DNA from: Haloferax elongans ATCC BAA-1513
GTDB lineage: Archaea > Halobacteriota > Halobacteria > Halobacteriales > Haloferacaceae
NCBI RefSeq assembly: GCF_000336755.1
Contig: NZ_AOLK01000011.1
Coordinates: 48,531-98,441 of the forward strand
Reading direction: 5' to 3'
Length of the DNA stretch: 49,911 nt
Shown here: in pieces, positions 1-49,911 of the stretch
How positions within the stretch are numbered: position 1 is the first letter of the stretch
Layout of the letters: each line of letters starts with the position of its first letter
Made by a program: the position numbers and the translations under genes
The notes under the pieces: model-generated
The model's input: only the letters and a program-made list of their open reading frames with translations
Told to the model about the DNA's origin: nothing
The model's database searches: none

Positions 1-194
1 AGAACAAGCAGTCGGGAATTGCGGACTTCATGTAGGTGTGGCCGTCGGTCCGGTGCAGCTTTTTCCTCCAGGTTTTCGAGTCGAGTGACGGAGTCACTCG
101 GGGAGAAAAAGTGGAGAACAAGCAGTCGGGAATTGCGGACTTCATGTAGGTGTGGCCGTCGGTCCGGTGCAGCTTTTTCCTCCAGGTTTTCGAG
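1..194. repeat. Tandem direct repeat, 114-bp period, cut by window edge
   Basis: An 80-bp sequence at 1-80 recurs without a mismatch at 115-194. The 34-bp spacer (81-114) holds a perfect hairpin: arms 82-89 and 93-100, loop GGA. The period is 114 bp, exactly 38 codons, so frames stay in register. On the minus strand two frames are open through both copies. One of them has a third-position GC bias like real haloarchaeal coding sequence inside the 80-mer; the other continues upstream to a possible GTG start at 341-339. The array starts at base 1 of the window, so more units may lie outside it. It may be a minisatellite or a fragment of a coding repeat. Confidence 0.85.
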
Positions 195-546
195 CGGTGT
201 CCCGCGCACTTCCTCAGCGCACAAGGTGGAATGGACCGCAGATACGATCCCAAAACCATCTGTTAGTATCTGCTCGTGGATTTCCACTCTTGGGGCATAG
301 TGTGGTGATAATCGGCGCTCGCCGATAATGACGTACGACACAAGCCGACCTTGTACACTACTCTAGTTATGTGTCCGGCACGCGCGTGCGAAGTGCTGGC
401 ACATTGATCCAGTGCCGAGTACTGTTTTCTTACCCTCTAGTTGTCTTTCGACGTGACACACGCTGACGATTGTGTATGATTGTTTGTTAGATTAACCCGG
501 ACGCAAGTGAATTTTCTTCATCAGTATTTCTAGTTCAAAAAAGCTT
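195..546. other. AT-richer intergenic region before the PEPCK gene, with two palindromes
   Basis: I see no convincing gene here. An open minus-strand frame runs from about 341 (GTG) into the repeat at 1-194, but its codon use is poor for a haloarchaeon. There are two perfect palindromes: 311-326 (7-bp arms, 2-base centre) and 378-389 (GCACGCGCGTGC). Neither is followed by a T-tract, so operators or structural elements are more likely than terminators. Confidence 0.6.
311..326. promoter_or_regulatory. Perfect inverted repeat, possible operator
   Basis: ATCGGCG and CGCCGAT are separated by CT. The element lies in a non-coding, AT-richer stretch, about 250 bp upstream of the PEPCK start. No T-tract follows on either strand, which argues against a terminator. 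Function is unknown. Confidence 0.4.
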
Positions 547-550
547 ATGC
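544..550 (+). promoter_or_regulatory. TATA-like box A for the PEPCK gene
   Basis: The sequence CTTATGC sits 27-33 bases before the ATG at 577, the usual distance for a leaderless haloarchaeal transcript. This supports 577 rather than the upstream in-frame ATG at 547, which lies inside the box itself. Confidence 0.5.
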
Positions 551-576
551 TGATATCTAGCGGAGTATCTTGTGGA

Positions 577-2094
577 ATGGCAAAATCGACTCTCTGGCCG
601 ACAGTAGCCGACTTCCCCGACCCTGTGGCGACGGACCACATCACGTACAATCCGTCGTTTGCGGACCTCCGCGACTACTCTGCACACTTCGAGACGACCA
701 CCGACTACGAGTCCCCGTCGTACGTCAGTTCGTATCGGTCTCGGAGTGCCGACCGGACCGCGAACGCTGTCGACGATTCGTTCGACGACGACGACTTCGA
801 CGTGTTTCAGCGCGGTATCGAGTGGGTGTCTGACCCCTCGAACGACGTGCTCTGTGTCGACCGGGTCGTCGGTCGCCACGAGGAAGTCTCGGCTGTCTGT
901 CGACTGTTCCTCCCGAAGGAGTACGGCCGCATCGCACTCGCGTGGGCCAAACTCCTCGAAGAGCCCGAAGACGGTGCTGAACCGGACTTCGTCACTGTCC
1001 AACTCCCCGACGCTACCGACGAGCCGTGTATTCGTATCCTCCCCGAAGAAGGACTCACCACGGTCCTCGGCAGCGACTACACTGGTGAGGCGAAAAAGTC
1101 GTTCCTGCGACTGTTCATGCTCCGTGCGAAGCAGGCCGGTGGGCTCGGACTGCACGCCGGGAGTAAGCGAGTCGCGCTCGACGCGGCCGACGGCCGCCGC
1201 GAGGTCGGACAGCTCTTTTTGGGACTGTCGGGAACCGGTAAGTCGACGCTCACCAGCCACGGTCTCTGGTTAGACGACCCGGAGGGCGCGGAGATGCTTC
1301 AGGACGACGTCTGTGCACTGCTCCCCTCGGGAACTGTCGCCGGTAGTGAGGGCGGCGGCCTCTACATCAAGACGCTCGGCCTCGACGCCGACGAACAGCC
1401 CGAACTCCACGGGGCGGCGACCGACGACAGCGCGGTCCTCGAAAACGTCGCCGTCGACGACGACGGGACCGTCCACTTCGACGAACCGCGCCACGGGCGG
1501 AACGCGCGTGCGGTGATTCGACGTGACCACCTCGAAAGCTCGGCGGACGACATCGACCTCGAACAGGTCGACCAGGTGTTTTTCATCACGCGAAACCCGC
1601 TGATGCCACCGATTGCGAAACTCGACGAGTCGCAGGCGGCAGCCGCGTTCATGCTCGGCGAGTCCGTCGAGACGAGCGCCGGCGACCCCTCGCGCATCGG
1701 CGAACCGATTCGGGTCGTTGGAACCAACCCCTTCATCGTCGGGTCGGAGGGTGAAGAGGGCAACCGCTTCCGTGACCTCATCGACGACCTCGACGTGGAC
1801 TGTTTCGTCATCAACACCGGTGCGGTCGGTACCGACGACCCTGTCGATGTCGGCGTCGAAGAGACCATCGCCATTCTCGAAGGTGTCGCCCGCGAGAACA
1901 TCGAGTGGACCCACGACGACACGCTCGGTCTAACCGTTCCGTCGGCTGTTCCCGGCATCGACATCGAGCAGTTCGCGGTCGCCGACCACGTCGAAGACTT
2001 CGCCGACGCCCACAGCGACCTCCGTGCCGAGCGGACGTCCTACCTCGAACAGTTCTCGGACCTCGACGACGACATCGTAGACGCGACGTACTGA
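577..2094 (+). CDS. ATP-dependent phosphoenolpyruvate carboxykinase homologue, divergent
   Basis: A 505-residue protein with the fold signatures of ATP-type PEPCK, which interconverts oxaloacetate plus ATP with phosphoenolpyruvate, CO2 and ADP. Visible motifs are a P-loop GLSGTGKS (216-223), a kinase-2-like QDD (242-244), GGGLYIKT (259-266) and LMPPIAKL (342-349), the counterpart of the family's LPPVAKL. An upstream YTGEAKKS resembles the PEPCK segment that carries the metal-binding lysine. The lid region TAKxAGTE is replaced by VETSAGDP, and the N-terminal RSPKDKY motif is not recognisable. It could be an active haloarchaeal variant or an enzyme with a shifted substrate. The start at 577 was chosen from box A at 544-550; an ATG at 547 is the alternative. 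It appears monocistronic. Confidence 0.75.
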   Translation: MAKSTLWPTVADFPDPVATDHITYNPSFADLRDYSAHFETTTDYESPSYVSSYRSRSADRTANAVDDSFDDDDFDVFQRGIEWVSDPSNDVLCVDRVVGRHEEVSAVCRLFLPKEYGRIALAWAKLLEEPEDGAEPDFVTVQLPDATDEPCIRILPEEGLTTVLGSDYTGEAKKSFLRLFMLRAKQAGGLGLHAGSKRVALDAADGRREVGQLFLGLSGTGKSTLTSHGLWLDDPEGAEMLQDDVCALLPSGTVAGSEGGGLYIKTLGLDADEQPELHGAATDDSAVLENVAVDDDGTVHFDEPRHGRNARAVIRRDHLESSADDIDLEQVDQVFFITRNPLMPPIAKLDESQAAAAFMLGESVETSAGDPSRIGEPIRVVGTNPFIVGSEGEEGNRFRDLIDDLDVDCFVINTGAVGTDDPVDVGVEETIAILEGVARENIEWTHDDTLGLTVPSAVPGIDIEQFAVADHVEDFADAHSDLRAERTSYLEQFSDLDDDIVDATY

Positions 2095-2304
2095 CCACCC
2101 CCACGAGACGGGGCTTCACCTTCCTTTTCGACACCTGAGCCGAACTCGTTTCTGACACTCCGTGTTCGACGATACTGTTCAGCCTCTTCTCTAATTCTAT
2201 ATCGCGCTATTCAGTTTATTACTTATATTCGGGTCGCTGTCGCAGCCACAAGTGCGGCTCGGTGGCCATTCGAATTTAGGTCGTTGCATGACTAATGTGG
2301 GCAT

Positions 2305-2592
2305 ATGGCAACCAAAAGTGAGCCAACGGTCGGAATGACGGTCTACACCGAGGACGGAATCGAAATCGGAACCATCCGCGGCTTCGACGAGGACGGTTTC
2401 TTCGTCACGACCCGCGAGGGGATCGAGGGGATGTCCATCGAACACGAGCGCGCGGGCCACGAGTTCGGCGAGGCGGAGTTGATGTGGCGGTGTGACGAGT
2501 GCGGCGAGATGGGCTCTGTCAACGACTTACCCGACACGTGTCCCAACTGCGGCACCGAGCGGGAGAACATCTACTACTGGACCGAAGATTGA
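2305..2592 (+). CDS. Small protein with PRC-barrel-like N-terminus and C-terminal zinc ribbon (DUF7130-like)
   Basis: A 95-residue acidic protein. The N-terminal half (about 8-50) is beta-rich and resembles a PRC-barrel: a GMTVYTEDG turn followed by GTIRGFDEDGFFV. The C-terminus holds a rubredoxin-like zinc ribbon with two CxxC pairs (CDECGEMG and CPNCGTE) and ends in an aromatic-acidic tail. Such proteins are common in haloarchaea with no proven role; a redox or RNA-processing accessory function would be a guess. A TTTA box at 2274-2278 lies 27-31 bases before the ATG, consistent with a leaderless transcript. The next gene starts 54 bases downstream with its own T-rich box near 2615-2622, so the two are probably transcribed separately. 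Confidence 0.8.
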   Translation: MATKSEPTVGMTVYTEDGIEIGTIRGFDEDGFFVTTREGIEGMSIEHERAGHEFGEAELMWRCDECGEMGSVNDLPDTCPNCGTERENIYYWTED

Positions 2593-2646
2593 GACGCGCG
2601 GCCCGCAGACTCCTCGATTTTTATCGCCCGACGTGTACGTCCAGCC

Positions 2647-3543
2647 ATGCGTATCCTCGTCTTCGGCGCGGGCAGTCTCGGGACGCTCATCGGCGGACTT
2701 CTCGCGTCGGTCCACGACGTGACGCTCGTCGCCCGCGACCCTCACGCCTCGCGGGTCGCTGAGGCTGGCCTCGACATCGTCGGCGCTGAATCTCGGCACG
2801 TCTCCCCAGATGCGACGACGGTACAGACGGGCCACGACGCCGACCTCGCCTTGGTAACCGTCAAATCGTTCGACACGGACGCCGCGGCCGAGTCACTTGC
2901 CGAGTGCGACGTCGACGCCGTCCTCTCACTGCAAAACGGACTGACCGAGGAAACTCTCGAATCGGCCCTTAATGTGCCTGTTCTCGCCGGAACCGCGACC
3001 TACGGCGCTCGCCTCGTCGACCCGGGTCGCGTGGAGTGTACCGGAATCGGCCGCGTCGTTCTCGGCGCGCTCGGTGGCGGACCCTCTCCGCTCGCAGAAC
3101 GTGTCGGAAAGGCGTTCCGCGACGCCGACATCAACACGCTCGTCGCCTCGGACATGCCGCGGCGTCGCTGGGAGAAACTCGCCGTCAACGCGGGCATCAA
3201 CGCCGTCACCGCACTCGCGCGGGTCGAAAACGGCGCGCTCGCCAGCGATGACGCGCACGACGTTGCTCATCTGGCCGCTCGCGAGACGGCCCGCGTCGCT
3301 CGGTTAGAGGGCGTTCGCTTGCCCAACCGAGTGGCACGCGACGCTATCGACCGGGTCGTCGAGAAGACCGCTGCGAACCGCTCGTCGATGCTGCAAGACG
3401 TAGACGCGGGTAAGCGAACCGAAGTCGACGCCATCAACGGTGCCGTGGTCGACAGTGCCACCCGCCACAACTTCGAGGTGCCGACGAATCGGACGCTCAC
3501 GGCGCTCTTGCGGGCGTGGGAACGAGGAGAAGGGCTTCGGTAG
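2647..3543 (+). CDS. panE: 2-dehydropantoate 2-reductase (ketopantoate reductase)
   Basis: A 298-residue NADPH-dependent reductase that makes pantoate from ketopantoate on the way to coenzyme A. The Rossmann motif GAGSLG is at 7-12. The family's QNG triplet is at 96-98, the proposed catalytic lysine at K177 in RRRWEKLAVN, and N181 follows. The C-terminal helical domain contains SSMLQDV and a downstream TEVDAING, matching the substrate-binding serine and glutamate of PanE. Length is typical of the family. A box A (TTTTTATC) lies about 27 bases before the ATG. The gene converges on the sulfatase-like gene with only 16 bases between stop codons. Some members act on other 2-ketoacids, but the full motif set favours ketopantoate. 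Confidence 0.88.
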   Translation: MRILVFGAGSLGTLIGGLLASVHDVTLVARDPHASRVAEAGLDIVGAESRHVSPDATTVQTGHDADLALVTVKSFDTDAAAESLAECDVDAVLSLQNGLTEETLESALNVPVLAGTATYGARLVDPGRVECTGIGRVVLGALGGGPSPLAERVGKAFRDADINTLVASDMPRRRWEKLAVNAGINAVTALARVENGALASDDAHDVAHLAARETARVARLEGVRLPNRVARDAIDRVVEKTAANRSSMLQDVDAGKRTEVDAINGAVVDSATRHNFEVPTNRTLTALLRAWERGEGLR

Positions 3544-3559
3544 GGCGGAAAGACAGCCG

Positions 3560-5101
3560 CTATTCGAGGTAGCCGAGGTCGCGAAGGCGCTCTTGTGCCT
3601 CGTCGTCCATCTGGTCGACCGAATCGTCTGAAACGTCGGTATCAAGCGCGTCGGTCCACGCGCCGCCGATTTCGTCTTCGAACTCCGCGAGCGCGGCTTC
3701 GGTCTCGCGGATGGCCTCGTCGTCCGAGTCGGCGAGGTTCTCTAACTCCTCGGGGTCGGTGTCGAGACGGAACGCCTCGTCTTCGATACGGTCGATGCGG
3801 GTGTATTTGGCGTCCGTGCGCCGTGCAGACCGCATCCGCGAGTAGAACCGAGTGTTCTCGCCGAGGACGATGTTCGCGCTCGCGGCCTTCTCTTCGAGTT
3901 GCTTGAGTTCGACCACGGGACGCGAGTACTCGACGAACGCGTACTCGCCGTCGCGGAGTTGGCCGGGGTCGTCATTCGTCGCCTTGGCGAAGTCGCGGTA
4001 GTCCACCGAGAGGAGCGACCGCGTCCGGTCGAGGGCGATAGCGTCGTCGCCGGGACTCGCGGGCTCGCCGCCTTCGACGCCGAGCGAGTCGAGCACCGTG
4101 TGATAGAGGTCCACCAGTTCGACCTGGTCCTCGCGGCGCTCTGCCCCGAGTTTCGGGTGCTTGACCATGAGCGGGACGTTGATGAGCGGGTCGTAGAGGC
4201 AGAATTCGTGGCCGTAGAGGCCATGCTCACCGTGGAGTTCGCCGTGGTCGGCACAGACGACGACCATGGTGTCGTCCCACTGGCCGGTCTCTTTGAGGTG
4301 GTCGAACAGGCGGGTGAGTTGGTCGTCGATGTGGGCGATTTCGGCGTCGTAGAGGCCGCGGATGTCCTCCCACTCGTCGTCTTCGATTTCGTAGGCTCCG
4401 GCGTTGTACTCCTTGGAATTCTGGCACACCTCCGACGAATCGACGCCCGGTGCGAACTCGTCGGCGTACTCCTTCGGCGGGTGGTACGGGAGGTGTGCGT
4501 CCATCAGGTTGATGAAGGCGAAGAACTCCTCGGAGTCGTCGATGAAGTCGATAGTCTGGTCGATGACTGTGGGTGTCTTCGAGTCGGCACCCTCACCGCC
4601 GGCGAGATACTCGTGGGCGGTGTTGCCGAGGCTGACGAGCTTGTCGGCGAGCGCGCGGAGGGTGTCGCTGTCGTTCATCGTCTTCCAGGCCTTCGCCAGC
4701 GGCCCGGAGAGGAAGTCGCCCGGCATGACTTCGAAGAAGTTGTCCTGTTCGTCGAAGCCGTCGGTCAGGTGTGTGTAGGGCGTAATCCAGGCGTTCGAGG
4801 AGTAGCAGGCGGTGTCGTACCCGGCGGCCGAGAGTGTCTCGGCCAAGGTGGTCGCGCCTTCGAGGTAGGGGTTTTCCTGGTCGGCACCGTGTTGACTCGG
4901 GTACATCCCGGTGAACAACGACGCGTGGACTGGCAGCGTCCACGGCGCGGGCGCGACGGCCTGCTCGAAGACGGTCGCCTCCTCGGCGAACTGCTCGAGT
5001 CCCGGCGTCGTCGGTCGGTCGTACCCGTACGGGGTGAGGTGGTCCTTTCGGACCGTGTCCATGACGACGAAGAGGACGTTCTCGGGCGACTCGGCGGTCA
5101 T
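3560..5101 (-). CDS. Sulfatase-family phosphohydrolase lacking the formylglycine motif
   Basis: A 513-residue cytosolic member of the alkaline phosphatase/sulfatase superfamily, with no signal peptide. Metal-site motifs are visible: VVMDTVRKDHL (D15 region), CADHGELHGEHG near the middle, and a DRT..LLSVDYRD segment. At the nucleophile position true sulfatases have C/S-x-P-x-R, converted to formylglycine. Here the segment is TLPVHASLFTG (T55, P57, H59), so threonine is the likely nucleophile and the arginine is histidine. Phosphodiesterase, phosphoglycerol transferase-like or phosphonate activity is therefore at least as likely as sulfate ester hydrolysis. A TTTTAT box (5127-5132) supports the start. 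The C-terminus is acidic and predicted disordered. Confidence 0.75.
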   Translation of the reverse strand: MTAESPENVLFVVMDTVRKDHLTPYGYDRPTTPGLEQFAEEATVFEQAVAPAPWTLPVHASLFTGMYPSQHGADQENPYLEGATTLAETLSAAGYDTACYSSNAWITPYTHLTDGFDEQDNFFEVMPGDFLSGPLAKAWKTMNDSDTLRALADKLVSLGNTAHEYLAGGEGADSKTPTVIDQTIDFIDDSEEFFAFINLMDAHLPYHPPKEYADEFAPGVDSSEVCQNSKEYNAGAYEIEDDEWEDIRGLYDAEIAHIDDQLTRLFDHLKETGQWDDTMVVVCADHGELHGEHGLYGHEFCLYDPLINVPLMVKHPKLGAERREDQVELVDLYHTVLDSLGVEGGEPASPGDDAIALDRTRSLLSVDYRDFAKATNDDPGQLRDGEYAFVEYSRPVVELKQLEEKAASANIVLGENTRFYSRMRSARRTDAKYTRIDRIEDEAFRLDTDPEELENLADSDDEAIRETEAALAEFEDEIGGAWTDALDTDVSDDSVDQMDDEAQERLRDLGYLE

Positions 5102-5102
5102 A

Positions 5103-5115
5103 CCCCACGGTGGGG
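5103..5115. promoter_or_regulatory. Perfect inverted repeat at the sulfatase transcription/translation start
   Basis: CCCCAC and GTGGGG flank one G, immediately upstream of the ATG (5101-5099) and downstream of the TTTTAT box at 5127-5132. The predicted transcript start falls in or next to it, a good position for a repressor operator. I know of no regulator with this site. Confidence 0.4.
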
Positions 5116-5189
5116 CGTAGTCGCCGATAAAACTCCTGTTCTCGGATGCGCGTCAGTCGAACGACACGCTAGAACCGAACTGCAGCCGC

Positions 5190-5555
5190 TTAGAAGGGCG
5201 CTTGCGGGCCTTGGTCGTCTTCGCGGTCGTCGGTGGTGTCGCCGGGGAACGACGGGCTCCCGCCGCGGCTCTCGCCACCCATGCCGTCTCCGTCCATACC
5301 GGTGTCGGCGTGGACTTCGTTGATTTCGGGAATCTCCTTGACCATTCGCGTCTTGATGGCCTGGATGGTCATCGGGGAGATGCCACAGCCGGAGCAGGCA
5401 CCGCCGAGGAGAATCGTGACTTCGCCCGACTCGCGGTCGAGGTCACGAATGGCTGCGCTGCCGCCGTGCATCTGGATTTGCGGGAAGTTGCGGCGGAGGA
5501 AATTAACGACACGCTCTTTGAGGTCGTCCTCGCCGTCCTGCGTCTCCGTGCTCAT
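5190..5555 (-). CDS. NifU-like C-terminal (Nfu) iron-sulfur scaffold protein
   Basis: A 121-residue protein. The core (about 12-80) is the Nfu/NifU C-terminal domain, which holds a 4Fe-4S cluster between subunits and passes it to target enzymes. The signature is CSGCGISPMT, with the two cluster cysteines in CxxC. Preceding sequence DGGS-type (HGGSAAIRDL) also fits. After the domain comes a Gly/Asp-rich tail of about 40 residues that looks disordered and is unusual compared with compact bacterial Nfu. I chose the start at 5555 because the longer frame (to 5681) has poor codon use and overlaps the neighbour. A box reading GCCTTAGG/CCTAAGGC near 5581-5587 supports it. The upstream gene (DUF5783) ends 43 bases away on the same strand. 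Confidence 0.85.
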   Translation of the reverse strand: MSTETQDGEDDLKERVVNFLRRNFPQIQMHGGSAAIRDLDRESGEVTILLGGACSGCGISPMTIQAIKTRMVKEIPEINEVHADTGMDGDGMGGESRGGSPSFPGDTTDDREDDQGPQAPF

Positions 5556-5598
5556 GGGCGCGGCTTCGGGGTGAACGGGCTTAGGCCTTTGGTTCGGG

Positions 5599-5916
5599 TT
5601 AGGCTTCGACGCCGAAGACGCGGTGCAGTTCGGCCTCGATTTCGTCGATATAGCGTTCGAGAACCGCATCGAGCTTGTCATCGTCCACGACGACGGCAGT
5701 GAGCCGCTCGCCGGGGTTTTTCGGGAGTTCGACGACGAAGTCGCCGTCCTCGTAGAAGGGCTCAGACTCGTTGAGAATCTGCTGGTCGATGCCGTGGATG
5801 AGCGTCGAGTCGAACTCGTCGTTCATCGTCTCGAACGCGTTCTTGTACGCTCGCTGGAGCTGAGGGAAGTAGTGGACGTATTTGTCTTCGAACTTCTCGG
5901 GGTCGAAGTCGCTCAT
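5599..5916 (-). CDS. DUF5783 family protein
   Basis: A 105-residue, very acidic soluble protein that begins MSDFDPEKFEDKYVHYFP, a recognisable start of the haloarchaeal DUF5783 family. No catalytic motif, metal site or membrane segment is visible. The middle region alternates beta-like (GDFVVELP, ERLTAVVVDDD) and helical segments. The function is unknown. The upstream extension to 6015 is rejected because its residues are basic and atypical; the ATG at 5916 is preceded by a T-tract (5939-5945 on the minus strand) at the right distance for box A. The Nfu gene follows on the same strand, so co-transcription is possible, but Nfu also seems to have its own promoter. Confidence 0.8.
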   Translation of the reverse strand: MSDFDPEKFEDKYVHYFPQLQRAYKNAFETMNDEFDSTLIHGIDQQILNESEPFYEDGDFVVELPKNPGERLTAVVVDDDKLDAVLERYIDEIEAELHRVFGVEA

Positions 5917-6027
5917 ACCAGTGCTTTCCCGTTGCCAGCAAAAAATCGGACGATTGGCCGGTGCACGCTCCGCTCGCGCGAATAGTGTTCTCGAACGATG
6001 TGTTGAGACACACAATAATGTTGCAAA

Positions 6028-6038
6028 TATTATATTAA
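6028..6038 (+). promoter_or_regulatory. TATA box upstream of the doxX leader ORF
   Basis: A strong AT run, TATTATATTAA, lies about 26-36 bases before an ATG at 6064 and about 95 bases before the DoxX ATG at 6130. The spacing fits a transcript that starts at or near 6064, giving DoxX a leader of about 65 bases. Confidence 0.5.
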
Positions 6039-6063
6039 TCTTCTAACTGATTGTAGGACTGGG

Positions 6064-6126
6064 ATGGAAGTACCTCCTACCGAAACAGACTGTCCGCAGA
6101 ACTGTCCGACAAGTGAGGTGCCGTAA
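6064..6126 (+). CDS. Possible 20-residue leader ORF upstream of DoxX
   Basis: ATG at 6064 to TAA at 6124-6126 encodes 20 residues rich in Pro, Thr and Glu with two cysteines (CPQNC). It ends 3 bases before the DoxX ATG. The TATA box at 6028-6038 is at the leaderless distance from this ATG, and a Shine-Dalgarno-like GAGGTG (6115-6120) inside the ORF is well placed to drive DoxX. This arrangement suggests a translated leader coupled to DoxX, but a chance ORF in a 5' untranslated region cannot be excluded. Confidence 0.35.
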   Translation: MEVPPTETDCPQNCPTSEVP

Positions 6127-6129
6127 CTC

Positions 6130-6606
6130 ATGTCTCGTCGCTCATCGTCTGAGACGGCCATGGAGTGGTCCTCAGTGCTCGTTCGGCTCGCCCTCGCGAT
6201 TCCCATCCTCATCTCTGGTGTTGGGAAGGTCTTTGCAGTCGGCCCGAAAGCCATGGGAATCTCGAATTTTGCAGGGTTCTTGGCGAACCTCGGGGTTCCA
6301 CTGCCGACTGCGGTCGCTTGGGGTGTCGGCCTCGTCGAACTCTTCGGCGGGCTCCTGTTGCTGGTCGGGTTGCTCGTCCGCGTCGTGGGCGGGTTGGTCG
6401 CCGTCGTCATGTTCGCTGCGACGGTGCTCGTCCACCTCCCGAACGGATACCCCGCTTCGGATGGCGGCGTCGAATTGACGCTCACGCTGTGTCTGGTCGC
6501 TCTCGTCGTCGTGTTGCTGGGACCGGGTGCGTTCTCACTCGAACGCGCACTGTTCGATGGTGAGTTGCTCGCGTCGAGTTCGAAGCACTCGATGCAGGCG
6601 GACTGA
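6130..6606 (+). CDS. DoxX family membrane protein
   Basis: A 158-residue integral membrane protein with four hydrophobic segments, roughly at 15-35, 60-84, 85-105 and 115-138. The DoxX pattern is visible: RLALAIPILISGVGKVF in the first segment, then a GxGLVELFGGLLLLVGLLVR stretch and a short acidic loop before the last helix. DoxX proteins are linked to quinone-coupled thiosulfate oxidation or redox homeostasis in some organisms, but this branch has no assigned substrate. It is preceded by GAGGTG at 6115-6120, one of the few clear Shine-Dalgarno sites in this window. No co-directional partner is close; the next gene is on the opposite strand. Confidence 0.8.
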   Translation: MSRRSSSETAMEWSSVLVRLALAIPILISGVGKVFAVGPKAMGISNFAGFLANLGVPLPTAVAWGVGLVELFGGLLLLVGLLVRVVGGLVAVVMFAATVLVHLPNGYPASDGGVELTLTLCLVALVVVLLGPGAFSLERALFDGELLASSSKHSMQAD

Positions 6607-6771
6607 CTCCACATGTTCCCTTTTTGATGGCCGCCAGAACGTTGGAGAGCGATTGAACCTCGCCTCGCGCTCGTTTCGTATAGCGTCTATTCATTCATCC
6701 TTGTCAGCTGGCGACAGAGTGATTCCTCTCAGCGAGCGCCTCAGATGTAGGAAATCGAGCGACGCGATGCG

Positions 6772-6993
6772 TCACTCGACGAGTGGGCTGTCCACGCGCG
6801 CTGCGAGAAGCTCGCTTGCGACGTGGATAGATACCAACTCGTTGATTAGCTCGTCTAGCGACTCGTCCTCCTCGCACAGCGCGTCGAGTCGCTCGACGGT
6901 TCGACGGTTCAGCTCGACCGTCTCTGTCTCTACCTCCGGTTCGTAACCAACCGGGTACTCGTATTCGAACCTGTTCGATTTTGCTGTCGCCAT
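6772..6993 (-). CDS. Small acidic protein, DUF7557-like, possible antitoxin-type regulator
   Basis: A 73-residue protein with a short beta-like segment (VETETVELNRRTVERL) followed by a helix pair, the layout of ribbon-helix-helix or VapB-like proteins. The phrase RRTVERLDALCEEDES recurs in haloarchaeal proteins of this type. No toxin gene is adjacent: the neighbours are DoxX and PPK2. It lies in an AT-richer stretch (about 6,640-7,250) that may have been acquired separately. The start at 6993 is preceded on the minus strand by a G-rich run (GGGGGG) about 6 bases upstream that could serve as a ribosome-binding site. DNA binding is inferred from shape only. Confidence 0.6.
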   Translation of the reverse strand: MATAKSNRFEYEYPVGYEPEVETETVELNRRTVERLDALCEEDESLDELINELVSIHVASELLAARVDSPLVE

Positions 6994-7242
6994 CGGCGTC
7001 CCCCCGACCGACCGGCACGGCCGGTACCGTGTCATACACAAGCATCCAATATGAGGATTTCGCGGATTTCGGTGGGTACGAGCGAGAATTTGCGACTATT
7101 CCGGATTCTGAGAGAGTCAGTAAATCAGCACCGATAAACCAGATACCGCGATATTGAATGTACATTGGCGTGCGAATTGGGAGCCGGACAGACAGTGAGT
7201 CGTGGAGGAATCGAGTGAGCCGCTTGTTATTTGTTAACTGAA

Positions 7243-7257
7243 TACACAATCTGTGTA
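7243..7257. promoter_or_regulatory. Inverted repeat overlapping the PPK2 start codon
   Basis: TACACA and TGTGTA flank ATC; the last A is the first base of the ATG at 7257. The TATT box at about 7226-7233 lies 24-31 bases upstream, so the repeat covers the predicted transcription start of a leaderless message, an apt position for a repressor. Confidence 0.4.
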
Positions 7258-8087
7258 TGGCGACCGACTCGGACCTGTACACTGACGACGGTGTTCTGAA
7301 GAAGAAACACTACAAGCGCGAGCTCCACCGGCTGCAAGAAGAGTTGGTCAAACTCCAGTACTGGATAAAAGAAAACGACCTCCGAGTCTGTGTCGTCTTC
7401 GAGGGGCGCGACGCCGCGGGGAAAGGCGGCGTTATCAAGCGAATCACGCGACGGCTCAACCCGCGGGTCGCACGCGTCGTCGCGCTCGGAAAGCCCACCG
7501 ACCGCGAACAGGGACAGTGGTACTTCCAGCGCTACGTCGAGCAGTTACCGACAGAGGGAGAGATGGTGCTTTTCGACCGAAGTTGGTACAACCGCGCGGG
7601 TGTCGAGCGCGTGATGGACTTCTGTACCGACGAGGAGTACGAAGAGTTCCTCCGAACCTGCCCGGAGTTCGAGCGGATGCTCGTCCGGTCGGGAACGATT
7701 CTCATCAAGTACTGGTTCTCTATCAGCGACGACGAACAGGAACGGCGTTTCCAGAAGCGCTCCGACGACCCGAAGCGGCGGTGGAAACTGAGCCCGATGG
7801 ACCTCGAAGCGCGCTCGCAGTGGGTCGAGTACTCGAAGGCGAAAGACGAGATGTTCGAACACACTGACATCGACGAGGCACCGTGGAACGTCGTCCACGC
7901 CGACGTGAAACGCCACGCGCGACTGAACTGTATCTCACACCTGCTGGACCAAATCGACTACGAGGACCTCACGCCCGACCCGATCGAACTCCCGCCCAGA
8001 CAGGACAACACCGGATACGAACGCCCGCCAATCGACAGTCAAAACTGGGTACCGGCGAGGTTCGGAGCGAACCCAGTCGACGAGTGA
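7257..8087 (+). CDS. ppk2: Polyphosphate kinase 2 (PPK2 family)
   Basis: A 276-residue soluble kinase of the PPK2 family, which transfers phosphate between polyphosphate and nucleotides, usually making GTP, ATP or ADP from polyphosphate. The Walker A motif is FEGRDAAGKGG, the Walker B/lid region includes LFDRSWYNRAGVERVMDFC, and the conserved KYWFSISDDEQERRFQKR and DPKRRWKLSPMD follow in the expected order. Single-domain length of about 275 residues matches class I PPK2. The C-terminal tail is short and polar. The ATG at 7257 overlaps a perfect inverted repeat (7243-7257). Next to it and convergent is the RecJ-like nuclease gene, 19 bases away. Confidence 0.9.
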   Translation: MATDSDLYTDDGVLKKKHYKRELHRLQEELVKLQYWIKENDLRVCVVFEGRDAAGKGGVIKRITRRLNPRVARVVALGKPTDREQGQWYFQRYVEQLPTEGEMVLFDRSWYNRAGVERVMDFCTDEEYEEFLRTCPEFERMLVRSGTILIKYWFSISDDEQERRFQKRSDDPKRRWKLSPMDLEARSQWVEYSKAKDEMFEHTDIDEAPWNVVHADVKRHARLNCISHLLDQIDYEDLTPDPIELPPRQDNTGYERPPIDSQNWVPARFGANPVDE

Positions 8088-8106
8088 GAGGTCCGACTTT
8101 CGCTCT

Positions 8107-9525
8107 CTACGCTAACTGCTCGCCGACGATGCGGTCCGCTTCGGCGATGAACTCCTCGACGGTGCCCTTCGGAATCGTCGCGCCCGCAGCGACGTCGTGG
8201 CCGCCGCCGTCGCCGCCGACTGCACGAGACGCCTCGCGCATGACCGCCGAGAGGTCGAGACCCTTGCGAACCATCACGTACGACCCGCGCGAGGAGACTT
8301 TCACTTCGCCGTCTTCCTTGTCGGCGAACGCGAGGACAGGAATCCCAGCGCGCGTCGCGTCAGTACCGACGGACATCCCGGCGACGATGCCGACGATTGT
8401 CTCGCGAATCGCGTCGCCCGCGTCGAACCACTGGAGGTTCTCTTCGACCGTCACCCCGTGGTCTTTCACCCAGTTGAGCCCGTTCGAGAGATGTTTGCGG
8501 TGGTTCTGGAGGAGTCGGCGCGCCCGGTCGAGAGCGCGGTCGCGGTCGCCGAGACAGACCGCGAGACCGACATCCGCGCGGTCGTAGCGGGCTGTCGCGT
8601 TCAACACCGTCGAGAACTCGCTTACGTCGCGGAGTTCGGTCCCTTCGGCTTCCTGCGTCAGGACGTAGGTCGTCCCCACGAGGTCGTCGATGCGTCTGGC
8701 GGGAACGCCGCTGGCGATGGCTCGGCGCATCAGGGCACTGGCGAGCGTCTGTCGCTCGTCGCCCGTCAGGTCGACCCAGCGCTTCCACTCGCCGTCGTCG
8801 TCGCGGCAGGGCACGTCGAGTTCGGTCAGGAACTCGATGGCTCCCGCTTGGTCGTTGGAGATGCCCGGAATCCGCACGTCGGTCGCGTATTCGAGGAGTT
8901 TGGGAAGCGGTCGCGTCTGGCGGCCGTAGATGAGGAGGTCGGTTCCCTCGTCGACGACACCTGCCTCGATACCCTCTTCGACGATGCCTTCGTTCGCGCC
9001 GTGGAGGCCGCCGTCGGAGTCTTGCATGTCGCCGACTGCGCCGACGACGGCGAGGGCCGCGAGGTCGCGGTTGTCGCCGCCCTCGGGTTCGAGCGCCCGC
9101 GCGAGGACGTAACTCGCGCCCGCCCCGGAGAGTTCGGTCGCGCCATCGATACCGAACCGGAGAGGGTTGAGATGGTGTTCCGTCTCGACGCCCTCGGCCG
9201 GTTGGTGGTGGTCGGCGATGACCGGGTGGAAGTCGCCTGCGGCCTCGTGCTCGGCGATGATGTCGAGTTGGCCACTCCCAAAGTCAGTGAAGAGAACGGT
9301 GTCGTAGTCGGTCGCGGCGATGTCGGCGACCGACGCCGCGTCGAGTTGGCGACAGAACACCGTCTCGAACGGAATCCCGGCGCGTTCGAGCGCGGTCGAG
9401 GCGATGCCGGCGCTGGTCAACCCGTCGGCGTCGATGTGCGAAGCGAGAAGCACGCTGTCGGCGTCGCGGAGGCGGTCTGCACACGCCGTGGCGTGGGCCG
9501 TGAGGTCGGGGACGGGTCCGTCCAT
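8107..9525 (-). CDS. RecJ-like DHH phosphoesterase (GINS-associated nuclease type)
   Basis: A 472-residue DHH-family single-strand exonuclease homologue. Active-site motifs: HIDADG (30-35), FTDFGSGQ (79-86), and IADHHQPAE with D105-H106-H107. The C-terminal DHHA1 domain carries GGDGGGHDVAAGA near 445-460. Archaeal members bind GINS in the replisome and act in replication and repair. Domain order and length fit the archaeal RecJ1/GAN group rather than the longer bacterial RecJ with its OB fold. A TTTATG box upstream (about 9553-9558) supports the start. It is alone on its strand; the next gene on that strand (MFS) ends 165 bases upstream. Which GINS partner is used cannot be seen here. Confidence 0.85.
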   Translation of the reverse strand: MDGPVPDLTAHATACADRLRDADSVLLASHIDADGLTSAGIASTALERAGIPFETVFCRQLDAASVADIAATDYDTVLFTDFGSGQLDIIAEHEAAGDFHPVIADHHQPAEGVETEHHLNPLRFGIDGATELSGAGASYVLARALEPEGGDNRDLAALAVVGAVGDMQDSDGGLHGANEGIVEEGIEAGVVDEGTDLLIYGRQTRPLPKLLEYATDVRIPGISNDQAGAIEFLTELDVPCRDDDGEWKRWVDLTGDERQTLASALMRRAIASGVPARRIDDLVGTTYVLTQEAEGTELRDVSEFSTVLNATARYDRADVGLAVCLGDRDRALDRARRLLQNHRKHLSNGLNWVKDHGVTVEENLQWFDAGDAIRETIVGIVAGMSVGTDATRAGIPVLAFADKEDGEVKVSSRGSYVMVRKGLDLSAVMREASRAVGGDGGGHDVAAGATIPKGTVEEFIAEADRIVGEQLA

Positions 9526-9690
9526 CAGTTCGATACTCTCGTCGTCACCGGCATAAACGCTGGCTGTTCGTGGTTGGTTCGGCTGTCCGGGTTGGGAGTC
9601 CGGTTGTTCGTGAGACGGGCATGCTGTGACGAGGTGGTCACGTCTTGGTACAAAAACCTGCGGAGAAAACGGGGGAGGCGGTGTGTTGGT

Positions 9691-10953
9691 TCAGAGCCGT
9701 CGCGTCACGACGAATAGCAACACGGCCGCAGCGACAGTCAACACCGTAACCATCGCCCATCCAGCGCCGTACCCAGAGAACTCGACTAACGCGCCGAACA
9801 GTGGTGGTGCGACGAGCCCGCCAGCGTTGATGGCGGTCTGGCCGCCGGCGGTCGCCGCGCCGATGTCGTCGTCGTCGACGACGCTACTCAGACAGGAGTA
9901 AAAGACGCCGGTCGAGCCGTGAATCGTGAGGCCGAGCGCGACGAAGACGCCGAGTGTGAGTACCAGCGACCCGCCGGACCCGGCGAGCAGGGCAAACAGA
10001 ACGGTCGCACCCGTAAGCTGGACGAGTGCCACAGTCGCCGCGCCGCTTGCGCCGCCGAGTCGGTCCGCGAGGCTTCCAGCGCCGATGCGACCGACGCTGC
10101 CCGTGACTTGCGTCGCCGCGAGGACGATACCCGCCATCGACGCGCTCGCGCCGACCACGTCCTCGACGTAGAGGATGGTGTACCCGAGCATCGAGTAGAT
10201 AGACGCGCCGACGAAGAGTCCCGCCGCGACGAGTGCGACGTAGGTTCGGTTGCTTCCGAGACCGGCGAGTTCCGGCGGTTCGAGGCGACCTGTCCCGTCG
10301 GTCCCACGATAGCTGACGGCGAACACGAGTGCGTACCCGACCGCGACGACGGCGATGAGCCAGAAGCCGACCTGCCACGCCGCGAACGCCGCGATACCGG
10401 TGACGATGAGCGACGACGCGCCGCTCCCGGCGGTGACGCCGACTTGCTTGAGTCCCATCGCGAGGTTCTTGCTTCCGGCAGGTGCCGCGGCGACGATACC
10501 CCGATTCGATGCGGGCATCGCCGTGGAGTAGGCCGCCCCGAGCAGGGCGACTGCTCCCAACAGAAGGGCGTACGACCCGGTTGCTGGCGTAAATGAGACG
10601 ACGACGAGCGCGACGGCGAGCGCGAGCAACCCACCGAGCATCACTGGTTTTTCACCGAAGCCATCGACGGCCGCACCGCTCGGGAACAGCGCGACGGTGT
10701 AGCCGAGCAGTCCGGCGGTCAGGAAGAGCCCCACCAGCGACTCCGAGATGGAAAACGCCTCGCGGACGAACCCCGTGGCGGCAAAGAGCGTGTAGTAACA
10801 GAGACTCGCTGCGGTCTGCCACCCGGCGACTGCGCCGACAGCCCGCCACGACCCACGCTGGGACGGGCGTGTCTCCGGACCTCCAGTGTCGCCCGTACCC
10901 GTGGTGTCACCCGTGTTCCCGGTGTCTGTCACACCCGAGGTGTCGCCGCTCAC
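9691..10953 (-). CDS. Major facilitator superfamily transporter
   Basis: A 420-residue membrane protein with about 12 hydrophobic helices. The first 36 residues are a Gly/Thr/Asp-rich cytoplasmic extension with repeated TGDT-like units. The region after TM2 reads GAAVDGFGEKPVML, which corresponds to the MFS motif A loop. A second motif-A-like stretch, GSLADRLGGASGA, follows in the C-terminal half. The ATG overlaps the hemD stop by 4 bases, so it is the last gene of the hemC operon and probably translationally coupled. Substrate is unknown; a tetrapyrrole intermediate, metal or precursor is an attractive guess from context only. Confidence 0.85.
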   Translation of the reverse strand: MSGDTSGVTDTGNTGDTTGTGDTGGPETRPSQRGSWRAVGAVAGWQTAASLCYYTLFAATGFVREAFSISESLVGLFLTAGLLGYTVALFPSGAAVDGFGEKPVMLGGLLALAVALVVVSFTPATGSYALLLGAVALLGAAYSTAMPASNRGIVAAAPAGSKNLAMGLKQVGVTAGSGASSLIVTGIAAFAAWQVGFWLIAVVAVGYALVFAVSYRGTDGTGRLEPPELAGLGSNRTYVALVAAGLFVGASIYSMLGYTILYVEDVVGASASMAGIVLAATQVTGSVGRIGAGSLADRLGGASGAATVALVQLTGATVLFALLAGSGGSLVLTLGVFVALGLTIHGSTGVFYSCLSSVVDDDDIGAATAGGQTAINAGGLVAPPLFGALVEFSGYGAGWAMVTVLTVAAAVLLFVVTRRL

Positions 10954-11693
10954 TCGTGGTACGTCGGCGCGGCCGTCTCGACCACGTCGCAGGCGAGGGC
11001 GTCGAAGGTCGCCTCGTCGGGGACGATATCGACCTCGATACCGTGTGATTCTGCCGTCTCGCGCGTCGGCGGGCCGATAGCACCGACGATGGCGTCGTTC
11101 AGCCCGGCGATAGTTTCGTCACGAATGCCGCGGTCTGCGGCGGCGTCGAGGAAGTGCTCGACTGTCAGCGACGAGGTAAACAGCGCGGCTTCGAGGTCGC
11201 CGTCGGCCGCCATGACTGCTGCCCCGCCCGAGCCTTCGGGGCGCACGAGTCGATAGAGAACCGTCTCGTGAACGTCGGCACCGGCGTCTCGAAGGCCGTC
11301 GAGGAGGATCTGACTCCCGTGGTCGCTGCGGGCGACTTCGACCGTCGCGCCCGCAACGTCGTCTGCGAGGCACTCGACGAGTCCGGCGGAGGTGTACTCC
11401 TCGGGGACGTGTTCGACTTCCCAGCCAGCGTCTCGCGCGGCACCGGCGGTCGTCGGGCCGATACAGCACAATGTTGCTTCGCCCGGATTCCACCCGTCGG
11501 CCGCGAGGAGTTCGACGCCGGTCTTACTCGTGAGGACGACGAACTCGGCGTCTTCGGGTGTTGCGCCCGTCGGCTCGATAGCCAGCATCGGGTCGGCGAC
11601 TGGTGTCGCACCGAGCGAGTCGAGGAGTTCGACGGCGTCCGCGAGGCGGTCGTCGTCGGGGCGGAAGACGGCAGCGCGAACTTGCTGGGTCAT
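10950..11693 (-). CDS. hemD: Uroporphyrinogen-III synthase
   Basis: A 247-residue cytosolic enzyme that cyclises hydroxymethylbilane with inversion of ring D to give uroporphyrinogen III. HemD sequences are poorly conserved, but the pattern is right: an N-terminal VFRPDDDRLADAVELLDSLG, a VVLTSKTGVELL segment, CCIGPTTAGAARDAGWEVE, ALFTSSLTVEHFLDAA and AIGPPTRETAESHGIEV, matching the two-lobed fold. Length is typical. It overlaps both neighbours by 4 bases (ATGA type): the methyltransferase upstream and the MFS gene downstream. The operon context with hemC makes the assignment secure. Confidence 0.9.
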   Translation of the reverse strand: MTQQVRAAVFRPDDDRLADAVELLDSLGATPVADPMLAIEPTGATPEDAEFVVLTSKTGVELLAADGWNPGEATLCCIGPTTAGAARDAGWEVEHVPEEYTSAGLVECLADDVAGATVEVARSDHGSQILLDGLRDAGADVHETVLYRLVRPEGSGGAAVMAADGDLEAALFTSSLTVEHFLDAAADRGIRDETIAGLNDAIVGAIGPPTRETAESHGIEVDIVPDEATFDALACDVVETAAPTYHE

Positions 11694-12553
11694 TCGCTCG
11701 ATTCCTCGCTCGCGTTCGACTTCGGTGTGTCGCTCGCGGCCGTCTCAGCCAGCGCGTCGATGCCGCCGTCGCGGAGGAACGACTTCACGCGGTCGCGAAC
11801 GCCCGCAACTTCGCCGATGACGGTGATAGCCGGCGGTTCGATGTCGGCCTCGTCGCGCACGTCGACGATGGTGTCGAGGGTGCCCGTGGCGACGCGCATC
11901 TCCGGCCACGTCGCGCGCTCGATGAGTGCGACGGGCGTCTCGGGGTCCATCCCCGCGTCTCGGAGTTCGCTCGTGTACAGCGGGAGTTTGCCGACGCCCA
12001 TGAGGACGACGAGCGTGCCGCCGGTCGCCGCCAGCGCCTCCCAATCGACTGCCGACTCGTCTTTCGTCGGGTCTTCGTGACCGGTGACGAACGAGACAGA
12101 CGAGACGTAATCGCGGTGCGTGACGGGGATACCGGCGGAACCGGGGCCGCCCACGGCGGAGGTGATGCCGGGGACAATATCGAACGGAATCCCGTTCTCA
12201 GCGAGGTGTTCCATCTCCTCACCGCCGCGGCCGAAGACGAACGGGTCGCCGCCTTTCAGGCGAACCACGTCGTTTCCGTCGCGTGCGAGTTCGACCATCC
12301 GTGCGTTGGTGTACTCCTGCGGCGTCCACTCGCCGTCGGCGCGCTTGCCGACGTCTTCGCGCTTTTCGGCCGGAATCATGCCGAGAATCTCCGGGCCGGG
12401 GAGCTTGTCGTGGAGTACTACGTCCGCCTCGTCGATGAGGCGTGCGGCCTTCATCGTCAGCAGTTCCGGGTCGCCCGGGCCGCTGCCGACGAGGTGGACT
12501 GTCCCGACTGATTCGGCGTCTGTGTCGTCGGTGCCGCGTTCTGCCCCTGTCAT
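11690..12553 (-). CDS. cobA: Uroporphyrinogen-III C-methyltransferase (SUMT)
   Basis: A 287-residue SAM-dependent enzyme that methylates uroporphyrinogen III at C2 and C7 to precorrin-2, the branch point to siroheme, cobamides and, in archaea, heme through the Ahb route. Visible motifs: VHLVGSGPGDPELLT near the N-terminus, RLKGGDPFVFGRGGEE, and VPGITSAVGGPGSAGIPVTHRD. The family normally has about 250-280 residues; here there are short acidic ends, including a C-terminal Glu/Ser-rich tail. The start at 12553 is chosen because it follows the hemC stop by one base and gives the correct N-terminus; the longer frame to 12658 lies inside hemC. It is translationally coupled to hemC and hemD. Confidence 0.92.
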   Translation of the reverse strand: MTGAERGTDDTDAESVGTVHLVGSGPGDPELLTMKAARLIDEADVVLHDKLPGPEILGMIPAEKREDVGKRADGEWTPQEYTNARMVELARDGNDVVRLKGGDPFVFGRGGEEMEHLAENGIPFDIVPGITSAVGGPGSAGIPVTHRDYVSSVSFVTGHEDPTKDESAVDWEALAATGGTLVVLMGVGKLPLYTSELRDAGMDPETPVALIERATWPEMRVATGTLDTIVDVRDEADIEPPAITVIGEVAGVRDRVKSFLRDGGIDALAETAASDTPKSNASEESSE

Positions 12554-12554
12554 C

Positions 12555-13652
12555 TCACTCGTCCTCGGCGTCCGCGCTCGCTTCCTCGATAAGCTGTCCA
12601 GCGCCGCGCTCTCGGAGGTCGGCGGCGAAGTCGCGGGCGGCGGTGGCGTGGTTTCCAATCGGCAGGTCGCGGGTCGTCTTGATGGCCTCGGAGCCGTCGG
12701 TCGCGAGGACGTGCACGTCCACGTGGACGTGTTTGCCCTGTACGAGCGCGTGGATGCCGACCGGTGCGATACAGCCGCCGCCGAGCTCCGCGAGAATTGT
12801 TCGCTCGACCGTCGTCTCGACGCGCGTTCGCGCGTGGTCCAGTTTGTCGTGAACGAGGTCGATAATCTCTTCGTCGGACGCCGTCACCGCGATAGCTCCC
12901 TGTCCGGGTGCGGGCACGAAGTCCGAGCGGGGGAGTCGCGCGTAGGAGACCTTGTCCAGCAGTCCGCTTCGCTTGAGTCCCGCTTCGGCGAGGACGATAG
13001 CGTCGTACTCGGTGTCGACCTTGCGCTCCATCGCCTGCCGTTCGAGTTCGGAAAGGCTGTCGAACCACTCGTCGACGCGCTGGTCGAACTCGCCGTCGTG
13101 GTCGGTCTTCCCGTGTTTTCCCTGCCGTTCTTTGTCGTCGTCGACGCGCTGTTCGTGTTCGCGCTGGAGGTGCGTCGCCAGCAACTTCTCGACGCGGGTG
13201 TCCACGTTGCCTCGGAGTGGCTCGACTTCGAGGTCGTCGCGGTAGTTGAGCAGTTGCGCCTGCCGCCGGAGCGACGAGGTGCCGACGACTGCGCCCTCCG
13301 GTAGGTCGTCGATGTCGTGGCCCTCGCGCGTCACGAGCACGTCACCGGCTGGCGCGCGCTCGGGAACGCCCGCGACGACGAGGCCGTTCGGCTTCTCGGT
13401 CGGCATGTCTTTCATCGAGTGGACCGCGGCGTCCACCTCTCCGTCGAGAACGCGCTCGTCGAGTGCACGGACGAACGCTCCCGTCTTGCCCAGTCGGTGG
13501 ATGAGCGTGTCCTGAATCTTGTCCCCCTCGGTCTCGACTTCGACGAGCTCCACGTCGAGTCGCCGACTCGCGAGCGCGTCCTGTACGCTCGCCGCCTGTG
13601 TGCGCGCGAGCGCCGACCCTCGCGTCGCGAGGCGAAGCGTCCGATTAGTCAT
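12555..13652 (-). CDS. hemC: Hydroxymethylbilane synthase (porphobilinogen deaminase) with a charged insertion
   Basis: A 365-residue enzyme that links four porphobilinogen units into hydroxymethylbilane using a dipyrromethane cofactor. Core motifs: LATRGSALARTQA at 8-20, VHSMKDMP (77-84), GTSSLRRQAQ (124-133), RGNVDTRV (147-154), and GGGCIAPVG with the cofactor cysteine at C294. The usual family length is about 310. The excess is a highly charged insertion of roughly 55 residues (about 159-214) between RVEKLL and YDAIVLAEAGLKR, where the bacterial enzyme has only a short loop. It is the first gene of the operon. The start at 13652 gives the canonical N-terminus; the longer frame to 14120 overlaps another gene. 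Confidence 0.93.
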   Translation of the reverse strand: MTNRTLRLATRGSALARTQAASVQDALASRRLDVELVEVETEGDKIQDTLIHRLGKTGAFVRALDERVLDGEVDAAVHSMKDMPTEKPNGLVVAGVPERAPAGDVLVTREGHDIDDLPEGAVVGTSSLRRQAQLLNYRDDLEVEPLRGNVDTRVEKLLATHLQREHEQRVDDDKERQGKHGKTDHDGEFDQRVDEWFDSLSELERQAMERKVDTEYDAIVLAEAGLKRSGLLDKVSYARLPRSDFVPAPGQGAIAVTASDEEIIDLVHDKLDHARTRVETTVERTILAELGGGCIAPVGIHALVQGKHVHVDVHVLATDGSEAIKTTRDLPIGNHATAARDFAADLRERGAGQLIEEASADAEDE

Positions 13653-13740
13653 ACGCTGTTGTCTGCGTCCCGCGTTGAAAAGCCCTCCAGTTCGCGTCCG
13701 ACACGCTGAGGTGTGACGTGTCGAACGAAGGGAAAAACGA

Positions 13741-14232
13741 ATGGCCGCCGCCTGCGACGATTCCGGCATGCCCTCCCGCGACGGTTCAAATTCCTCCCAC
13801 GGCGACTCTGCCACGCCCTCCCCCGACGACTCCGGTACCTCTCTCTTCGGTTCGCTGCTCCAGCAGGTCGGCGACGTCGTCGTCGTCGCACTCTTCTTGT
13901 TCGGATTGACCGCAGTCGTCGGCCCATTGGACCTACTCGTCTCGTCGCTCGGTGTTGCCCTTCCGCACTTCTCCGGGCTCATCGCCGCGGGTATCGTCGG
14001 ATTCGGTATCGTTCTCTTTCGCCCGCTTCGACTCCGACTCGTCGTTCGTGTCTGGGTCGTCGGTCTCGTCACGACAGTCATCTCGACGACGCTTCTCGTC
14101 TTCTTCCAACTGGAAAGCAACGTCCCTGGAATCGCCCTCGCGTGGGCTGTCGGCGTCGTATTCGGTCTCGTGATGGCTTACCCGCCGTTTTGGAAACAGG
14201 CGGAAGCGAGACTCCGGGTCGAAGACGCATGA
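13741..14232 (+). CDS. Hypothetical membrane protein
   Basis: A 163-residue protein with a Ser/Asp-rich N-terminus (about 1-40) and four likely membrane segments, near 45-65, 70-90, 92-118 and 128-150. No enzyme motif is visible and I do not recognise the family. Two start codons are possible, 13741 and 13768; the second would shorten the polar head by nine residues. The gene is divergent from hemC (89 bases apart) and ends in a short tandem duplication that copies its last codons and stop (14218-14258). Confidence 0.6.
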   Translation: MAAACDDSGMPSRDGSNSSHGDSATPSPDDSGTSLFGSLLQQVGDVVVVALFLFGLTAVVGPLDLLVSSLGVALPHFSGLIAAGIVGFGIVLFRPLRLRLVVRVWVVGLVTTVISTTLLVFFQLESNVPGIALAWAVGVVFGLVMAYPPFWKQAEARLRVEDA

Positions 14233-14258
14233 GTTGTGAGTCGAAGACGCGTGAGTTG
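14218..14258. repeat. Tandem duplication over a stop codon
   Basis: A 19-base sequence at 14218-14236 recurs at 14240-14258 with one mismatch (A to G). It contains the last four codons and the TGA of the upstream membrane-protein gene, so a second stop follows in register 22 bases later, in a different frame. It looks like a recent slippage event. Confidence 0.7.
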
Positions 14259-14271
14259 CGGGCCGCAGAAC

Positions 14272-14520
14272 TCAGCGCTCCACCACGACTTCTCTGGTGT
14301 TGTTGGCGTCGAGGCCGAACAACAGTCCGGCGAGGAACAGGAGTTCGTTTCCCGAGTAGTACTGGGTGACGATGAAATCGACGAGGCCGATGTCGGGCGC
14401 TGCGACGCCGAAGACGACCAAGAGAAGCGCGATAATCGCCGCGAGTCCGGCGACTGCTCGGACGACGATACCCGAGACGAAGCCGACGACAAAAATCACG
14501 ACCGCCGCGAGCAGGCTCAT
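14272..14520 (-). CDS. Small two-helix membrane protein
   Basis: An 82-residue protein with an N-terminal helix (about 3-28), a second one (29-45) rich in Leu/Val, and a shorter hydrophobic stretch near 58-70. A short polar C-terminus follows. It begins three bases after the stop of the GyrI-like gene on the same strand, so the two form an operon and may work together, perhaps as an efflux accessory or ligand-sensing pair. No family is recognised. Confidence 0.6.
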   Translation of the reverse strand: MSLLAAVVIFVVGFVSGIVVRAVAGLAAIIALLLVVFGVAAPDIGLVDFIVTQYYSGNELLFLAGLLFGLDANNTREVVVER

Positions 14521-14523
14521 CGC

Positions 14524-15030
14524 TTACTCGGTCGGGGTCACAGGAACGTAGTAGTCGTACGCTGACGTTGGGTCTCCCGACTCGAACTCGGGGCCGTACA
14601 GTTCGAACTCCGGGCTCGCCCCGTGTTCGTATCCGGATTGCGGTAGCCACTCGCTGAGGACTGCTTCGTGGTCGCTCTCGAAGCGTTCGAGTGTCGTCTC
14701 GAAGACTGCGTAGCTTCCACCTGGAACGTCTACGGTGACGAGTTCGTCCGGGACCTCATCTGGGGTGTCGACCGCGACACCGACAGTGTAGTCGAACTCC
14801 ATCGTCTCCAAATCGACGTCGGTCATGACGCCGAACGCCTCGTCGCCGGTGGCAAGTGACTGGAATTCGTCCCAGCGCTGGCCGAACTCCTGCCAGAGGG
14901 CCTCGAAAATCGAATCGTCGCCCTCGTAGTGGGTCTGAATACCGACGACAGTCGTCGGTTCCCGGTCCACGATTTCGGGTATTACTGCCGCGCTATCATC
15001 ACTATCTGGGTGTTTCTTGGAATGTGCCAT
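14524..15030 (-). CDS. GyrI-like / effector-binding domain protein
   Basis: A 168-residue acidic protein with the layout of the SHV2-fold effector-binding domain (AraC effector/GyrI type). Key segments: TTVVGIQTHYEGDDSIFEALWQ for the first strand-helix, FGVMTDVD, EFDYTVGVAVD, VDVPGGSYAVFETTLE for the beta-strand followed by a helix, and LPQSGYEHGASPEFELYG. These domains bind small hydrophobic ligands and often occur alone in archaea. I chose the ATG at 15030 over the GTG at 15039. A membrane protein gene follows after three bases. There is no DNA-binding domain, so regulation would be indirect. Confidence 0.7.
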   Translation of the reverse strand: MAHSKKHPDSDDSAAVIPEIVDREPTTVVGIQTHYEGDDSIFEALWQEFGQRWDEFQSLATGDEAFGVMTDVDLETMEFDYTVGVAVDTPDEVPDELVTVDVPGGSYAVFETTLERFESDHEAVLSEWLPQSGYEHGASPEFELYGPEFESGDPTSAYDYYVPVTPTE

Positions 15031-15180
15031 GAGTTTCACGCCTCACCCCAAGGTACGACTCTCTTCTAGATAACAATATGACATCATTCTCATCGGATGG
15101 GAGTCCGTGTGCGGTGAATCGAAGAAGAATCCGGGATGCAGTGTCTCTTGCGGGCGACTCTCAGGTCTCCCTCGGTGCGA

Positions 15181-16518
15181 CTACAGCGCTTCCTTGTACG
15201 CTTCCAGCGTCTCCTCGATATCTTCGTCCGTGTGCGCGTAGGAGACGAACTGGCCTTCGAACTGATTCGCACTGAGGAACACGCCCTGGTCTTTCATCTC
15301 CTGCCAGAAGACGCGCTCCCAGCGGTCGGTCTCGGCTTTCGCCACGTCCGCGCCGGTCTTTGGGCAGTAGTCGTAGTTCGGACACGCCTCGTGTTGCGTA
15401 CAGCCGTCGTTGCACGCGTCGGCGCGGTCGGGTGCGCCGTGACGCGTGAACACCGTCTTGAACATCGAGTCGGTGCCGACGACCGTGTACTCGGGTGCTT
15501 GGTCTTCGAGGATGTCGGTGATGCCGCGGCGGAGTTTCTCACCGAGGCGGTTGACGTGGTCGTACACGTCGTTTTCGGCGGCGTACTTCAGGTACTCGTG
15601 GCCCGCGGCCATCGTGACTGGGTGACCCGAGAAGGTGCCGGACTGGAACACGTCGCCGCCGGGGGTGAACTGCTCGATGAGGTCGGCCCGGCCGCCGATT
15701 GCGCCGACGGGGAACCCGCCGCCGATAATCTTCCCGAACGTCGTGAGGTCGGGCGTGATGCCGAACTTACCCTGCGCGCACTGCAGACCGCCGACGCGGA
15801 AGCCCGTGATGACCTCGTCGAAGATGAGGAGCGCGCCGTGTTCGTCCGTGAGGTCACGGAGCGTCTGCAGGTAGCCGTCGACGGGGTGGATGATGGCCGT
15901 GTTGCCGAGGATTGGCTCGGTCAGGACCGCCGCGATGTCCTCGCCGTGTTCCTCGAACACTTCGTGAGCCGTCTCGGGGTCGTTGAACGGGACGGGAATC
16001 GTGTGTTCAGCGAACGACGACGGAATACCGGGTGAACTCGGGGACACACCGTCGGGTCCACCCTCAACGAGCGTGGTCTCCTGTGCGCCGTGGTAGCCGC
16101 CTTGCATGACGACGATTTTGTCGCGGCCGGTGGCCGCGCGGGCGAGTCGCACTGCCGAGACGGTCGCTTCGGTCCCGGAGTTGACGAAGCGAATCATCTC
16201 GACCGAGGGGACGTGTCTCGCGACGAACTCGGCGTGTTCGACTTCGATTTCGGTTGGCGCGCCGTACATCGGCCCGGCAGCGGCGTGCTTCTGGACGGCG
16301 GCCTGCACCGGTTCGGGGGCGTCGTGGCCGTAGAGCAGCGGCCCGTAGCCCATCACGTAGTCGATGTAGCGGTTTCCGTCGGCGTCGATGACGTGTGCGC
16401 CGTCACCGCGCTCGACGAAGAACGGATACGGCTTCGTGGCCCGAACCGAGGAGTTCACACCGCCAGCGAGGACTGAGAGCGCACGGTCGTACAGCCCGCG
16501 TGACTCGTCGTGGTTCAT
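15181..16518 (-). CDS. hemL: Glutamate-1-semialdehyde 2,1-aminomutase with a four-cysteine insertion
   Basis: A 445-residue PLP enzyme that moves the amino group of glutamate-1-semialdehyde to make 5-aminolevulinate, the first committed tetrapyrrole precursor. Motifs: [39 protein letters not shown] and [15 protein letters not shown] with the Schiff-base lysine. Near the C-terminus is an unusual insertion with C369, C373, C379 and C385, spacing C-x3-C-x5-C-x5-C (codons at 15412-15414 down to 15364-15366). Bacterial HemL lacks it; a zinc or Fe-S site is plausible. The CPBP protease gene ends 32 bases upstream on the same strand. hemA is not in the window. Confidence 0.93.
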
Positions 16519-16550
16519 ACGCGGCGGTTCGAACGCTCGGGGGAAAGAGC

Positions 16551-17291
16551 TTACTGGCTCGACTCGTCGTTCTGTGAAGCCGTCCCGTCAGCGGATTTGG
16601 TGGCGTCAGCGACGCCTCCGGCACCCGGCGAATCGGTCGCGAGCGCCCCTGCCAACAGGAGGCTCGCCGCGTTGTTCAGCGAGTGAATCGCCATCAACGC
16701 GACCACGTCGCGGACGATGAGGTACAGGACCGTCGTCAAGAGCGCCGGAACTGCGATTCGAGCCACTGCGCCACGATTCCAGCCGACTGCGTGGCCGAGA
16801 GTGAACGCCACGAACGAGATGCCACCGGCGAGAAGCGGGCTCCCAGTGAGTTCGAGCAGTCGCTCGATTGCGTAGCCGTGGAACAGCGCCTCTTCGGTGA
16901 CGCCAGCGGTCACGGCCACGAAGATTCGTTGGCGACGCGACAGCGACGTCAACTGCGACATCTCTCCTTCGAGTCCGCCGACGCCGAAGCGATTGAACAG
17001 TGGCGTCGTCACCGCACTCGCCGTGAACAGGACGATAGTGCCGGTGACGACGATAATCGCGAACGAACCGAGGTCGAACGAGCGCCCCGTCATCGACGAC
17101 AGTGGTCGCCCCTCGACAAAGACGACGTACCCGCATAAGACGGCCAAAAGCAGCCACTTGACCGCGTCGCTTGCGAGAAGGTCGCGCCGTGTGTCAGGTG
17201 GCGACGCGCGATAGCGAGTGACGACGAGACCCGCAATTGGCATCCCGGCGAGCGCGATAGCGAGACCTCCGAGGAGTTCGACGCTCAGCAC
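16551..17291 (-). CDS. CPBP family intramembrane glutamic protease-like protein
   Basis: A 246-residue protein with about eight hydrophobic segments. CPBP (Abi) motifs are visible: motif 1 [10 protein letters not shown] (E133, E134), motif 2 FTLGHAVGW (H167), and motif 3 HSLNNA (H203, N206). The usual EExxxR arginine is replaced by histidine (H138). Members cleave prenylated or other membrane peptides, or act in bacteriocin immunity; the substrate here is unknown. A polar C-terminal tail rich in Asp/Ser/Gly follows. It lies 32 bases upstream of hemL, so co-transcription is possible, though no functional link is known. Confidence 0.8.
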
Positions 17292-17332
17292 GACGGCACA
17301 CCGTTCATCGTCAGGTCGCTTGGGGCCGAGTT

Positions 17333-17338
17333 AAAAAA
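17333..17338 (-). terminator. T-tract terminator after amtB-glnK
   Basis: Six A on the plus strand, so six T on the minus strand, 29 bases after the glnK stop (17367-17369). Archaeal transcription commonly ends at such T-runs. The CPBP gene starts 42 bases further on. Confidence 0.5.
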
Positions 17339-17366
17339 CGGTTTCGCGTGGGGGCTCGCGCGCGGT

Positions 17367-17726
17367 TCAGACTGCGTCGCGGCCGGTCTTTCCGGTACGA
17401 ACCTGTAGTGCGCCCTCGACGGGAAGGATGAACACCTTTCCATCGCCTTTCTCGCCGGTGTGGGCCGCATCGGCGATGGCGTTCGCCACGTCTTCGGCGG
17501 GGACGTCGGCGACGACGCACTCGATTTTGACCTTCTGATGGAGGTCGACCGTGTACTCTTCGCCGCGCCACTGGCTCTTCTTGGCGGGTTGCGAGCCACG
17601 GCCGGAGACGTTCGAAACGGTCAGTGAGGGCGCGCCGACTTCGGCAAGCGCGGTCTTCACGTCGGCGAGTTTGTCGGGCCGGATGATGGCCATGATGAGC
17701 TTGATGTCATCGGATTCGTCGCTCAT
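17367..17726 (-). CDS. glnK: P-II nitrogen regulatory protein (GlnK)
   Basis: A 119-residue PII protein that senses ATP/ADP and 2-oxoglutarate and blocks the ammonium channel by inserting its T-loop. The T-loop runs from about 40 to 65, with GRGSQPAKK and RGEEYTVD; Y58 is the equivalent of the uridylylatable Tyr51 of enteric PII. The B-loop [14 protein letters not shown] (91-104) and the N-terminal IIRPDKL are canonical. It follows amtB with a 4-base overlap (ATGA), the classic amtB-glnK arrangement. A T-run terminates the unit at 17333-17338. Confidence 0.95.
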
Positions 17727-19111
17727 TGGTCTTCACCTCCGTTCTCCGTCGTGTTCTCAGTGATAGTGACACCGCCGTCGGTCGCAGTCGCCTTCGCGGG
17801 CGTGCCGAGCCCACGGTCGGGACCGGAGTCGCCGACGAACTCGGGGTAGACCGAGACGCCGTGTTCGCCGATGTCGAGGCCTTCGAGCTCTTCTTCCTCC
17901 GAGACGCGGAGGCCAAAGATGGCATCAGTGAGCGCGAAGACGGCGGCGGAGGCGGCGATGGTCCACAGGGCGATGATGCCGACGCCAGCGACCTGCATGA
18001 CCAGTTGCGTGGCGGAGAAGTCGCCGACCGCGAACACTGGGATGAGGGCCGTGCCGACCGCACCGGCGACACCGTGGACGGCGAAGACGCCACACACGTC
18101 GTCTATCTTCAGTGAATCGACCGTCCAGCGGTAGGCGGGCAGGACGATTGCGCCGCCGAGTGCGCCGAGGACGAGACCGCCCCACCACGTGACGTGGGGG
18201 ACAGCGCCCGTGACAGCCACGAGTCCGGCGAGCAGGCCGTTCGCCATCCAGAGTGGGTCGGGCTTGCCCTGGTAGCTCGTCGAGACGAGCATCGCGGCAA
18301 CTGCGCCAGCACCCATGCCGAGGGTGGTCACGAGTGCGACGCGGCCGAGTGCGGCACCCATGAACTCCAGACCGCCGCTTTCGGTCGCCGCGAGGACGGT
18401 CGCCTGCGTGCCGACGTTGAAGCCGTACCAGCCGAACGCGAGGATGAGCGTTCCGAGGACGGCGAGGAGCATCGAGTGGCCCGGAATGGGCTGGCTCTCG
18501 CCGTTTTCGTCGAAGCGCCCCTTACGCGGGCCGACCATCTTTGCACCGACGAGACCGGCGACGCCACCGCACATGTGGACGACGGTCGCACCGGCAAAGT
18601 CGAGGTAGCCGACACCGAGTGCGGCACCGAGGAAGCCGCTACCGGAGAGGAGGCCGCCGGACCACGTCAGGCCCTGTACGACGGGGTAGATGAATCCCGT
18701 GATGGTCGCCGCGAAGACGACGTAGGCGCGGAAGTCCATGCGTTCTGCGACCGCACCGGAGACGATGGTCGCGGCGGTCATGGCGAAGACGGCCCCGAAG
18801 AGCCAGTCAATCCACGTGCCGGAGTCTCCGATGTAGGAGAACGCGGCGGCCGCGTCGAAGCCACCCGGCGAGGTGAGTCCGCCAACGATAGTCGCCACGC
18901 CCGCACCGACGATGAAGTAGACGAGGACGCCCAGCGCCCAGTCGGTCATGTTCTTCATCAGGACGTTCCCCACGTTCTTCGCGCGAACCTGCCCGGCTTC
19001 GAGCAGTGCGAAGCCCGGCTGCATGAAGAAGATGAGGAACGAGACGACCAGTATCCAGACGTAGTTGATACCCTGCGCGACGACCGCCGGGTCGACCTGC
19101 AAGGGAATCAC
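17723..19111 (-). CDS. amtB: Ammonium transporter
   Basis: A 462-residue Amt/Rh channel with 11 expected helices. Characteristic segments: [21 protein letters not shown], then [44 protein letters not shown], and [19 protein letters not shown]. The C-terminus is long, polar and Thr-rich. I set the start at a GTG (19111-19109) because a textbook Shine-Dalgarno GGAGGTG (19119-19125, minus strand) lies 7 bases upstream; the longer ATG frame from 19144 has an atypical basic N-terminus. glnK overlaps downstream by four bases, so the channel and its regulator are made together. Confidence 0.92.
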
Positions 19112-19436
19112 GCGTGTCCACCTCCAAATTCGATTGGTGGACAAAGTGGTTCTTTTTCACCAGTTCTGTGTAGATTGTGGTGCTTCATCACGGTTGAGCT
19201 TCATGAGAAGGTAGTAAATAAAGAGTGGGGTTGAAACTGTCCAATTTGGTGGTCCATAATAAGACGAACAAACAAAATACGGTAGAATACTATGCGTATA
19301 AGGTTGTATTCCGTCCAGAACTGAGACGAATGTTCGGCTCTGTGTGGACGAACGTTCAGGAAAATATTGCCACAGACGGCTGATTTCGTCGCGCGCGGTC
19401 CGGTCTCACGGGGTCGAGAAAACGGCTGGTGGTCGG
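19112..19436. other. AT-rich intergenic region between amtB and hemB
   Basis: No gene seen in 325 bases. The amtB-proximal part holds GGAGGTG (19119-19125, minus strand) and an inverted repeat TGGT-N8-ACCA at 19147-19162, a possible operator. The hemB-proximal part lies downstream of the hemB stop and is AT-rich without a clear T-run. Confidence 0.5.
19119..19125 (-). promoter_or_regulatory. Shine-Dalgarno site for amtB
   Basis: GGAGGTG on the minus strand, 7 bases before the GTG at 19111. Clear Shine-Dalgarno sites are rare in this window, where most genes look leaderless, so this one points to a leadered transcript and fixes the start. Confidence 0.65.
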
Positions 19437-20429
19437 TCAGCGACCGGACGATAACTGCTCTGCCACGCGCTCCGCAAAGTACGTGATGATGAGGTCCGCC
19501 CCGGCGCGCTTTATCGACAGCAGTGACTCGTGAGCCACCGCGTCGAGGTCGAGCCATCCTTTCTCGGCGGCAGCGTGGAGCATCGCGTACTCGCCGGAGA
19601 CGTTGTAGGCGGCGACCGGGTGGTCCCACGTCTCGCGGATGGCACGGACGATGTCGAGATACGGCAGGCCGGGTTTGACCATCAGCACGTCGGCACCCTG
19701 TTCGACGTCGAGGGCGACTTCGCGCATCGCCTCGCGGGCGTTGGCGGGGTCCATCTGGTAGTGGCGGCGGTCGCCGAAGGCCGGGGCACCGTCGGCAGCG
19801 TCCCGGAAGGGGCCGTAGAAGGCGCTCTCGTACTTCGCGGCGTAGGACATGATTGGAACGTCGCTGTATCCCGCGTCGTCCAGTCCCTCGCGAATCGCCC
19901 CGACCATCCCGTCGGTCATCGACGAGGGGGCGACCATGTCGGCACCGGCCGCGGCGTGGGACACCGCCGTCATCGTCAGGAGGTCGAGCGTGGGGTCGTT
20001 TTCGACGGTGAGTGTCGGGTCGTCTTCGGCGTGCGATTCCAACACCCCGCAGTGTCCGTGGTCGGTGTACTCACAGAGACACACGTCGGTGATGACGTAG
20101 GCGTCGGTCTCGGCGGTGATGCGGCGGACCGCCTCTTGTACGACACCGTCCTCCGCGTACGCGCGCGACCCCTCGGCGTCTTTCGACTCGGGGATACCGA
20201 AGACGATGACGGCCTCGACGCCCGTTTCTCGGATTTCCGCGACGCGCTCGGCCGCCTCCGAAATCGGAACCCGTTCGTGGCCCGGCATCGACTCGATGGG
20301 GACGCGCTCGTCGGTCGTCGCGTCCACGAATACCGGCGCGACGAGGTCTGTCGCGTCGAGCGTCGTCTCCGAGACGAGCGGTCGAATCCCGTCTGTCCGA
20401 AGTCGTCGCGGGCGGTCGGTGAGGTCCAT
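19437..20429 (-). CDS. hemB: Delta-aminolevulinic acid dehydratase (porphobilinogen synthase)
   Basis: A 330-residue enzyme that condenses two 5-aminolevulinate molecules to porphobilinogen. Key features: the zinc-binding cysteine cluster in CLCEYTDHGHCG, the two Schiff-base lysine regions SYAAKYESAFYGPF and MVKPGLPYLD, and the C-terminal SGEYAMLHAAAEKGWLD. The three-cysteine cluster marks it as the zinc type. The start at 20429 is the canonical MDLTDRPRRLR; the longer frame to 20504 is rejected. It is divergent from the DedA gene across 94 bases. hemL and the hemC operon are elsewhere in the window, so the pathway is dispersed. Confidence 0.94.
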   Translation of the reverse strand: MDLTDRPRRLRTDGIRPLVSETTLDATDLVAPVFVDATTDERVPIESMPGHERVPISEAAERVAEIRETGVEAVIVFGIPESKDAEGSRAYAEDGVVQEAVRRITAETDAYVITDVCLCEYTDHGHCGVLESHAEDDPTLTVENDPTLDLLTMTAVSHAAAGADMVAPSSMTDGMVGAIREGLDDAGYSDVPIMSYAAKYESAFYGPFRDAADGAPAFGDRRHYQMDPANAREAMREVALDVEQGADVLMVKPGLPYLDIVRAIRETWDHPVAAYNVSGEYAMLHAAAEKGWLDLDAVAHESLLSIKRAGADLIITYFAERVAEQLSSGR

Positions 20430-20523
20430 ACGTCGGCTTCGACAGGCGGTGGCAAAACGGCGTCGCTCTCGGTACCGTGTCACACCATAACCGCTTTGCC
20501 ACACCCCTCACAACGCGAGAGCG

Positions 20524-21036
20524 ATGAGTGCCCCGGTTGCAGAACTTCCGCCCTTCCTTCGCGAACTTCTCGCGTCTGAACTCGCCTTTGTCGTCCTCTT
20601 TGCGGTGTTCGTCCTCGAAGGCGCGATGTTACTCTACGTCGCGCCGAGTGAACTGCTCGTCCCCGGTGCGCTGGTGCTGATTGGCCCAGAGCACCTCCTA
20701 CCCATCCTAGGGATTGCCGTCCTCGGCGCGACAGTCGGCCAGTTCGCGCTGTTTCTCGTCGCCCAGCGCGGGGGCCGCGAGTATCTCCTCTCGCGGTCGT
20801 GGTTCCGTATCGACGAGTCCAAAATCGAGCGGTTCGACGGCTGGTTCGACCGCTGGGGCCCGCTTGTCGTCCCGGCGAGTAACGCGATGCTGTTCACGCG
20901 CGGGATGCTCACCGTTCCGGCGGGATTCGCCGAGATGTCGCCGCGGCGGTTCCTCGCGCTCTCTGCGCTCGGGACGCTCGTCTTCGAGGGCGCGCTCGCG
21001 GCGCTCTACCTGCTCGGTGGTCGAGTTCTCGCGTAG
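20524..21036 (+). CDS. DedA/SNARE-associated (VTT) family membrane protein
   Basis: A 170-residue membrane protein with helices at about 17-38, 45-75, 115-135 and 145-168. The central SELLVPGALVLIGPEHLLPILGI corresponds to the DedA reentrant region, and FDGWFDRWGPLVVPASNAMLFTRGMLTVPAG matches the DedA signature, although the canonical R of the R-x-x-P motif is shifted. DedA proteins act in lipid flipping or envelope homeostasis. The gene is divergent from hemB. Confidence 0.72.
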   Translation: MSAPVAELPPFLRELLASELAFVVLFAVFVLEGAMLLYVAPSELLVPGALVLIGPEHLLPILGIAVLGATVGQFALFLVAQRGGREYLLSRSWFRIDESKIERFDGWFDRWGPLVVPASNAMLFTRGMLTVPAGFAEMSPRRFLALSALGTLVFEGALAALYLLGGRVLA

Positions 21037-21056
21037 CTCTCTCGACTATCAGGTCC

Positions 21057-21063
21057 AAAAAAA
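21057..21063 (-). terminator. T7 terminator after the DUF6757 gene
   Basis: Seven A on the plus strand; on the minus strand a T7 run lies about 52 bases after the stop of the 54-residue gene (21116-21118). Confidence 0.5.
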
Positions 21064-21115
21064 TGGATGGCTCGAAGGAGGGTAGCGGAGGATGTCCGGG
21101 GACCGGACTGCGACC

Positions 21116-21280
21116 TCACTTCGTTCGGTTGATGTCGAGTTTTTCTTTCAGGGCGGCGAGTTCCTCGGATTCGGCGAGTTCCTCGACGCGTTTACGGAAG
21201 TGTCGCTCACAGAGGCCGACTTTGATGGAGTCTTTCTCCGCGGCGTATGCGGCCTCGCGGTCGCAGTAGTGACACTGCAT
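21116..21280 (-). CDS. DUF6757 family zinc-binding miniprotein
   Basis: A 54-residue protein. Its N-terminus MQCHYCDREA holds C3 and C6 (CxxC), and C24 with H27 (CERH) completes a likely CCCH zinc site. The rest is a charged helix, EELAESEELAALKEKLD. Such proteins are conserved in haloarchaea; the role is unknown, possibly binding nucleic acid or protein. The ATG at 21280 has a TTAAAT-like box about 20-30 bases upstream. A T7 run downstream could end the transcript. Confidence 0.8.
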   Translation of the reverse strand: MQCHYCDREAAYAAEKDSIKVGLCERHFRKRVEELAESEELAALKEKLDINRTK

Positions 21281-21344
21281 ACCCCCTTTTCAGACCCGAT
21301 ATGATTTAACTCTACGCCCGCGTCAGACGGTGCAGTTGTCGGCT

Positions 21345-21350
21345 AAAAAA
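21345..21350 (-). terminator. T6 terminator after the PHP gene
   Basis: Six T on the minus strand directly after the stop codon at 21355-21357. Confidence 0.5.
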
Positions 21351-21354
21351 CGAA

Positions 21355-22149
21355 TCAGAGACCTGAAATCTCGTCCGCGAAGCGCTCGAACTCCGCTGCG
21401 GGGAGTCCGGCTTTCCCCAGTGTGTCGTCGTGTGCGTCGCTCCCGCCGGTTGTGAGCAAGTCGTAGGTTTCGATAGCCTCGTCGAGCAGGTCGGTGTCGA
21501 CCTCGTAGCTGTAGGGGTAGTATCGCTCGACTGCGTCGAGGTCGGCACAGAGTTCGAGGGCGAACTCGGGGTCGCGGTAGCGAAACGGGTGGGCGAGGCT
21601 CACGACGTCGCACGCCTCTCGGAGAATACTGACACCGTCGTCGAAGGTCGAGAGAGCACGCGGGACGTAACACGGGCCGTCGGCGCCGATGAGGTCGTCG
21701 AACGCCTCCTGATAGTCATAGGGGGCGTCGCTCGCGTCGATAGCGTGGGCGATATGCGGCCGACCAATCCCGTGGTGGATGTCGATATCGAGGTGCACGC
21801 CGGTCGTCTCCTTGACGGCCGCGACGATTTTTCGGGCGCGCTCGACGCGGTCCTGCTGGAGACGCTCGACTTCGGCCGTGAGGGCGTCTGTCTGTTCGAC
21901 GCCGTACCCGAGCAGGTCGACGCGGCGGTCCTCGGCGTCGACGCGTAGTTCGATTCCGTGGACGATAGTCACGCCCTCGCGTTCGACGACAGGTGCATCG
22001 AGTTGCGGATGGTATCGGTCGTGGTCGGTCACGGCCACGACCTCGACGCCGCCAGCACGTGCCGCGGCCGGGAGCGTATCGAGAGTGAGACGACCGTCCG
22101 AGGCGGTCGTATGGAGGTGGAGGTCCGCAACCGGGGCGTCGTTCGTCAT
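21355..22149 (-). CDS. PHP-domain phosphoesterase
   Basis: A 264-residue polymerase-and-histidinol-phosphatase family metal hydrolase. The metal motifs are in order: ADLHLHTTASDG (H-x-H at the N-terminus), VTDHDRY, GIELRV, a histidine in VSLAHPFRYRDP, and the final GSDAHDDTLG (D-x-H). Single-domain archaeal members may hydrolyse 3',5'-bisnucleotides or 5'-phosphorylated oligonucleotides (RNase AM-like). The start at 22149 is favoured over the longer frame to 22197. The downstream T6 run (21345-21350) ends the transcript. Confidence 0.87.
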   Translation of the reverse strand: MTNDAPVADLHLHTTASDGRLTLDTLPAAARAGGVEVVAVTDHDRYHPQLDAPVVEREGVTIVHGIELRVDAEDRRVDLLGYGVEQTDALTAEVERLQQDRVERARKIVAAVKETTGVHLDIDIHHGIGRPHIAHAIDASDAPYDYQEAFDDLIGADGPCYVPRALSTFDDGVSILREACDVVSLAHPFRYRDPEFALELCADLDAVERYYPYSYEVDTDLLDEAIETYDLLTTGGSDAHDDTLGKAGLPAAEFERFADEISGL

Positions 22150-22196
22150 ACCCTGTGGTCCGTGCGAGGGACAAGAAGCCTTACGCGAAATCTTCA

Positions 22197-22255
22197 ATTA
22201 AGGATGATTAAGGACTACAAAGTCTCTAATGACGCTCATGGAAAATCATTAAGAA
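22197..22255. promoter_or_regulatory. Tandem ATTAAGGA repeats plus box A before the DUF5789 gene
   Basis: ATTAAGGA occurs at 22197-22204 and 22207-22214, exactly 10 bases apart (one helical turn), and a related ATTAAGAA at 22248-22255 sits about 26-33 bases before the ATG at 22281 as box A. The two tandem copies could be activator or repressor sites on one face of the DNA. Confidence 0.45.
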
Positions 22256-22280
22256 TGTGGTCCGGTTTCGTTGGGGTGTA

Positions 22281-22565
22281 ATGCGCCTGAACGGACTCGG
22301 CGACGCAATCGATCGCCACGAATACCCGACTAGCTCGACAGACTTCGTCCAACACTACGGGGACGAAGTAATCGAGCTCCAAAACGGCCAGGAGACTGTC
22401 GCACAGATTCTGGCACGTCTCGGCGACGAGACGTACACTTGCCCGCAGGACGTGCGGGACTCGCTTTACACTGCAGTCGGGCACGAGGCAATCGGTCGCC
22501 GATACTACAGCGACCGCGACCCCAGCCCGCTGGGCGAAGACGGTCCGCAGATGCTCTCCTTCTAA
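22281..22565 (+). CDS. DUF5789 family protein
   Basis: A 94-residue acidic, soluble protein found across haloarchaea. It has an N-terminal MRLNGLGDAIDRHEYPT, a central ELQNGQETVAQILARLGDE helix region and a compact C-terminus. No enzyme or metal motif can be seen. It abuts the convergent DUF5784-like gene with no intervening base. I set the start at 22281, since box A (22248-22255) lies at the leaderless distance. Function is unknown; possibly regulatory given its size and conservation. Confidence 0.82.
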   Translation: MRLNGLGDAIDRHEYPTSSTDFVQHYGDEVIELQNGQETVAQILARLGDETYTCPQDVRDSLYTAVGHEAIGRRYYSDRDPSPLGEDGPQMLSF

Positions 22566-23570
22566 CTACGACAGCCACGGGAGGTCCACCGGGACCGACC
22601 CCTTCGCGTACCCTTCGACGTCTCCTGACGGCCGGAGTCGAAACACGACTGCGGGCCGGTGACGGACGTCCGGTTTCTCGCCCATGATGGCGGCCCAGTC
22701 GTCGTCGGGGAACGACGAACAATCGACGAACAGCGTTACGCCACCGCCGTGTTCGGCGAGTTGGCCCTGACCGCTGGTTTTAGTCTGTGCGGTGTCTCGA
22801 ATCGCCGCGACCGGATTGCTCACTGACCGTCGATTCGGCGGGAGCGGCCGCGTCACTTCGACGAGTGCTCCACCCGTGCGGGCGTCGTCGACGCGGAAGT
22901 CGATGGAGTGGCCGGTCGTGACCTCGATTTCTGGCGTGATGTCGTACCCAGCCTCCGTAAGCAGGTGCGCCACGTCGAACTCGCCCATCGCCGCCGTCAT
23001 CCGAATTCGGTCGAAGTACTCGGAGGTGCCGAGCTTTCCGGCCATGACTTCTCGGTACTCGTCGAGCGCCCCGGTCGCAAAGAGGCGCTCGTAGAACGAC
23101 AGCGCCTCCTCGCGTGTCGCATCGGGGAAGCCCGCTGCGTGGTCGTAGAAGAACTCGCGAGTCGTCTCGCGCCCGTCTTTCGAGAGGAACACCGGGAGAA
23201 AGAACCACGAGAGATGCGGATACGGTTCCAGCCACGGCGACTCCTCGAACAGTTCGTCGATGAGCTCGCGCTGTGCCCAGCGAGAAATCGAGAAGGGTGC
23301 CTCGTCGAACCCTTCTTTGTCTGTTCGCCACAGCGAACTCGGCGTCTCGGTGTTGCCTAACCAGTAGGCGTGGTCGTCAGTCCACGCGAGGAGGGCGGTG
23401 TCGCCGTTTTCCATGTCGAACCGACGCGCCTCGTAACCGTCGGGTGGGGCGTGCGCTGGCGAACGCATCGTCGCACCGAGATTCGAGTCCAGCGGTTCGA
23501 AGACGTCGCGACGAACTCGTGATTCGTCCCAGCGACCGGTTGCAAAGCGAAAGCGGAGGGGGCGTGCCAC
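22566..23570 (-). CDS. DUF5784-like protein, possible PD-(D/E)xK-fold region
   Basis: A 334-residue soluble protein without membrane segments. The first part has a Trp/Tyr-rich alpha/beta region. The central SIDFRVDDARTGGALVEVTRP resembles the core of PD-(D/E)xK nucleases (strand with D, then E-x-K), but the expected lysine is threonine (EVT), so nuclease activity is doubtful. The C-terminal part has strands VTLFVDCSS and AVVFRLRP. No operon partner: it converges with the DUF5789 gene at zero spacing. I judge the DUF assignment likely rather than certain. Confidence 0.6.
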   Translation of the reverse strand: MARPLRFRFATGRWDESRVRRDVFEPLDSNLGATMRSPAHAPPDGYEARRFDMENGDTALLAWTDDHAYWLGNTETPSSLWRTDKEGFDEAPFSISRWAQRELIDELFEESPWLEPYPHLSWFFLPVFLSKDGRETTREFFYDHAAGFPDATREEALSFYERLFATGALDEYREVMAGKLGTSEYFDRIRMTAAMGEFDVAHLLTEAGYDITPEIEVTTGHSIDFRVDDARTGGALVEVTRPLPPNRRSVSNPVAAIRDTAQTKTSGQGQLAEHGGGVTLFVDCSSFPDDDWAAIMGEKPDVRHRPAVVFRLRPSGDVEGYAKGSVPVDLPWLS

Positions 23571-23687
23571 AGGTGGTGTAGTCTACGGGGAGGTTTTATC
23601 TTTTCCCGCCATCCTCCCCGAATCTATCATGATTTTGATTGTCACCGTTAATTATATGTGGGAAGACTTCACACGGTATGATGAACC

Positions 23688-23861
23688 ATGTCAATGGGTG
23701 CCTACGACGAAGAAGAACACGAACGCCGCGAACGCATGACGAGTCAAGTCGAACCCGGCACCGACGACGACCGAAACACCTACCGCGGAACGGTCGAGTA
23801 CGACTCCGGCGACTCGACCGAGGCCCTCCTTGAGCAGTTCAAGCAGATGAAGGGCGACTGA
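23688..23861 (+). CDS. DUF5786 family small protein
   Basis: A 57-residue, extremely acidic protein with the start MSMGAYDEEEHERRER and the conserved middle TYRGTVEYDSGDSTEALL, ending in FKQMKGD. This pattern identifies the haloarchaeal DUF5786 family. Its structure is unknown; the charge and short C-terminal helix suggest a binding protein. A TTAATTATAT box lies about 36 bases upstream. The start could also be the ATG at 23694. Confidence 0.82.
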   Translation: MSMGAYDEEEHERRERMTSQVEPGTDDDRNTYRGTVEYDSGDSTEALLEQFKQMKGD

Positions 23862-23887
23862 TTCGCGAACGCTTCTCGGCCGCCGTG

Positions 23888-24586
23888 TCACCGAACCCGA
23901 ACGAGCGTCGCTGCGACTCCTGAGACGACGGTCACGGCGACGACGTGTCCACCAACCGCCACGAGGAGTATCGGTTGGTCCTGAAGAAACGGCACGAGGA
24001 GCAACTGTGCCGCGCCGAATCCAACGTTGAGCAGATTGACTCGTCCGACAGTCTTCGCAGTCGGGTCGTCGAAGCGGTAGCGGAGGACGCCCCAGAGGCC
24101 GACGACCGCCGCCCACCACGACGTTCCGATGCGGTAACAGAGGTCCCAGAGGACGAGCAGCATCAGATAGACGACCACGACTGGTGGTTCTGGGCCGAAC
24201 AGTACCCTCACGAGTGGGACTGCCGTCTGCCGCCCGTCGAAGACGAACAGATGCGTCACGAGCGCGACGAACGCGAGCACCGCTAACACGACTTCGATGC
24301 TCGACCCGAACAGGAGGCGTCGGTAGGGACCCGGCACGGCAGCGGCGCGGGTCAACTGTCCCATTCGGAGCATGACGATGCTCCCGACCGCGGCGACGAC
24401 GACTGCAGCAGTCCCGGCCACCGCCGCGGCCCAGAGGTCGTACACCCACGCGAGAGCGAGGACGGCGACCTCGAAGATAGCGACTTGCAGCGCGATTGCA
24501 CCCGCCTCGCTGATGTTGACGCCCGGAAGTGCGCCGACGATGCTCTCGTAGACCCACGTCTCGCCGTACTCCGGGGCGTCGTTCAT
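23888..24586 (-). CDS. Hypothetical multi-pass membrane protein
   Basis: A 232-residue protein with six to seven hydrophobic segments, e.g. near 27-48, 50-72, 95-113, 130-145, 150-168, 180-200 and 205-228. No motif for transport or enzymatic activity is apparent. The Arg/Trp-containing loops favour an inner-membrane location. Convergent with the DUF5786 gene. The function is unknown. Confidence 0.65.
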   Translation of the reverse strand: MNDAPEYGETWVYESIVGALPGVNISEAGAIALQVAIFEVAVLALAWVYDLWAAAVAGTAAVVVAAVGSIVMLRMGQLTRAAAVPGPYRRLLFGSSIEVVLAVLAFVALVTHLFVFDGRQTAVPLVRVLFGPEPPVVVVYLMLLVLWDLCYRIGTSWWAAVVGLWGVLRYRFDDPTAKTVGRVNLLNVGFGAAQLLLVPFLQDQPILLVAVGGHVVAVTVVSGVAATLVRVR

Positions 24587-24698
24587 ACGCCGCTGGTTAG
24601 GTCCCGTGACTTATCAATCGTCCTGCGTTCTCCTCTCTGAACCCCGTCGTCGCCAGCCATCCACTCGACTGACCGCGACTCACTCGACTGCCTGCGAC

Positions 24699-25631
24699 TC
24701 ACACCGTTTCAGTCGGTGATTCTACGGTGACGGTCGTCTCGTCTTCGGATTCTTCGCCCAGTGCCCGCTCGACTGCCTCGTCGAAGGGCGTCGCCTCGAC
24801 CGAGACGATGTCGCGAATGCGGTCGTCCTGCACCACGACGGGATTCTTCAGTCCCTCGATGAGCGGCCGTGCGACTCCGGCGTCCACGTCGGTCACGAGG
24901 CTAATCCAGTACGACGAGAGCCGCGGCGTCAACACCGGTACCGGAACGATTCGCGGGTCGTGTCCGAGATGGGACCCGACTCGGTGAAGTATCTCGCGGT
25001 AGGTGAGTACCTCCAGGCCGCCGATTTCGTACGTCTCGCCCGCCGTCTCGGGGTAGTCGAGGACGCCGACGAGATAGCCAACCACGTCGGCGATAGCGAT
25101 TGGCTGACAACGCGTTTCGACCCACTGCGGCGTCACCATCAAGGGAAGACGCTTCGCCAGTTGGCGAATCACCTCGAAACTCGCGCTCCCAGCACCGACG
25201 ATGATTGCCGCCCGGAGCGTCGTCAGTTCGAACGCGCCAGATTCGAGGAGGTGTTCCACCTCGCGTCGAGAGCGAAGGTGCGGCGAGAGTCGGTCGCGCT
25301 CTTCGCCGAGGCCGCCGAGATAGACGACTCGCTCGACGCCCGCCGCTGACGCTGTATCCACGAAGTTGCGGGCCGCGAGGCGGTCGCGTTCCTCGAAATC
25401 GCCTCCCGACTGCATCGAGTGGACGAGATAGTACGCGGCGTCGACGCCCTCCATCGCCGGGCCGAGCGAGTCCGATTCGAGCAGGTCGCCCTCGACAACC
25501 TCGACAGCGTCCGGTCCCGTGTACCGACTTGCGTCGCGAACTAACGCGACCACGTCGTGGCCGGCGTCGAGGAGGGCGGGGACGAGGTGCCGACCGACGA
25601 ATCCGGTCGCACCAGTGACGAGCACTCTCAT
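24699..25631 (-). CDS. NAD(P)-binding epimerase/dehydratase-like protein (atypical SDR)
   Basis: A 310-residue protein with an N-terminal Rossmann motif VTGATGFVGRHLVP. The acidic VEGDLLES and YYLVHSM follow in SDR order. The catalytic YxxxK is missing; the corresponding region carries LGGLGEERDRLS, so it may be an atypical SDR (NmrA/ComplexI-type) that binds nucleotide without classic chemistry. Members include chaperone-like, ubiquinone-biosynthesis and regulatory proteins. The C-terminal domain (about 200-285) has a conserved TYREILHRVGSHLG. It stands alone on the strand. Confidence 0.72.
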   Translation of the reverse strand: MRVLVTGATGFVGRHLVPALLDAGHDVVALVRDASRYTGPDAVEVVEGDLLESDSLGPAMEGVDAAYYLVHSMQSGGDFEERDRLAARNFVDTASAAGVERVVYLGGLGEERDRLSPHLRSRREVEHLLESGAFELTTLRAAIIVGAGSASFEVIRQLAKRLPLMVTPQWVETRCQPIAIADVVGYLVGVLDYPETAGETYEIGGLEVLTYREILHRVGSHLGHDPRIVPVPVLTPRLSSYWISLVTDVDAGVARPLIEGLKNPVVVQDDRIRDIVSVEATPFDEAVERALGEESEDETTVTVESPTETV

Positions 25632-25697
25632 GACTCATGCTAACGACACCACAGGTGTTAAAGACTCGTCGCGGGCGGCGGTCGCGCTGTCGGTGAC

Positions 25698-26582
25698 TCA
25701 GTTTTCCTGCCGGATGGCGTCCCAACCAGGCGTCTCGGGAGCACCGCGTGCGACTTCGACGTCCGCCGGGTCGGGTGCGTCGACCGCGTCCTCACCGAGC
25801 ACAGTTGCCGCCTCGACCCACGTCTCGAACGCGTCTCCGGCCCACGAGTCGGCTTCGAGTGTTCGTTCGCGGGCGTCGCGGGCGCGTTCGTCGTCGACTT
25901 CGGTCGAACCCGGGTGCGAGCCGACCGCGACGCCGACGAACTCGGCTCTGTCGGCCTCGGTCAGAGAGCGCGTTCGGAGTCGTTCGACCACGCCGTCCAG
26001 ACGTTCAGGCTCGGGGTGGACGAACAGTTTCGCCCCGAGCGCGTGGGGACCGAGCAGGAGGCCCTGGTGGTTCTCTGGCGGCGTGTCGTCGAGCAGGCGG
26101 TCGCCACCGTGGATTCGCTCGACGCGTTCGCACTCGGTCTCTTTGTCGAGCACGAGGTTGTGACCGGGGTACTCCGAACACTCGGCGGGGTACAGGTCCG
26201 ACTCGTGGATGCGACACTGGAGGGTATCGGGGTCGAGAAAGACACAGCTGCGCAGCCACGTCCGCTCGATACCGAACGGGGAGACGGGCTTCGGCGGCTT
26301 TCGCATTCCGACGAAGAACGCCGGTTTCCCGTGTATCGCAGCTACCTCGATGTCGTCGATTTCGACGCCCTCACCCGGCGCTGCTTCCCAGAGTCGCGGC
26401 GTCAACACGTCTCCGAGACCGGCGTCGACGAACTCGCGCACTTCGTCGCGCGTCAGGGGCACGAGATTGTAGGTGTCGTCGAGTGGTGCCCGCGGTCCGC
26501 GGCGCTCGTGGTCCAGCGTGACGGGCGAAACTGGTCGCCAGTCGATACAGCACCCAGCACAATCCTCACAATCGACACGCAT
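25698..26582 (-). CDS. YkgJ-family cysteine cluster protein
   Basis: A 294-residue soluble protein. The N-terminal signature DCEDCAGCCIDW has four cysteines; the second part, RSCVFLDPDTLQCRIHESD and YPAECSEYP, supplies three more. Members may bind zinc or an Fe-S cluster and act in metal handling or rRNA-related tasks, without proof. The C-terminal third (about 190-294) is an acidic extension not typical of the short bacterial proteins. The start at 26582 was chosen because it begins directly before the cysteine motif; the long frame to 26702 is atypical. Confidence 0.8.
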   Translation of the reverse strand: MRVDCEDCAGCCIDWRPVSPVTLDHERRGPRAPLDDTYNLVPLTRDEVREFVDAGLGDVLTPRLWEAAPGEGVEIDDIEVAAIHGKPAFFVGMRKPPKPVSPFGIERTWLRSCVFLDPDTLQCRIHESDLYPAECSEYPGHNLVLDKETECERVERIHGGDRLLDDTPPENHQGLLLGPHALGAKLFVHPEPERLDGVVERLRTRSLTEADRAEFVGVAVGSHPGSTEVDDERARDARERTLEADSWAGDAFETWVEAATVLGEDAVDAPDPADVEVARGAPETPGWDAIRQEN

Positions 26583-26658
26583 GCCATAGAAATTACACGT
26601 CGATGGACATGAACCCCTCGGCGGGGTGTTTTTCCCGCCGCGTCTCCTCTCCCGGTGT

Positions 26659-26862
26659 ATGGCTTCAGAACCGTGTGACGTCTGCGGGAAGCGCGTCCGC
26701 ATCGCCGGCGGTATCGGCGACCTGTGGAACTTTCCGACCTCCTCGTCGGGCGGGATGACGCTCGAACTCGTCGACGGGTCCGAGCACTTCCTCTGTTTCG
26801 AGTGTATGGAGCGCCTTCCGGGCGACCGCGAACCGACGGCCGAAGACGTGGCGGCGCTGTAA
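26659..26862 (+). CDS. DUF7561-like zinc-finger miniprotein
   Basis: A 67-residue protein with two CxxC pairs, CDVCGKRV and CFECMERL, which would bind one zinc. The intervening loop includes GGIGDLWNFPTSSSGG. Conserved in haloarchaea; function unknown. The gene ends 63 bases before the start of an XPD/DinG-type helicase on the same strand, hinting at a shared transcript, although that gene has its own TTTAG box. It is divergent from the YkgJ-type gene, with 76 bases between the start codons. Confidence 0.75.
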   Translation: MASEPCDVCGKRVRIAGGIGDLWNFPTSSSGGMTLELVDGSEHFLCFECMERLPGDREPTAEDVAAL

Positions 26863-26925
26863 CTGTCTTCCTGTCGAACCGTCGGGGAGCGGTGGATTTA
26901 GGCCCGCCCACCGACAGGAACCATC

Positions 26926-28833
26926 GTGGACCCGTCGCGTATCATCGACTCGTTTCCGGCTCCTGAGTATCGTGGGAATCAGGAGCGTGCACTGCGCGAC
27001 ATTCGAGACGCCTTCGCCGACGGCAACGACGTGGTGTTGGTTCGCGCGCCGACCGGGAGTGGCAAGTCGCTCCTCGCGCGTTCTATCGCGGGCGCGGCCC
27101 GGACCGTCGAGGAGGCGACGCCCGCGCAGGCGACAGACGCCTACTACACGACGCCGCAGGTGTCGCAACTCGACGACGTAGCCGAAGACGACCTGCTTTC
27201 TGACCTCAAGATAATCCGCGGGAAGTCGAACTACAACTGCATCATCCGCGGGGAGGAAGACACGCCGGTCGACCGCGCCCCCTGCGCCCGTGAGCGCGGA
27301 TTCGACTGTTCCATTCGGCATCGGTGTCCGTACTTTTCGGACCGCGCTATCGCCTCGAATCGCCAGATTGCGGCGATGACGCTCGCGTACTTCATGCAGA
27401 CCGCTGGGTCGGATGTGTTCCGAAAGCGCGACGTGGTCGTCATCGACGAGGCCCACGGGCTGGCCGAGTGGGCCGAGATGTACGCAACTATCGACCTGAA
27501 ACCTCGGACAGTCCCGATTTGGGACGATATCGGCGTTCCTGACCTCTCCGAGGCGGGCGACCCCGTCGAGCGGGCTGCACGATTCGCCGAAACTGTCGCT
27601 GGCGTCTGCGAGCGGGCGAAAGACGAGTTGCTGGCGAAGCCCGAGTTGACGCCCGAAGAGGCGGCCCGACGCGACCGCCTCCAGGAACTCCGCGGCGAAC
27701 TCAACTGGTTCGTCGAGGACTACCGCGACCCGCAGAGTCCGACGACGTGGGTCGTCGACCAGCACGACGGCGAGGGGTCGCCTATCGCCATCAAGCCGCT
27801 CGACCCGGCGAAGTACCTCAAACACACCGTCTGGGACCGCGGAAACAGGTTCGCGCTCCTGTCGGCGACCATCCTGAACAAGGCAGCGTTCTGTCGGTCG
27901 GTCGGCCTCGACCCCTCGAACGTCGCGCTCGTGGACGTGGGCCACACTTTCCCGGTCGAGAACCGACCCCTGTACAACGTCGCCCAGGGGAAGATGACCT
28001 ACGAACACCGCGACGAGACGCTCCCCAAAATCGCCCGCCTCATCGTTCGCCTGATGGCGAAACACCCCGACGAGAAGGGCCTGATTCACTGTCACTCGTA
28101 TGCGATTCAGGCCGAACTTCGCCGCCGACTCGCCGAGATGGGACTCGGCAATCGAATCCACGGTCACGACCGGGAGAACCGCAACGCCGAGTTAGAGACG
28201 TGGAAGGCGACCGACCGCCCCGAGGTGTTCCTCTCGGTCAAGATGGAGGAGGCACTGGACCTGAAAGGCGACCTCTGTCGGTGGCAGGTGCTCTGTAAAG
28301 CGCCGTATCTCAACACGAACGATTCGCGCGTCGCCCGCCGTCTCGAAGACGGTCAGTGGTCGTGGTACCGTCGCGCCGCGCTCCGAACCGTGATTCAGGC
28401 GTGCGGCCGGGTCGTTCGCGCCCCCGACGACTACGGCGACACCTACGTCGCCGACAGCAGTCTGTTGCAGTTGTTCGAAAAGACGCGCCACGACATGCCC
28501 GACTGGTTCGCCGAACAGGTCGACCGGATGTCGAAACCGGACCTCCCCGAGTTCGACCCCGTCGCTGCCGGGGGTCGGGGAAGTAATGCGACGCAGGGCC
28601 AGTCGGGATTCGGTGGCCAGTCGTCGGGGCAGTCGAGGGACGGGACTGGAACCGGGTCGAGCGCGACGAACTCGGCCAGTAGTCGGTCCTCGGATGGGCA
28701 GTCATCAGGTGGCCAATCTGGGAGCAGTGGTCGCTCTCGTGGCGGCTCTCGCGACGGTCGCAGTCGCTCGGAGTCGGATTCGAACGACGGTGGTCGCGGG
28801 GACCATCCGCTTTCTGACGTCTGGGGCGAGTGA
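26926..28833 (+). CDS. XPD/DinG-family iron-sulfur DNA helicase
   Basis: A 635-residue superfamily 2 helicase. Walker A VRAPTGSGKSLL (39-50), the Fe-S domain cysteines C105, C120, C128 and C134, and the DEAH box at 174-177 (VIDEAHG) are in the order of Rad3/XPD and DinG. Motif VI, VIQACGRVVRAPDDYG, is present. The cysteine spacing (x14, x7, x5) differs from Sulfolobus XPD. The last 90 residues are Ser/Gly/Gln/Arg-rich and predicted disordered. The start is GTG at 26926, supported by TTTAG 28 bases upstream. It probably works in nucleotide excision repair or replication restart. SufU/SufS genes lie 7-9 kb away and could supply the cluster. Confidence 0.88.
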   Translation: MDPSRIIDSFPAPEYRGNQERALRDIRDAFADGNDVVLVRAPTGSGKSLLARSIAGAARTVEEATPAQATDAYYTTPQVSQLDDVAEDDLLSDLKIIRGKSNYNCIIRGEEDTPVDRAPCARERGFDCSIRHRCPYFSDRAIASNRQIAAMTLAYFMQTAGSDVFRKRDVVVIDEAHGLAEWAEMYATIDLKPRTVPIWDDIGVPDLSEAGDPVERAARFAETVAGVCERAKDELLAKPELTPEEAARRDRLQELRGELNWFVEDYRDPQSPTTWVVDQHDGEGSPIAIKPLDPAKYLKHTVWDRGNRFALLSATILNKAAFCRSVGLDPSNVALVDVGHTFPVENRPLYNVAQGKMTYEHRDETLPKIARLIVRLMAKHPDEKGLIHCHSYAIQAELRRRLAEMGLGNRIHGHDRENRNAELETWKATDRPEVFLSVKMEEALDLKGDLCRWQVLCKAPYLNTNDSRVARRLEDGQWSWYRRAALRTVIQACGRVVRAPDDYGDTYVADSSLLQLFEKTRHDMPDWFAEQVDRMSKPDLPEFDPVAAGGRGSNATQGQSGFGGQSSGQSRDGTGTGSSATNSASSRSSDGQSSGGQSGSSGRSRGGSRDGRSRSESDSNDGGRGDHPLSDVWGE

Positions 28834-28920
28834 TTACAGCGCGAAGCTAACCGCGTAGAACAGCGACGACCCCAGCATCAGCGCGACGAGTGTCAGCGCG
28901 AGCAGTTGCTGTTTGTCCAT
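28834..28920 (-). CDS. 28-residue single-helix membrane microprotein
   Basis: ATG at 28918-28920 to TAA encodes MDKQQLLALTLVALMLGSS followed by LFYAVSFAL. The first five residues are polar and the rest forms one hydrophobic helix. The gene abuts the helicase stop codon, with no intervening base, and is convergent. The same pattern MDKQQLLAL-like followed by one helix is known from haloarchaeal small proteins. It could be a membrane regulator or a small subunit. It is too short for most ORF callers. Confidence 0.65.
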   Translation of the reverse strand: MDKQQLLALTLVALMLGSSLFYAVSFAL

Positions 28921-29305
28921 GGACGTACGACGTGGCTGGGGAGAAATGAACGCTTCGGCACGATTCGCAGGTGTGATAACGGAAACATGGCTGGGTTTGC
29001 TCCTGCAGAGCGTCCATCTCTTTTGAGATTCTAGTTGACTCGACTCTGAGTACTGCTTCCTCTCTCAGTGTGCCAATTGTGTTATTTGTTACCATTCGAC
29101 TACCGATGCAATAATTCCCGCCCGTCCAAGAGTGTCGAGAACTCCCGGACGAATCTTCAATGGTTGTTAATGTGTTTGTGGGTGTGTGGCTAGAATCTCT
29201 GATTTATATCCTGTATGTAAACCAAATGCGCTGAGTAGTTTGTGTTTGATATGCTTTCTCACGAAATAGTTAACACCAATGCTACTGATACTCTGTGTAT
29301 CGGCC
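28921..29305. other. AT-rich intergenic region
   Basis: 385 bases that contain no convincing gene. Its 3' part (about 29,160-29,300) is the most AT-rich of the neighbourhood. I see no tRNA. The promoter of the HTH gene at 29306 must lie in the last 40 bases. Confidence 0.5.
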
Positions 29306-29497
29306 ATGCACTCTACCGCACTCGCCTCGGCGATCACACTGTATCGCAGCGGGACACTCACACTATCGCAGGCGGCCGCCCGCTCCGGCTACTCTGAGGA
29401 CGAACTCGTCGTCGCCCTCCAACGCCACGGTGTGACGGTGCGCGAGGACACGCCCGCGACGGCGGTCTCTTCCGACAGCCCCGCCCGCGCGGACTAA
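29306..29497 (+). CDS. Small helix-turn-helix protein (DUF7317-like)
   Basis: A 63-residue protein. The core TLTLSQAAARSGYSEDELVV is a typical helix-turn-helix with the turn at GYSED, followed by the recognition-like helix LVVALQRHG. The first half ALASAITLYRSG and the C-terminus rich in Asp/Ser suggest a compact DNA-binding domain. It resembles UPF0175-type regulators. No partner gene lies on the strand. The region upstream is unusually AT-rich. Confidence 0.65.
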   Translation: MHSTALASAITLYRSGTLTLSQAAARSGYSEDELVVALQRHGVTVREDTPATAVSSDSPARAD

Positions 29498-29551
29498 CGA
29501 TACCTCTCGGTTTCGATATCTCGACGTTCGTTAGCTGACGGCTCGTTCCTG

Positions 29552-29587
29552 TTCTGTTCTCGCTGCAAATTCTGCTCTCGCTGCAAA
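29552..29587. repeat. Two tandem 18-bp repeats
   Basis: Copy 1 at 29552-29569 and copy 2 at 29570-29587 differ at one base (T to C). They lie between convergent genes and are followed by AAAAAG. Function is unknown; a slippage product is likely. Confidence 0.6.
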
Positions 29588-29662
29588 AAGAGCGCACTGC
29601 CGCCCGCTCGTATCTTCCCGCCTCCTCGCCCTCGTTGGTCTCGGTACCGTTCTTCGGTCTGC

Positions 29663-30793
29663 TTACTCCTCGTCTTCGTCCTCGACTGCCTCGTCCGGTA
29701 GGATGTGCAGGCCAGATTGGCTCTTGAGGACGGGAACCATCGCAGCGTCGGGGTCGAAGTAGTCCGGTCGCGGGATGGTCTTCGACTCGAACGTCTCGGG
29801 GTCGAGAACCTGCACCGCGTGTTCGTCTTCGACCGTCACGACGGTCGTTTCTTCGGCGTCGTCGATAGAACCGAGATGCTCGGCCTCTGGTCGCTCACCG
29901 TCCTCGAACTCCGACTCGTACAGGTCGCCTGAGGTGAGGCGCATCCCCTTGAGTCGGCCGCGGTTGCTCCGCACGAGCACCGGCCCGTCGCCGTCTTCGG
30001 GGTCGATAATGTCGCCGGGGGTGTACCGCGGCAGGCGGGCGACGAATGTGACGCGGTAGACCTCGTTGCCGTCGCCGTCCTCCGTGACGAGCGTCGGGTG
30101 TTCCTCGATGGTGCCGCCGAAGCGTTCGCGAATCTGCTTTGCGACCCCACTTCCCATCTTGTTGGTCGAAATCTTGATGTTCGGGCCGTTGGGCGTCCGC
30201 TTGATACTCGAAATGAACGCGTCTCGGTCGCCTTTGTCCTCGCGCTCTGCGATGTATGACTCGGCGATTTCGATAGCTGTCTCGGCCTCTTCGGTCGTAG
30301 GCGTCCGGTCGTCGGCGCGGACCTGCACGAGACTGGCGAAGTAGCCGCCGGCAATGCGGCCGCAGCGCTGGCACGTCTCGCGTGCGATGCTCACCGGGAC
30401 GATAGCCGTCTCTTCGACCGGCGTGTCGCGGACGACGCCAGAGAAATGGCAGTGCATCCGGATGTTGTTCTGGTCGACCTGCTCGGGTTCGACGCCCCAG
30501 CGTACGTCCTGGGCGTTGACGTGGACGCCGAGGGCGTTCGACACCTCTTCGATGGCGATGTCGGTGTAGTCGCGTGCGCCGACATCGACCCAGCGGTTAC
30601 CGCGTTCGATTGCACCGCACTGGGCACACACGCGGACCTGCACTTTCTCGGGGGCATCCACGAGTTCGAAGTCGTCGAAGTAACACGAATCACAGAGGAC
30701 GTCGTCGCGCTCGCGGGGCATCCCGGGAAGCGGTTCGTCTCGCTCCGGAATAGGGTCCCCACAGCGGGGACAGAAGTCGCGGGAATCGCTCAT
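29663..30793 (-). CDS. NMD3-like 60S export/ribosome biogenesis protein, archaeal
   Basis: A 376-residue homologue of the eukaryotic NMD3 N-terminal region. Zinc-binding cysteine pairs: FCPRCGDP with C8/C11, CDSCYF with C34/C37, CAQCGAI with C56/C59 and CQRCGRIAGG near 140. After them come a helical region with TEEAETAIEIAESYIAERED and a barrel-like C-terminal domain ending in an acidic tail. In eukaryotes NMD3 takes the 60S subunit out of the nucleus; in archaea a role in large-subunit maturation is inferred. The gene is monocistronic on its strand. Confidence 0.85.
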   Translation of the reverse strand: MSDSRDFCPRCGDPIPERDEPLPGMPRERDDVLCDSCYFDDFELVDAPEKVQVRVCAQCGAIERGNRWVDVGARDYTDIAIEEVSNALGVHVNAQDVRWGVEPEQVDQNNIRMHCHFSGVVRDTPVEETAIVPVSIARETCQRCGRIAGGYFASLVQVRADDRTPTTEEAETAIEIAESYIAEREDKGDRDAFISSIKRTPNGPNIKISTNKMGSGVAKQIRERFGGTIEEHPTLVTEDGDGNEVYRVTFVARLPRYTPGDIIDPEDGDGPVLVRSNRGRLKGMRLTSGDLYESEFEDGERPEAEHLGSIDDAEETTVVTVEDEHAVQVLDPETFESKTIPRPDYFDPDAAMVPVLKSQSGLHILPDEAVEDEDEE

Positions 30794-30860
30794 TGGAGGG
30801 CATAGACAGTTGTGCCGCTTAAGTTCCGCGTCACAGTCGCGCTGGCTCCAGCGTGCGGCT

Positions 30861-31481
30861 CTAGTCGAGGTACGCGGCGGCTTCCTCGTCTGTCACTTGC
30901 GTAAAGTCACGGTAGAACGCGCCGACCGCGCCGAACGCCTCCGGCGAGTCGATTGTCACGACGTCGTCGCACTCCGACTCCAACTCGGTGACGGTGCTCG
31001 GCGGTCCGACTGGAACCGCGAGCACGACGTGTGTTGCCCCGCCAGCGACGACTTGCCGGAGGCAGGCCCGTGCTGTCGCGCCGGTCGCGACCCCGTCGTC
31101 GACGACCACGACGCGCTTGCCCTCGACGTCTGGGAGCGGGTCGCCGCCGCGGTACATCGACACTTTCTCTCTGGCCGCTTCGGCCTCGCGCTCGCGCTCG
31201 CGTTCGAGATAGTCGTCGTCCACGCTGAGATAGGAGACGAGGTCCTCGTTCCACCACGCGCTCCCGTCGCCGGCGACGGCTCCGACCGCGAGTTCCGGGT
31301 TTCCGGGCGCGCCGACTTTGGACGCGACGACCACGTCGAGCGGCGCTCTGAGTCGGTCGGCCACCTCGCGGGCGACCGGGAGTCCTCCCCGCGGAATACC
31401 GAGAACGAGGTCTGCCTCGGTTTCCCGGTCGTCGAGCAGGTCGGCCAGCCTGCGGCCAGCGTCTTCTCTGTCGGCGAACAT
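30861..31481 (-). CDS. Phosphoribosyltransferase-family protein
   Basis: A 206-residue type I PRTase. The PRPP loop VVVVDDGVATGATARA carries the paired acids and the T/G loop; N-terminal LGIPRGGLPVAREVADRL is the usual start. Substrate cannot be read from the sequence; members of this group are often erythromycin-esterase-associated or of unknown base. A helical insertion ending in EREREREAEAAREK sits between strands. It begins 80 bases from the stop of the epimerase gene (31562) and on the same strand, so an operon is possible. Confidence 0.82.
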   Translation of the reverse strand: MFADREDAGRRLADLLDDRETEADLVLGIPRGGLPVAREVADRLRAPLDVVVASKVGAPGNPELAVGAVAGDGSAWWNEDLVSYLSVDDDYLEREREREAEAAREKVSMYRGGDPLPDVEGKRVVVVDDGVATGATARACLRQVVAGGATHVVLAVPVGPPSTVTELESECDDVVTIDSPEAFGAVGAFYRDFTQVTDEEAAAYLD

Positions 31482-31561
31482 ATCTGCATGGACCTACGCG
31501 CCCGGCTGTCAAAACGGTGTGTCCCGATTTCCGCTGTTTTTCGCCGTCTCTCGGCGGTCGC

Positions 31562-32452
31562 TCAGGTCCAGAGCGTCGGCTCCGAAACCTCGGCGTCGGC
31601 GGCGTCGCGCCACGAATATTCCGGCACCCAATCGAATAACTCGGCGGCTTTCGCTGTCGAGAGCGCTGATTCTTCGCCATCGAGAGTACAGTCATCTGGC
31701 AGTTCTCCCCAGAACTCCTCGACTGCGTCAGCGGTCGCCCGCCCCAGATACGTCTCCGCGGCCGCGGCGTGGACTGCCTCGTGGCCGTCGACAGGGTGTT
31801 CGAGGGCTGCGGCGACCAACCCCGCAACGTCGCGCACGTCCACGTAGGACCAGCAGTTGCCCGCACCGCCCGCGAGGTCACCCGATTCGGCGATGTCGCG
31901 GCAGTTGTACTCGCCGGGGTACTGAATCCACGACGGCCGGATGGCGCAGGTCGAGGCGTCGTGCTTGCGGGCGACCATCCTCGACACCTCCTCGCCCGCG
32001 ACTTTGGCGGTCCCGTACGGGTCTTCGGGCCGAAGTGGATGGTCTTCGGTGATGGGCAGGAAGTCGGGAAGCGGCGTCTCCTCGGCGAAGGCGAAGCCGT
32101 AGGCACTCTCGGACGAGGCCCAAACGATTCGCGCGTCGGCGCGAGCGGCCGCAACGAGGGCGTTGTAGGTCGATTCGACGTTGGTCTCGAAGACGCGACT
32201 TCCGGCGTGGCGCGTCGGCGAGGGAATTGCCGCCCAGTGGACCACGGCGTCGGGGTCGCACTCGGCAACGAGGTCGACAACCTCGCCCACGTTCGTCAGG
32301 TCGGCGGCCCGAAAGTCGAGGTTTTCGCGGGCGTCGACTTCGAAACCGGGGTGGTCGAGGTCGACAGCGACGACCTCGTAGTCCTCGGCGAGTCGGTCGG
32401 TAATCCAGCGCCCGGAGCGCCCGAGTGCGCCGGTGACGATGACGGTTTCCAT
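31562..32452 (-). CDS. NAD-dependent epimerase/dehydratase (extended SDR)
   Basis: A 296-residue SDR. Motifs: VTGALGRSGRWI for NAD binding, AVDLDHPG for the NAD-specific acid, VVHWAAIPSP, ASSESAYG with the catalytic serine, and DPYGTAKVAGE with the YxxxK pair. The C-terminal substrate region has SWSYVDVRDVAGLV-like sequence and a Trp-rich end. The likely substrate is a nucleotide sugar or an aldose, but this cannot be fixed. Its first codon is followed on the opposite strand by HtpX (97 bases). Start ATG at 32452 is well placed. Confidence 0.85.
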   Translation of the reverse strand: METVIVTGALGRSGRWITDRLAEDYEVVAVDLDHPGFEVDARENLDFRAADLTNVGEVVDLVAECDPDAVVHWAAIPSPTRHAGSRVFETNVESTYNALVAAARADARIVWASSESAYGFAFAEETPLPDFLPITEDHPLRPEDPYGTAKVAGEEVSRMVARKHDASTCAIRPSWIQYPGEYNCRDIAESGDLAGGAGNCWSYVDVRDVAGLVAAALEHPVDGHEAVHAAAAETYLGRATADAVEEFWGELPDDCTLDGEESALSTAKAAELFDWVPEYSWRDAADAEVSEPTLWT

Positions 32453-32519
32453 GCTTGATGATGGGCCGCTGGTCTGCTAAATCTGGCCCCATATGTTAGC
32501 TCATCTCACTCCAACAGCG

Positions 32520-32526
32520 TTTATTA
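32520..32526 (+). promoter_or_regulatory. Box A for htpX
   Basis: TTTATTA ends 23 bases before the ATG at 32549, the distance seen for leaderless transcripts in this window. Confidence 0.5.
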
Positions 32527-32548
32527 GCCGGATTACTAATCACGCCCT

Positions 32549-33430
32549 ATGGAATGGAAACCGGACTGGGGACTGCGTGGTCGCATGGCGTTCACGATGT
32601 TCCTCCTGTTCGCCCTCTACATCGTCTTCGCGGGGGTGCTGTTCGCCTACTTCCAGAACCTCGCTATCATGGTCGGGTTCATGGGCATCTTCCTCTTCGC
32701 CCAATTCTTCTTCAGCGACAAGCTCGCGCTCTACAGCATGGGTGCGACTGTCGTCGACGAGGACGACGGCCCGCAGGCGAAGAAACTCCACGCGATGGTC
32801 GGTCGCCTCTCCCAGCAGGCCGACCTCCCGAAGCCGAAGGTCGCCATCGCGGACACGTCTGTCCCGAACGCCTTCGCGACGGGTCGCTCCCAGAAGAACG
32901 CGGCCGTCTGCGTCACGACGGGGCTGATGCGCACCCTCGACGACGACGAGTTAGAAGGCGTCATCGCCCACGAACTCGCGCACGTGAAGAACCGCGACGT
33001 GATGGTCATGACCATCGCGTCGTTCCTCTCCAGCATCGCCTTCCTCATCGTCCGCTGGGGTTGGTTCTTCGGCGGCGACCGCGACCGACAGAACATGCCG
33101 GTCATCGTGGCTATCCTCGCCTCGCTCGTCGTCTGGATTATCTCGTATCTGCTCATCCGGGCGCTGTCGCGCTACCGCGAGTACGCTGCGGACCGCGGTG
33201 CAGCGGTCATCACCGGCCGCCCGTCTGCGCTCGCCTCCGCGCTGCTCAAGATTTCGGGTCGGATGGAGAACGTCCCGAAGCGCGACATGCGCGAGACTTC
33301 GGAGATGAACGCGTTCTTCATCATCCCCATCAAGTCGGACTTCATCGGCCGGCTGTTCAGCACTCACCCCTCGACCGAAAACCGCGTCGAGCGCCTCCGC
33401 GACATGGAGCGCGAGATGGAGACGTTCTGA
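32549..33430 (+). CDS. htpX: HtpX-type zinc metalloprotease (M48)
   Basis: A 293-residue membrane protease. Two N-terminal helices (about 13-55), then the M48 motif HELAHVKN with H141, E142 and H145, followed by two more helices and the downstream YREYAADRGAAVITG, which supplies the third zinc ligand. HtpX degrades misfolded membrane proteins. The next gene (PspAB) is 80 bases away on the same strand; such neighbours occur together in haloarchaea and suggest an envelope-stress unit. A TTTATTA box (32520-32526) precedes it. Confidence 0.92.
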   Translation: MEWKPDWGLRGRMAFTMFLLFALYIVFAGVLFAYFQNLAIMVGFMGIFLFAQFFFSDKLALYSMGATVVDEDDGPQAKKLHAMVGRLSQQADLPKPKVAIADTSVPNAFATGRSQKNAAVCVTTGLMRTLDDDELEGVIAHELAHVKNRDVMVMTIASFLSSIAFLIVRWGWFFGGDRDRQNMPVIVAILASLVVWIISYLLIRALSRYREYAADRGAAVITGRPSALASALLKISGRMENVPKRDMRETSEMNAFFIIPIKSDFIGRLFSTHPSTENRVERLRDMEREMETF

Positions 33431-33510
33431 GGCGCGCGCTCGCTCGCCCACCCTGACGACCCTCGTTTTCGCCCCACGACGCTAAGTTGTAGCCACTCAT
33501 AGCGGTGCCC

Positions 33511-34116
33511 ATGGGACTGTTCGATTCGCTTCGCTCCGCCCTCGGCATCAGCGCCGAGTCGGATGCGACCAGCAAGGCCGACCCCGACGACCTCTTCGGA
33601 ATGAGCACCGCCTACCTGACGATGGAGGCGGACCTCGGATTCGACTCGTCCGACGAGGCGGCCCTCTGTTTCTCCTCTGTCGATAGCACCGATTTCGCGG
33701 ACACGGTCGACGCTGTCGAGTCTATCCTCTCCGCCGGAAGCGAAGAGACGGGCACGGAATTCCGCCGCCACACCGACGACCACGGCTACAACTGGGTCGT
33801 TCTCGTCGACGACGACCCAGAGGACCTCGTGACGAGCGTCCACTTCGCGGCCGACGAGTTCATCGAACGCGGCTACGGGTCGCGCCTCCTCGCCGCCCTC
33901 TTCGGCTTCCGAAAGGACGGCGACCGAGCCTACTGGGTGTACTCGTTCCGCCGCGGCGCGTACTACCCGTTTTCGCCACAGGGAACGTCGAAGCGGAACC
34001 AACAACTGGAGTTCAAACTCGAATCCGTCCTCGACGGTGAGTTGGAAATCGAAGACGACGAGAGCTACTGGTACCCACTGTGGCCGTCGACGCCGAACGG
34101 CCACCCGTGGGAGTGA
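33511..34116 (+). CDS. pspAB: PspA-associated protein PspAB
   Basis: A 201-residue soluble protein beginning MGLFDSLRSALGIS, the PspAB signature of haloarchaea. It contains ALCFSSVDSTDFADTVDAVE, a Tyr-rich NWVVLVDDDPEDLVTS, and ends in SYWYPLWPSTPNGHPWE. PspAB occurs beside HtpX and near PspA-like genes. I put the start at the ATG 33511; a GTG at 33505 in frame is an alternative. Likely partner of HtpX in membrane stress defence; no catalytic motif. Confidence 0.85.
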   Translation: MGLFDSLRSALGISAESDATSKADPDDLFGMSTAYLTMEADLGFDSSDEAALCFSSVDSTDFADTVDAVESILSAGSEETGTEFRRHTDDHGYNWVVLVDDDPEDLVTSVHFAADEFIERGYGSRLLAALFGFRKDGDRAYWVYSFRRGAYYPFSPQGTSKRNQQLEFKLESVLDGELEIEDDESYWYPLWPSTPNGHPWE

Positions 34117-34247
34117 CTGTCCGGACGAGTCGGACTGACTAACTTTCCTCGCCGAAATCCGCGCGTTCTCACTTGAACCTCCGTCAGACGCTCGTCACCG
34201 GGTCGCCGCTGTCTCCCGATTTCACTTTCACCTTGCTGTTAACGAGG

Positions 34248-34254
34248 GTTTATG
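34248..34254 (+). promoter_or_regulatory. Box A for radA
   Basis: GTTTATG ends 24 bases before the radA ATG at 34279. The in-frame upstream ATG at 34252 falls inside this box and is unlikely to be the start. Confidence 0.6.
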
Positions 34255-34278
34255 TGGGTATGGGCGGAACGAGTTGGT

Positions 34279-35310
34279 ATGGCAGAAGACGACCTCGAAA
34301 GTCTCCCCGGCGTCGGCCCGGCCACAGCCGACAAACTCGTCGAGAGCGGTTACGACAGCTATCAGTCTATCGCAGTCGCCAGCCCCGGCGAACTGTCCAA
34401 CAAGGCCGACATTGGCTCCAGCACGGCCTCGGACATCATCAACGCCGCCCGCGACGCCGCCGACGTCGGTGGCTTCGAGACCGGTTCGATGGTGCTCGAA
34501 CGACGCCAGCAAATCGGCAAGCTGAGCTGGCAAATCGACGAAGTGGACGAACTCCTCGGTGGCGGTCTCGAAACCCAGTCCATCACCGAAGTGTACGGTG
34601 AGTTCGGTGCCGGTAAGTCCCAGATTACGCACCAACTGGCCGTCAACGTCCAGCTTCCGCCCGAACAGGGCGGTCTCGGCGGCGGCTGTATCTTCATCGA
34701 CTCCGAAGACACGTTCCGCCCGGAGCGTATCGACGACATGGTCCGTGGCCTCGAAGACGACGTCCTCGAAGCGACGCTCGCCGACCGCGGCATCGAAGGC
34801 TCCGTCGACGACGAAGAGACGATGCAGGAACTCGTCGACGATGTCCTCGACAAGATTCACGTCGCCAAGGCGTTCAACTCCAATCACCAGATTCTCCTCG
34901 CCGAGAAGGCCAAGGAACTCGCTGGTGAGCACGAGGACACCGACTGGCCGGTTCGCCTCCTCTGTGTCGACTCGCTTACCGCTCACTTCCGCGCCGAGTA
35001 CGTCGGCCGCGGTGAACTCGCCGAGCGCCAGCAGAAGCTCAACAAGCACCTTCACGACCTGATGCGCATTGGCGACCTGTTCAACACGGGTATCCTCGTG
35101 ACGAACCAGGTTGCGTCGAACCCCGACTCCTACTTCGGCGACCCGACCCAGCCCATCGGTGGCAACATCCTGGGCCACACCTCGACGTTCCGTATCTACC
35201 TCCGCAAGTCCAAGGGTGACAAGCGTATCGTCCGCCTCGTGGACGCGCCGAACCTCGCCGACGGCGAGGCAGTCATGCGCGTGCAGGACGGCGGCCTGAA
35301 GCCGGAATAA
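34279..35310 (+). CDS. radA: DNA repair and recombination protein RadA
   Basis: A 343-residue archaeal RecA/Rad51-family recombinase that forms filaments on single-stranded DNA and drives strand exchange. The N-terminal helix-hairpin-helix [12 protein letters not shown] (about 9-20), the Walker A GEFGAGKS (107-114), Walker B LLCVDSLT and the L2-region [10 protein letters not shown] are canonical. Length 343 matches Haloferax RadA. The start at 34279 fits box A (34248-34254). No inteins. It is alone on its strand. Confidence 0.96.
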
Positions 35311-35406
35311 CGCGTTTCGGCTGCGTCACGTCACTTACACACTTCTACACACATTCCCCCACACGCGTTCCCCCAACGCGTTTTCTCCCCGCTCCCCAAC
35401 GCGTTT
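35309..35406. repeat. Cluster of ACGCGTT motifs in the radA-sufU intergenic region
   Basis: ACGCGTT occurs four times: 35310-35316, 35363-35369, 35376-35382 and 35399-35405; three of the copies extend to the 8-base palindrome AACGCGTT. The surrounding plus strand is C/T-rich. The gap (35311-35539) between the two stop codons holds no ORF I can support. It may be a terminator region or protein-binding cluster. Confidence 0.5.
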
Positions 35407-35539
35407 CCTTCCCACATTCCTTCCGCACACAACTGCACCCAGAGAGAGCGGCGGCTCAGTCGCTTCGGCGACAGCTCTGCTCCTGACTTCGGAAACAACT
35501 CTGCTTCCGACTCGACGGCCGACGAAAAACAGGTCCGAA

Positions 35540-35965
35540 CTAGTCGTCGTCTTCGGTCTTCGTCTTCTCGATTTCTATCTCGCCGTCGTGAATCTTCGCG
35601 CCGTCCTGTGCGACCTGTCGCGCGAGGACGGCACACTTGATGCGCATCGGCGAGATATCGACGCCGAGCATCTCGGTGATGTCGTCGGTGTCCATCTCCT
35701 CCAGTTCCGAGAGCGTCGTCCCCGGCAGTCGCTGGGTGAGCATGCTCGCCGAGGCCTGACTGATGGCACACCCGTCGCCGGAGAACGCGACGCGCTCTAT
35801 CGTCTCGCCGTCGTCGGCGAGTTGCACGTCCATCGTAATCGTGTCGCCGCAGGAGGGGTTCTCCCCCGTGTGGCTGAACGTCGGCTCGTCGAGCCGACCG
35901 TGGTTACGGGGGTTCTTGTAGTGGTCCAAAATCTGCTGACGATACATGTCTGAGCCAATGCCCAT
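35540..35965 (-). CDS. sufU: SufU/IscU-type iron-sulfur scaffold
   Basis: A 141-residue protein with the SufU/IscU core and the three conserved cysteines C39 (NPSCGD), C66 (GDGCAISQAS) and C111 (RIKCAVLA), plus the neighbouring D41. It accepts sulfur from a SufS-type desulfurase; SufU types also bind zinc. A TMDVQLADDGETIE strand pair fits the fold. The C-terminus is acidic. sufS is 0.7 kb upstream on the same strand, separated by the channel gene. Confidence 0.9.
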   Translation of the reverse strand: MGIGSDMYRQQILDHYKNPRNHGRLDEPTFSHTGENPSCGDTITMDVQLADDGETIERVAFSGDGCAISQASASMLTQRLPGTTLSELEEMDTDDITEMLGVDISPMRIKCAVLARQVAQDGAKIHDGEIEIEKTKTEDDD

Positions 35966-36038
35966 TGGTATTCGTCGGGGCTACGCCCGAGCGCCGTAAA
36001 AGGATTCCGGGGAGCCGAAAATCGGCCGATTTCACGGC

Positions 36039-36614
36039 TTACGTCGCGTCTGCTGTAGTCGTCGGCTCGTCGTATTTCGTCCACTTCTTTTCGACGTCGC
36101 GGTTCGCCACCACGACCGTGTCGCCCTCGTCGCTCTCGAAGCGCGTCTTGCGGAGTTCGATGGCGGTGACCGTCCCCGTGACAGGATCGGCCTTCACGCG
36201 GTCGCCGGGATTGAAATCAGGGTCACGAAGCAGGTAGACGCCCGCAACTGTGTCGGCTATCATGTTCGACAGCGCGTAGGAGACGCCGAGCGCGATGAAC
36301 CCGGTCGCCGTCCCGAGACTCGCCGCAATCTCCTCCATCCCGACGATGTTCAACAGCGCGAGCGCCGCGCCGAACCACAGAAACACGCCCGCGACGGCGA
36401 CCCCGAGGTCGACGACGAGGTCCTGTTCTTCGGGGTAGATACCGTCGAGGACGCCGCGGACGACGAACAGTATCGCTCTGATGCCGACGTAAGCGAGCGC
36501 GAGGAAGACGACCGCAGTGAGCACCTTCGGTGCGGCATCCTGCACCGCGGTCCCGAACTCCGCGGCGGTCTGCCGGAGCGTCTCGACGAGGAAGTCGGTC
36601 ACCGATTGAAGCAT
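36039..36614 (-). CDS. Small mechanosensitive ion channel (MscS family)
   Basis: A 191-residue protein with three to four helices and the MscS TM3-like GVSYALSNMIADTVAGVYLL, followed by a short beta domain beginning DPDFNPGDRVKAD. Most of the cytoplasmic vestibule of the bacterial protein is missing, so it is a minimal type. It opens under hypo-osmotic stress in family members. It sits between sufU (73 bases) and sufS (75 bases) on the same strand, an odd but possibly fixed arrangement. Confidence 0.82.
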   Translation of the reverse strand: MLQSVTDFLVETLRQTAAEFGTAVQDAAPKVLTAVVFLALAYVGIRAILFVVRGVLDGIYPEEQDLVVDLGVAVAGVFLWFGAALALLNIVGMEEIAASLGTATGFIALGVSYALSNMIADTVAGVYLLRDPDFNPGDRVKADPVTGTVTAIELRKTRFESDEGDTVVVANRDVEKKWTKYDEPTTTADAT

Positions 36615-36689
36615 ACGCTCCGACGACGTGTCAGCAGAACAAATGCATTGGGGCGAGCAAGAGCCGAGACGCGGGAACGCGGGCCGTAT

Positions 36690-37970
36690 TCAGGCGAACA
36701 GGTCGCGTGCGACTTCGAGGCCGTCGACCAGTTTGTCGACTTCCTCTTTCGTGTTGTAGATGTAGAAGGACGCTCGGGTCGACGCCGCGGCACCCAGTTT
36801 ATCGTGGAGCGGTTGCGTACAGTGGTCACCGGCGCGGATGGCGACGCCCTGTTCGTTGAGGATGCTCGAGAGGTCGTGCGCGTGGACGCCGTCGAGGTTG
36901 AACGAGACGAGACCACCGCGGTCGTCGCCCGGCGGGCCGTAGATTTCGATGTCGTCGAACTCGTTCAGGCGGTCGTAGGCGTACTCTGCGAGGAGTTCCT
37001 CGTGGGCCTGGACGTTCTCCATGCCGATGTCGTCGAGGTACTCGATGGCGGCGGCGAGGCCGATGCCCTGCGCGATAGGCGGCGTCCCGGCTTCGAACTT
37101 CCACGGGAGGTCTTCCCAGGTGGCGTCGTCGAAGGTGACGCGGCGAATCATCGACCCGCCGTAGTGGTACGGTTGCATCTCGTCGAGGAGGTCGCGTTTC
37201 CCGTAGAGCGCCCCGATACCGGTCGGGCCGCACATCTTGTGGCCTGAGAAGGCGTAGAAGTCGGCGTCGATGGCTTCCACGTCGACCGGGCGGGTCGGCA
37301 CCGACTGCGCGCCGTCGACGAAGATGTACGCACCCACGTCGTGGGCCATGTCGGCGAGGTCGGAGACGGGGTTGACGGTCCCGAGCGTGTTGGAGATGTG
37401 GACGACCGAGACCATCTTCGTCGAGTCGTCGATGAGTTCTTTTGCGTGTTCCATGTCGAGGCGGCCGTCCTCGTCGATGCGGATGTAGCGCGCCTCGGCA
37501 CCGGTTCGCTTGGCAATCTGCTGCCATGTGACCAGCGAGGCGTGGTGTTCCATCTCGGTGAGGACGACGGAGTCGCCTGGACCCAGTTCGTTGAGCCCCC
37601 ACGCGTAGGCGACTGTGTTCATCGCTTCAGTCGTGTTCTTGGTGAACGCGACTTCTTCGCGACCGCCGGAGGCACCGATGAACTCGGCGACCCGGTCGTG
37701 AGCCTCTTCGTACGCGACGGAGGCCTCCTGACTCAGGTGGTGGATACCGCGGTGGACGTTCGAGTTGTACTCACGGTAGTAGTCGGCGATGGCGTCGACG
37801 ACTTGGTCCGGGGTGTGGCTGGTCGCAGCGTTGTCGAGATAGACGAGGGGGACGGTGTCGTCGTCATCCTCGCCCGGCGTCGAGATGTCGCCGCCGACCT
37901 TCCGCTGGAGAATCGGGAAGTCCGCACGGAGTGAGTCGACGTCGACTGGGTACGATTCCTGCACTTCCAT
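36690..37970 (-). CDS. sufS: Cysteine desulfurase, SufS type
   Basis: A 426-residue PLP enzyme that takes sulfur from cysteine for Fe-S clusters. The Schiff-base lysine is K245 in SGHKMCGP, the reactive cysteine C384 in AGDHCTQ, and the N-terminal VYLDNAATSHTP and HHLSQEA are characteristic. An acidic insertion at about 28-41 (TPGEDDDDTV) is not found in the bacterial form. The start at 37970 (ATG) is chosen because the longer frame to 38273 overlaps the histidine-kinase gene. Downstream co-directional genes: the channel and sufU. Confidence 0.94.
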   Translation of the reverse strand: MEVQESYPVDVDSLRADFPILQRKVGGDISTPGEDDDDTVPLVYLDNAATSHTPDQVVDAIADYYREYNSNVHRGIHHLSQEASVAYEEAHDRVAEFIGASGGREEVAFTKNTTEAMNTVAYAWGLNELGPGDSVVLTEMEHHASLVTWQQIAKRTGAEARYIRIDEDGRLDMEHAKELIDDSTKMVSVVHISNTLGTVNPVSDLADMAHDVGAYIFVDGAQSVPTRPVDVEAIDADFYAFSGHKMCGPTGIGALYGKRDLLDEMQPYHYGGSMIRRVTFDDATWEDLPWKFEAGTPPIAQGIGLAAAIEYLDDIGMENVQAHEELLAEYAYDRLNEFDDIEIYGPPGDDRGGLVSFNLDGVHAHDLSSILNEQGVAIRAGDHCTQPLHDKLGAAASTRASFYIYNTKEEVDKLVDGLEVARDLFA

Positions 37971-38154
37971 TATGCGAGGGTTACGGCCGTAGGCACAACA
38001 CGTCTTCGGTCCAGCCATGGCGACGAAACCAATTCCAGTTTCGAACACCAGCCAATGATGCCGGAATCTATCACGTTTGGTGTCGCATCGGTCGAGATAC
38101 CCTCCTCTCGGATGGCTCGTACTACTTCTTGAACTGTCAGGACAGGCGAAACGT

Positions 38155-38164
38155 GAAGTACTTC
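38155..38164. promoter_or_regulatory. Perfect palindrome at the histidine-kinase promoter
   Basis: GAAGTACTTC is centred 22 bases before the ATG at 38182, overlapping the expected box A and transcription start. It could be an operator. No known archaeal regulator can be named. Confidence 0.45.
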
Positions 38165-38181
38165 TCGACACAAGGTATGCT

Positions 38182-39237
38182 ATGGCTTTCCCATCCACGC
38201 TCCCGGCTTCGAGTCTGGATGCTCTCCCGACACAACTGGCGATTTTGGACATAGATGGGACGATTCTGTACACGAACGAGGCGTGGAAGCGCTTCGGAAC
38301 TGAGAACGACTACGCTGGTGACGCGAGCTCTATCGGAATGAACTATTTGGGTGTCTGTGACGTCGACCCCGACCAGTCCGCGACGGCAGCGGGCGGCGGA
38401 ATTCGCTCGGTCATCGACGGTACCGACGACGAGTTCTCGTACGAATACCCCTGCCACAGCGACAACGAGCGACGCTGGTTCACGATGCGCGTGACCCGGT
38501 TCGAGCACGAAGATGAGACGTACGTACAGGTCGTCCATCTCGATATCACCGACCGCAAACTCGCCGAACTGGAGGTCGACGAGAAGGCGAACCGACTCCA
38601 GAACGTCGCAGGTATTCTCTCGCACGACCTCCGGAACCCGCTTTCAGTCGCGCTCGGATACGCCAAGGCAGTCCTCGACGAGGGAATCGCGACAGAGCGC
38701 ATCGAGCGCATCGTCAGCTCCCTCGAACGAATGGACGACATCATCTCCGACGCGCTGGTGTTAGCCCGCCACGACACCGTCGAAACGACGAGCACGGTCG
38801 ACCTCCAGACGAAAGCTGAGACGGCATGGAGTCACGTCGAGACTGGTGACGTGGAATTGGCCGTCGCTGACACGATGCTGTTCGAGGCGGACGACAGCCT
38901 CCTCTCGCACGTCTTCGAGAACCTGTTTCGGAACGCTATCGAACACGCCCGTCCAGAGGAGTCGGATACCAACCTAACGGTGACAGTCGGTCCGCTCTTG
39001 GAGGATCCCGATGGCCCCGGTTTCTACGTCGAAGACGACGGTGTTGGAATTCCCGAACGTGACAGCGATGAGGTATTCGACGCCGGATACTCGGTCGACA
39101 GTGAGGGCACGGGTCTGGGACTGTCTATCGTCTCGCAGGTCGCCGGTGCCCACGGGTGGTGTCTCGAACTCACTGAGTCGGTGTCTGGCGGTGCCCGGTT
39201 CGAAATTACTGGCGTCGACCGCCGCGCCGCTGAGTAA
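38182..39237 (+). CDS. PAS-domain sensor histidine kinase
   Basis: A 351-residue soluble kinase. N-terminal PAS-like domain (about 10-125, LAILDIDGTILYTNEAWKRF), HisKA with H148 in ILSHDLRNPLS, N-box NLFRNAIEHA, G1 DDGVGIPE and G2 GTGLGLSIV. There is no transmembrane segment, so the signal is likely cytosolic. No response regulator is adjacent. The longer frame to 38077 has a basic unsupported head; a palindrome (38155-38164) precedes the chosen start. It is divergent from sufS with 211 bases between starts. Confidence 0.9.
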   Translation: MAFPSTLPASSLDALPTQLAILDIDGTILYTNEAWKRFGTENDYAGDASSIGMNYLGVCDVDPDQSATAAGGGIRSVIDGTDDEFSYEYPCHSDNERRWFTMRVTRFEHEDETYVQVVHLDITDRKLAELEVDEKANRLQNVAGILSHDLRNPLSVALGYAKAVLDEGIATERIERIVSSLERMDDIISDALVLARHDTVETTSTVDLQTKAETAWSHVETGDVELAVADTMLFEADDSLLSHVFENLFRNAIEHARPEESDTNLTVTVGPLLEDPDGPGFYVEDDGVGIPERDSDEVFDAGYSVDSEGTGLGLSIVSQVAGAHGWCLELTESVSGGARFEITGVDRRAAE

Positions 39238-39246
39238 ACAGTCCCG

Positions 39247-39549
39247 TTAACGGAGCCAGAGCAGTTGCGCGTGGAGCGTGCCGTCTACTTCGAGGACCGT
39301 CTCTTCGTCGACGAGACCCGCGTCGATGGCGACGCCGACGGCTCTTTCCCCGACGATGTTGGCGACGGTTGCGCGAGTGAGACTGTCGACGACGGTCTCG
39401 CTGTCGGCCGGTTCGGCTTCGTCGCCGCCGTAGAAATCCTCGGTCACGTCGAGTGAGACATCGCCTTCGCTGTAGGTCTCACCGATGCAATCGGGGTCAC
39501 AGACCGACACGAGCAGTCCTTCCGGCGTCTCTCGTTCGCGGAGTAACAT
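39247..39549 (-). CDS. DUF424 domain protein
   Basis: A 100-residue protein of the archaeal DUF424 family with CDPDCIGETYSEGDVSLDV near the start and the conserved TRATVANIVGERAVGVAID. The two cysteines might bind a metal. It follows the TPR gene with an overlap of one base (TGATG), so translation is coupled. The function is not known; the family is sometimes next to translation genes. Confidence 0.85.
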   Translation of the reverse strand: MLLRERETPEGLLVSVCDPDCIGETYSEGDVSLDVTEDFYGGDEAEPADSETVVDSLTRATVANIVGERAVGVAIDAGLVDEETVLEVDGTLHAQLLWLR

Positions 39550-40289
39550 CAGTAGTCCTCGACGAGGTTCTCTTCGGCCCGGTCGCGGATTTCGTCAGCC
39601 TGCTGTTGGACTTGCTGTGCTTCGTCTTCGCGGCCGAGTTCTTCGAGCGCTCGCGCCTTCTCTTCGAGGACGGTCGCGTTCCGCATGCCGAGGCGAATCG
39701 CGTTGTCGAAGGCGTTGACGGCGTCTTCGTTCAGGCCGCGCTCGTGGAGGAAGAACCCTCGGTTGTACCACGCTTGCGGGAAGCGCGGGTCGAGTTCGAC
39801 GGCGCGCTCGGCGTGGTGGAGCGCGTCAGAGGTCCGGCCGGACTCCCAGAGCGCGTACGCGAGGTTGGTGTGTGCAGTTGCGCCGTGTTCGGTCTCCTCG
39901 TCGATGGAGAGTGCTTCCTGATACGACCCGATTGCCTCGTCCCACTCTTCGAGTTGCGCGTGGGCCGCACCCTTGTTCACCCACGCTTCCTGTTCGAGAA
40001 GCGAGTCGTCTTCGGCGAAGCGGGCGGTGCGTTCGAGGGCCTCGGTAGCCTCCTCGAAGCGGTTGATTTGCATGTACGAGAGGCCGACGTCGAGGAGTTT
40101 CTCCACGTCGACGTCTTCTGGGTCGATGTTCCGTTGGTCGAGGAGGTCCGTGAGGACGCGGGAGTCGACCGGGTCGACCTTCGTCGGGTCCACTTCCAGT
40201 TCGGGCGGGTCGAGCGAGAAAGCCGAATAGTCCTCGTCGAACCCCTGTCCCTCAGAGAAGCGGTGGGGTCGATTGCCGTCGTCGGTCAT
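39549..40289 (-). CDS. TPR-repeat protein
   Basis: A 246-residue soluble protein. A Pro/Asp-rich head (1-45) is followed by about four to five tetratricopeptide repeats, for instance ALERTARFAEDDSLLEQEAW, AIGSYQEALSIDEETE, ALHHAERAVELDPRF and AVNAFDNAIRLGMRN. TPR proteins are scaffolds for multiprotein complexes. The gene is coupled to DUF424 downstream, which may be its partner. Its start ATG at 40289 lies 91 bases from the divergent histidine phosphatase start. Confidence 0.88.
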   Translation of the reverse strand: MTDDGNRPHRFSEGQGFDEDYSAFSLDPPELEVDPTKVDPVDSRVLTDLLDQRNIDPEDVDVEKLLDVGLSYMQINRFEEATEALERTARFAEDDSLLEQEAWVNKGAAHAQLEEWDEAIGSYQEALSIDEETEHGATAHTNLAYALWESGRTSDALHHAERAVELDPRFPQAWYNRGFFLHERGLNEDAVNAFDNAIRLGMRNATVLEEKARALEELGREDEAQQVQQQADEIRDRAEENLVEDY

Positions 40290-40380
40290 ATAGCCGGGCT
40301 TGGGCGTCGTCGCGGTTAAGCGCTACGTCAGAGCGGCGACATCGACTGTTTTTTAGGCTTCGGTCGGGTGCGCTCTACGA

Positions 40381-40980
40381 ATGACTGCCCCCGAGACGAC
40401 TGTGCTGTCTTTCGTCCGGCACGCTCACTCTCCGTACGTCCCCAACGCAGAGCGCACGCGCGGTCTCTCGCGTCGCGGCCGACGCGACGCTGCACGGGTG
40501 ACAGCCCACCTCGCTGACGTTGCCGATGTCGTTGTGACCAGCCCCTACGAACGCGCTCGCGCCACTGTCGAGGGGGTTGCTGACGCTGCCGACGTCCCGC
40601 TCGTCGTCGATGAGGACCTCCGCGAGCGCGAACTTACGGACGACCACGTAGAGGACTTCGACAGCGCCGTCGAACACCTCTGGGCGAATCCGACGGCCTC
40701 CCACCCCGGCGGGGAGTCGCACGCTGAGGCGCAATCCCGCGGGGTCGCTGCCATTGAACGACTCGTCGAAGCCTACCCGAACCGCCACGTCGTTGTCGGG
40801 ACGCACGGCACGCTCATGGCGCTCGTGTTGAATGCCTACGACTCGCGATACGGCTACGAGTTCTGGACCGGGTTGACGATGCCGGACGTGTACGAAGCGA
40901 CGTTCGTGAACGGCGAGTTCGCCGGTGTCGCTCGGACGTGGGTCCCGGCCGACGACGAACAGCCCGCGGCCGACGACTGA
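40381..40980 (+). CDS. Histidine phosphatase family protein
   Basis: A 199-residue member of the phosphoglycerate-mutase/SixA superfamily. The catalytic histidine is in SFVRHAHSPY (RHA type); the second histidine is in VVGTHGTLMALVLN and the acidic residue in ERELTDD. Substrates of these small enzymes vary (phosphosugars, phosphohistidine, phosphoserine). A strong TTTTTTAGG box (40349-40357) ends 23 bases before the ATG. The 2',3'-cyclic phosphodiesterase gene follows 48 bases downstream on the same strand. Confidence 0.85.
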   Translation: MTAPETTVLSFVRHAHSPYVPNAERTRGLSRRGRRDAARVTAHLADVADVVVTSPYERARATVEGVADAADVPLVVDEDLRERELTDDHVEDFDSAVEHLWANPTASHPGGESHAEAQSRGVAAIERLVEAYPNRHVVVGTHGTLMALVLNAYDSRYGYEFWTGLTMPDVYEATFVNGEFAGVARTWVPADDEQPAADD

Positions 40981-41028
40981 GTGCTCTCGGGCGGAATCTA
41001 TACGTCGCTTTTCGGTCGATATACTGTC

Positions 41029-41583
41029 ATGAGACTCTTCCTCGCAATCGACCTCCCGGAATCGGTCGCCGAGTCCGTCGCGTCGGTGCAGGAACTGCTC
41101 GGCGACGCCGGTAGCCTTCGGTTTACAGACCCCGAGCAGGCGCACGTCACGCTGAAGTTCCTCGGCGAGACGCCCGCGAACCGGGTTCCCGAAATCGAAG
41201 ATGCGGTCGAAGACGCCATCGACGCCGCCGACGTGGGGCCGTTCGACGCCACTGTCGGTGGATTGGGTGTCTTCCCATCGCTCGACTACATCCGGGTCAT
41301 CTGGACCGGCGTACAGGACGGCGCTGCGGAGATGACGCGACTCCACGAGGCGCTGGAACGTGAGACGACAGCGCTCGGATTCGATGGGGAGTCACACGAA
41401 TTCACGCCGCACGTCACGCTCGCACGGATGGAAGACGCCCGCGGGAAAGACCGGGTTAGGAAAGTTGTCGAAGGCGAAGCCCCGCGAATCGGGATGTTTC
41501 GCGTGCGCGACGTTCAGTTGAAAAAGAGCGAACTCAGGTCGGGCGGTCCCGTCTACGAGACGGTGTCACGGTTTTCGTTGTAG
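41029..41583 (+). CDS. thpR: RNA 2',3'-cyclic phosphodiesterase
   Basis: A 184-residue 2H phosphoesterase with the two HxT motifs HVTLKFLGE (about 41-49) and HVTLARMED (about 124-132). Such enzymes hydrolyse cyclic phosphate ends to 2'-phosphates, as in tRNA splicing or RNA degradation. The N-terminus MRLFLAIDLPES is typical. The start at 41029 is clear; the frame from 40981 is a read-through of the previous gene's end. The downstream EamA gene is convergent. Confidence 0.9.
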   Translation: MRLFLAIDLPESVAESVASVQELLGDAGSLRFTDPEQAHVTLKFLGETPANRVPEIEDAVEDAIDAADVGPFDATVGGLGVFPSLDYIRVIWTGVQDGAAEMTRLHEALERETTALGFDGESHEFTPHVTLARMEDARGKDRVRKVVEGEAPRIGMFRVRDVQLKKSELRSGGPVYETVSRFSL

Positions 41584-41608
41584 ACCCGAAACCATCTCGA
41601 AGCCACGC

Positions 41609-42547
41609 TCAATCGTCGTGTAACCGCGTTCGCCGCCCTTCGACTGCTCGCCGCAACTCGCCGCGAATCGCCTCGCGTTTGAACAGGACGAACCCGGCGA
41701 AGATGAGCGCGAAGCCAGCCACCGTCGTCGCGGTCGGAATGCGCCTGAGGAAGACGAACTCCGCGAGCGCGGCGAAAAGTGGGATGACGTATTCGAGCAG
41801 GCTCACCTCGATGGGGCCGATTCGGTCGAGGAGCCAGAAGTAAAGGAGGAATCCACCCGCCCCCGCGACGACAGCGAGGTAGCCGGTGGCGACGAGTGCC
41901 GTCGCGGTCCACGACGCGTCGGCGGCCGACTCCCACGGGAGCGCCGCGCTCGTCACGTGGAGCGTGATGGCCCCGATGAGCATCATCCACGCCTGCACCG
42001 CGAGCAGTGACATCCCTGTCTCGCTGTCGTGGGTGAAGACGGCACCGAGCGCAAACGCGAGCGCCGACCCGAGGACGAGCACCGCGCCGACGAGGTTCGA
42101 GGACAGCAGATTCTCGGGGTTCGGGTTAGCGATGACGACGAGGCCGAGGAAGCCCAGTGTGAGTCCGACTGCACCGAGCGGGGTCAGTCGCTCTCTGGTG
42201 GACGTGAGTCGGGTGAGAGTCGGTGTCGCCAGTGGGATGATGCCGAGAAGGACGGAGGCAACAGAACCGGGGATGTACACCTGCCCCGAAAAGAGGAGCG
42301 CGTGGTGCGCGCCGATGCTGAACACTCCCCCGGCGAGGATGGGTTTCCACTCGCCGCGTGCGGTCGGGATGAATCGGTCGCCGCGGGCGACAGTGAACGC
42401 GAACAAGAGAACCGCCGCGATGTCGAACCTGACCGCCGCGAGGAACGCCGGCGGGACGAACCCGAGCGCAACGTCGGTTGCGAGAAACGCGCTTCCCCAG
42501 ACCGCAGCGAGGGCGAGAAAGGCGACGAGCGTACGGGTCCGACTCAT
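41609..42547 (-). CDS. EamA/DMT family transporter
   Basis: A 312-residue membrane protein with about ten helices made of two EamA repeats: VWGSAFLATDVALGFVPP and the second half beginning VGAVLVLGSALAFALGAVF. These are metabolite exporters or importers whose substrate cannot be inferred. The C-terminus is short and basic. It is convergent with thpR (25 bases). Confidence 0.88.
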   Translation of the reverse strand: MSRTRTLVAFLALAAVWGSAFLATDVALGFVPPAFLAAVRFDIAAVLLFAFTVARGDRFIPTARGEWKPILAGGVFSIGAHHALLFSGQVYIPGSVASVLLGIIPLATPTLTRLTSTRERLTPLGAVGLTLGFLGLVVIANPNPENLLSSNLVGAVLVLGSALAFALGAVFTHDSETGMSLLAVQAWMMLIGAITLHVTSAALPWESAADASWTATALVATGYLAVVAGAGGFLLYFWLLDRIGPIEVSLLEYVIPLFAALAEFVFLRRIPTATTVAGFALIFAGFVLFKREAIRGELRRAVEGRRTRLHDD

Positions 42548-42710
42548 TCGACTCGGGGTTTCTCACGGGCGGGGTTGAATGAGTCGGTTCCGGGTGTGTG
42601 CGCCGGTTTTGGAGTTGACCTCTCGCTATTCACACCGTGGTCCACCTTCACACACTGCTCAGACGCGAAGGAACAAGATTTTATGCGGAGGATTGGAACT
42701 GTAGGCCACT

Positions 42711-42863
42711 ATGGGTAAGAAGTCGAAGGCTAAGAAGAAGCGTCTGGCGAAGCTCGAACGCCAGAACAGTCGTGTCCCGGCGTGGGTCATGCTCAAGACC
42801 GACATGGAAGTCACGCGAAACCCCAAGCGTCGCAACTGGCGGCGAAGTAACACGGACGAGTAA
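42711..42863 (+). CDS. rpl39e: 50S ribosomal protein L39e
   Basis: A 50-residue very basic protein, [19 protein letters not shown] followed by [11 protein letters not shown] and a Arg-rich end, an unmistakable L39e. It is part of the polypeptide exit tunnel. It lacks the acidic surface of other proteins here. First gene of the cluster L39e-L31e-aIF6-L18Ae-prefoldin-FtsY; the stop is 3 bases before the L31e start. A TTTTATG box lies at 42679-42685. Confidence 0.95.
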
Positions 42864-42866
42864 GCC

Positions 42867-43145
42867 ATGAGCGCAAGCGATTTCGAGGAGCGAGTCGTCA
42901 CCGTCCCGCTCCGTGACGTGAAGGCTGTCCCGTCCCACGAGCGCGCAGGTCGCGCGATGAAGATCATTCGCGAACACCTCGCGAAGCACTTCAAGGTCGA
43001 CGCGGACGACGTCCGTCTCGACTCGGAAATCAACGAGGCAATCTGGGCGCACGGTCGGCAGTCGCCGCCGAGCAAGTTCCGCGTCCGTGCCGCTCGATTC
43101 GACGAAGACGGCGACGTTGTCGTCGAAGCCGAACCGGCAGAGTAA
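42867..43145 (+). CDS. rpl31e: 50S ribosomal protein L31e
   Basis: A 92-residue protein of the large subunit with the family pattern ERVVTVPLRDVKAVPSHERA and a C-terminal beta extension ending acidic. It lies near the exit tunnel. Start three bases after rpl39e; stop three bases before eif6. The unit is certainly co-transcribed. Confidence 0.95.
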   Translation: MSASDFEERVVTVPLRDVKAVPSHERAGRAMKIIREHLAKHFKVDADDVRLDSEINEAIWAHGRQSPPSKFRVRAARFDEDGDVVVEAEPAE

Positions 43146-43148
43146 ACG

Positions 43149-43814
43149 GTGCTCCGCGCCTCCTTCGCCGGTTCCTCGTACATCGGTGTCTTCGCCCGAG
43201 CGACCGACGACATCCTCATCGTCCGCCCGGACGCCGACGACTCGCTCGTCGATGACCTTTCGGACGAACTGGGCGTCCCGGCGCTGGCGACGACTGTCGG
43301 CGGGTCCGGCACCGTCGGTGCGTTAGCGACGGGTAACGAGAACGGACTCCTCGTGTCGAGTCGCGCGACGACCCGCGAACAGGAGGCACTCGCCGACGCC
43401 GCGGACCTCCCAGTCTACGAACTCCCCGGTCGCATCAACGCCGCCGGAAACGTCGTTCTCGCGAACGACTACGGCGCGTACGTCCATCCTGACCTCTCCG
43501 ACGAAGCCGTCTCGGCCGTCGAAGAGGCACTTGAGGTTCCCGTCGAACGCGGTGACCTCGCGGACGTTCGGACTGTGGGGACGGCTGCTGTCGCCAACAA
43601 TCGCGGCGTCCTCTGTCACCCCAAGTCCCGCGAACCGGAACTCGACGCGCTCGAAGACGTCCTCGACGTGCGAGCAGATATCGGTACGATAAACTACGGT
43701 GGACCGCTCGTCGGCTCCGGTCTCGTCGCCAACGACGAGAGCTACGTCGTCGGCGAGGACACGACCGGCCCCGAACTGGGCCGCATCGAAGACGCCCTCG
43801 GCTACATCGACTGA
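43149..43814 (+). CDS. eif6: Translation initiation factor aIF6
   Basis: A 221-residue pentein-fold protein that binds the large subunit and prevents premature association with the small subunit. The start is GTG at 43149. The five-fold pseudo-repeat is visible (e.g. [54 protein letters not shown]). Acidic and of typical length. Follows L31e by three bases; L18Ae starts 80 bases downstream. Confidence 0.95.
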
Positions 43815-43894
43815 GGACGCGCGTCCGCCGATTCTTCGTTCTCTCGGCGACCCGAGTAGGAAGACTCTTCCCGCTCGCCGCCAGAATCACGGCC

Positions 43895-44071
43895 ATGAGC
43901 CAGTTCACTATCAGCGGTACGTTCACCAGCCGAGGTGTCACACACAACTTCACGAAAGTTGTCGACGCACCGAACGAGAACGTCGCACGAGAGTTCGCCT
44001 ACTCGCTCATCGGGAGCGAACACGGCATCAAACGTACGAAGGTCTCCCTCTCTGAGGTGTCCGCAGCATGA
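43895..44071 (+). CDS. rpl18a: 50S ribosomal protein L18Ae (LX)
   Basis: A 58-residue protein, [17 protein letters not shown] to EVSAA, the archaeal LX/L18Ae. It binds 23S rRNA and is absent from bacteria. It overlaps the next gene (prefoldin alpha) by four bases (ATGA), so its translation is coupled. Confidence 0.93.
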
Positions 44072-44538
44072 TGGGCGGTGGTCAGCAGCAACTCCAACAG
44101 CTTTCCCAAGAGCTGCAGGCCATCGACGAAGAAATCGAATCGCTCGAAGGTGAAATCGACGACCTGACGACCGAGAAGCAGGAAATCGACGAGGCTATCG
44201 AAGCAATCGAGACGCTCGAAACCGGCTCGACGGTGCAGGTCCCGCTCGGCGGCGACGCGTACCTCCGCGCCGAAGTGCAGGACATCGACGAAATCATCGT
44301 CTCCCTCGGCGGCAACTACGCGGCCGAACAGAGCCAGGGCGACGCCGTCGAATCCCTGAAGCGCAAGCAGGACCTCCTCGACGAGAACATCGCCACCATC
44401 CGCGGCGAAATCGAGGAACTCGAAGAAGAGAGCGAGGAAATCGAACAGCAGGCGATGGAAGCCCAACAGCAGATGCAGCAACAGCAGATGCAGCAGATGC
44501 AGCAGATGCAGGGCGAAGACGGCGACGACGACGAGTAA
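44068..44538 (+). CDS. pfdA: Prefoldin alpha subunit
   Basis: A 156-residue chaperone subunit that captures nascent chains for the thermosome. Two coiled-coil helices (roughly 3-50 and 90-135) flank a beta hairpin ([19 protein letters not shown]). The C-terminus is Gln/Met-rich with QMQQ repeats ending in EDGDDDE. It follows rpl18a with four bases overlapping. Genes for ribosome, prefoldin and FtsY here are one functional unit. Confidence 0.93.
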
Positions 44539-44560
44539 GCGACTCCCCCTTTCAATTTAG

Positions 44561-45868
44561 ATGTTCGACGGACTGAAAAAGAAACTCGACCGCTTCCGAA
44601 AAGACGTCGAAGACACCGCCGAAGAGAAAGCCGAAGCAGCCGCTGCCGAGGCCGACGACGACGCGGTGACCGACGCCGAGTCCCCCGCCGACGACTCGGA
44701 AGCGGCCGAGCCTGCGGCTGTCGAATCCGACAGTGAGGAGACAGCCGCCTCGACCTCCGACACCCCCGAACCGGCACCCGAACCGTCCGACGAAGCCCAA
44801 TCCGAGACGACCCCAGCCGACGCGGGTGACTCGGGAGATGCCTCGGCGGACACAACTGACGCGGCGAGCGAGTCGGCTGATGCCGACGCCGCAGCGGACG
44901 CAGACGAGCCTGAATCGCTCGCGTCCGACGCCGCGAAGGCCGCGCTGGCCGAGCAGGAAGCAGACGACTCGTCGAGTGCGGGTCGCCTGAAGCGCGCCGC
45001 CGCGTTCGCCACGGGGAAGGTCGTCATCGAGGAAGAAGACCTCGAAGACCCGCTGTGGGAACTCGAAATGGCGCTTCTCCAGAGCGACGTGGAGATGCAA
45101 GTCGCAGAGGAGATTCTCGACACCATCCGCGACAAACTCGTCGGCGAGACGCGAAAGCAGGTCCAGAGCACGGGCCAACTCGTCGAAGAGGCGCTCCACG
45201 ACGCGCTCTACGAGGTCATCAGCGTCGGCCAGTTCGACTTCGACAAGCGCATCCAGGAGGCGGACAAGCCGGTCACGCTCATCTTCACCGGCATCAACGG
45301 CGTCGGGAAGACGACCACTATCGCCAAACTCGCGCGGTACTTCGAAAAACAGGGTCTCTCGACGGTGCTCGCCAACGGAGACACCTACCGCGCCGGGGCG
45401 AACGAGCAGATTCAAGAGCACGCCGACGCGCTCGACAAGAAACTCATCGCCCACGAGCAGGGCGGTGACCCGGCGGCGGTCATCTACGACGCCGTCGAGT
45501 ACGCCGAAGCACACGACATCGACGTCGTCCTCGGCGACACTGCAGGTCGGCTGCACACCTCGAACGACCTGATGGCGCAGTTGGAGAAAATCGACCGCGT
45601 CGTCGGCCCGGACCTCACCATCTTCGTGGACGAGGCCGTGGCCGGACAGGACGCCGTCGAGCGCTCCCGGAAGTTCAACGAGGCGGCGGCCATCGACGGG
45701 GCCATCCTCACGAAGGCCGACGCGGACTCCAACGGCGGGGCCGCAATCTCTATCGCCTACGTCACGGGCAAGCCAATCTTGTTCCTCGGTGTCGGACAAG
45801 GGTACGACCACCTCGAACGGTTCGACCCCGAAGCGATGGTCGAGCGACTCCTCGGCGAAGACGAGTAA
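44561..45868 (+). CDS. ftsY: Signal recognition particle receptor FtsY
   Basis: A 435-residue GTPase that docks SRP-ribosome complexes to the membrane. A long acidic, Ala-rich A-domain (about 20-130) is followed by the NG domain with GINGVGKTTTIAKL (P-loop), DTYRAGANEQ, DTAGRLHT (G3) and TKADADSNGG (G4). The acidic domain is a haloarchaeal trait. It starts 22 bases after the prefoldin stop and converges with the surface-protein gene. Confidence 0.95.
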   Translation: MFDGLKKKLDRFRKDVEDTAEEKAEAAAAEADDDAVTDAESPADDSEAAEPAAVESDSEETAASTSDTPEPAPEPSDEAQSETTPADAGDSGDASADTTDAASESADADAAADADEPESLASDAAKAALAEQEADDSSSAGRLKRAAAFATGKVVIEEEDLEDPLWELEMALLQSDVEMQVAEEILDTIRDKLVGETRKQVQSTGQLVEEALHDALYEVISVGQFDFDKRIQEADKPVTLIFTGINGVGKTTTIAKLARYFEKQGLSTVLANGDTYRAGANEQIQEHADALDKKLIAHEQGGDPAAVIYDAVEYAEAHDIDVVLGDTAGRLHTSNDLMAQLEKIDRVVGPDLTIFVDEAVAGQDAVERSRKFNEAAAIDGAILTKADADSNGGAAISIAYVTGKPILFLGVGQGYDHLERFDPEAMVERLLGEDE

Positions 45869-45907
45869 GCGCTCGAAACCCACACTGCGGGACGGTCCGT
45901 CGACCGT

Positions 45908-48900
45908 CTACGACCCTTTCTGACGACGAGTTCGAACGCGTGCGATAACCGCGAGCATGGCGACCGCTCCGACCGCGACGACCACGCCAAACCCGGGCGT
46001 GTCGGTCGCTGTCGCCGACTGCTTGGCTGTCGATTCCTCGGATGGTGCGCTCGATTCTGACTGTCCCGACTGTCCCGACTCGGTACTGTCCCCATCTGCT
46101 TGCGTCGAATTCGATGTCGAGGTTGGGGTCGCCGTCTCTGTTGCGGACTGGCCGTCGCTTCGAACGGTTACGGTCCCGGCGGAGACGCCATCGACGGAGA
46201 CGTTCGTCACGCCGCCGTGGTCTAGCGTCACGTTGACACTGACGGTCGCTCGCTCGCCCGCGTCGAGTGTCACATCGCGCGTCCCAACAACTGCTCCGTT
46301 CGCCGTCACCGCGACAGTCTTTTTCACGCCGAAGCCGCGTGGGTTCGAGAGCTCGGCCGACACCGTCAGCGGTTGGTCAGTCGAGACGCTCGGCCGAGAG
46401 AGGGTTGCGCCGTCGACCGAGAGCAGAGTGTCGGAGTCGACGCCGACGACGAATCGCGAGAGGCCGGGCGAGTTCGCTTGGAGGGTGTGTGTCCCACCGT
46501 CCCGGCGCTCGACGGCGGTCTCGACGCGATTCCACGTGCCGTCGTGGTACCGGTACAGTGAGAGTTCGTCCGCATCGACGCCGAGGCGCTCGAGTCGGTC
46601 TGCGTCGAGGTCGACCGTGAACGCGGCCGCGTCGATGGTCGAATCACTGATTTCGTGGTCGACGCGAAGCGACCCGAAGACGACGCCGTCGAACTGGGCT
46701 GTCGGGTCGTCGGCCGACGCGTCAGCAGCGGGGTTGTCAGTCGACGCGTCAGCACCGCTTCCGGCCGTCACGTCGACTACCTCGCCGGGGTCCGCCGCGT
46801 CGAGAAGAGGCGAGTCGCCCGCGACAGAGAGCGAGTAGTTGCCTTCGTGTGTCGTCGTGACCGAGAGTCGCGTCAGGTTCATCCCGTCGGTCGCGACCTC
46901 GCCGCCGAAGTCGACCGCGACTGGTTCGTTTCGTGCGGGGTTCCCGACCGAGACGTTCGTGGCGCGCCCGTCAGTCGTGGCGTTCTCGACGCGAACGACA
47001 GTCGCCGGTTGGGTGCGGTCGTCCGAACTGGAGCGCTCCGAATCTCCGTCGGTACTCCCGCCACCGCTCGACCCACCGTCGTCGGCCGATTCACTCCCGT
47101 CCGACCCGCCTGCACCGTCGCCGCTATCGTCTCCACCACTCCCACCGCCGTCGCCGCTCCCGCCACCACTGCTGCCATCGACTTCCACTGAGACGGTGTT
47201 AGACTGCACTACGCCGCCGTTTCCGAGGGTATCCTCGACGACGAGCGTCGCGGACTGTGTGCCGGCCGACGCACTCCCTCCGACACTCACAGTCGTCTCG
47301 TAGGTGTCGTCGCCGTCGCCGTCGGTCAAGTCGACCGGAGAGCCGACGCCGAAGTCCGAGAGGAACACCGTCACGGAATCGACGCTGGTCGTCGCGTCCG
47401 CGACGGTGACGCTGACTGTGACCGTATCGCCGACACCGACTGCGCCGTCACCGTCTGTCACGTCCGTGAGTGAGAGCCCGCTCGTCGCCGGTGGCGTCGT
47501 ATCGAGTGTCAGCGTGCCAGTCGTGGCGGTCTGTGCGGTCCCGCCGGAGTCGTTCGCCGTGACGCTGACAGATTGGCTGCCGTCGGTTTCGACGCCGGGT
47601 TCGTCGACGACGAGCGTCGCTTCGTAGGTCCCGTCGCTGTCACCGTCCGTGAGGGCGACCGCCGAGCCAGCGCCGAACGCGGAGGCGTCGGCGACGACGG
47701 ACGATACTGACGAGGTCGCATCCGAGACAGTCGCGGAGACGACGAGTTCGTCCCCGTCGCTCACGGTGCCATCGCTGTCTGTCGCGTCGGTTATCGAGAC
47801 GCCGGAGAGCGACGGCGCTGCGGTGTCGACGGTCAGTTGTGTCGTGGTGGCGGTCTGCGTGTTGCCCTGCCCGTCGGTCGCCTGAACCGTGACGTCGTGG
47901 GCACCGTCAGACGAGACACCGGCCTCGTCGACGGTAATGGTAGCCGTGTAGGTGTCGTCGTTGTCGGCGTCCGAGAGCGTGACCGTCGAGCCAGCGCCGA
48001 ACGCGGAGGCGTCGGCGACGACGGTCGAGACGGTCGTGAGGTCGGTTACATCGGCCGAGATAGTGACTGCGCTCCCGTTCGCAACGACGCCGTTTCCGTC
48101 AGTCGCGTCGGTGAGGATGGTGTTCGAGAGGCCCGGTGGTGTCGTGTCGAGGGTCGGTCCGCTGACTGCTTTCGTCCCTTCGTTGTCGGCGGTATCGACT
48201 GCAGCGAACGTGATGCTCTGTGCGCCGTCGGTCGTTCCCGACTCGGAGACGGTCACTGTCGCGCCGTACTCACCGTCGCCGTTGGGGTCCGAAAGCGAGA
48301 CTGCTGACCCGGCACCGAACGCCGAGGCGTCTGCGGTCACACCCGACAGCGCCGTGTCGTCGGCGACGGTCACGTTGAGCGTGAGTTGGTCGCCGCCGTC
48401 GACAGCGCCGTCCCCGTCGGTCGCGTCAGTCACGGAACTGTTCGAGAGGACCGGAGTGGTCGTGTCGAGCGTTATCTCTTTGGTCGTATCAGACCGGGTG
48501 TTCGACCCGGCGTCGGCGACGGTGACGCTGACAGTGTGATTCCCGTCTGCCGCGGCGTTCGCGCCGTCGACGGTGGCAGTCGCCTCGTAGGTATCGCCCG
48601 AGGAGTGACTCAGCGTGACTGCCGCGCCGAGTCCGAAGTCGGTCAGGTCGGCCGTCACCGTCCCGATGCTGCTTTCTCCGTCCGAGACGGTCGCCGTCAC
48701 CGTGAGGTCGTCGCCGTCGCCGACGACCCGGTCGCCGTCGTCGTCGAGGCTCACGTCCGAAATGGTCGGCTTCACGGTATCGACGGTCAGGCTCCCAGTT
48801 CCGGCCGTTTGGGTTCGCCCCTGCGCGTCCTCGGCGGCGACCGTGAGCGATTGCGACCCGAGTGTCGCGTTGCCGCCATCGACGGTGATGGTTGCCTCGT

Positions 48901-49911
48901 ATCGGTCGCCGCCGCTGTTGGTGAGAGTGACGGCCGACCCTGCACCGAACGCGGAGGCGTCGGCGGTGACGTTCTGAATCGTCGTCGCGTCGGTCACGTT
49001 CGCGGAGAGTGTCACGCTGTCGCCGTCGGCGACGACACCGTTTCCGTTGGTTGCGTCTGTCAGCGTCGCGTTCGTCACGACCGGCGCGTCCGTGTCGAGC
49101 GTGAGGTCGCCCGCAGACTGGTTTCGGTCGTTTCCGGCCGCGTCGGTCGCGCGCACGACGACCGAATGCGTGCCGTCTGCGGCCGCGCTGGCATCGTCGA
49201 CCGAGGCCGTCGTGTTGTAGGTGTCGCCCGTGACGTGTGTGAGTTCCACGACACCGGCACCGAACGCCGAGAGGTTCGCGGTGACGTTGACGACGCCGCT
49301 CGTCGCATCCGAGACGGTCGCTGTGACGCGAATCGACTCGCCGTCGCCGACGACGCCGTCACCGTTGGCGATGTCTTCGACGGTCGGCGAGAACGACCCG
49401 GGCCGGGCCGCATCGAGCGTGAGTTCGCCCGTCGTGACAGTCACGTCGTTCCCGTGGCCGTCGTCCGCAACGACTTCGACCGAGTGGTTTCCGTCTGCGG
49501 CTGCGCTGGCGTCGTCGACCGGGACGGTGGCGTCGTAGGTGTCGTCGCCGTCGCCGTCGGTGAGCGAGACGGCGGTTCCAGCGCCGAACGCCGAGATATT
49601 CGCCGTGACTGAACTGACCGCAGTCGCGTCGGTTACGTCCACGCTGACAGTCACGCTGTCGCCGTCGGTCACGAGTCGGTCGCCGTCGTCTGAGATGGTC
49701 GCGCCGGTCGCACTCGGTGCGGTCGTGTCGAGCGTCAGGTTTGCAGTCGTTGCGGACGCGCGCTTCGTCTTTTCGTCGGTCGCGGTGACTTCGACCGAGT
49801 GGTTTCCGTCTGCAGCTGCGCTGGCGTCGTCAACCGCGACGGTGGCGTCGTAGGTGTCGTCGCCGTCGCCGTCGGTGAGCGAGACGGCGGTTCCAGCGCC
49901 GAACGCCGAGA
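45908..49911 (-). CDS. Giant surface protein with Ig-like repeats and PGF-CTERM anchor (5' end outside window)
   Basis: The frame is open from base 49911 to the TAG at 45908-45910, so over 1,330 residues are visible and the N-terminus is missing. From the N-terminal side: at least eight Ig-like repeats of about 100-105 residues, each with TLDTTxP, DATDGDG and SAFGAGSAV-type motifs; a Gly/Ser/Asp-rich linker (about 47000-47175); a PGF-pre-PGF domain; a CARDB-like domain (about 46165-46430); a Ser/Thr-rich linker; and a final PGF motif (45989-45997) plus helix and basic tail, the archaeosortase ArtA signal for lipid anchoring. Function is probably adhesion or cell-wall contact. It converges with ftsY 39 bases away. 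Confidence 0.85.
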   Translation of the reverse strand, partial: SAFGAGTAVSLTDGDGDDTYDATVAVDDASAAADGNHSVEVTATDEKTKRASATTANLTLDTTAPSATGATISDDGDRLVTDGDSVTVSVDVTDATAVSSVTANISAFGAGTAVSLTDGDGDDTYDATVPVDDASAAADGNHSVEVVADDGHGNDVTVTTGELTLDAARPGSFSPTVEDIANGDGVVGDGESIRVTATVSDATSGVVNVTANLSAFGAGVVELTHVTGDTYNTTASVDDASAAADGTHSVVVRATDAAGNDRNQSAGDLTLDTDAPVVTNATLTDATNGNGVVADGDSVTLSANVTDATTIQNVTADASAFGAGSAVTLTNSGGDRYEATITVDGGNATLGSQSLTVAAEDAQGRTQTAGTGSLTVDTVKPTISDVSLDDDGDRVVGDGDDLTVTATVSDGESSIGTVTADLTDFGLGAAVTLSHSSGDTYEATATVDGANAAADGNHTVSVTVADAGSNTRSDTTKEITLDTTTPVLSNSSVTDATDGDGAVDGGDQLTLNVTVADDTALSGVTADASAFGAGSAVSLSDPNGDGEYGATVTVSESGTTDGAQSITFAAVDTADNEGTKAVSGPTLDTTPPGLSNTILTDATDGNGVVANGSAVTISADVTDLTTVSTVVADASAFGAGSTVTLSDADNDDTYTATITVDEAGVSSDGAHDVTVQATDGQGNTQTATTTQLTVDTAAPSLSGVSITDATDSDGTVSDGDELVVSATVSDATSSVSSVVADASAFGAGSAVALTDGDSDGTYEATLVVDEPGVETDGSQSVSVTANDSGGTAQTATTGTLTLDTTPPATSGLSLTDVTDGDGAVGVGDTVTVSVTVADATTSVDSVTVFLSDFGVGSPVDLTDGDGDDTYETTVSVGGSASAGTQSATLVVEDTLGNGGVVQSNTVSVEVDGSSGGGSGDGGGSGGDDSGDGAGGSDGSESADDGGSSGGGSTDGDSERSSSDDRTQPATVVRVENATTDGRATNVSVGNPARNEPVAVDFGGEVATDGMNLTRLSVTTTHEGNYSLSVAGDSPLLDAADPGEVVDVTAGSGADASTDNPAADASADDPTAQFDGVVFGSLRVDHEISDSTIDAAAFTVDLDADRLERLGVDADELSLYRYHDGTWNRVETAVERRDGGTHTLQANSPGLSRFVVGVDSDTLLSVDGATLSRPSVSTDQPLTVSAELSNPRGFGVKKTVAVTANGAVVGTRDVTLDAGERATVSVNVTLDHGGVTNVSVDGVSAGTVTVRSDGQSATETATPTSTSNSTQADGDSTESGQSGQSESSAPSEESTAKQSATATDTPGFGVVVAVGAVAMLAVIARVRTRRQKGS
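47180..49911 (-). repeat. Array of Ig-like repeats in the surface protein
   Basis: Repeat units of about 95-105 codons share TLDTTxP, DATDGDG, SAFGAG and DGxQSV motifs. At the edge, 49472-49596 matches 49787-49911 at 122 of 125 bases, an offset of 315 bases (105 codons). The nearly identical units suggest recent duplication or gene conversion, which would also hamper assembly. Confidence 0.8.

Follow-up and report, generated by a model that had tools for sequence, protein, structure and literature searches.

Introduction

As a genetic model, Haloferax volcanii is used to study archaeal replication and recombination; mutant work in this organism names two Rad3 helicases, Rad3a (HVO_1351) and Rad3b (HVO_0039). 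In the parts of the mutant accounts available to us, both rad3a and rad3b were knocked out (PMC11276520, PMC12873603). Loss of rad3b, but not of rad3a, raised the G4 signal 1.5-fold (PMC12873603), and loss of rad3b caused no gene-conversion deficit, the opposite being the case for rad3a (PMC11276520). A third paralogue does not appear in these parts of the two accounts. DinG and YoaA are likewise Fe-S proteins of superfamily 2, and a further set for comparison is provided by the phrog_2488 helicases of tailed viruses (Bacillus phage G gp73, Haloferacalesvirus HF1, HRTV-17 and Ackermannviridae such as Det7). RTEL1 and Rrm3 are accessory helicases which, according to the available part of one study, reach the replisome through short linear motifs in disordered regions (PMC11405395). 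Here, we analysed a 49,911-nt stretch of the Haloferax elongans ATCC BAA-1513 genome (the window), in which a DUF7561 protein is encoded upstream of a helicase. With fewer than 70 amino acids and two CxxC pairs, the DUF7561 protein resembles the haloarchaeal C(P)XCG micro-proteins. What is new is a third, near-universal helicase, of viral type as judged by profile and BLASTP matches, with a conserved nine-residue C-terminal handle, and the main interest lies in this helicase and its terminal motif rather than in the gene pair.

The window helicase and its relatives

The features of the locus are as follows (coordinates within the window):

25698..26582, minus strand: DUF7531 protein (PF24375), CxxCxxCC-like, a divergent neighbour and part of a conserved block
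26629..26633, plus strand: T-run, weakly promoter-like, 30 nt before the DUF7561 ATG
26659..26862, plus strand: open reading frame of the DUF7561 protein (Pfam PF24442), 67 aa, with C6xxC9 and C46xxC49
26897..26902, plus strand: TTTAGG box, promoter-like, inside the 63-nt gap, its first base 29 nt ahead of the helicase GTG
26926..28833, plus strand: phage-type (phrog_2488), XPD/DinG-like putative Fe-S helicase, 635 aa, GTG start
27238..27327, plus strand: four Fe-S-type cysteines, C105, C120, C128 and C134 (x14, x7, x5)
28561..28803, plus strand: Ser/Gly/Arg-rich linker, variable and predicted to be disordered, residues 546-626
28804..28830, plus strand: C-terminal motif HPLSDVWGE, residues 627-635
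28834..28920, minus strand: 28-aa microprotein, convergent with the helicase and containing a single hydrophobic segment; the two stop codons abut

A preliminary description of this DNA had placed a 67-residue CxxC/CxxC protein 63 bases before an iron-sulfur helicase on the same strand, and had given the helicase a cysteine spacing of x14, x7 and x5 and a tail of about 90 residues. The coordinates agree (the gap spans positions 26863-26925), a recount on the 635-aa translation returned the same spacing, and 90 residues follow residue 545.

Pfam detects Helicase_C_2 and a weak DEAD_2 domain in the window helicase, XPD chains are among the Foldseek matches of its predicted model (for example 5h8w_A, TMq 0.56, E 2.3e-18), and a sequence comparison with the PDB at E 0.001 yields a single match, XPD 2vl7 (E 1.5e-5), all of which would suit an ordinary cellular XPD/Rad3 helicase acting in excision repair. 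We nevertheless consider this explanation very doubtful. The score against the NCBIfam model rad3 (TIGR00604) is 72.8 bits, far under the cut-off of 246.95, and DinG (NF008729, 45 bits) and YoaA likewise remain at 45-46 bits versus cut-offs of 598 and 680, although DinG 6fws gives the best PDB fold match of the helicase model (E 2.2e-21, TM 0.57). The PHROGs profile phrog_2488 was matched with an E-value of 5.9e-94 (316.9 bits), residues 5-534 aligning to positions 9-578 of 579. Within one BLASTP set, phage G scored 202 bits, HRTV-17 190 and an archaeal row from family f18 170, compared with 62, 44 and 38 bits for the cellular proteins DinG, Rad3b and Rad3a. Altogether 489 phage records match the helicase, 420 of them covering 80% or more of the query, ranging from haloviruses to Bacillus phage G and Ackermannviridae, and three plasmid records match as well. 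Searched against the Foldseek viral library, the model gave E-values down to 9.4e-33 and a TM of 0.71/0.84 to a phage protein annotated 'DinG Rad3-related'.

The window helicase thus shares the core profile match, the core size, the compact cysteine spacing and the predicted fold with the phrog_2488 viral helicases, but is only 22-29% identical to them, is chromosomal and carries a long tail with a terminal motif. The gene was found in 276 of 282 haloarchaeal genomes of the class, mostly with one match each, and is chromosomal rather than virus-encoded there. A search of viral contigs with a few peptide patterns confirmed no close viral homologue. Thirty of 157 genomes drawn from the phylum match the helicase, seven of them outside the order at 27-33% identity.

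A tree of 33 rows also sets the window helicase apart from Rad3a and Rad3b. The chromosomal clade (11 rows) was recovered at 100/100 and forms, together with viral, mobile and f18/f16 rows, a 29-row set (87/87, branch not starred) that is separate from Rad3a, Rad3b and DinG; several long branches were flagged. Inside the 29-row set, this tree leaves the branching order of the chromosomal clade, the phages and the other archaea loose, and a viral origin of the chromosomal clade is a candidate only.

A further point against an ordinary XPD/Rad3 helicase is that Rad3a- and Rad3b-like paralogues are already encoded in the genome, which has three Helicase_C_2 proteins, the window helicase being neither Rad3a nor Rad3b. 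Next to one of the other two (L150), reading by eye shows an ornithine-carbamoyltransferase-like ORF and a membrane-type ORF that is divergent, which fits HVO_0039 (Rad3b) and the membrane protein HVO_0040; arg genes presumably adjoin HVO_0039 in H. volcanii. The other lies 1.3 kb from a MutS gene, and the two fit HVO_1351 (Rad3a) and HVO_1354 in the available part of a published table (PMC11276520). Because these two proteins match the Rad3a and Rad3b contexts, we conclude from the sequence that the window helicase is a third paralogue, and it is of tailed-virus type rather than of cellular repair type. It has Helicase_C_2, four cysteines (by alignment) and the genome in common with Rad3a and Rad3b, but the identity is ~25-26% over ~200 residues of the C-terminal half and, unlike the window helicase, neither protein has a long tail. 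The window genes of HtpX/M48 (32549-33430) and of Rad51/RadA type (34252-35310) fit HVO_0102 and HVO_0104, respectively; by synteny, the helicase is probably HVO_0099 in H. volcanii, a name for which a literature search retrieved no mention.

The cysteines C105, C120, C128 and C134 are putative Fe-S cluster ligands and are invariant in 81/81 chromosomal orthologues (the window and the best 80 of 267 loci). The preliminary description had set this cysteine spacing apart from that of Sulfolobus XPD. It is no peculiarity of an XPD, as the compact spacing is common to the phage-type family, including most viral relatives (an Acinetobacter phage row is without two of the four cysteines), and the helicase is not a cellular XPD. 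According to the alignment, the cysteines of Rad3a and Rad3b of this genome lie far wider apart. Residues 101-138 are poorly predicted by AlphaFold, whose model contains no Fe-S cluster.

The C-terminal tail and its terminal motif

The preliminary description had proposed that the tail, outside the XPD fold, is a likely interaction or condensate-forming region. A tail was found in 81/81 rows and then in 20/20 rows from more families, which disposes of the objection that it might be absent from orthologues, and the interaction-like part can now be narrowed to the terminal peptide. In the 81 rows (the window and the best 80 of 267 loci, among which H. larsenii provides the best-matching named orthologue, 99% over the core), 37 to 99 residues (median 69) extend from 20 residues past the conserved WF to the end, and this stretch without its last 8 residues consists of 25% S, 21% G and 14% R. 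The tail is shorter in five rows from family f3, where 30 to 43 residues follow residue 544-545. The linker varies in sequence and length and is unalignable across orthologues. AlphaFold gives pLDDT values below 50 for residues 553-635, with ~30 for tail and motif. Among the rows compared, the long tail is confined to the chromosomal clade: 58 to 110 residues follow W527 in the 11 chromosomal rows, versus 6 to 29 in 18/18 outside rows (a set that excludes Rad3a and Rad3b), and the viral and mobile rows, with 6 to 26 residues, are without a long tail.

The pattern [HS]P[LMIV][SAT]DVW[GDE] occurs in 81/81 rows (the window and the best 80 of 267), at most 4 residues from the C-terminus, and in 39/39 rows from loci L033-L062 and L154-L162, which overlap much with the earlier rows. 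A strictly invariant narrow motif is therefore true for the best 80 loci, but 20 rows from families f1, f2, f3, f6, f7, f8 and f9 contain it in 13 cases only. The failure in the other 7 led us to widen the consensus to [HSG]P[LMIV][SATN]D[VI]W[GDENS], which was read by eye in all 20, again at most 4 residues from the C-terminus. As to variants, four of the five f2 rows read either PMADVWN or PVADVWN, f8 shows PLSDIWS (V to I in two rows) and f9 PLNDVWG. Two loci fetched for family f10 (L171 and L172) contained no helicase match, and the rows read do not extend to f10. P, D and W are unchanged in every row read, and the residues before P and before D vary. Because the linker varies while the terminal P, D and W hold, we favour a tether that carries a docking site, and the terminal motif is probably a partner-docking peptide.

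One might instead speculate that the motif acts within its own protein or in protein turnover, either by autoinhibition via the cluster-loaded Fe-S/Arch surface or as a degradation signal. The position of the motif so close to the C-terminus in all 81 and 20 rows would agree with this, and docking on the poorly modelled Fe-S region is conceivable. On the other hand, the last blocks have a mean pLDDT of ~28-31 in the full-length model, with no self-docking predicted, and the widely varying linker length suits a tether as well or better, so we regard such a role as unlikely. It could also be argued that the low-complexity linker itself binds nucleic acid or forms condensates, with the terminal motif being secondary, since S, G and R make up ~60% of the linker and the linker is net positive in 64/81 rows (the window and the best 80 of 267) while the core is acidic. 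However, the linker is without net positive charge in 17/81 and is free to vary while the terminal P, D and W are fixed in all rows read, and we think it improbable that the linker is the main functional element.

Several other assignments of the motif were discarded. When the genome was scanned at codon level for P-[FLIMV]-[AST]-D-V-W (a pattern that leaves aside Ser encoded by AGY), the helicase itself was the single match, which speaks against a tag common to several proteins; a second place from a looser C-terminal pattern (L203) was rejected because its frame looks, by eye, antisense to another gene. Docking of the motif on its own protein was dropped after AlphaFold gave no placement on the core. 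Specificity for DUF7561 was dropped because a Halovivax locus (L101) keeps the tail motif without any DUF7561 ORF between DUF7531 and the helicase.

Association of the helicase with DUF7561

The preliminary description had suggested that the helicase and the zinc-finger miniprotein are paired. The adjacency part of this suggestion stands, and the pairing is not unique to this genome. Of 80 named loci, which are the best of 267 and include close relatives, 66 encode DUF7561 upstream of the helicase in the same orientation, the gap ranging from 38 to 3753 nt, and the pairing is therefore above chance. Halorubrum, Halolamina, Halovivax and some Halobellus are among the 14/80 loci that lack DUF7561 in the flank.

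The part of the suggestion that did not hold is a tight pair. DUF7561 is present in 278/292 genomes of the class and, among 282 genomes checked for both genes, 265 have both, 11 the helicase only, 4 DUF7561 only (two of these being 94-95% complete assemblies) and 2 neither; the genomes with only one gene rule out an obligate pair. In 81 genomes with both places among the matches listed, the helicase follows DUF7561 on the same strand within 1 kb in 47 and at 1-6 kb in 7, and is unlinked in 27; 16 of the 81 have the unlinked places on another contig, where an assembly break is possible for part. Helicase and DUF7561 are unlinked in 22/22 comparable genomes of genus g2 (among the matches listed), and in six g2 genomes no DUF7531, NAD-binding gene, NMD3 or helicase was found within ~6 kb of DUF7561. 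In genomes G216 and G218, the DUF7561 gene stays near DUF7531 and away from the helicase, and in three g7 genomes it is located 52 to 306 nt from a Rad51/RadA-type gene. DUF7531 is upstream and divergent in 55/80 loci and NMD3 was found in 61/80 (both of the best 80 of 267). Because the pair sits inside this wider conserved block, adjacency by itself says little about whether the two genes function together.

The helicase also has a promoter-like box of its own. TTTA, CTTA or TTTT is found 22-32 nt upstream of the helicase start in 72/80 loci, as compared to 10/80 at 32-42 nt, the neighbouring window, and 0 to 2 in each of five further windows, and the more specific TTTA[CG][GT] is present at 22-32 nt in 50/80 loci and in 0/80 in six other windows. 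GTG is the helicase start in 79/80 loci, the exception being L084, read one base off (all counts from the best 80 of 267). A spacing of 22-32 nt is that of a leaderless haloarchaeal promoter, and since the box has this spacing, the helicase is probably transcribed on its own. The box also weakens the case for a DUF7561-helicase operon, as far as can be told from sequence. Upstream of DUF7561 the signal is weak, with a T/A-rich box at 22-32 nt in 22/66 loci versus 0 to 9/66 in five other windows.

These findings bear on the possibility that DUF7561 is a dedicated accessory subunit or regulator and that the pair is one functional unit. Besides the frequent upstream position (66/80, best 80 of 267) and the distance of at most 1 kb in 47/81 genomes (among the matches listed), seen in several families, such a role would be in line with the invariant putative zinc ligands of DUF7561 and with an N-terminal zinc ribbon fused to the helicase in 2/4 f18 relatives, which hints at a recurring zinc-helicase association. 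The f18 ribbon is, however, only a candidate homologue of DUF7561. Since the genomes with a single gene, the g2 genomes, G216 and G218, the Halovivax locus and the separate promoter-like box all count against it, a dedicated subunit seems rather unlikely to us. DUF7561 is a common but dispensable neighbour and not an obligate partner of the helicase, because either gene can occur without the other and a separate promoter-like box precedes the helicase. The frequent adjacency (66/80, best 80 of 267) may still reflect a functional link. DUF7561 is an example of how a conserved neighbour can resemble a partner and yet be separable.

The predicted zinc protein DUF7561

The 67-aa protein matches Pfam DUF7561 with an E-value of 2.5e-33 (114.3 bits, gathering cut-off 27), and the four cysteines, G17, G18, W23, L45 and P54 are invariant in 88/88 distinct DUF7561 sequences. 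The model (mean pLDDT 73) has strands at residues 12-15, 32-36 and 42-46 and a helix at 47-52, that is, a knuckle, a hairpin and a helix emerging from the second cysteine pair, and we predict a treble-clef-like zinc finger. Structural matches are weak and consist of ribosomal chains (Foldseek E 0.36 at best, Z of at most 3.8), one of which is labelled L24E; we take these chains to be of L24e type. No other fold appeared among the matches inspected, which does not count against other folds. The first pair, CDVCG, fits C(P)XCG, whereas the second, CFECM, is not followed by Gly, unlike in the C(P)XCG micro-proteins. If HVO_1352, a member of the published C(P)XCG set, corresponds to the DUF7576 protein next to Rad3a, it is also without that Gly, and the set may use a loose motif. 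From gene order rather than sequence, the window protein is probably HVO_0098, to which counting back along the genes leads and whose accession precedes that of HVO_0102 by five steps. A search of the literature by name returned no mention of DUF7561. HVO_0098 bound one zinc per protein, according to the available part of the relevant table (PMC11241148, Table 3).

Proposed mechanism

On balance, we lean slightly towards a joint reading in which a chromosomal viral-type Fe-S helicase docks through its terminal peptide on one partner and DUF7561 is separate. By analogy with the XPD/DinG superfamily, the helicase would move 5' to 3' on ssDNA at intermediates of replication or recombination. Its Ser/Gly/Arg linker, basic in most rows, could serve as a flexible tether, and the C-terminal peptide would dock the enzyme on one conserved partner, as in RTEL1 and Rrm3. 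The resemblance to these two proteins, an accessory helicase with a short motif in a disordered region, would be one of mechanism only. DUF7561 would be a separate zinc protein of an old conserved block, which may help locally. With the terminal peptide, accessory-helicase recruitment in archaea becomes directly testable.

A bolder scenario, which we put forward tentatively and hold to be possible rather than probable, is that a viral replication helicase was captured by a haloarchaeal ancestor, gained a tether and a new docking peptide and became a housekeeping accessory helicase. If this were true, [HSG]P[LMIV][SATN]D[VI]W would define a motif for recruitment in archaea to a conserved hub, for instance MCM-GINS, RPA, RadA or PCNA.

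A minor observation concerns the far side of the helicase gene. The convergent 28-aa membrane-type microprotein was found in 50/80 loci (best 80 of 267) versus 0/480 in the control, using a count pattern composed after inspection of the first matches, and it is present in 12/14 loci without DUF7561 (of the same best 80 of 267).

A convergent microprotein ORF 3' of the helicase gene

In the window, the helicase gene, which starts at position 26926, is followed on the opposite strand by a short ORF, and the two stop codons abut:

28834-28920, minus strand: 28-amino-acid microprotein with a single hydrophobic segment, MDKQQLLALTLVALMLGSSLFYAVSFAL

A similar ORF followed the helicase gene in 50 of the 80 named loci (the best 80 of 267) compared with 0 of 480 controls, using a search pattern that was written after the first matches had been seen. 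Among the same best 80 of 267, a microprotein-like ORF was also present after the helicase gene in 12 of the 14 loci lacking the DUF7561 zinc protein. Variation between the microprotein ORFs was lowest at codon position 2, and a Pfam search of the microprotein gave no family above the cut-off. GTG served as the helicase start codon in 79 of these best 80 of 267 loci.

Zinc proteins and zinc ribbons at other loci

DUF7561 scored above its cut-off in two of 14 control genomes, Haloferax volcanii and the bacterium Corynebacterium glutamicum. An extended form is encoded in genome G136:

L029:1501 onward: DUF7561 protein, the extension consisting of apparent membrane-spanning segments

At the genus g7 loci L197, L198 and L199, where the zinc-protein gene and the helicase gene are not linked, the former lies 52 to 306 nt from the Rad51/RadA-type gene. 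The separate cellular-type paralogue Rad3a is adjoined, in convergent orientation, by a different small zinc-type protein:

L151:2903-5257: Rad3a
L151:5285-5473, minus strand: small zinc-type protein, Pfam DUF7576

The gene order fits an assignment of the latter to HVO_1352, for which Table 3 of PMC11241148 gives one bound zinc. Distant helicase relatives from two f18 genomes carry an N-terminal RPB9-type zinc ribbon, detected by PF02150 (E 1.5e-12) at L163 and by eye at L164; this ribbon was not seen in the helicase-relative ORFs of L165 and L166.

Additional helicase-type genes and viral context

Genome G005 possesses a second, tail-less helicase-type copy (L170:1012-3003), which is adjoined by an integrase-like ORF recognised by eye and is probably a mobile copy. 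Another ORF is interrupted exactly at the Walker A lysine by an insertion that looks like an intein:

L169:1649-3907, minus strand: XPD-like ORF with intein-like insertion

In Hardygib1 and HF1, the record annotations place a predicted hammerhead ribozyme (L176:2325-2390 and L177:2323-2390, respectively) directly 5' of the viral helicase gene.

Follow-up and report, generated by a model that had tools for sequence, protein, structure and literature searches.

Within the 49,911-nt stretch of the Haloferax elongans ATCC BAA-1513 genome analyzed here (the window; contig C11, positions 48531–98441), a gene for a giant surface protein carries two adjacent Ig-like units, units 5 and 6, that are nearly identical over one half and strongly diverged over the other. 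We consider it highly probable that this pattern reflects recurrent gene conversion over half a unit with the number of units kept, that the resulting repeat broke the assembly and gave the deposited frame 25 spurious codons, and that the protein serves as a surface stalk. In this explanation, copying between sister repeats would have overwritten about 125 bp of units 5 and 6 repeatedly, in separate lineages, leaving intact the rest of the units, their order and their number (13, as compared with the sister species). In H. elongans, the conversion would have left a 74-bp exact repeat that 85-nt short reads could barely span, so that the contig broke there. The contig ends would then have been scaffolded with a lone N and their common 74 bp left unmerged, a join that would have put the repeat at the edge of the window and added the 25 codons.

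Architecture and predicted fold of the giant protein

The portion of the giant gene in the window lies on the minus strand at 45908–49911, with the stop at 45908 and the start about 2.25 kb beyond the window. Its translation, the comparison of units with one another and the unit spacing of 105 codons delimit the C-terminal part of unit 5 (49730–49911), followed by unit 6 (49418–49729), unit 7 (49097–49414), unit 8 (48782–49096), unit 9 (48467–48781), unit 10 (48149–48466), unit 11 (47828–48148), unit 12 (47504–47827) and unit 13 (47180–47503), the last of the array. Downstream of the array, also on the minus strand, are a Gly/Ser/Asp-rich linker (47020–47179), a PGF-pre-PGF domain (46445–46645; residues 1089–1155 of the window translation; TIGR04213, 31.6 bits against a cut-off of 28) and a PGF-CTERM-like sorting signal (45932–46012) with a TPGF motif, a hydrophobic stretch and a basic tail. 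The part of the protein encoded in the window also matches Pfam Big_3_3 (34.5 bits against a gathering score of 27) and Big_13.

Modelling of unit 12 on the basis of a 65-sequence alignment yielded an all-beta sandwich (mean pLDDT 96.1), which VIA-align places at Z scores of 8–10 to Ig-like, PKD, Fn3 and CBM beta-sandwiches. A Foldseek search of the modelled unit against the PDB returned no match at an E value of 0.001 or better; the adhesin SiiE was among the weaker hits. The predicted structure fixes the fold class only, an Ig-like beta-sandwich.

The layout would be that of a stalk, in which a signal peptide is followed by the array of Ig-like beta-sandwiches, the Ser/Gly linker, the PGF-pre-PGF domain and a C-terminal anchor of the archaeosortase type; the signal peptide and the anchoring at the surface are predicted features. 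To judge from the sequence, the giant protein most probably acts as a surface stalk. A part in adhesion is plausible, as a guess from the architecture only, and no adhesive domain was recognized in a scan of the N-terminal part of the protein. The genome of H. elongans contains two more frames for giant surface proteins, of 2275 codons (L044; C18:38000–52000) and 1583 codons (L052; C11:186000–200000), both weakly similar to parts of the giant protein; the 14-kb L044 stretch also has two lone Ns.

Orthologues, unit number and genomic locus

Our comparison set comprised one genome per species, and orthologues of the giant gene are present in three Haloferax species only. The orthologue in H. larsenii JCM 13917 shares 90% amino acid identity over a 2061-codon frame, and that in Haloferax G010 shares 74% identity with a length of 2279 codons; neither frame contains an N. 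The 13 units match one to one and in the same order across H. elongans, H. larsenii and G010. By a unit profile, H. larsenii has 13 units; G010 has 14, with an additional unit and an additional domain ahead of the linker. The number of units ranges from 9 to 15 in five homologues that belong to other genera of the family, indicating that it does shift over longer timescales, and remoter homologues have fewer recognizable units.

In all three species, the giant gene (L009:439–8614) lies between pfdA-ftsY on one side and a D-2-hydroxyacid dehydrogenase gene and srp54 on the other. By comparison, in 11 other Haloferax genomes (empty sites in L075–L085), the dehydrogenase gene directly follows ftsY at a distance of about 0.7 kb and the giant gene is absent from the site. 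A twelfth genome, G012, was left out, its ftsY lying at a contig end. This presence pattern corresponds to a lineage-specific gain or loss within the SRP gene neighbourhood.

Units 5 and 6 share a near-identical half-unit patch

The initial annotation had described a 125-base segment repeated with three mismatches, and our analysis confirms this observation: positions 49472–49596 match positions 49787–49911 at a lag of 315 nt, or exactly 105 codons. The two copies belong to units 6 and 5, respectively, of the 13-unit array. Each contains a 74-nt exact repeat (49523–49596 in unit 6 and 49838–49911 in unit 5) that is maximal, as the bordering bases differ (on the plus strand, G/C before and T/G after). 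The further remark that other units are more diverged is borne out as well, since units 5 and 6 are 99% identical over a 75-nt patch at which every other pair of units in H. elongans reaches at most 77%. The patch encodes a conserved SAFGAG...DGDGDDTY segment and, by sequence position in the model, corresponds to residues 49–90 of the modelled unit, that is, its C-terminal half.

The same pair stands out in the other two species. Over the 75-nt patch, units 5 and 6 are 89% identical in H. larsenii and 99% in G010, compared with at most 77% and 85%, respectively, for all other unit pairs. By comparison, the 63 codons that precede the patch show just 50–53% identity between units 5 and 6 but 77–91% identity between either unit and its own orthologue; at the amino acid level, these flanks share 33% identity mutually and 89% and 87% with their H. 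larsenii orthologues. The initial annotation had offered recent duplication or conversion as the origin of the repeat, and these values bear on the first of the two. A recent tandem duplication of the entire 315-bp unit, which would alter the length of the protein, fits a lag of exactly one unit between adjacent copies, and the assembly join that sits at the repeat (see below) could conceal identical units. However, such an event would have made the whole 315 bp alike rather than one patch, whereas the two flanks agree with each other at only 50% of positions and with the H. larsenii orthologue of the respective unit at about 90%. The number of units, moreover, is the same in H. larsenii, and all 13 are common to G010. 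We therefore regard duplication as very unlikely and retain the conversion half of the proposal, which agrees with identity confined to a patch that is concerted in two lineages.

Site patterns favour conversion over constraint

Over 126 nt of the patch, units 5 and 6 are 95.2% identical within H. elongans and 93.7% identical within G010, compared with 82.5% between the two species. Consistent with these values, the site patterns of H. elongans against G010 comprise 16 concerted and 2 orthologous sites in the patch and 3 concerted and 51 orthologous sites in the flank (Fisher p = 3e-11). Between H. elongans and H. larsenii, just 2 concerted sites separate the species in the patch. Thus, within-species similarity of the patch exceeds between-species similarity, the flanks follow orthology and the copy number is kept, which is the pattern of concerted evolution.

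Strong selection on the patch, whether purifying or convergent, for instance on a functional loop of the Ig-like unit, could in principle keep units 5 and 6 alike with no conversion at all. The conserved segment encoded by the patch and a strong codon bias, which raises identity, speak for such a reading. By comparison, at four-fold degenerate sites of the patch, units 5 and 6 agree at 17 of 17 positions in H. elongans and at a fraction of 0.94 in G010, against only 0.69–0.75 between H. elongans and G010, so that constraint at the protein level alone is insufficient. In addition, the H. elongans and G010 lineages retain different patch sequences, and other units that share the motif reach at most 77–85% identity. 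Selection without conversion is accordingly a highly improbable explanation of the patch.

Gene conversion is the best explanation of the data, given two independently homogenized versions of the half-unit, diverged flanks and an unchanged number of units; as the molecular mechanism it is deduced from these patterns. The direction of conversion between units 5 and 6 shows a mosaic pattern. A scan of the whole array revealed a signal like that of units 5 and 6 for units 11 and 12 (47504–48148), which share a short concerted tract with concerted-to-orthologous ratios, in the best 20-codon window, of 7:1 for H. elongans against G010 and 5:0 for H. larsenii against G010; weak signals were found for units 4/8 and 4/12. 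With three species bearing an orthologue, few independent conversion events can be counted. In a 9-unit homologue from another genus (L109, genome G029), we observed four long self-matches at the DNA level that link different units, with scores of 71–82, and these matches suggest that conversion among units may be general in the giant-protein family. As gene conversion rather than unit duplication is involved, the protein length would be unchanged, contrary to the initial expectation that the event would change the length of the surface protein, and H. larsenii likewise has 13 units.

The end of the window is an assembly join

The near-identical units had initially been placed at the edge of the giant surface protein. 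The protein, however, continues past the end of the window (49911), as the frame runs on for about 760 codons upstream. A lone N follows the window (C11:98442; L009:4443), bordered on either side by one and the same 74-nt sequence. This sequence is also the maximal exact repeat between units 5 and 6 and is present a third time, in unit 6. An overlap of contig ends that exactly equals a maximal repeat is the signature of a short-read break. The 74 nt beside the N thus point to a scaffold join, left unmerged, at a repeat beyond the resolving power of short reads, and the sequence indicates that the edge of the window is an assembly join rather than a biological boundary. Translation across the join gives SAFGAGTAVSLTDGDGDDTYDATV-X-SAFGAGTAVSLTDGDGDDTYDATV in the deposited protein. 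These 25 extra codons at the N are the sole large difference in the array between H. elongans and H. larsenii, and both orthologues lack them. We rejected the idea that the 25-codon tandem is a genuine short unit, as it corresponds to the contig overlap and to the maximal exact repeat, and neither orthologue has it.

Published Haloferax drafts of the series to which the H. elongans genome presumably belongs were produced from 85-nt paired reads with the A5 pipeline (PMC4230888), which combines IDBA de Bruijn contigs with SSPACE scaffolding (PMC3441570). The same read type and pipeline were presumably used for H. elongans. All N runs seen in its genome are single Ns, and the length of an N run is therefore uninformative on gap size; an estimate of the gap from this length was dropped for the same reason. 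Further lone-N joins with exact end overlaps occur in H. elongans (80 nt, at C11:48530) and in Haloferax G011 (83 and 69 nt), while other lone Ns have no end overlap. The site at C11:48530 adjoins the other edge of the window, where the 80-nt sequence is exactly duplicated across the N and has a third copy at window positions 115–194; it is probably an unmerged join of the same sort. This site (window 1–194; C11:48450–48529; L055:8450–8724) corresponds to the 3' end of an apparent intein-bearing gene for the DNA polymerase II large subunit.

The position of the unit 5 copy at a contig end beside a lone N, and the recurrence of such repeated ends elsewhere, might suggest that the near-identity is itself an assembly artefact, in which unit 6 sequence was wrongly joined to the contig end of unit 5. 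However, the contig interior holds both the three mismatches and the 51 nt outside the exact repeat, of which 48 still match. A break at a repeat needs an exact repeat in the reads, and G010 has the same outlier pair without any N. We regard an artefact of this kind as extremely unlikely. A mixed alternative holds that half-domain conversion between adjacent Ig-like units of haloarchaeal giant surface proteins is ongoing at a fixed hot pair (units 5 and 6, and also 11 and 12), that further identical units of 315 bp lie concealed at the join and that populations vary both in patch sequence and in unit number; this combination appears unlikely to us.

Discussion

Recurrent half-unit conversion with the unit number kept resembles the inter-repeat gene conversion of prokaryotes (reviewed in PMC8223754) in its short homogenized tract, diverged flanks and lineage-specific fixed sequences. 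It differs in that the exchange would involve domains within a single gene and cover half of a domain. In H. volcanii, gene conversion between genome copies has been shown to be highly efficient, and its tracts, at kilobases in length, far exceed the 125-bp patch of H. elongans (PMC8223754), although tracts between units would be limited by the divergence of their flanks.

The giant protein also invites comparison with the Periscope Proteins SasG, Rib and Sgo_0707 (PMC8201768), with which it shares tandem folded domains that would form a surface stalk with a C-terminal anchor, the latter being predicted for the giant protein. Periscope Proteins have highly identical repeats, with adjacent SHIRT domains sharing 82–100% amino acid identity, and their unit number varies among strains (PMC8201768). 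By comparison, all pairs of units in the giant protein but one are strongly diverged, the near-identity of units 5 and 6 is restricted to one patch at which other pairs do not exceed 77% nucleotide identity, and the number of units is the same in the sister species.

Haloarchaeal PGF-pre-PGF/PGF-CTERM proteins are processed by archaeosortase A. The giant protein is similar to this group in its above-cut-off TIGR04213 domain, its TPGF motif, hydrophobic stretch and basic tail, and the presence of an archaeosortase in the genome (TIGR04125, 341.9 bits against a cut-off of 75), whereas its sorting signal scores 18.2 bits with TIGR04126, below the cut-off of 24.5. The units likewise resemble bacterial Ig-like domains (Big_3_3 and Big_13, as in the SiiE adhesin) in their Pfam matches, the beta-sandwich model and the occurrence of SiiE among the Foldseek hits, and differ from them in lacking a Foldseek match at an E value of 0.001 or better.

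Our analysis bears on how near-identical repeats at the edge of a window or contig are read, in that the repeat itself causes the break. Short reads do not give the number of repeats at such joins, and the deposited protein bears a spurious 25-codon tandem. The conversion reading predicts homogenization of sequence rather than a change in length, and the three species together make a clear example of concerted evolution acting inside the domains of an archaeal surface protein, within a genus whose gene conversion is highly active.
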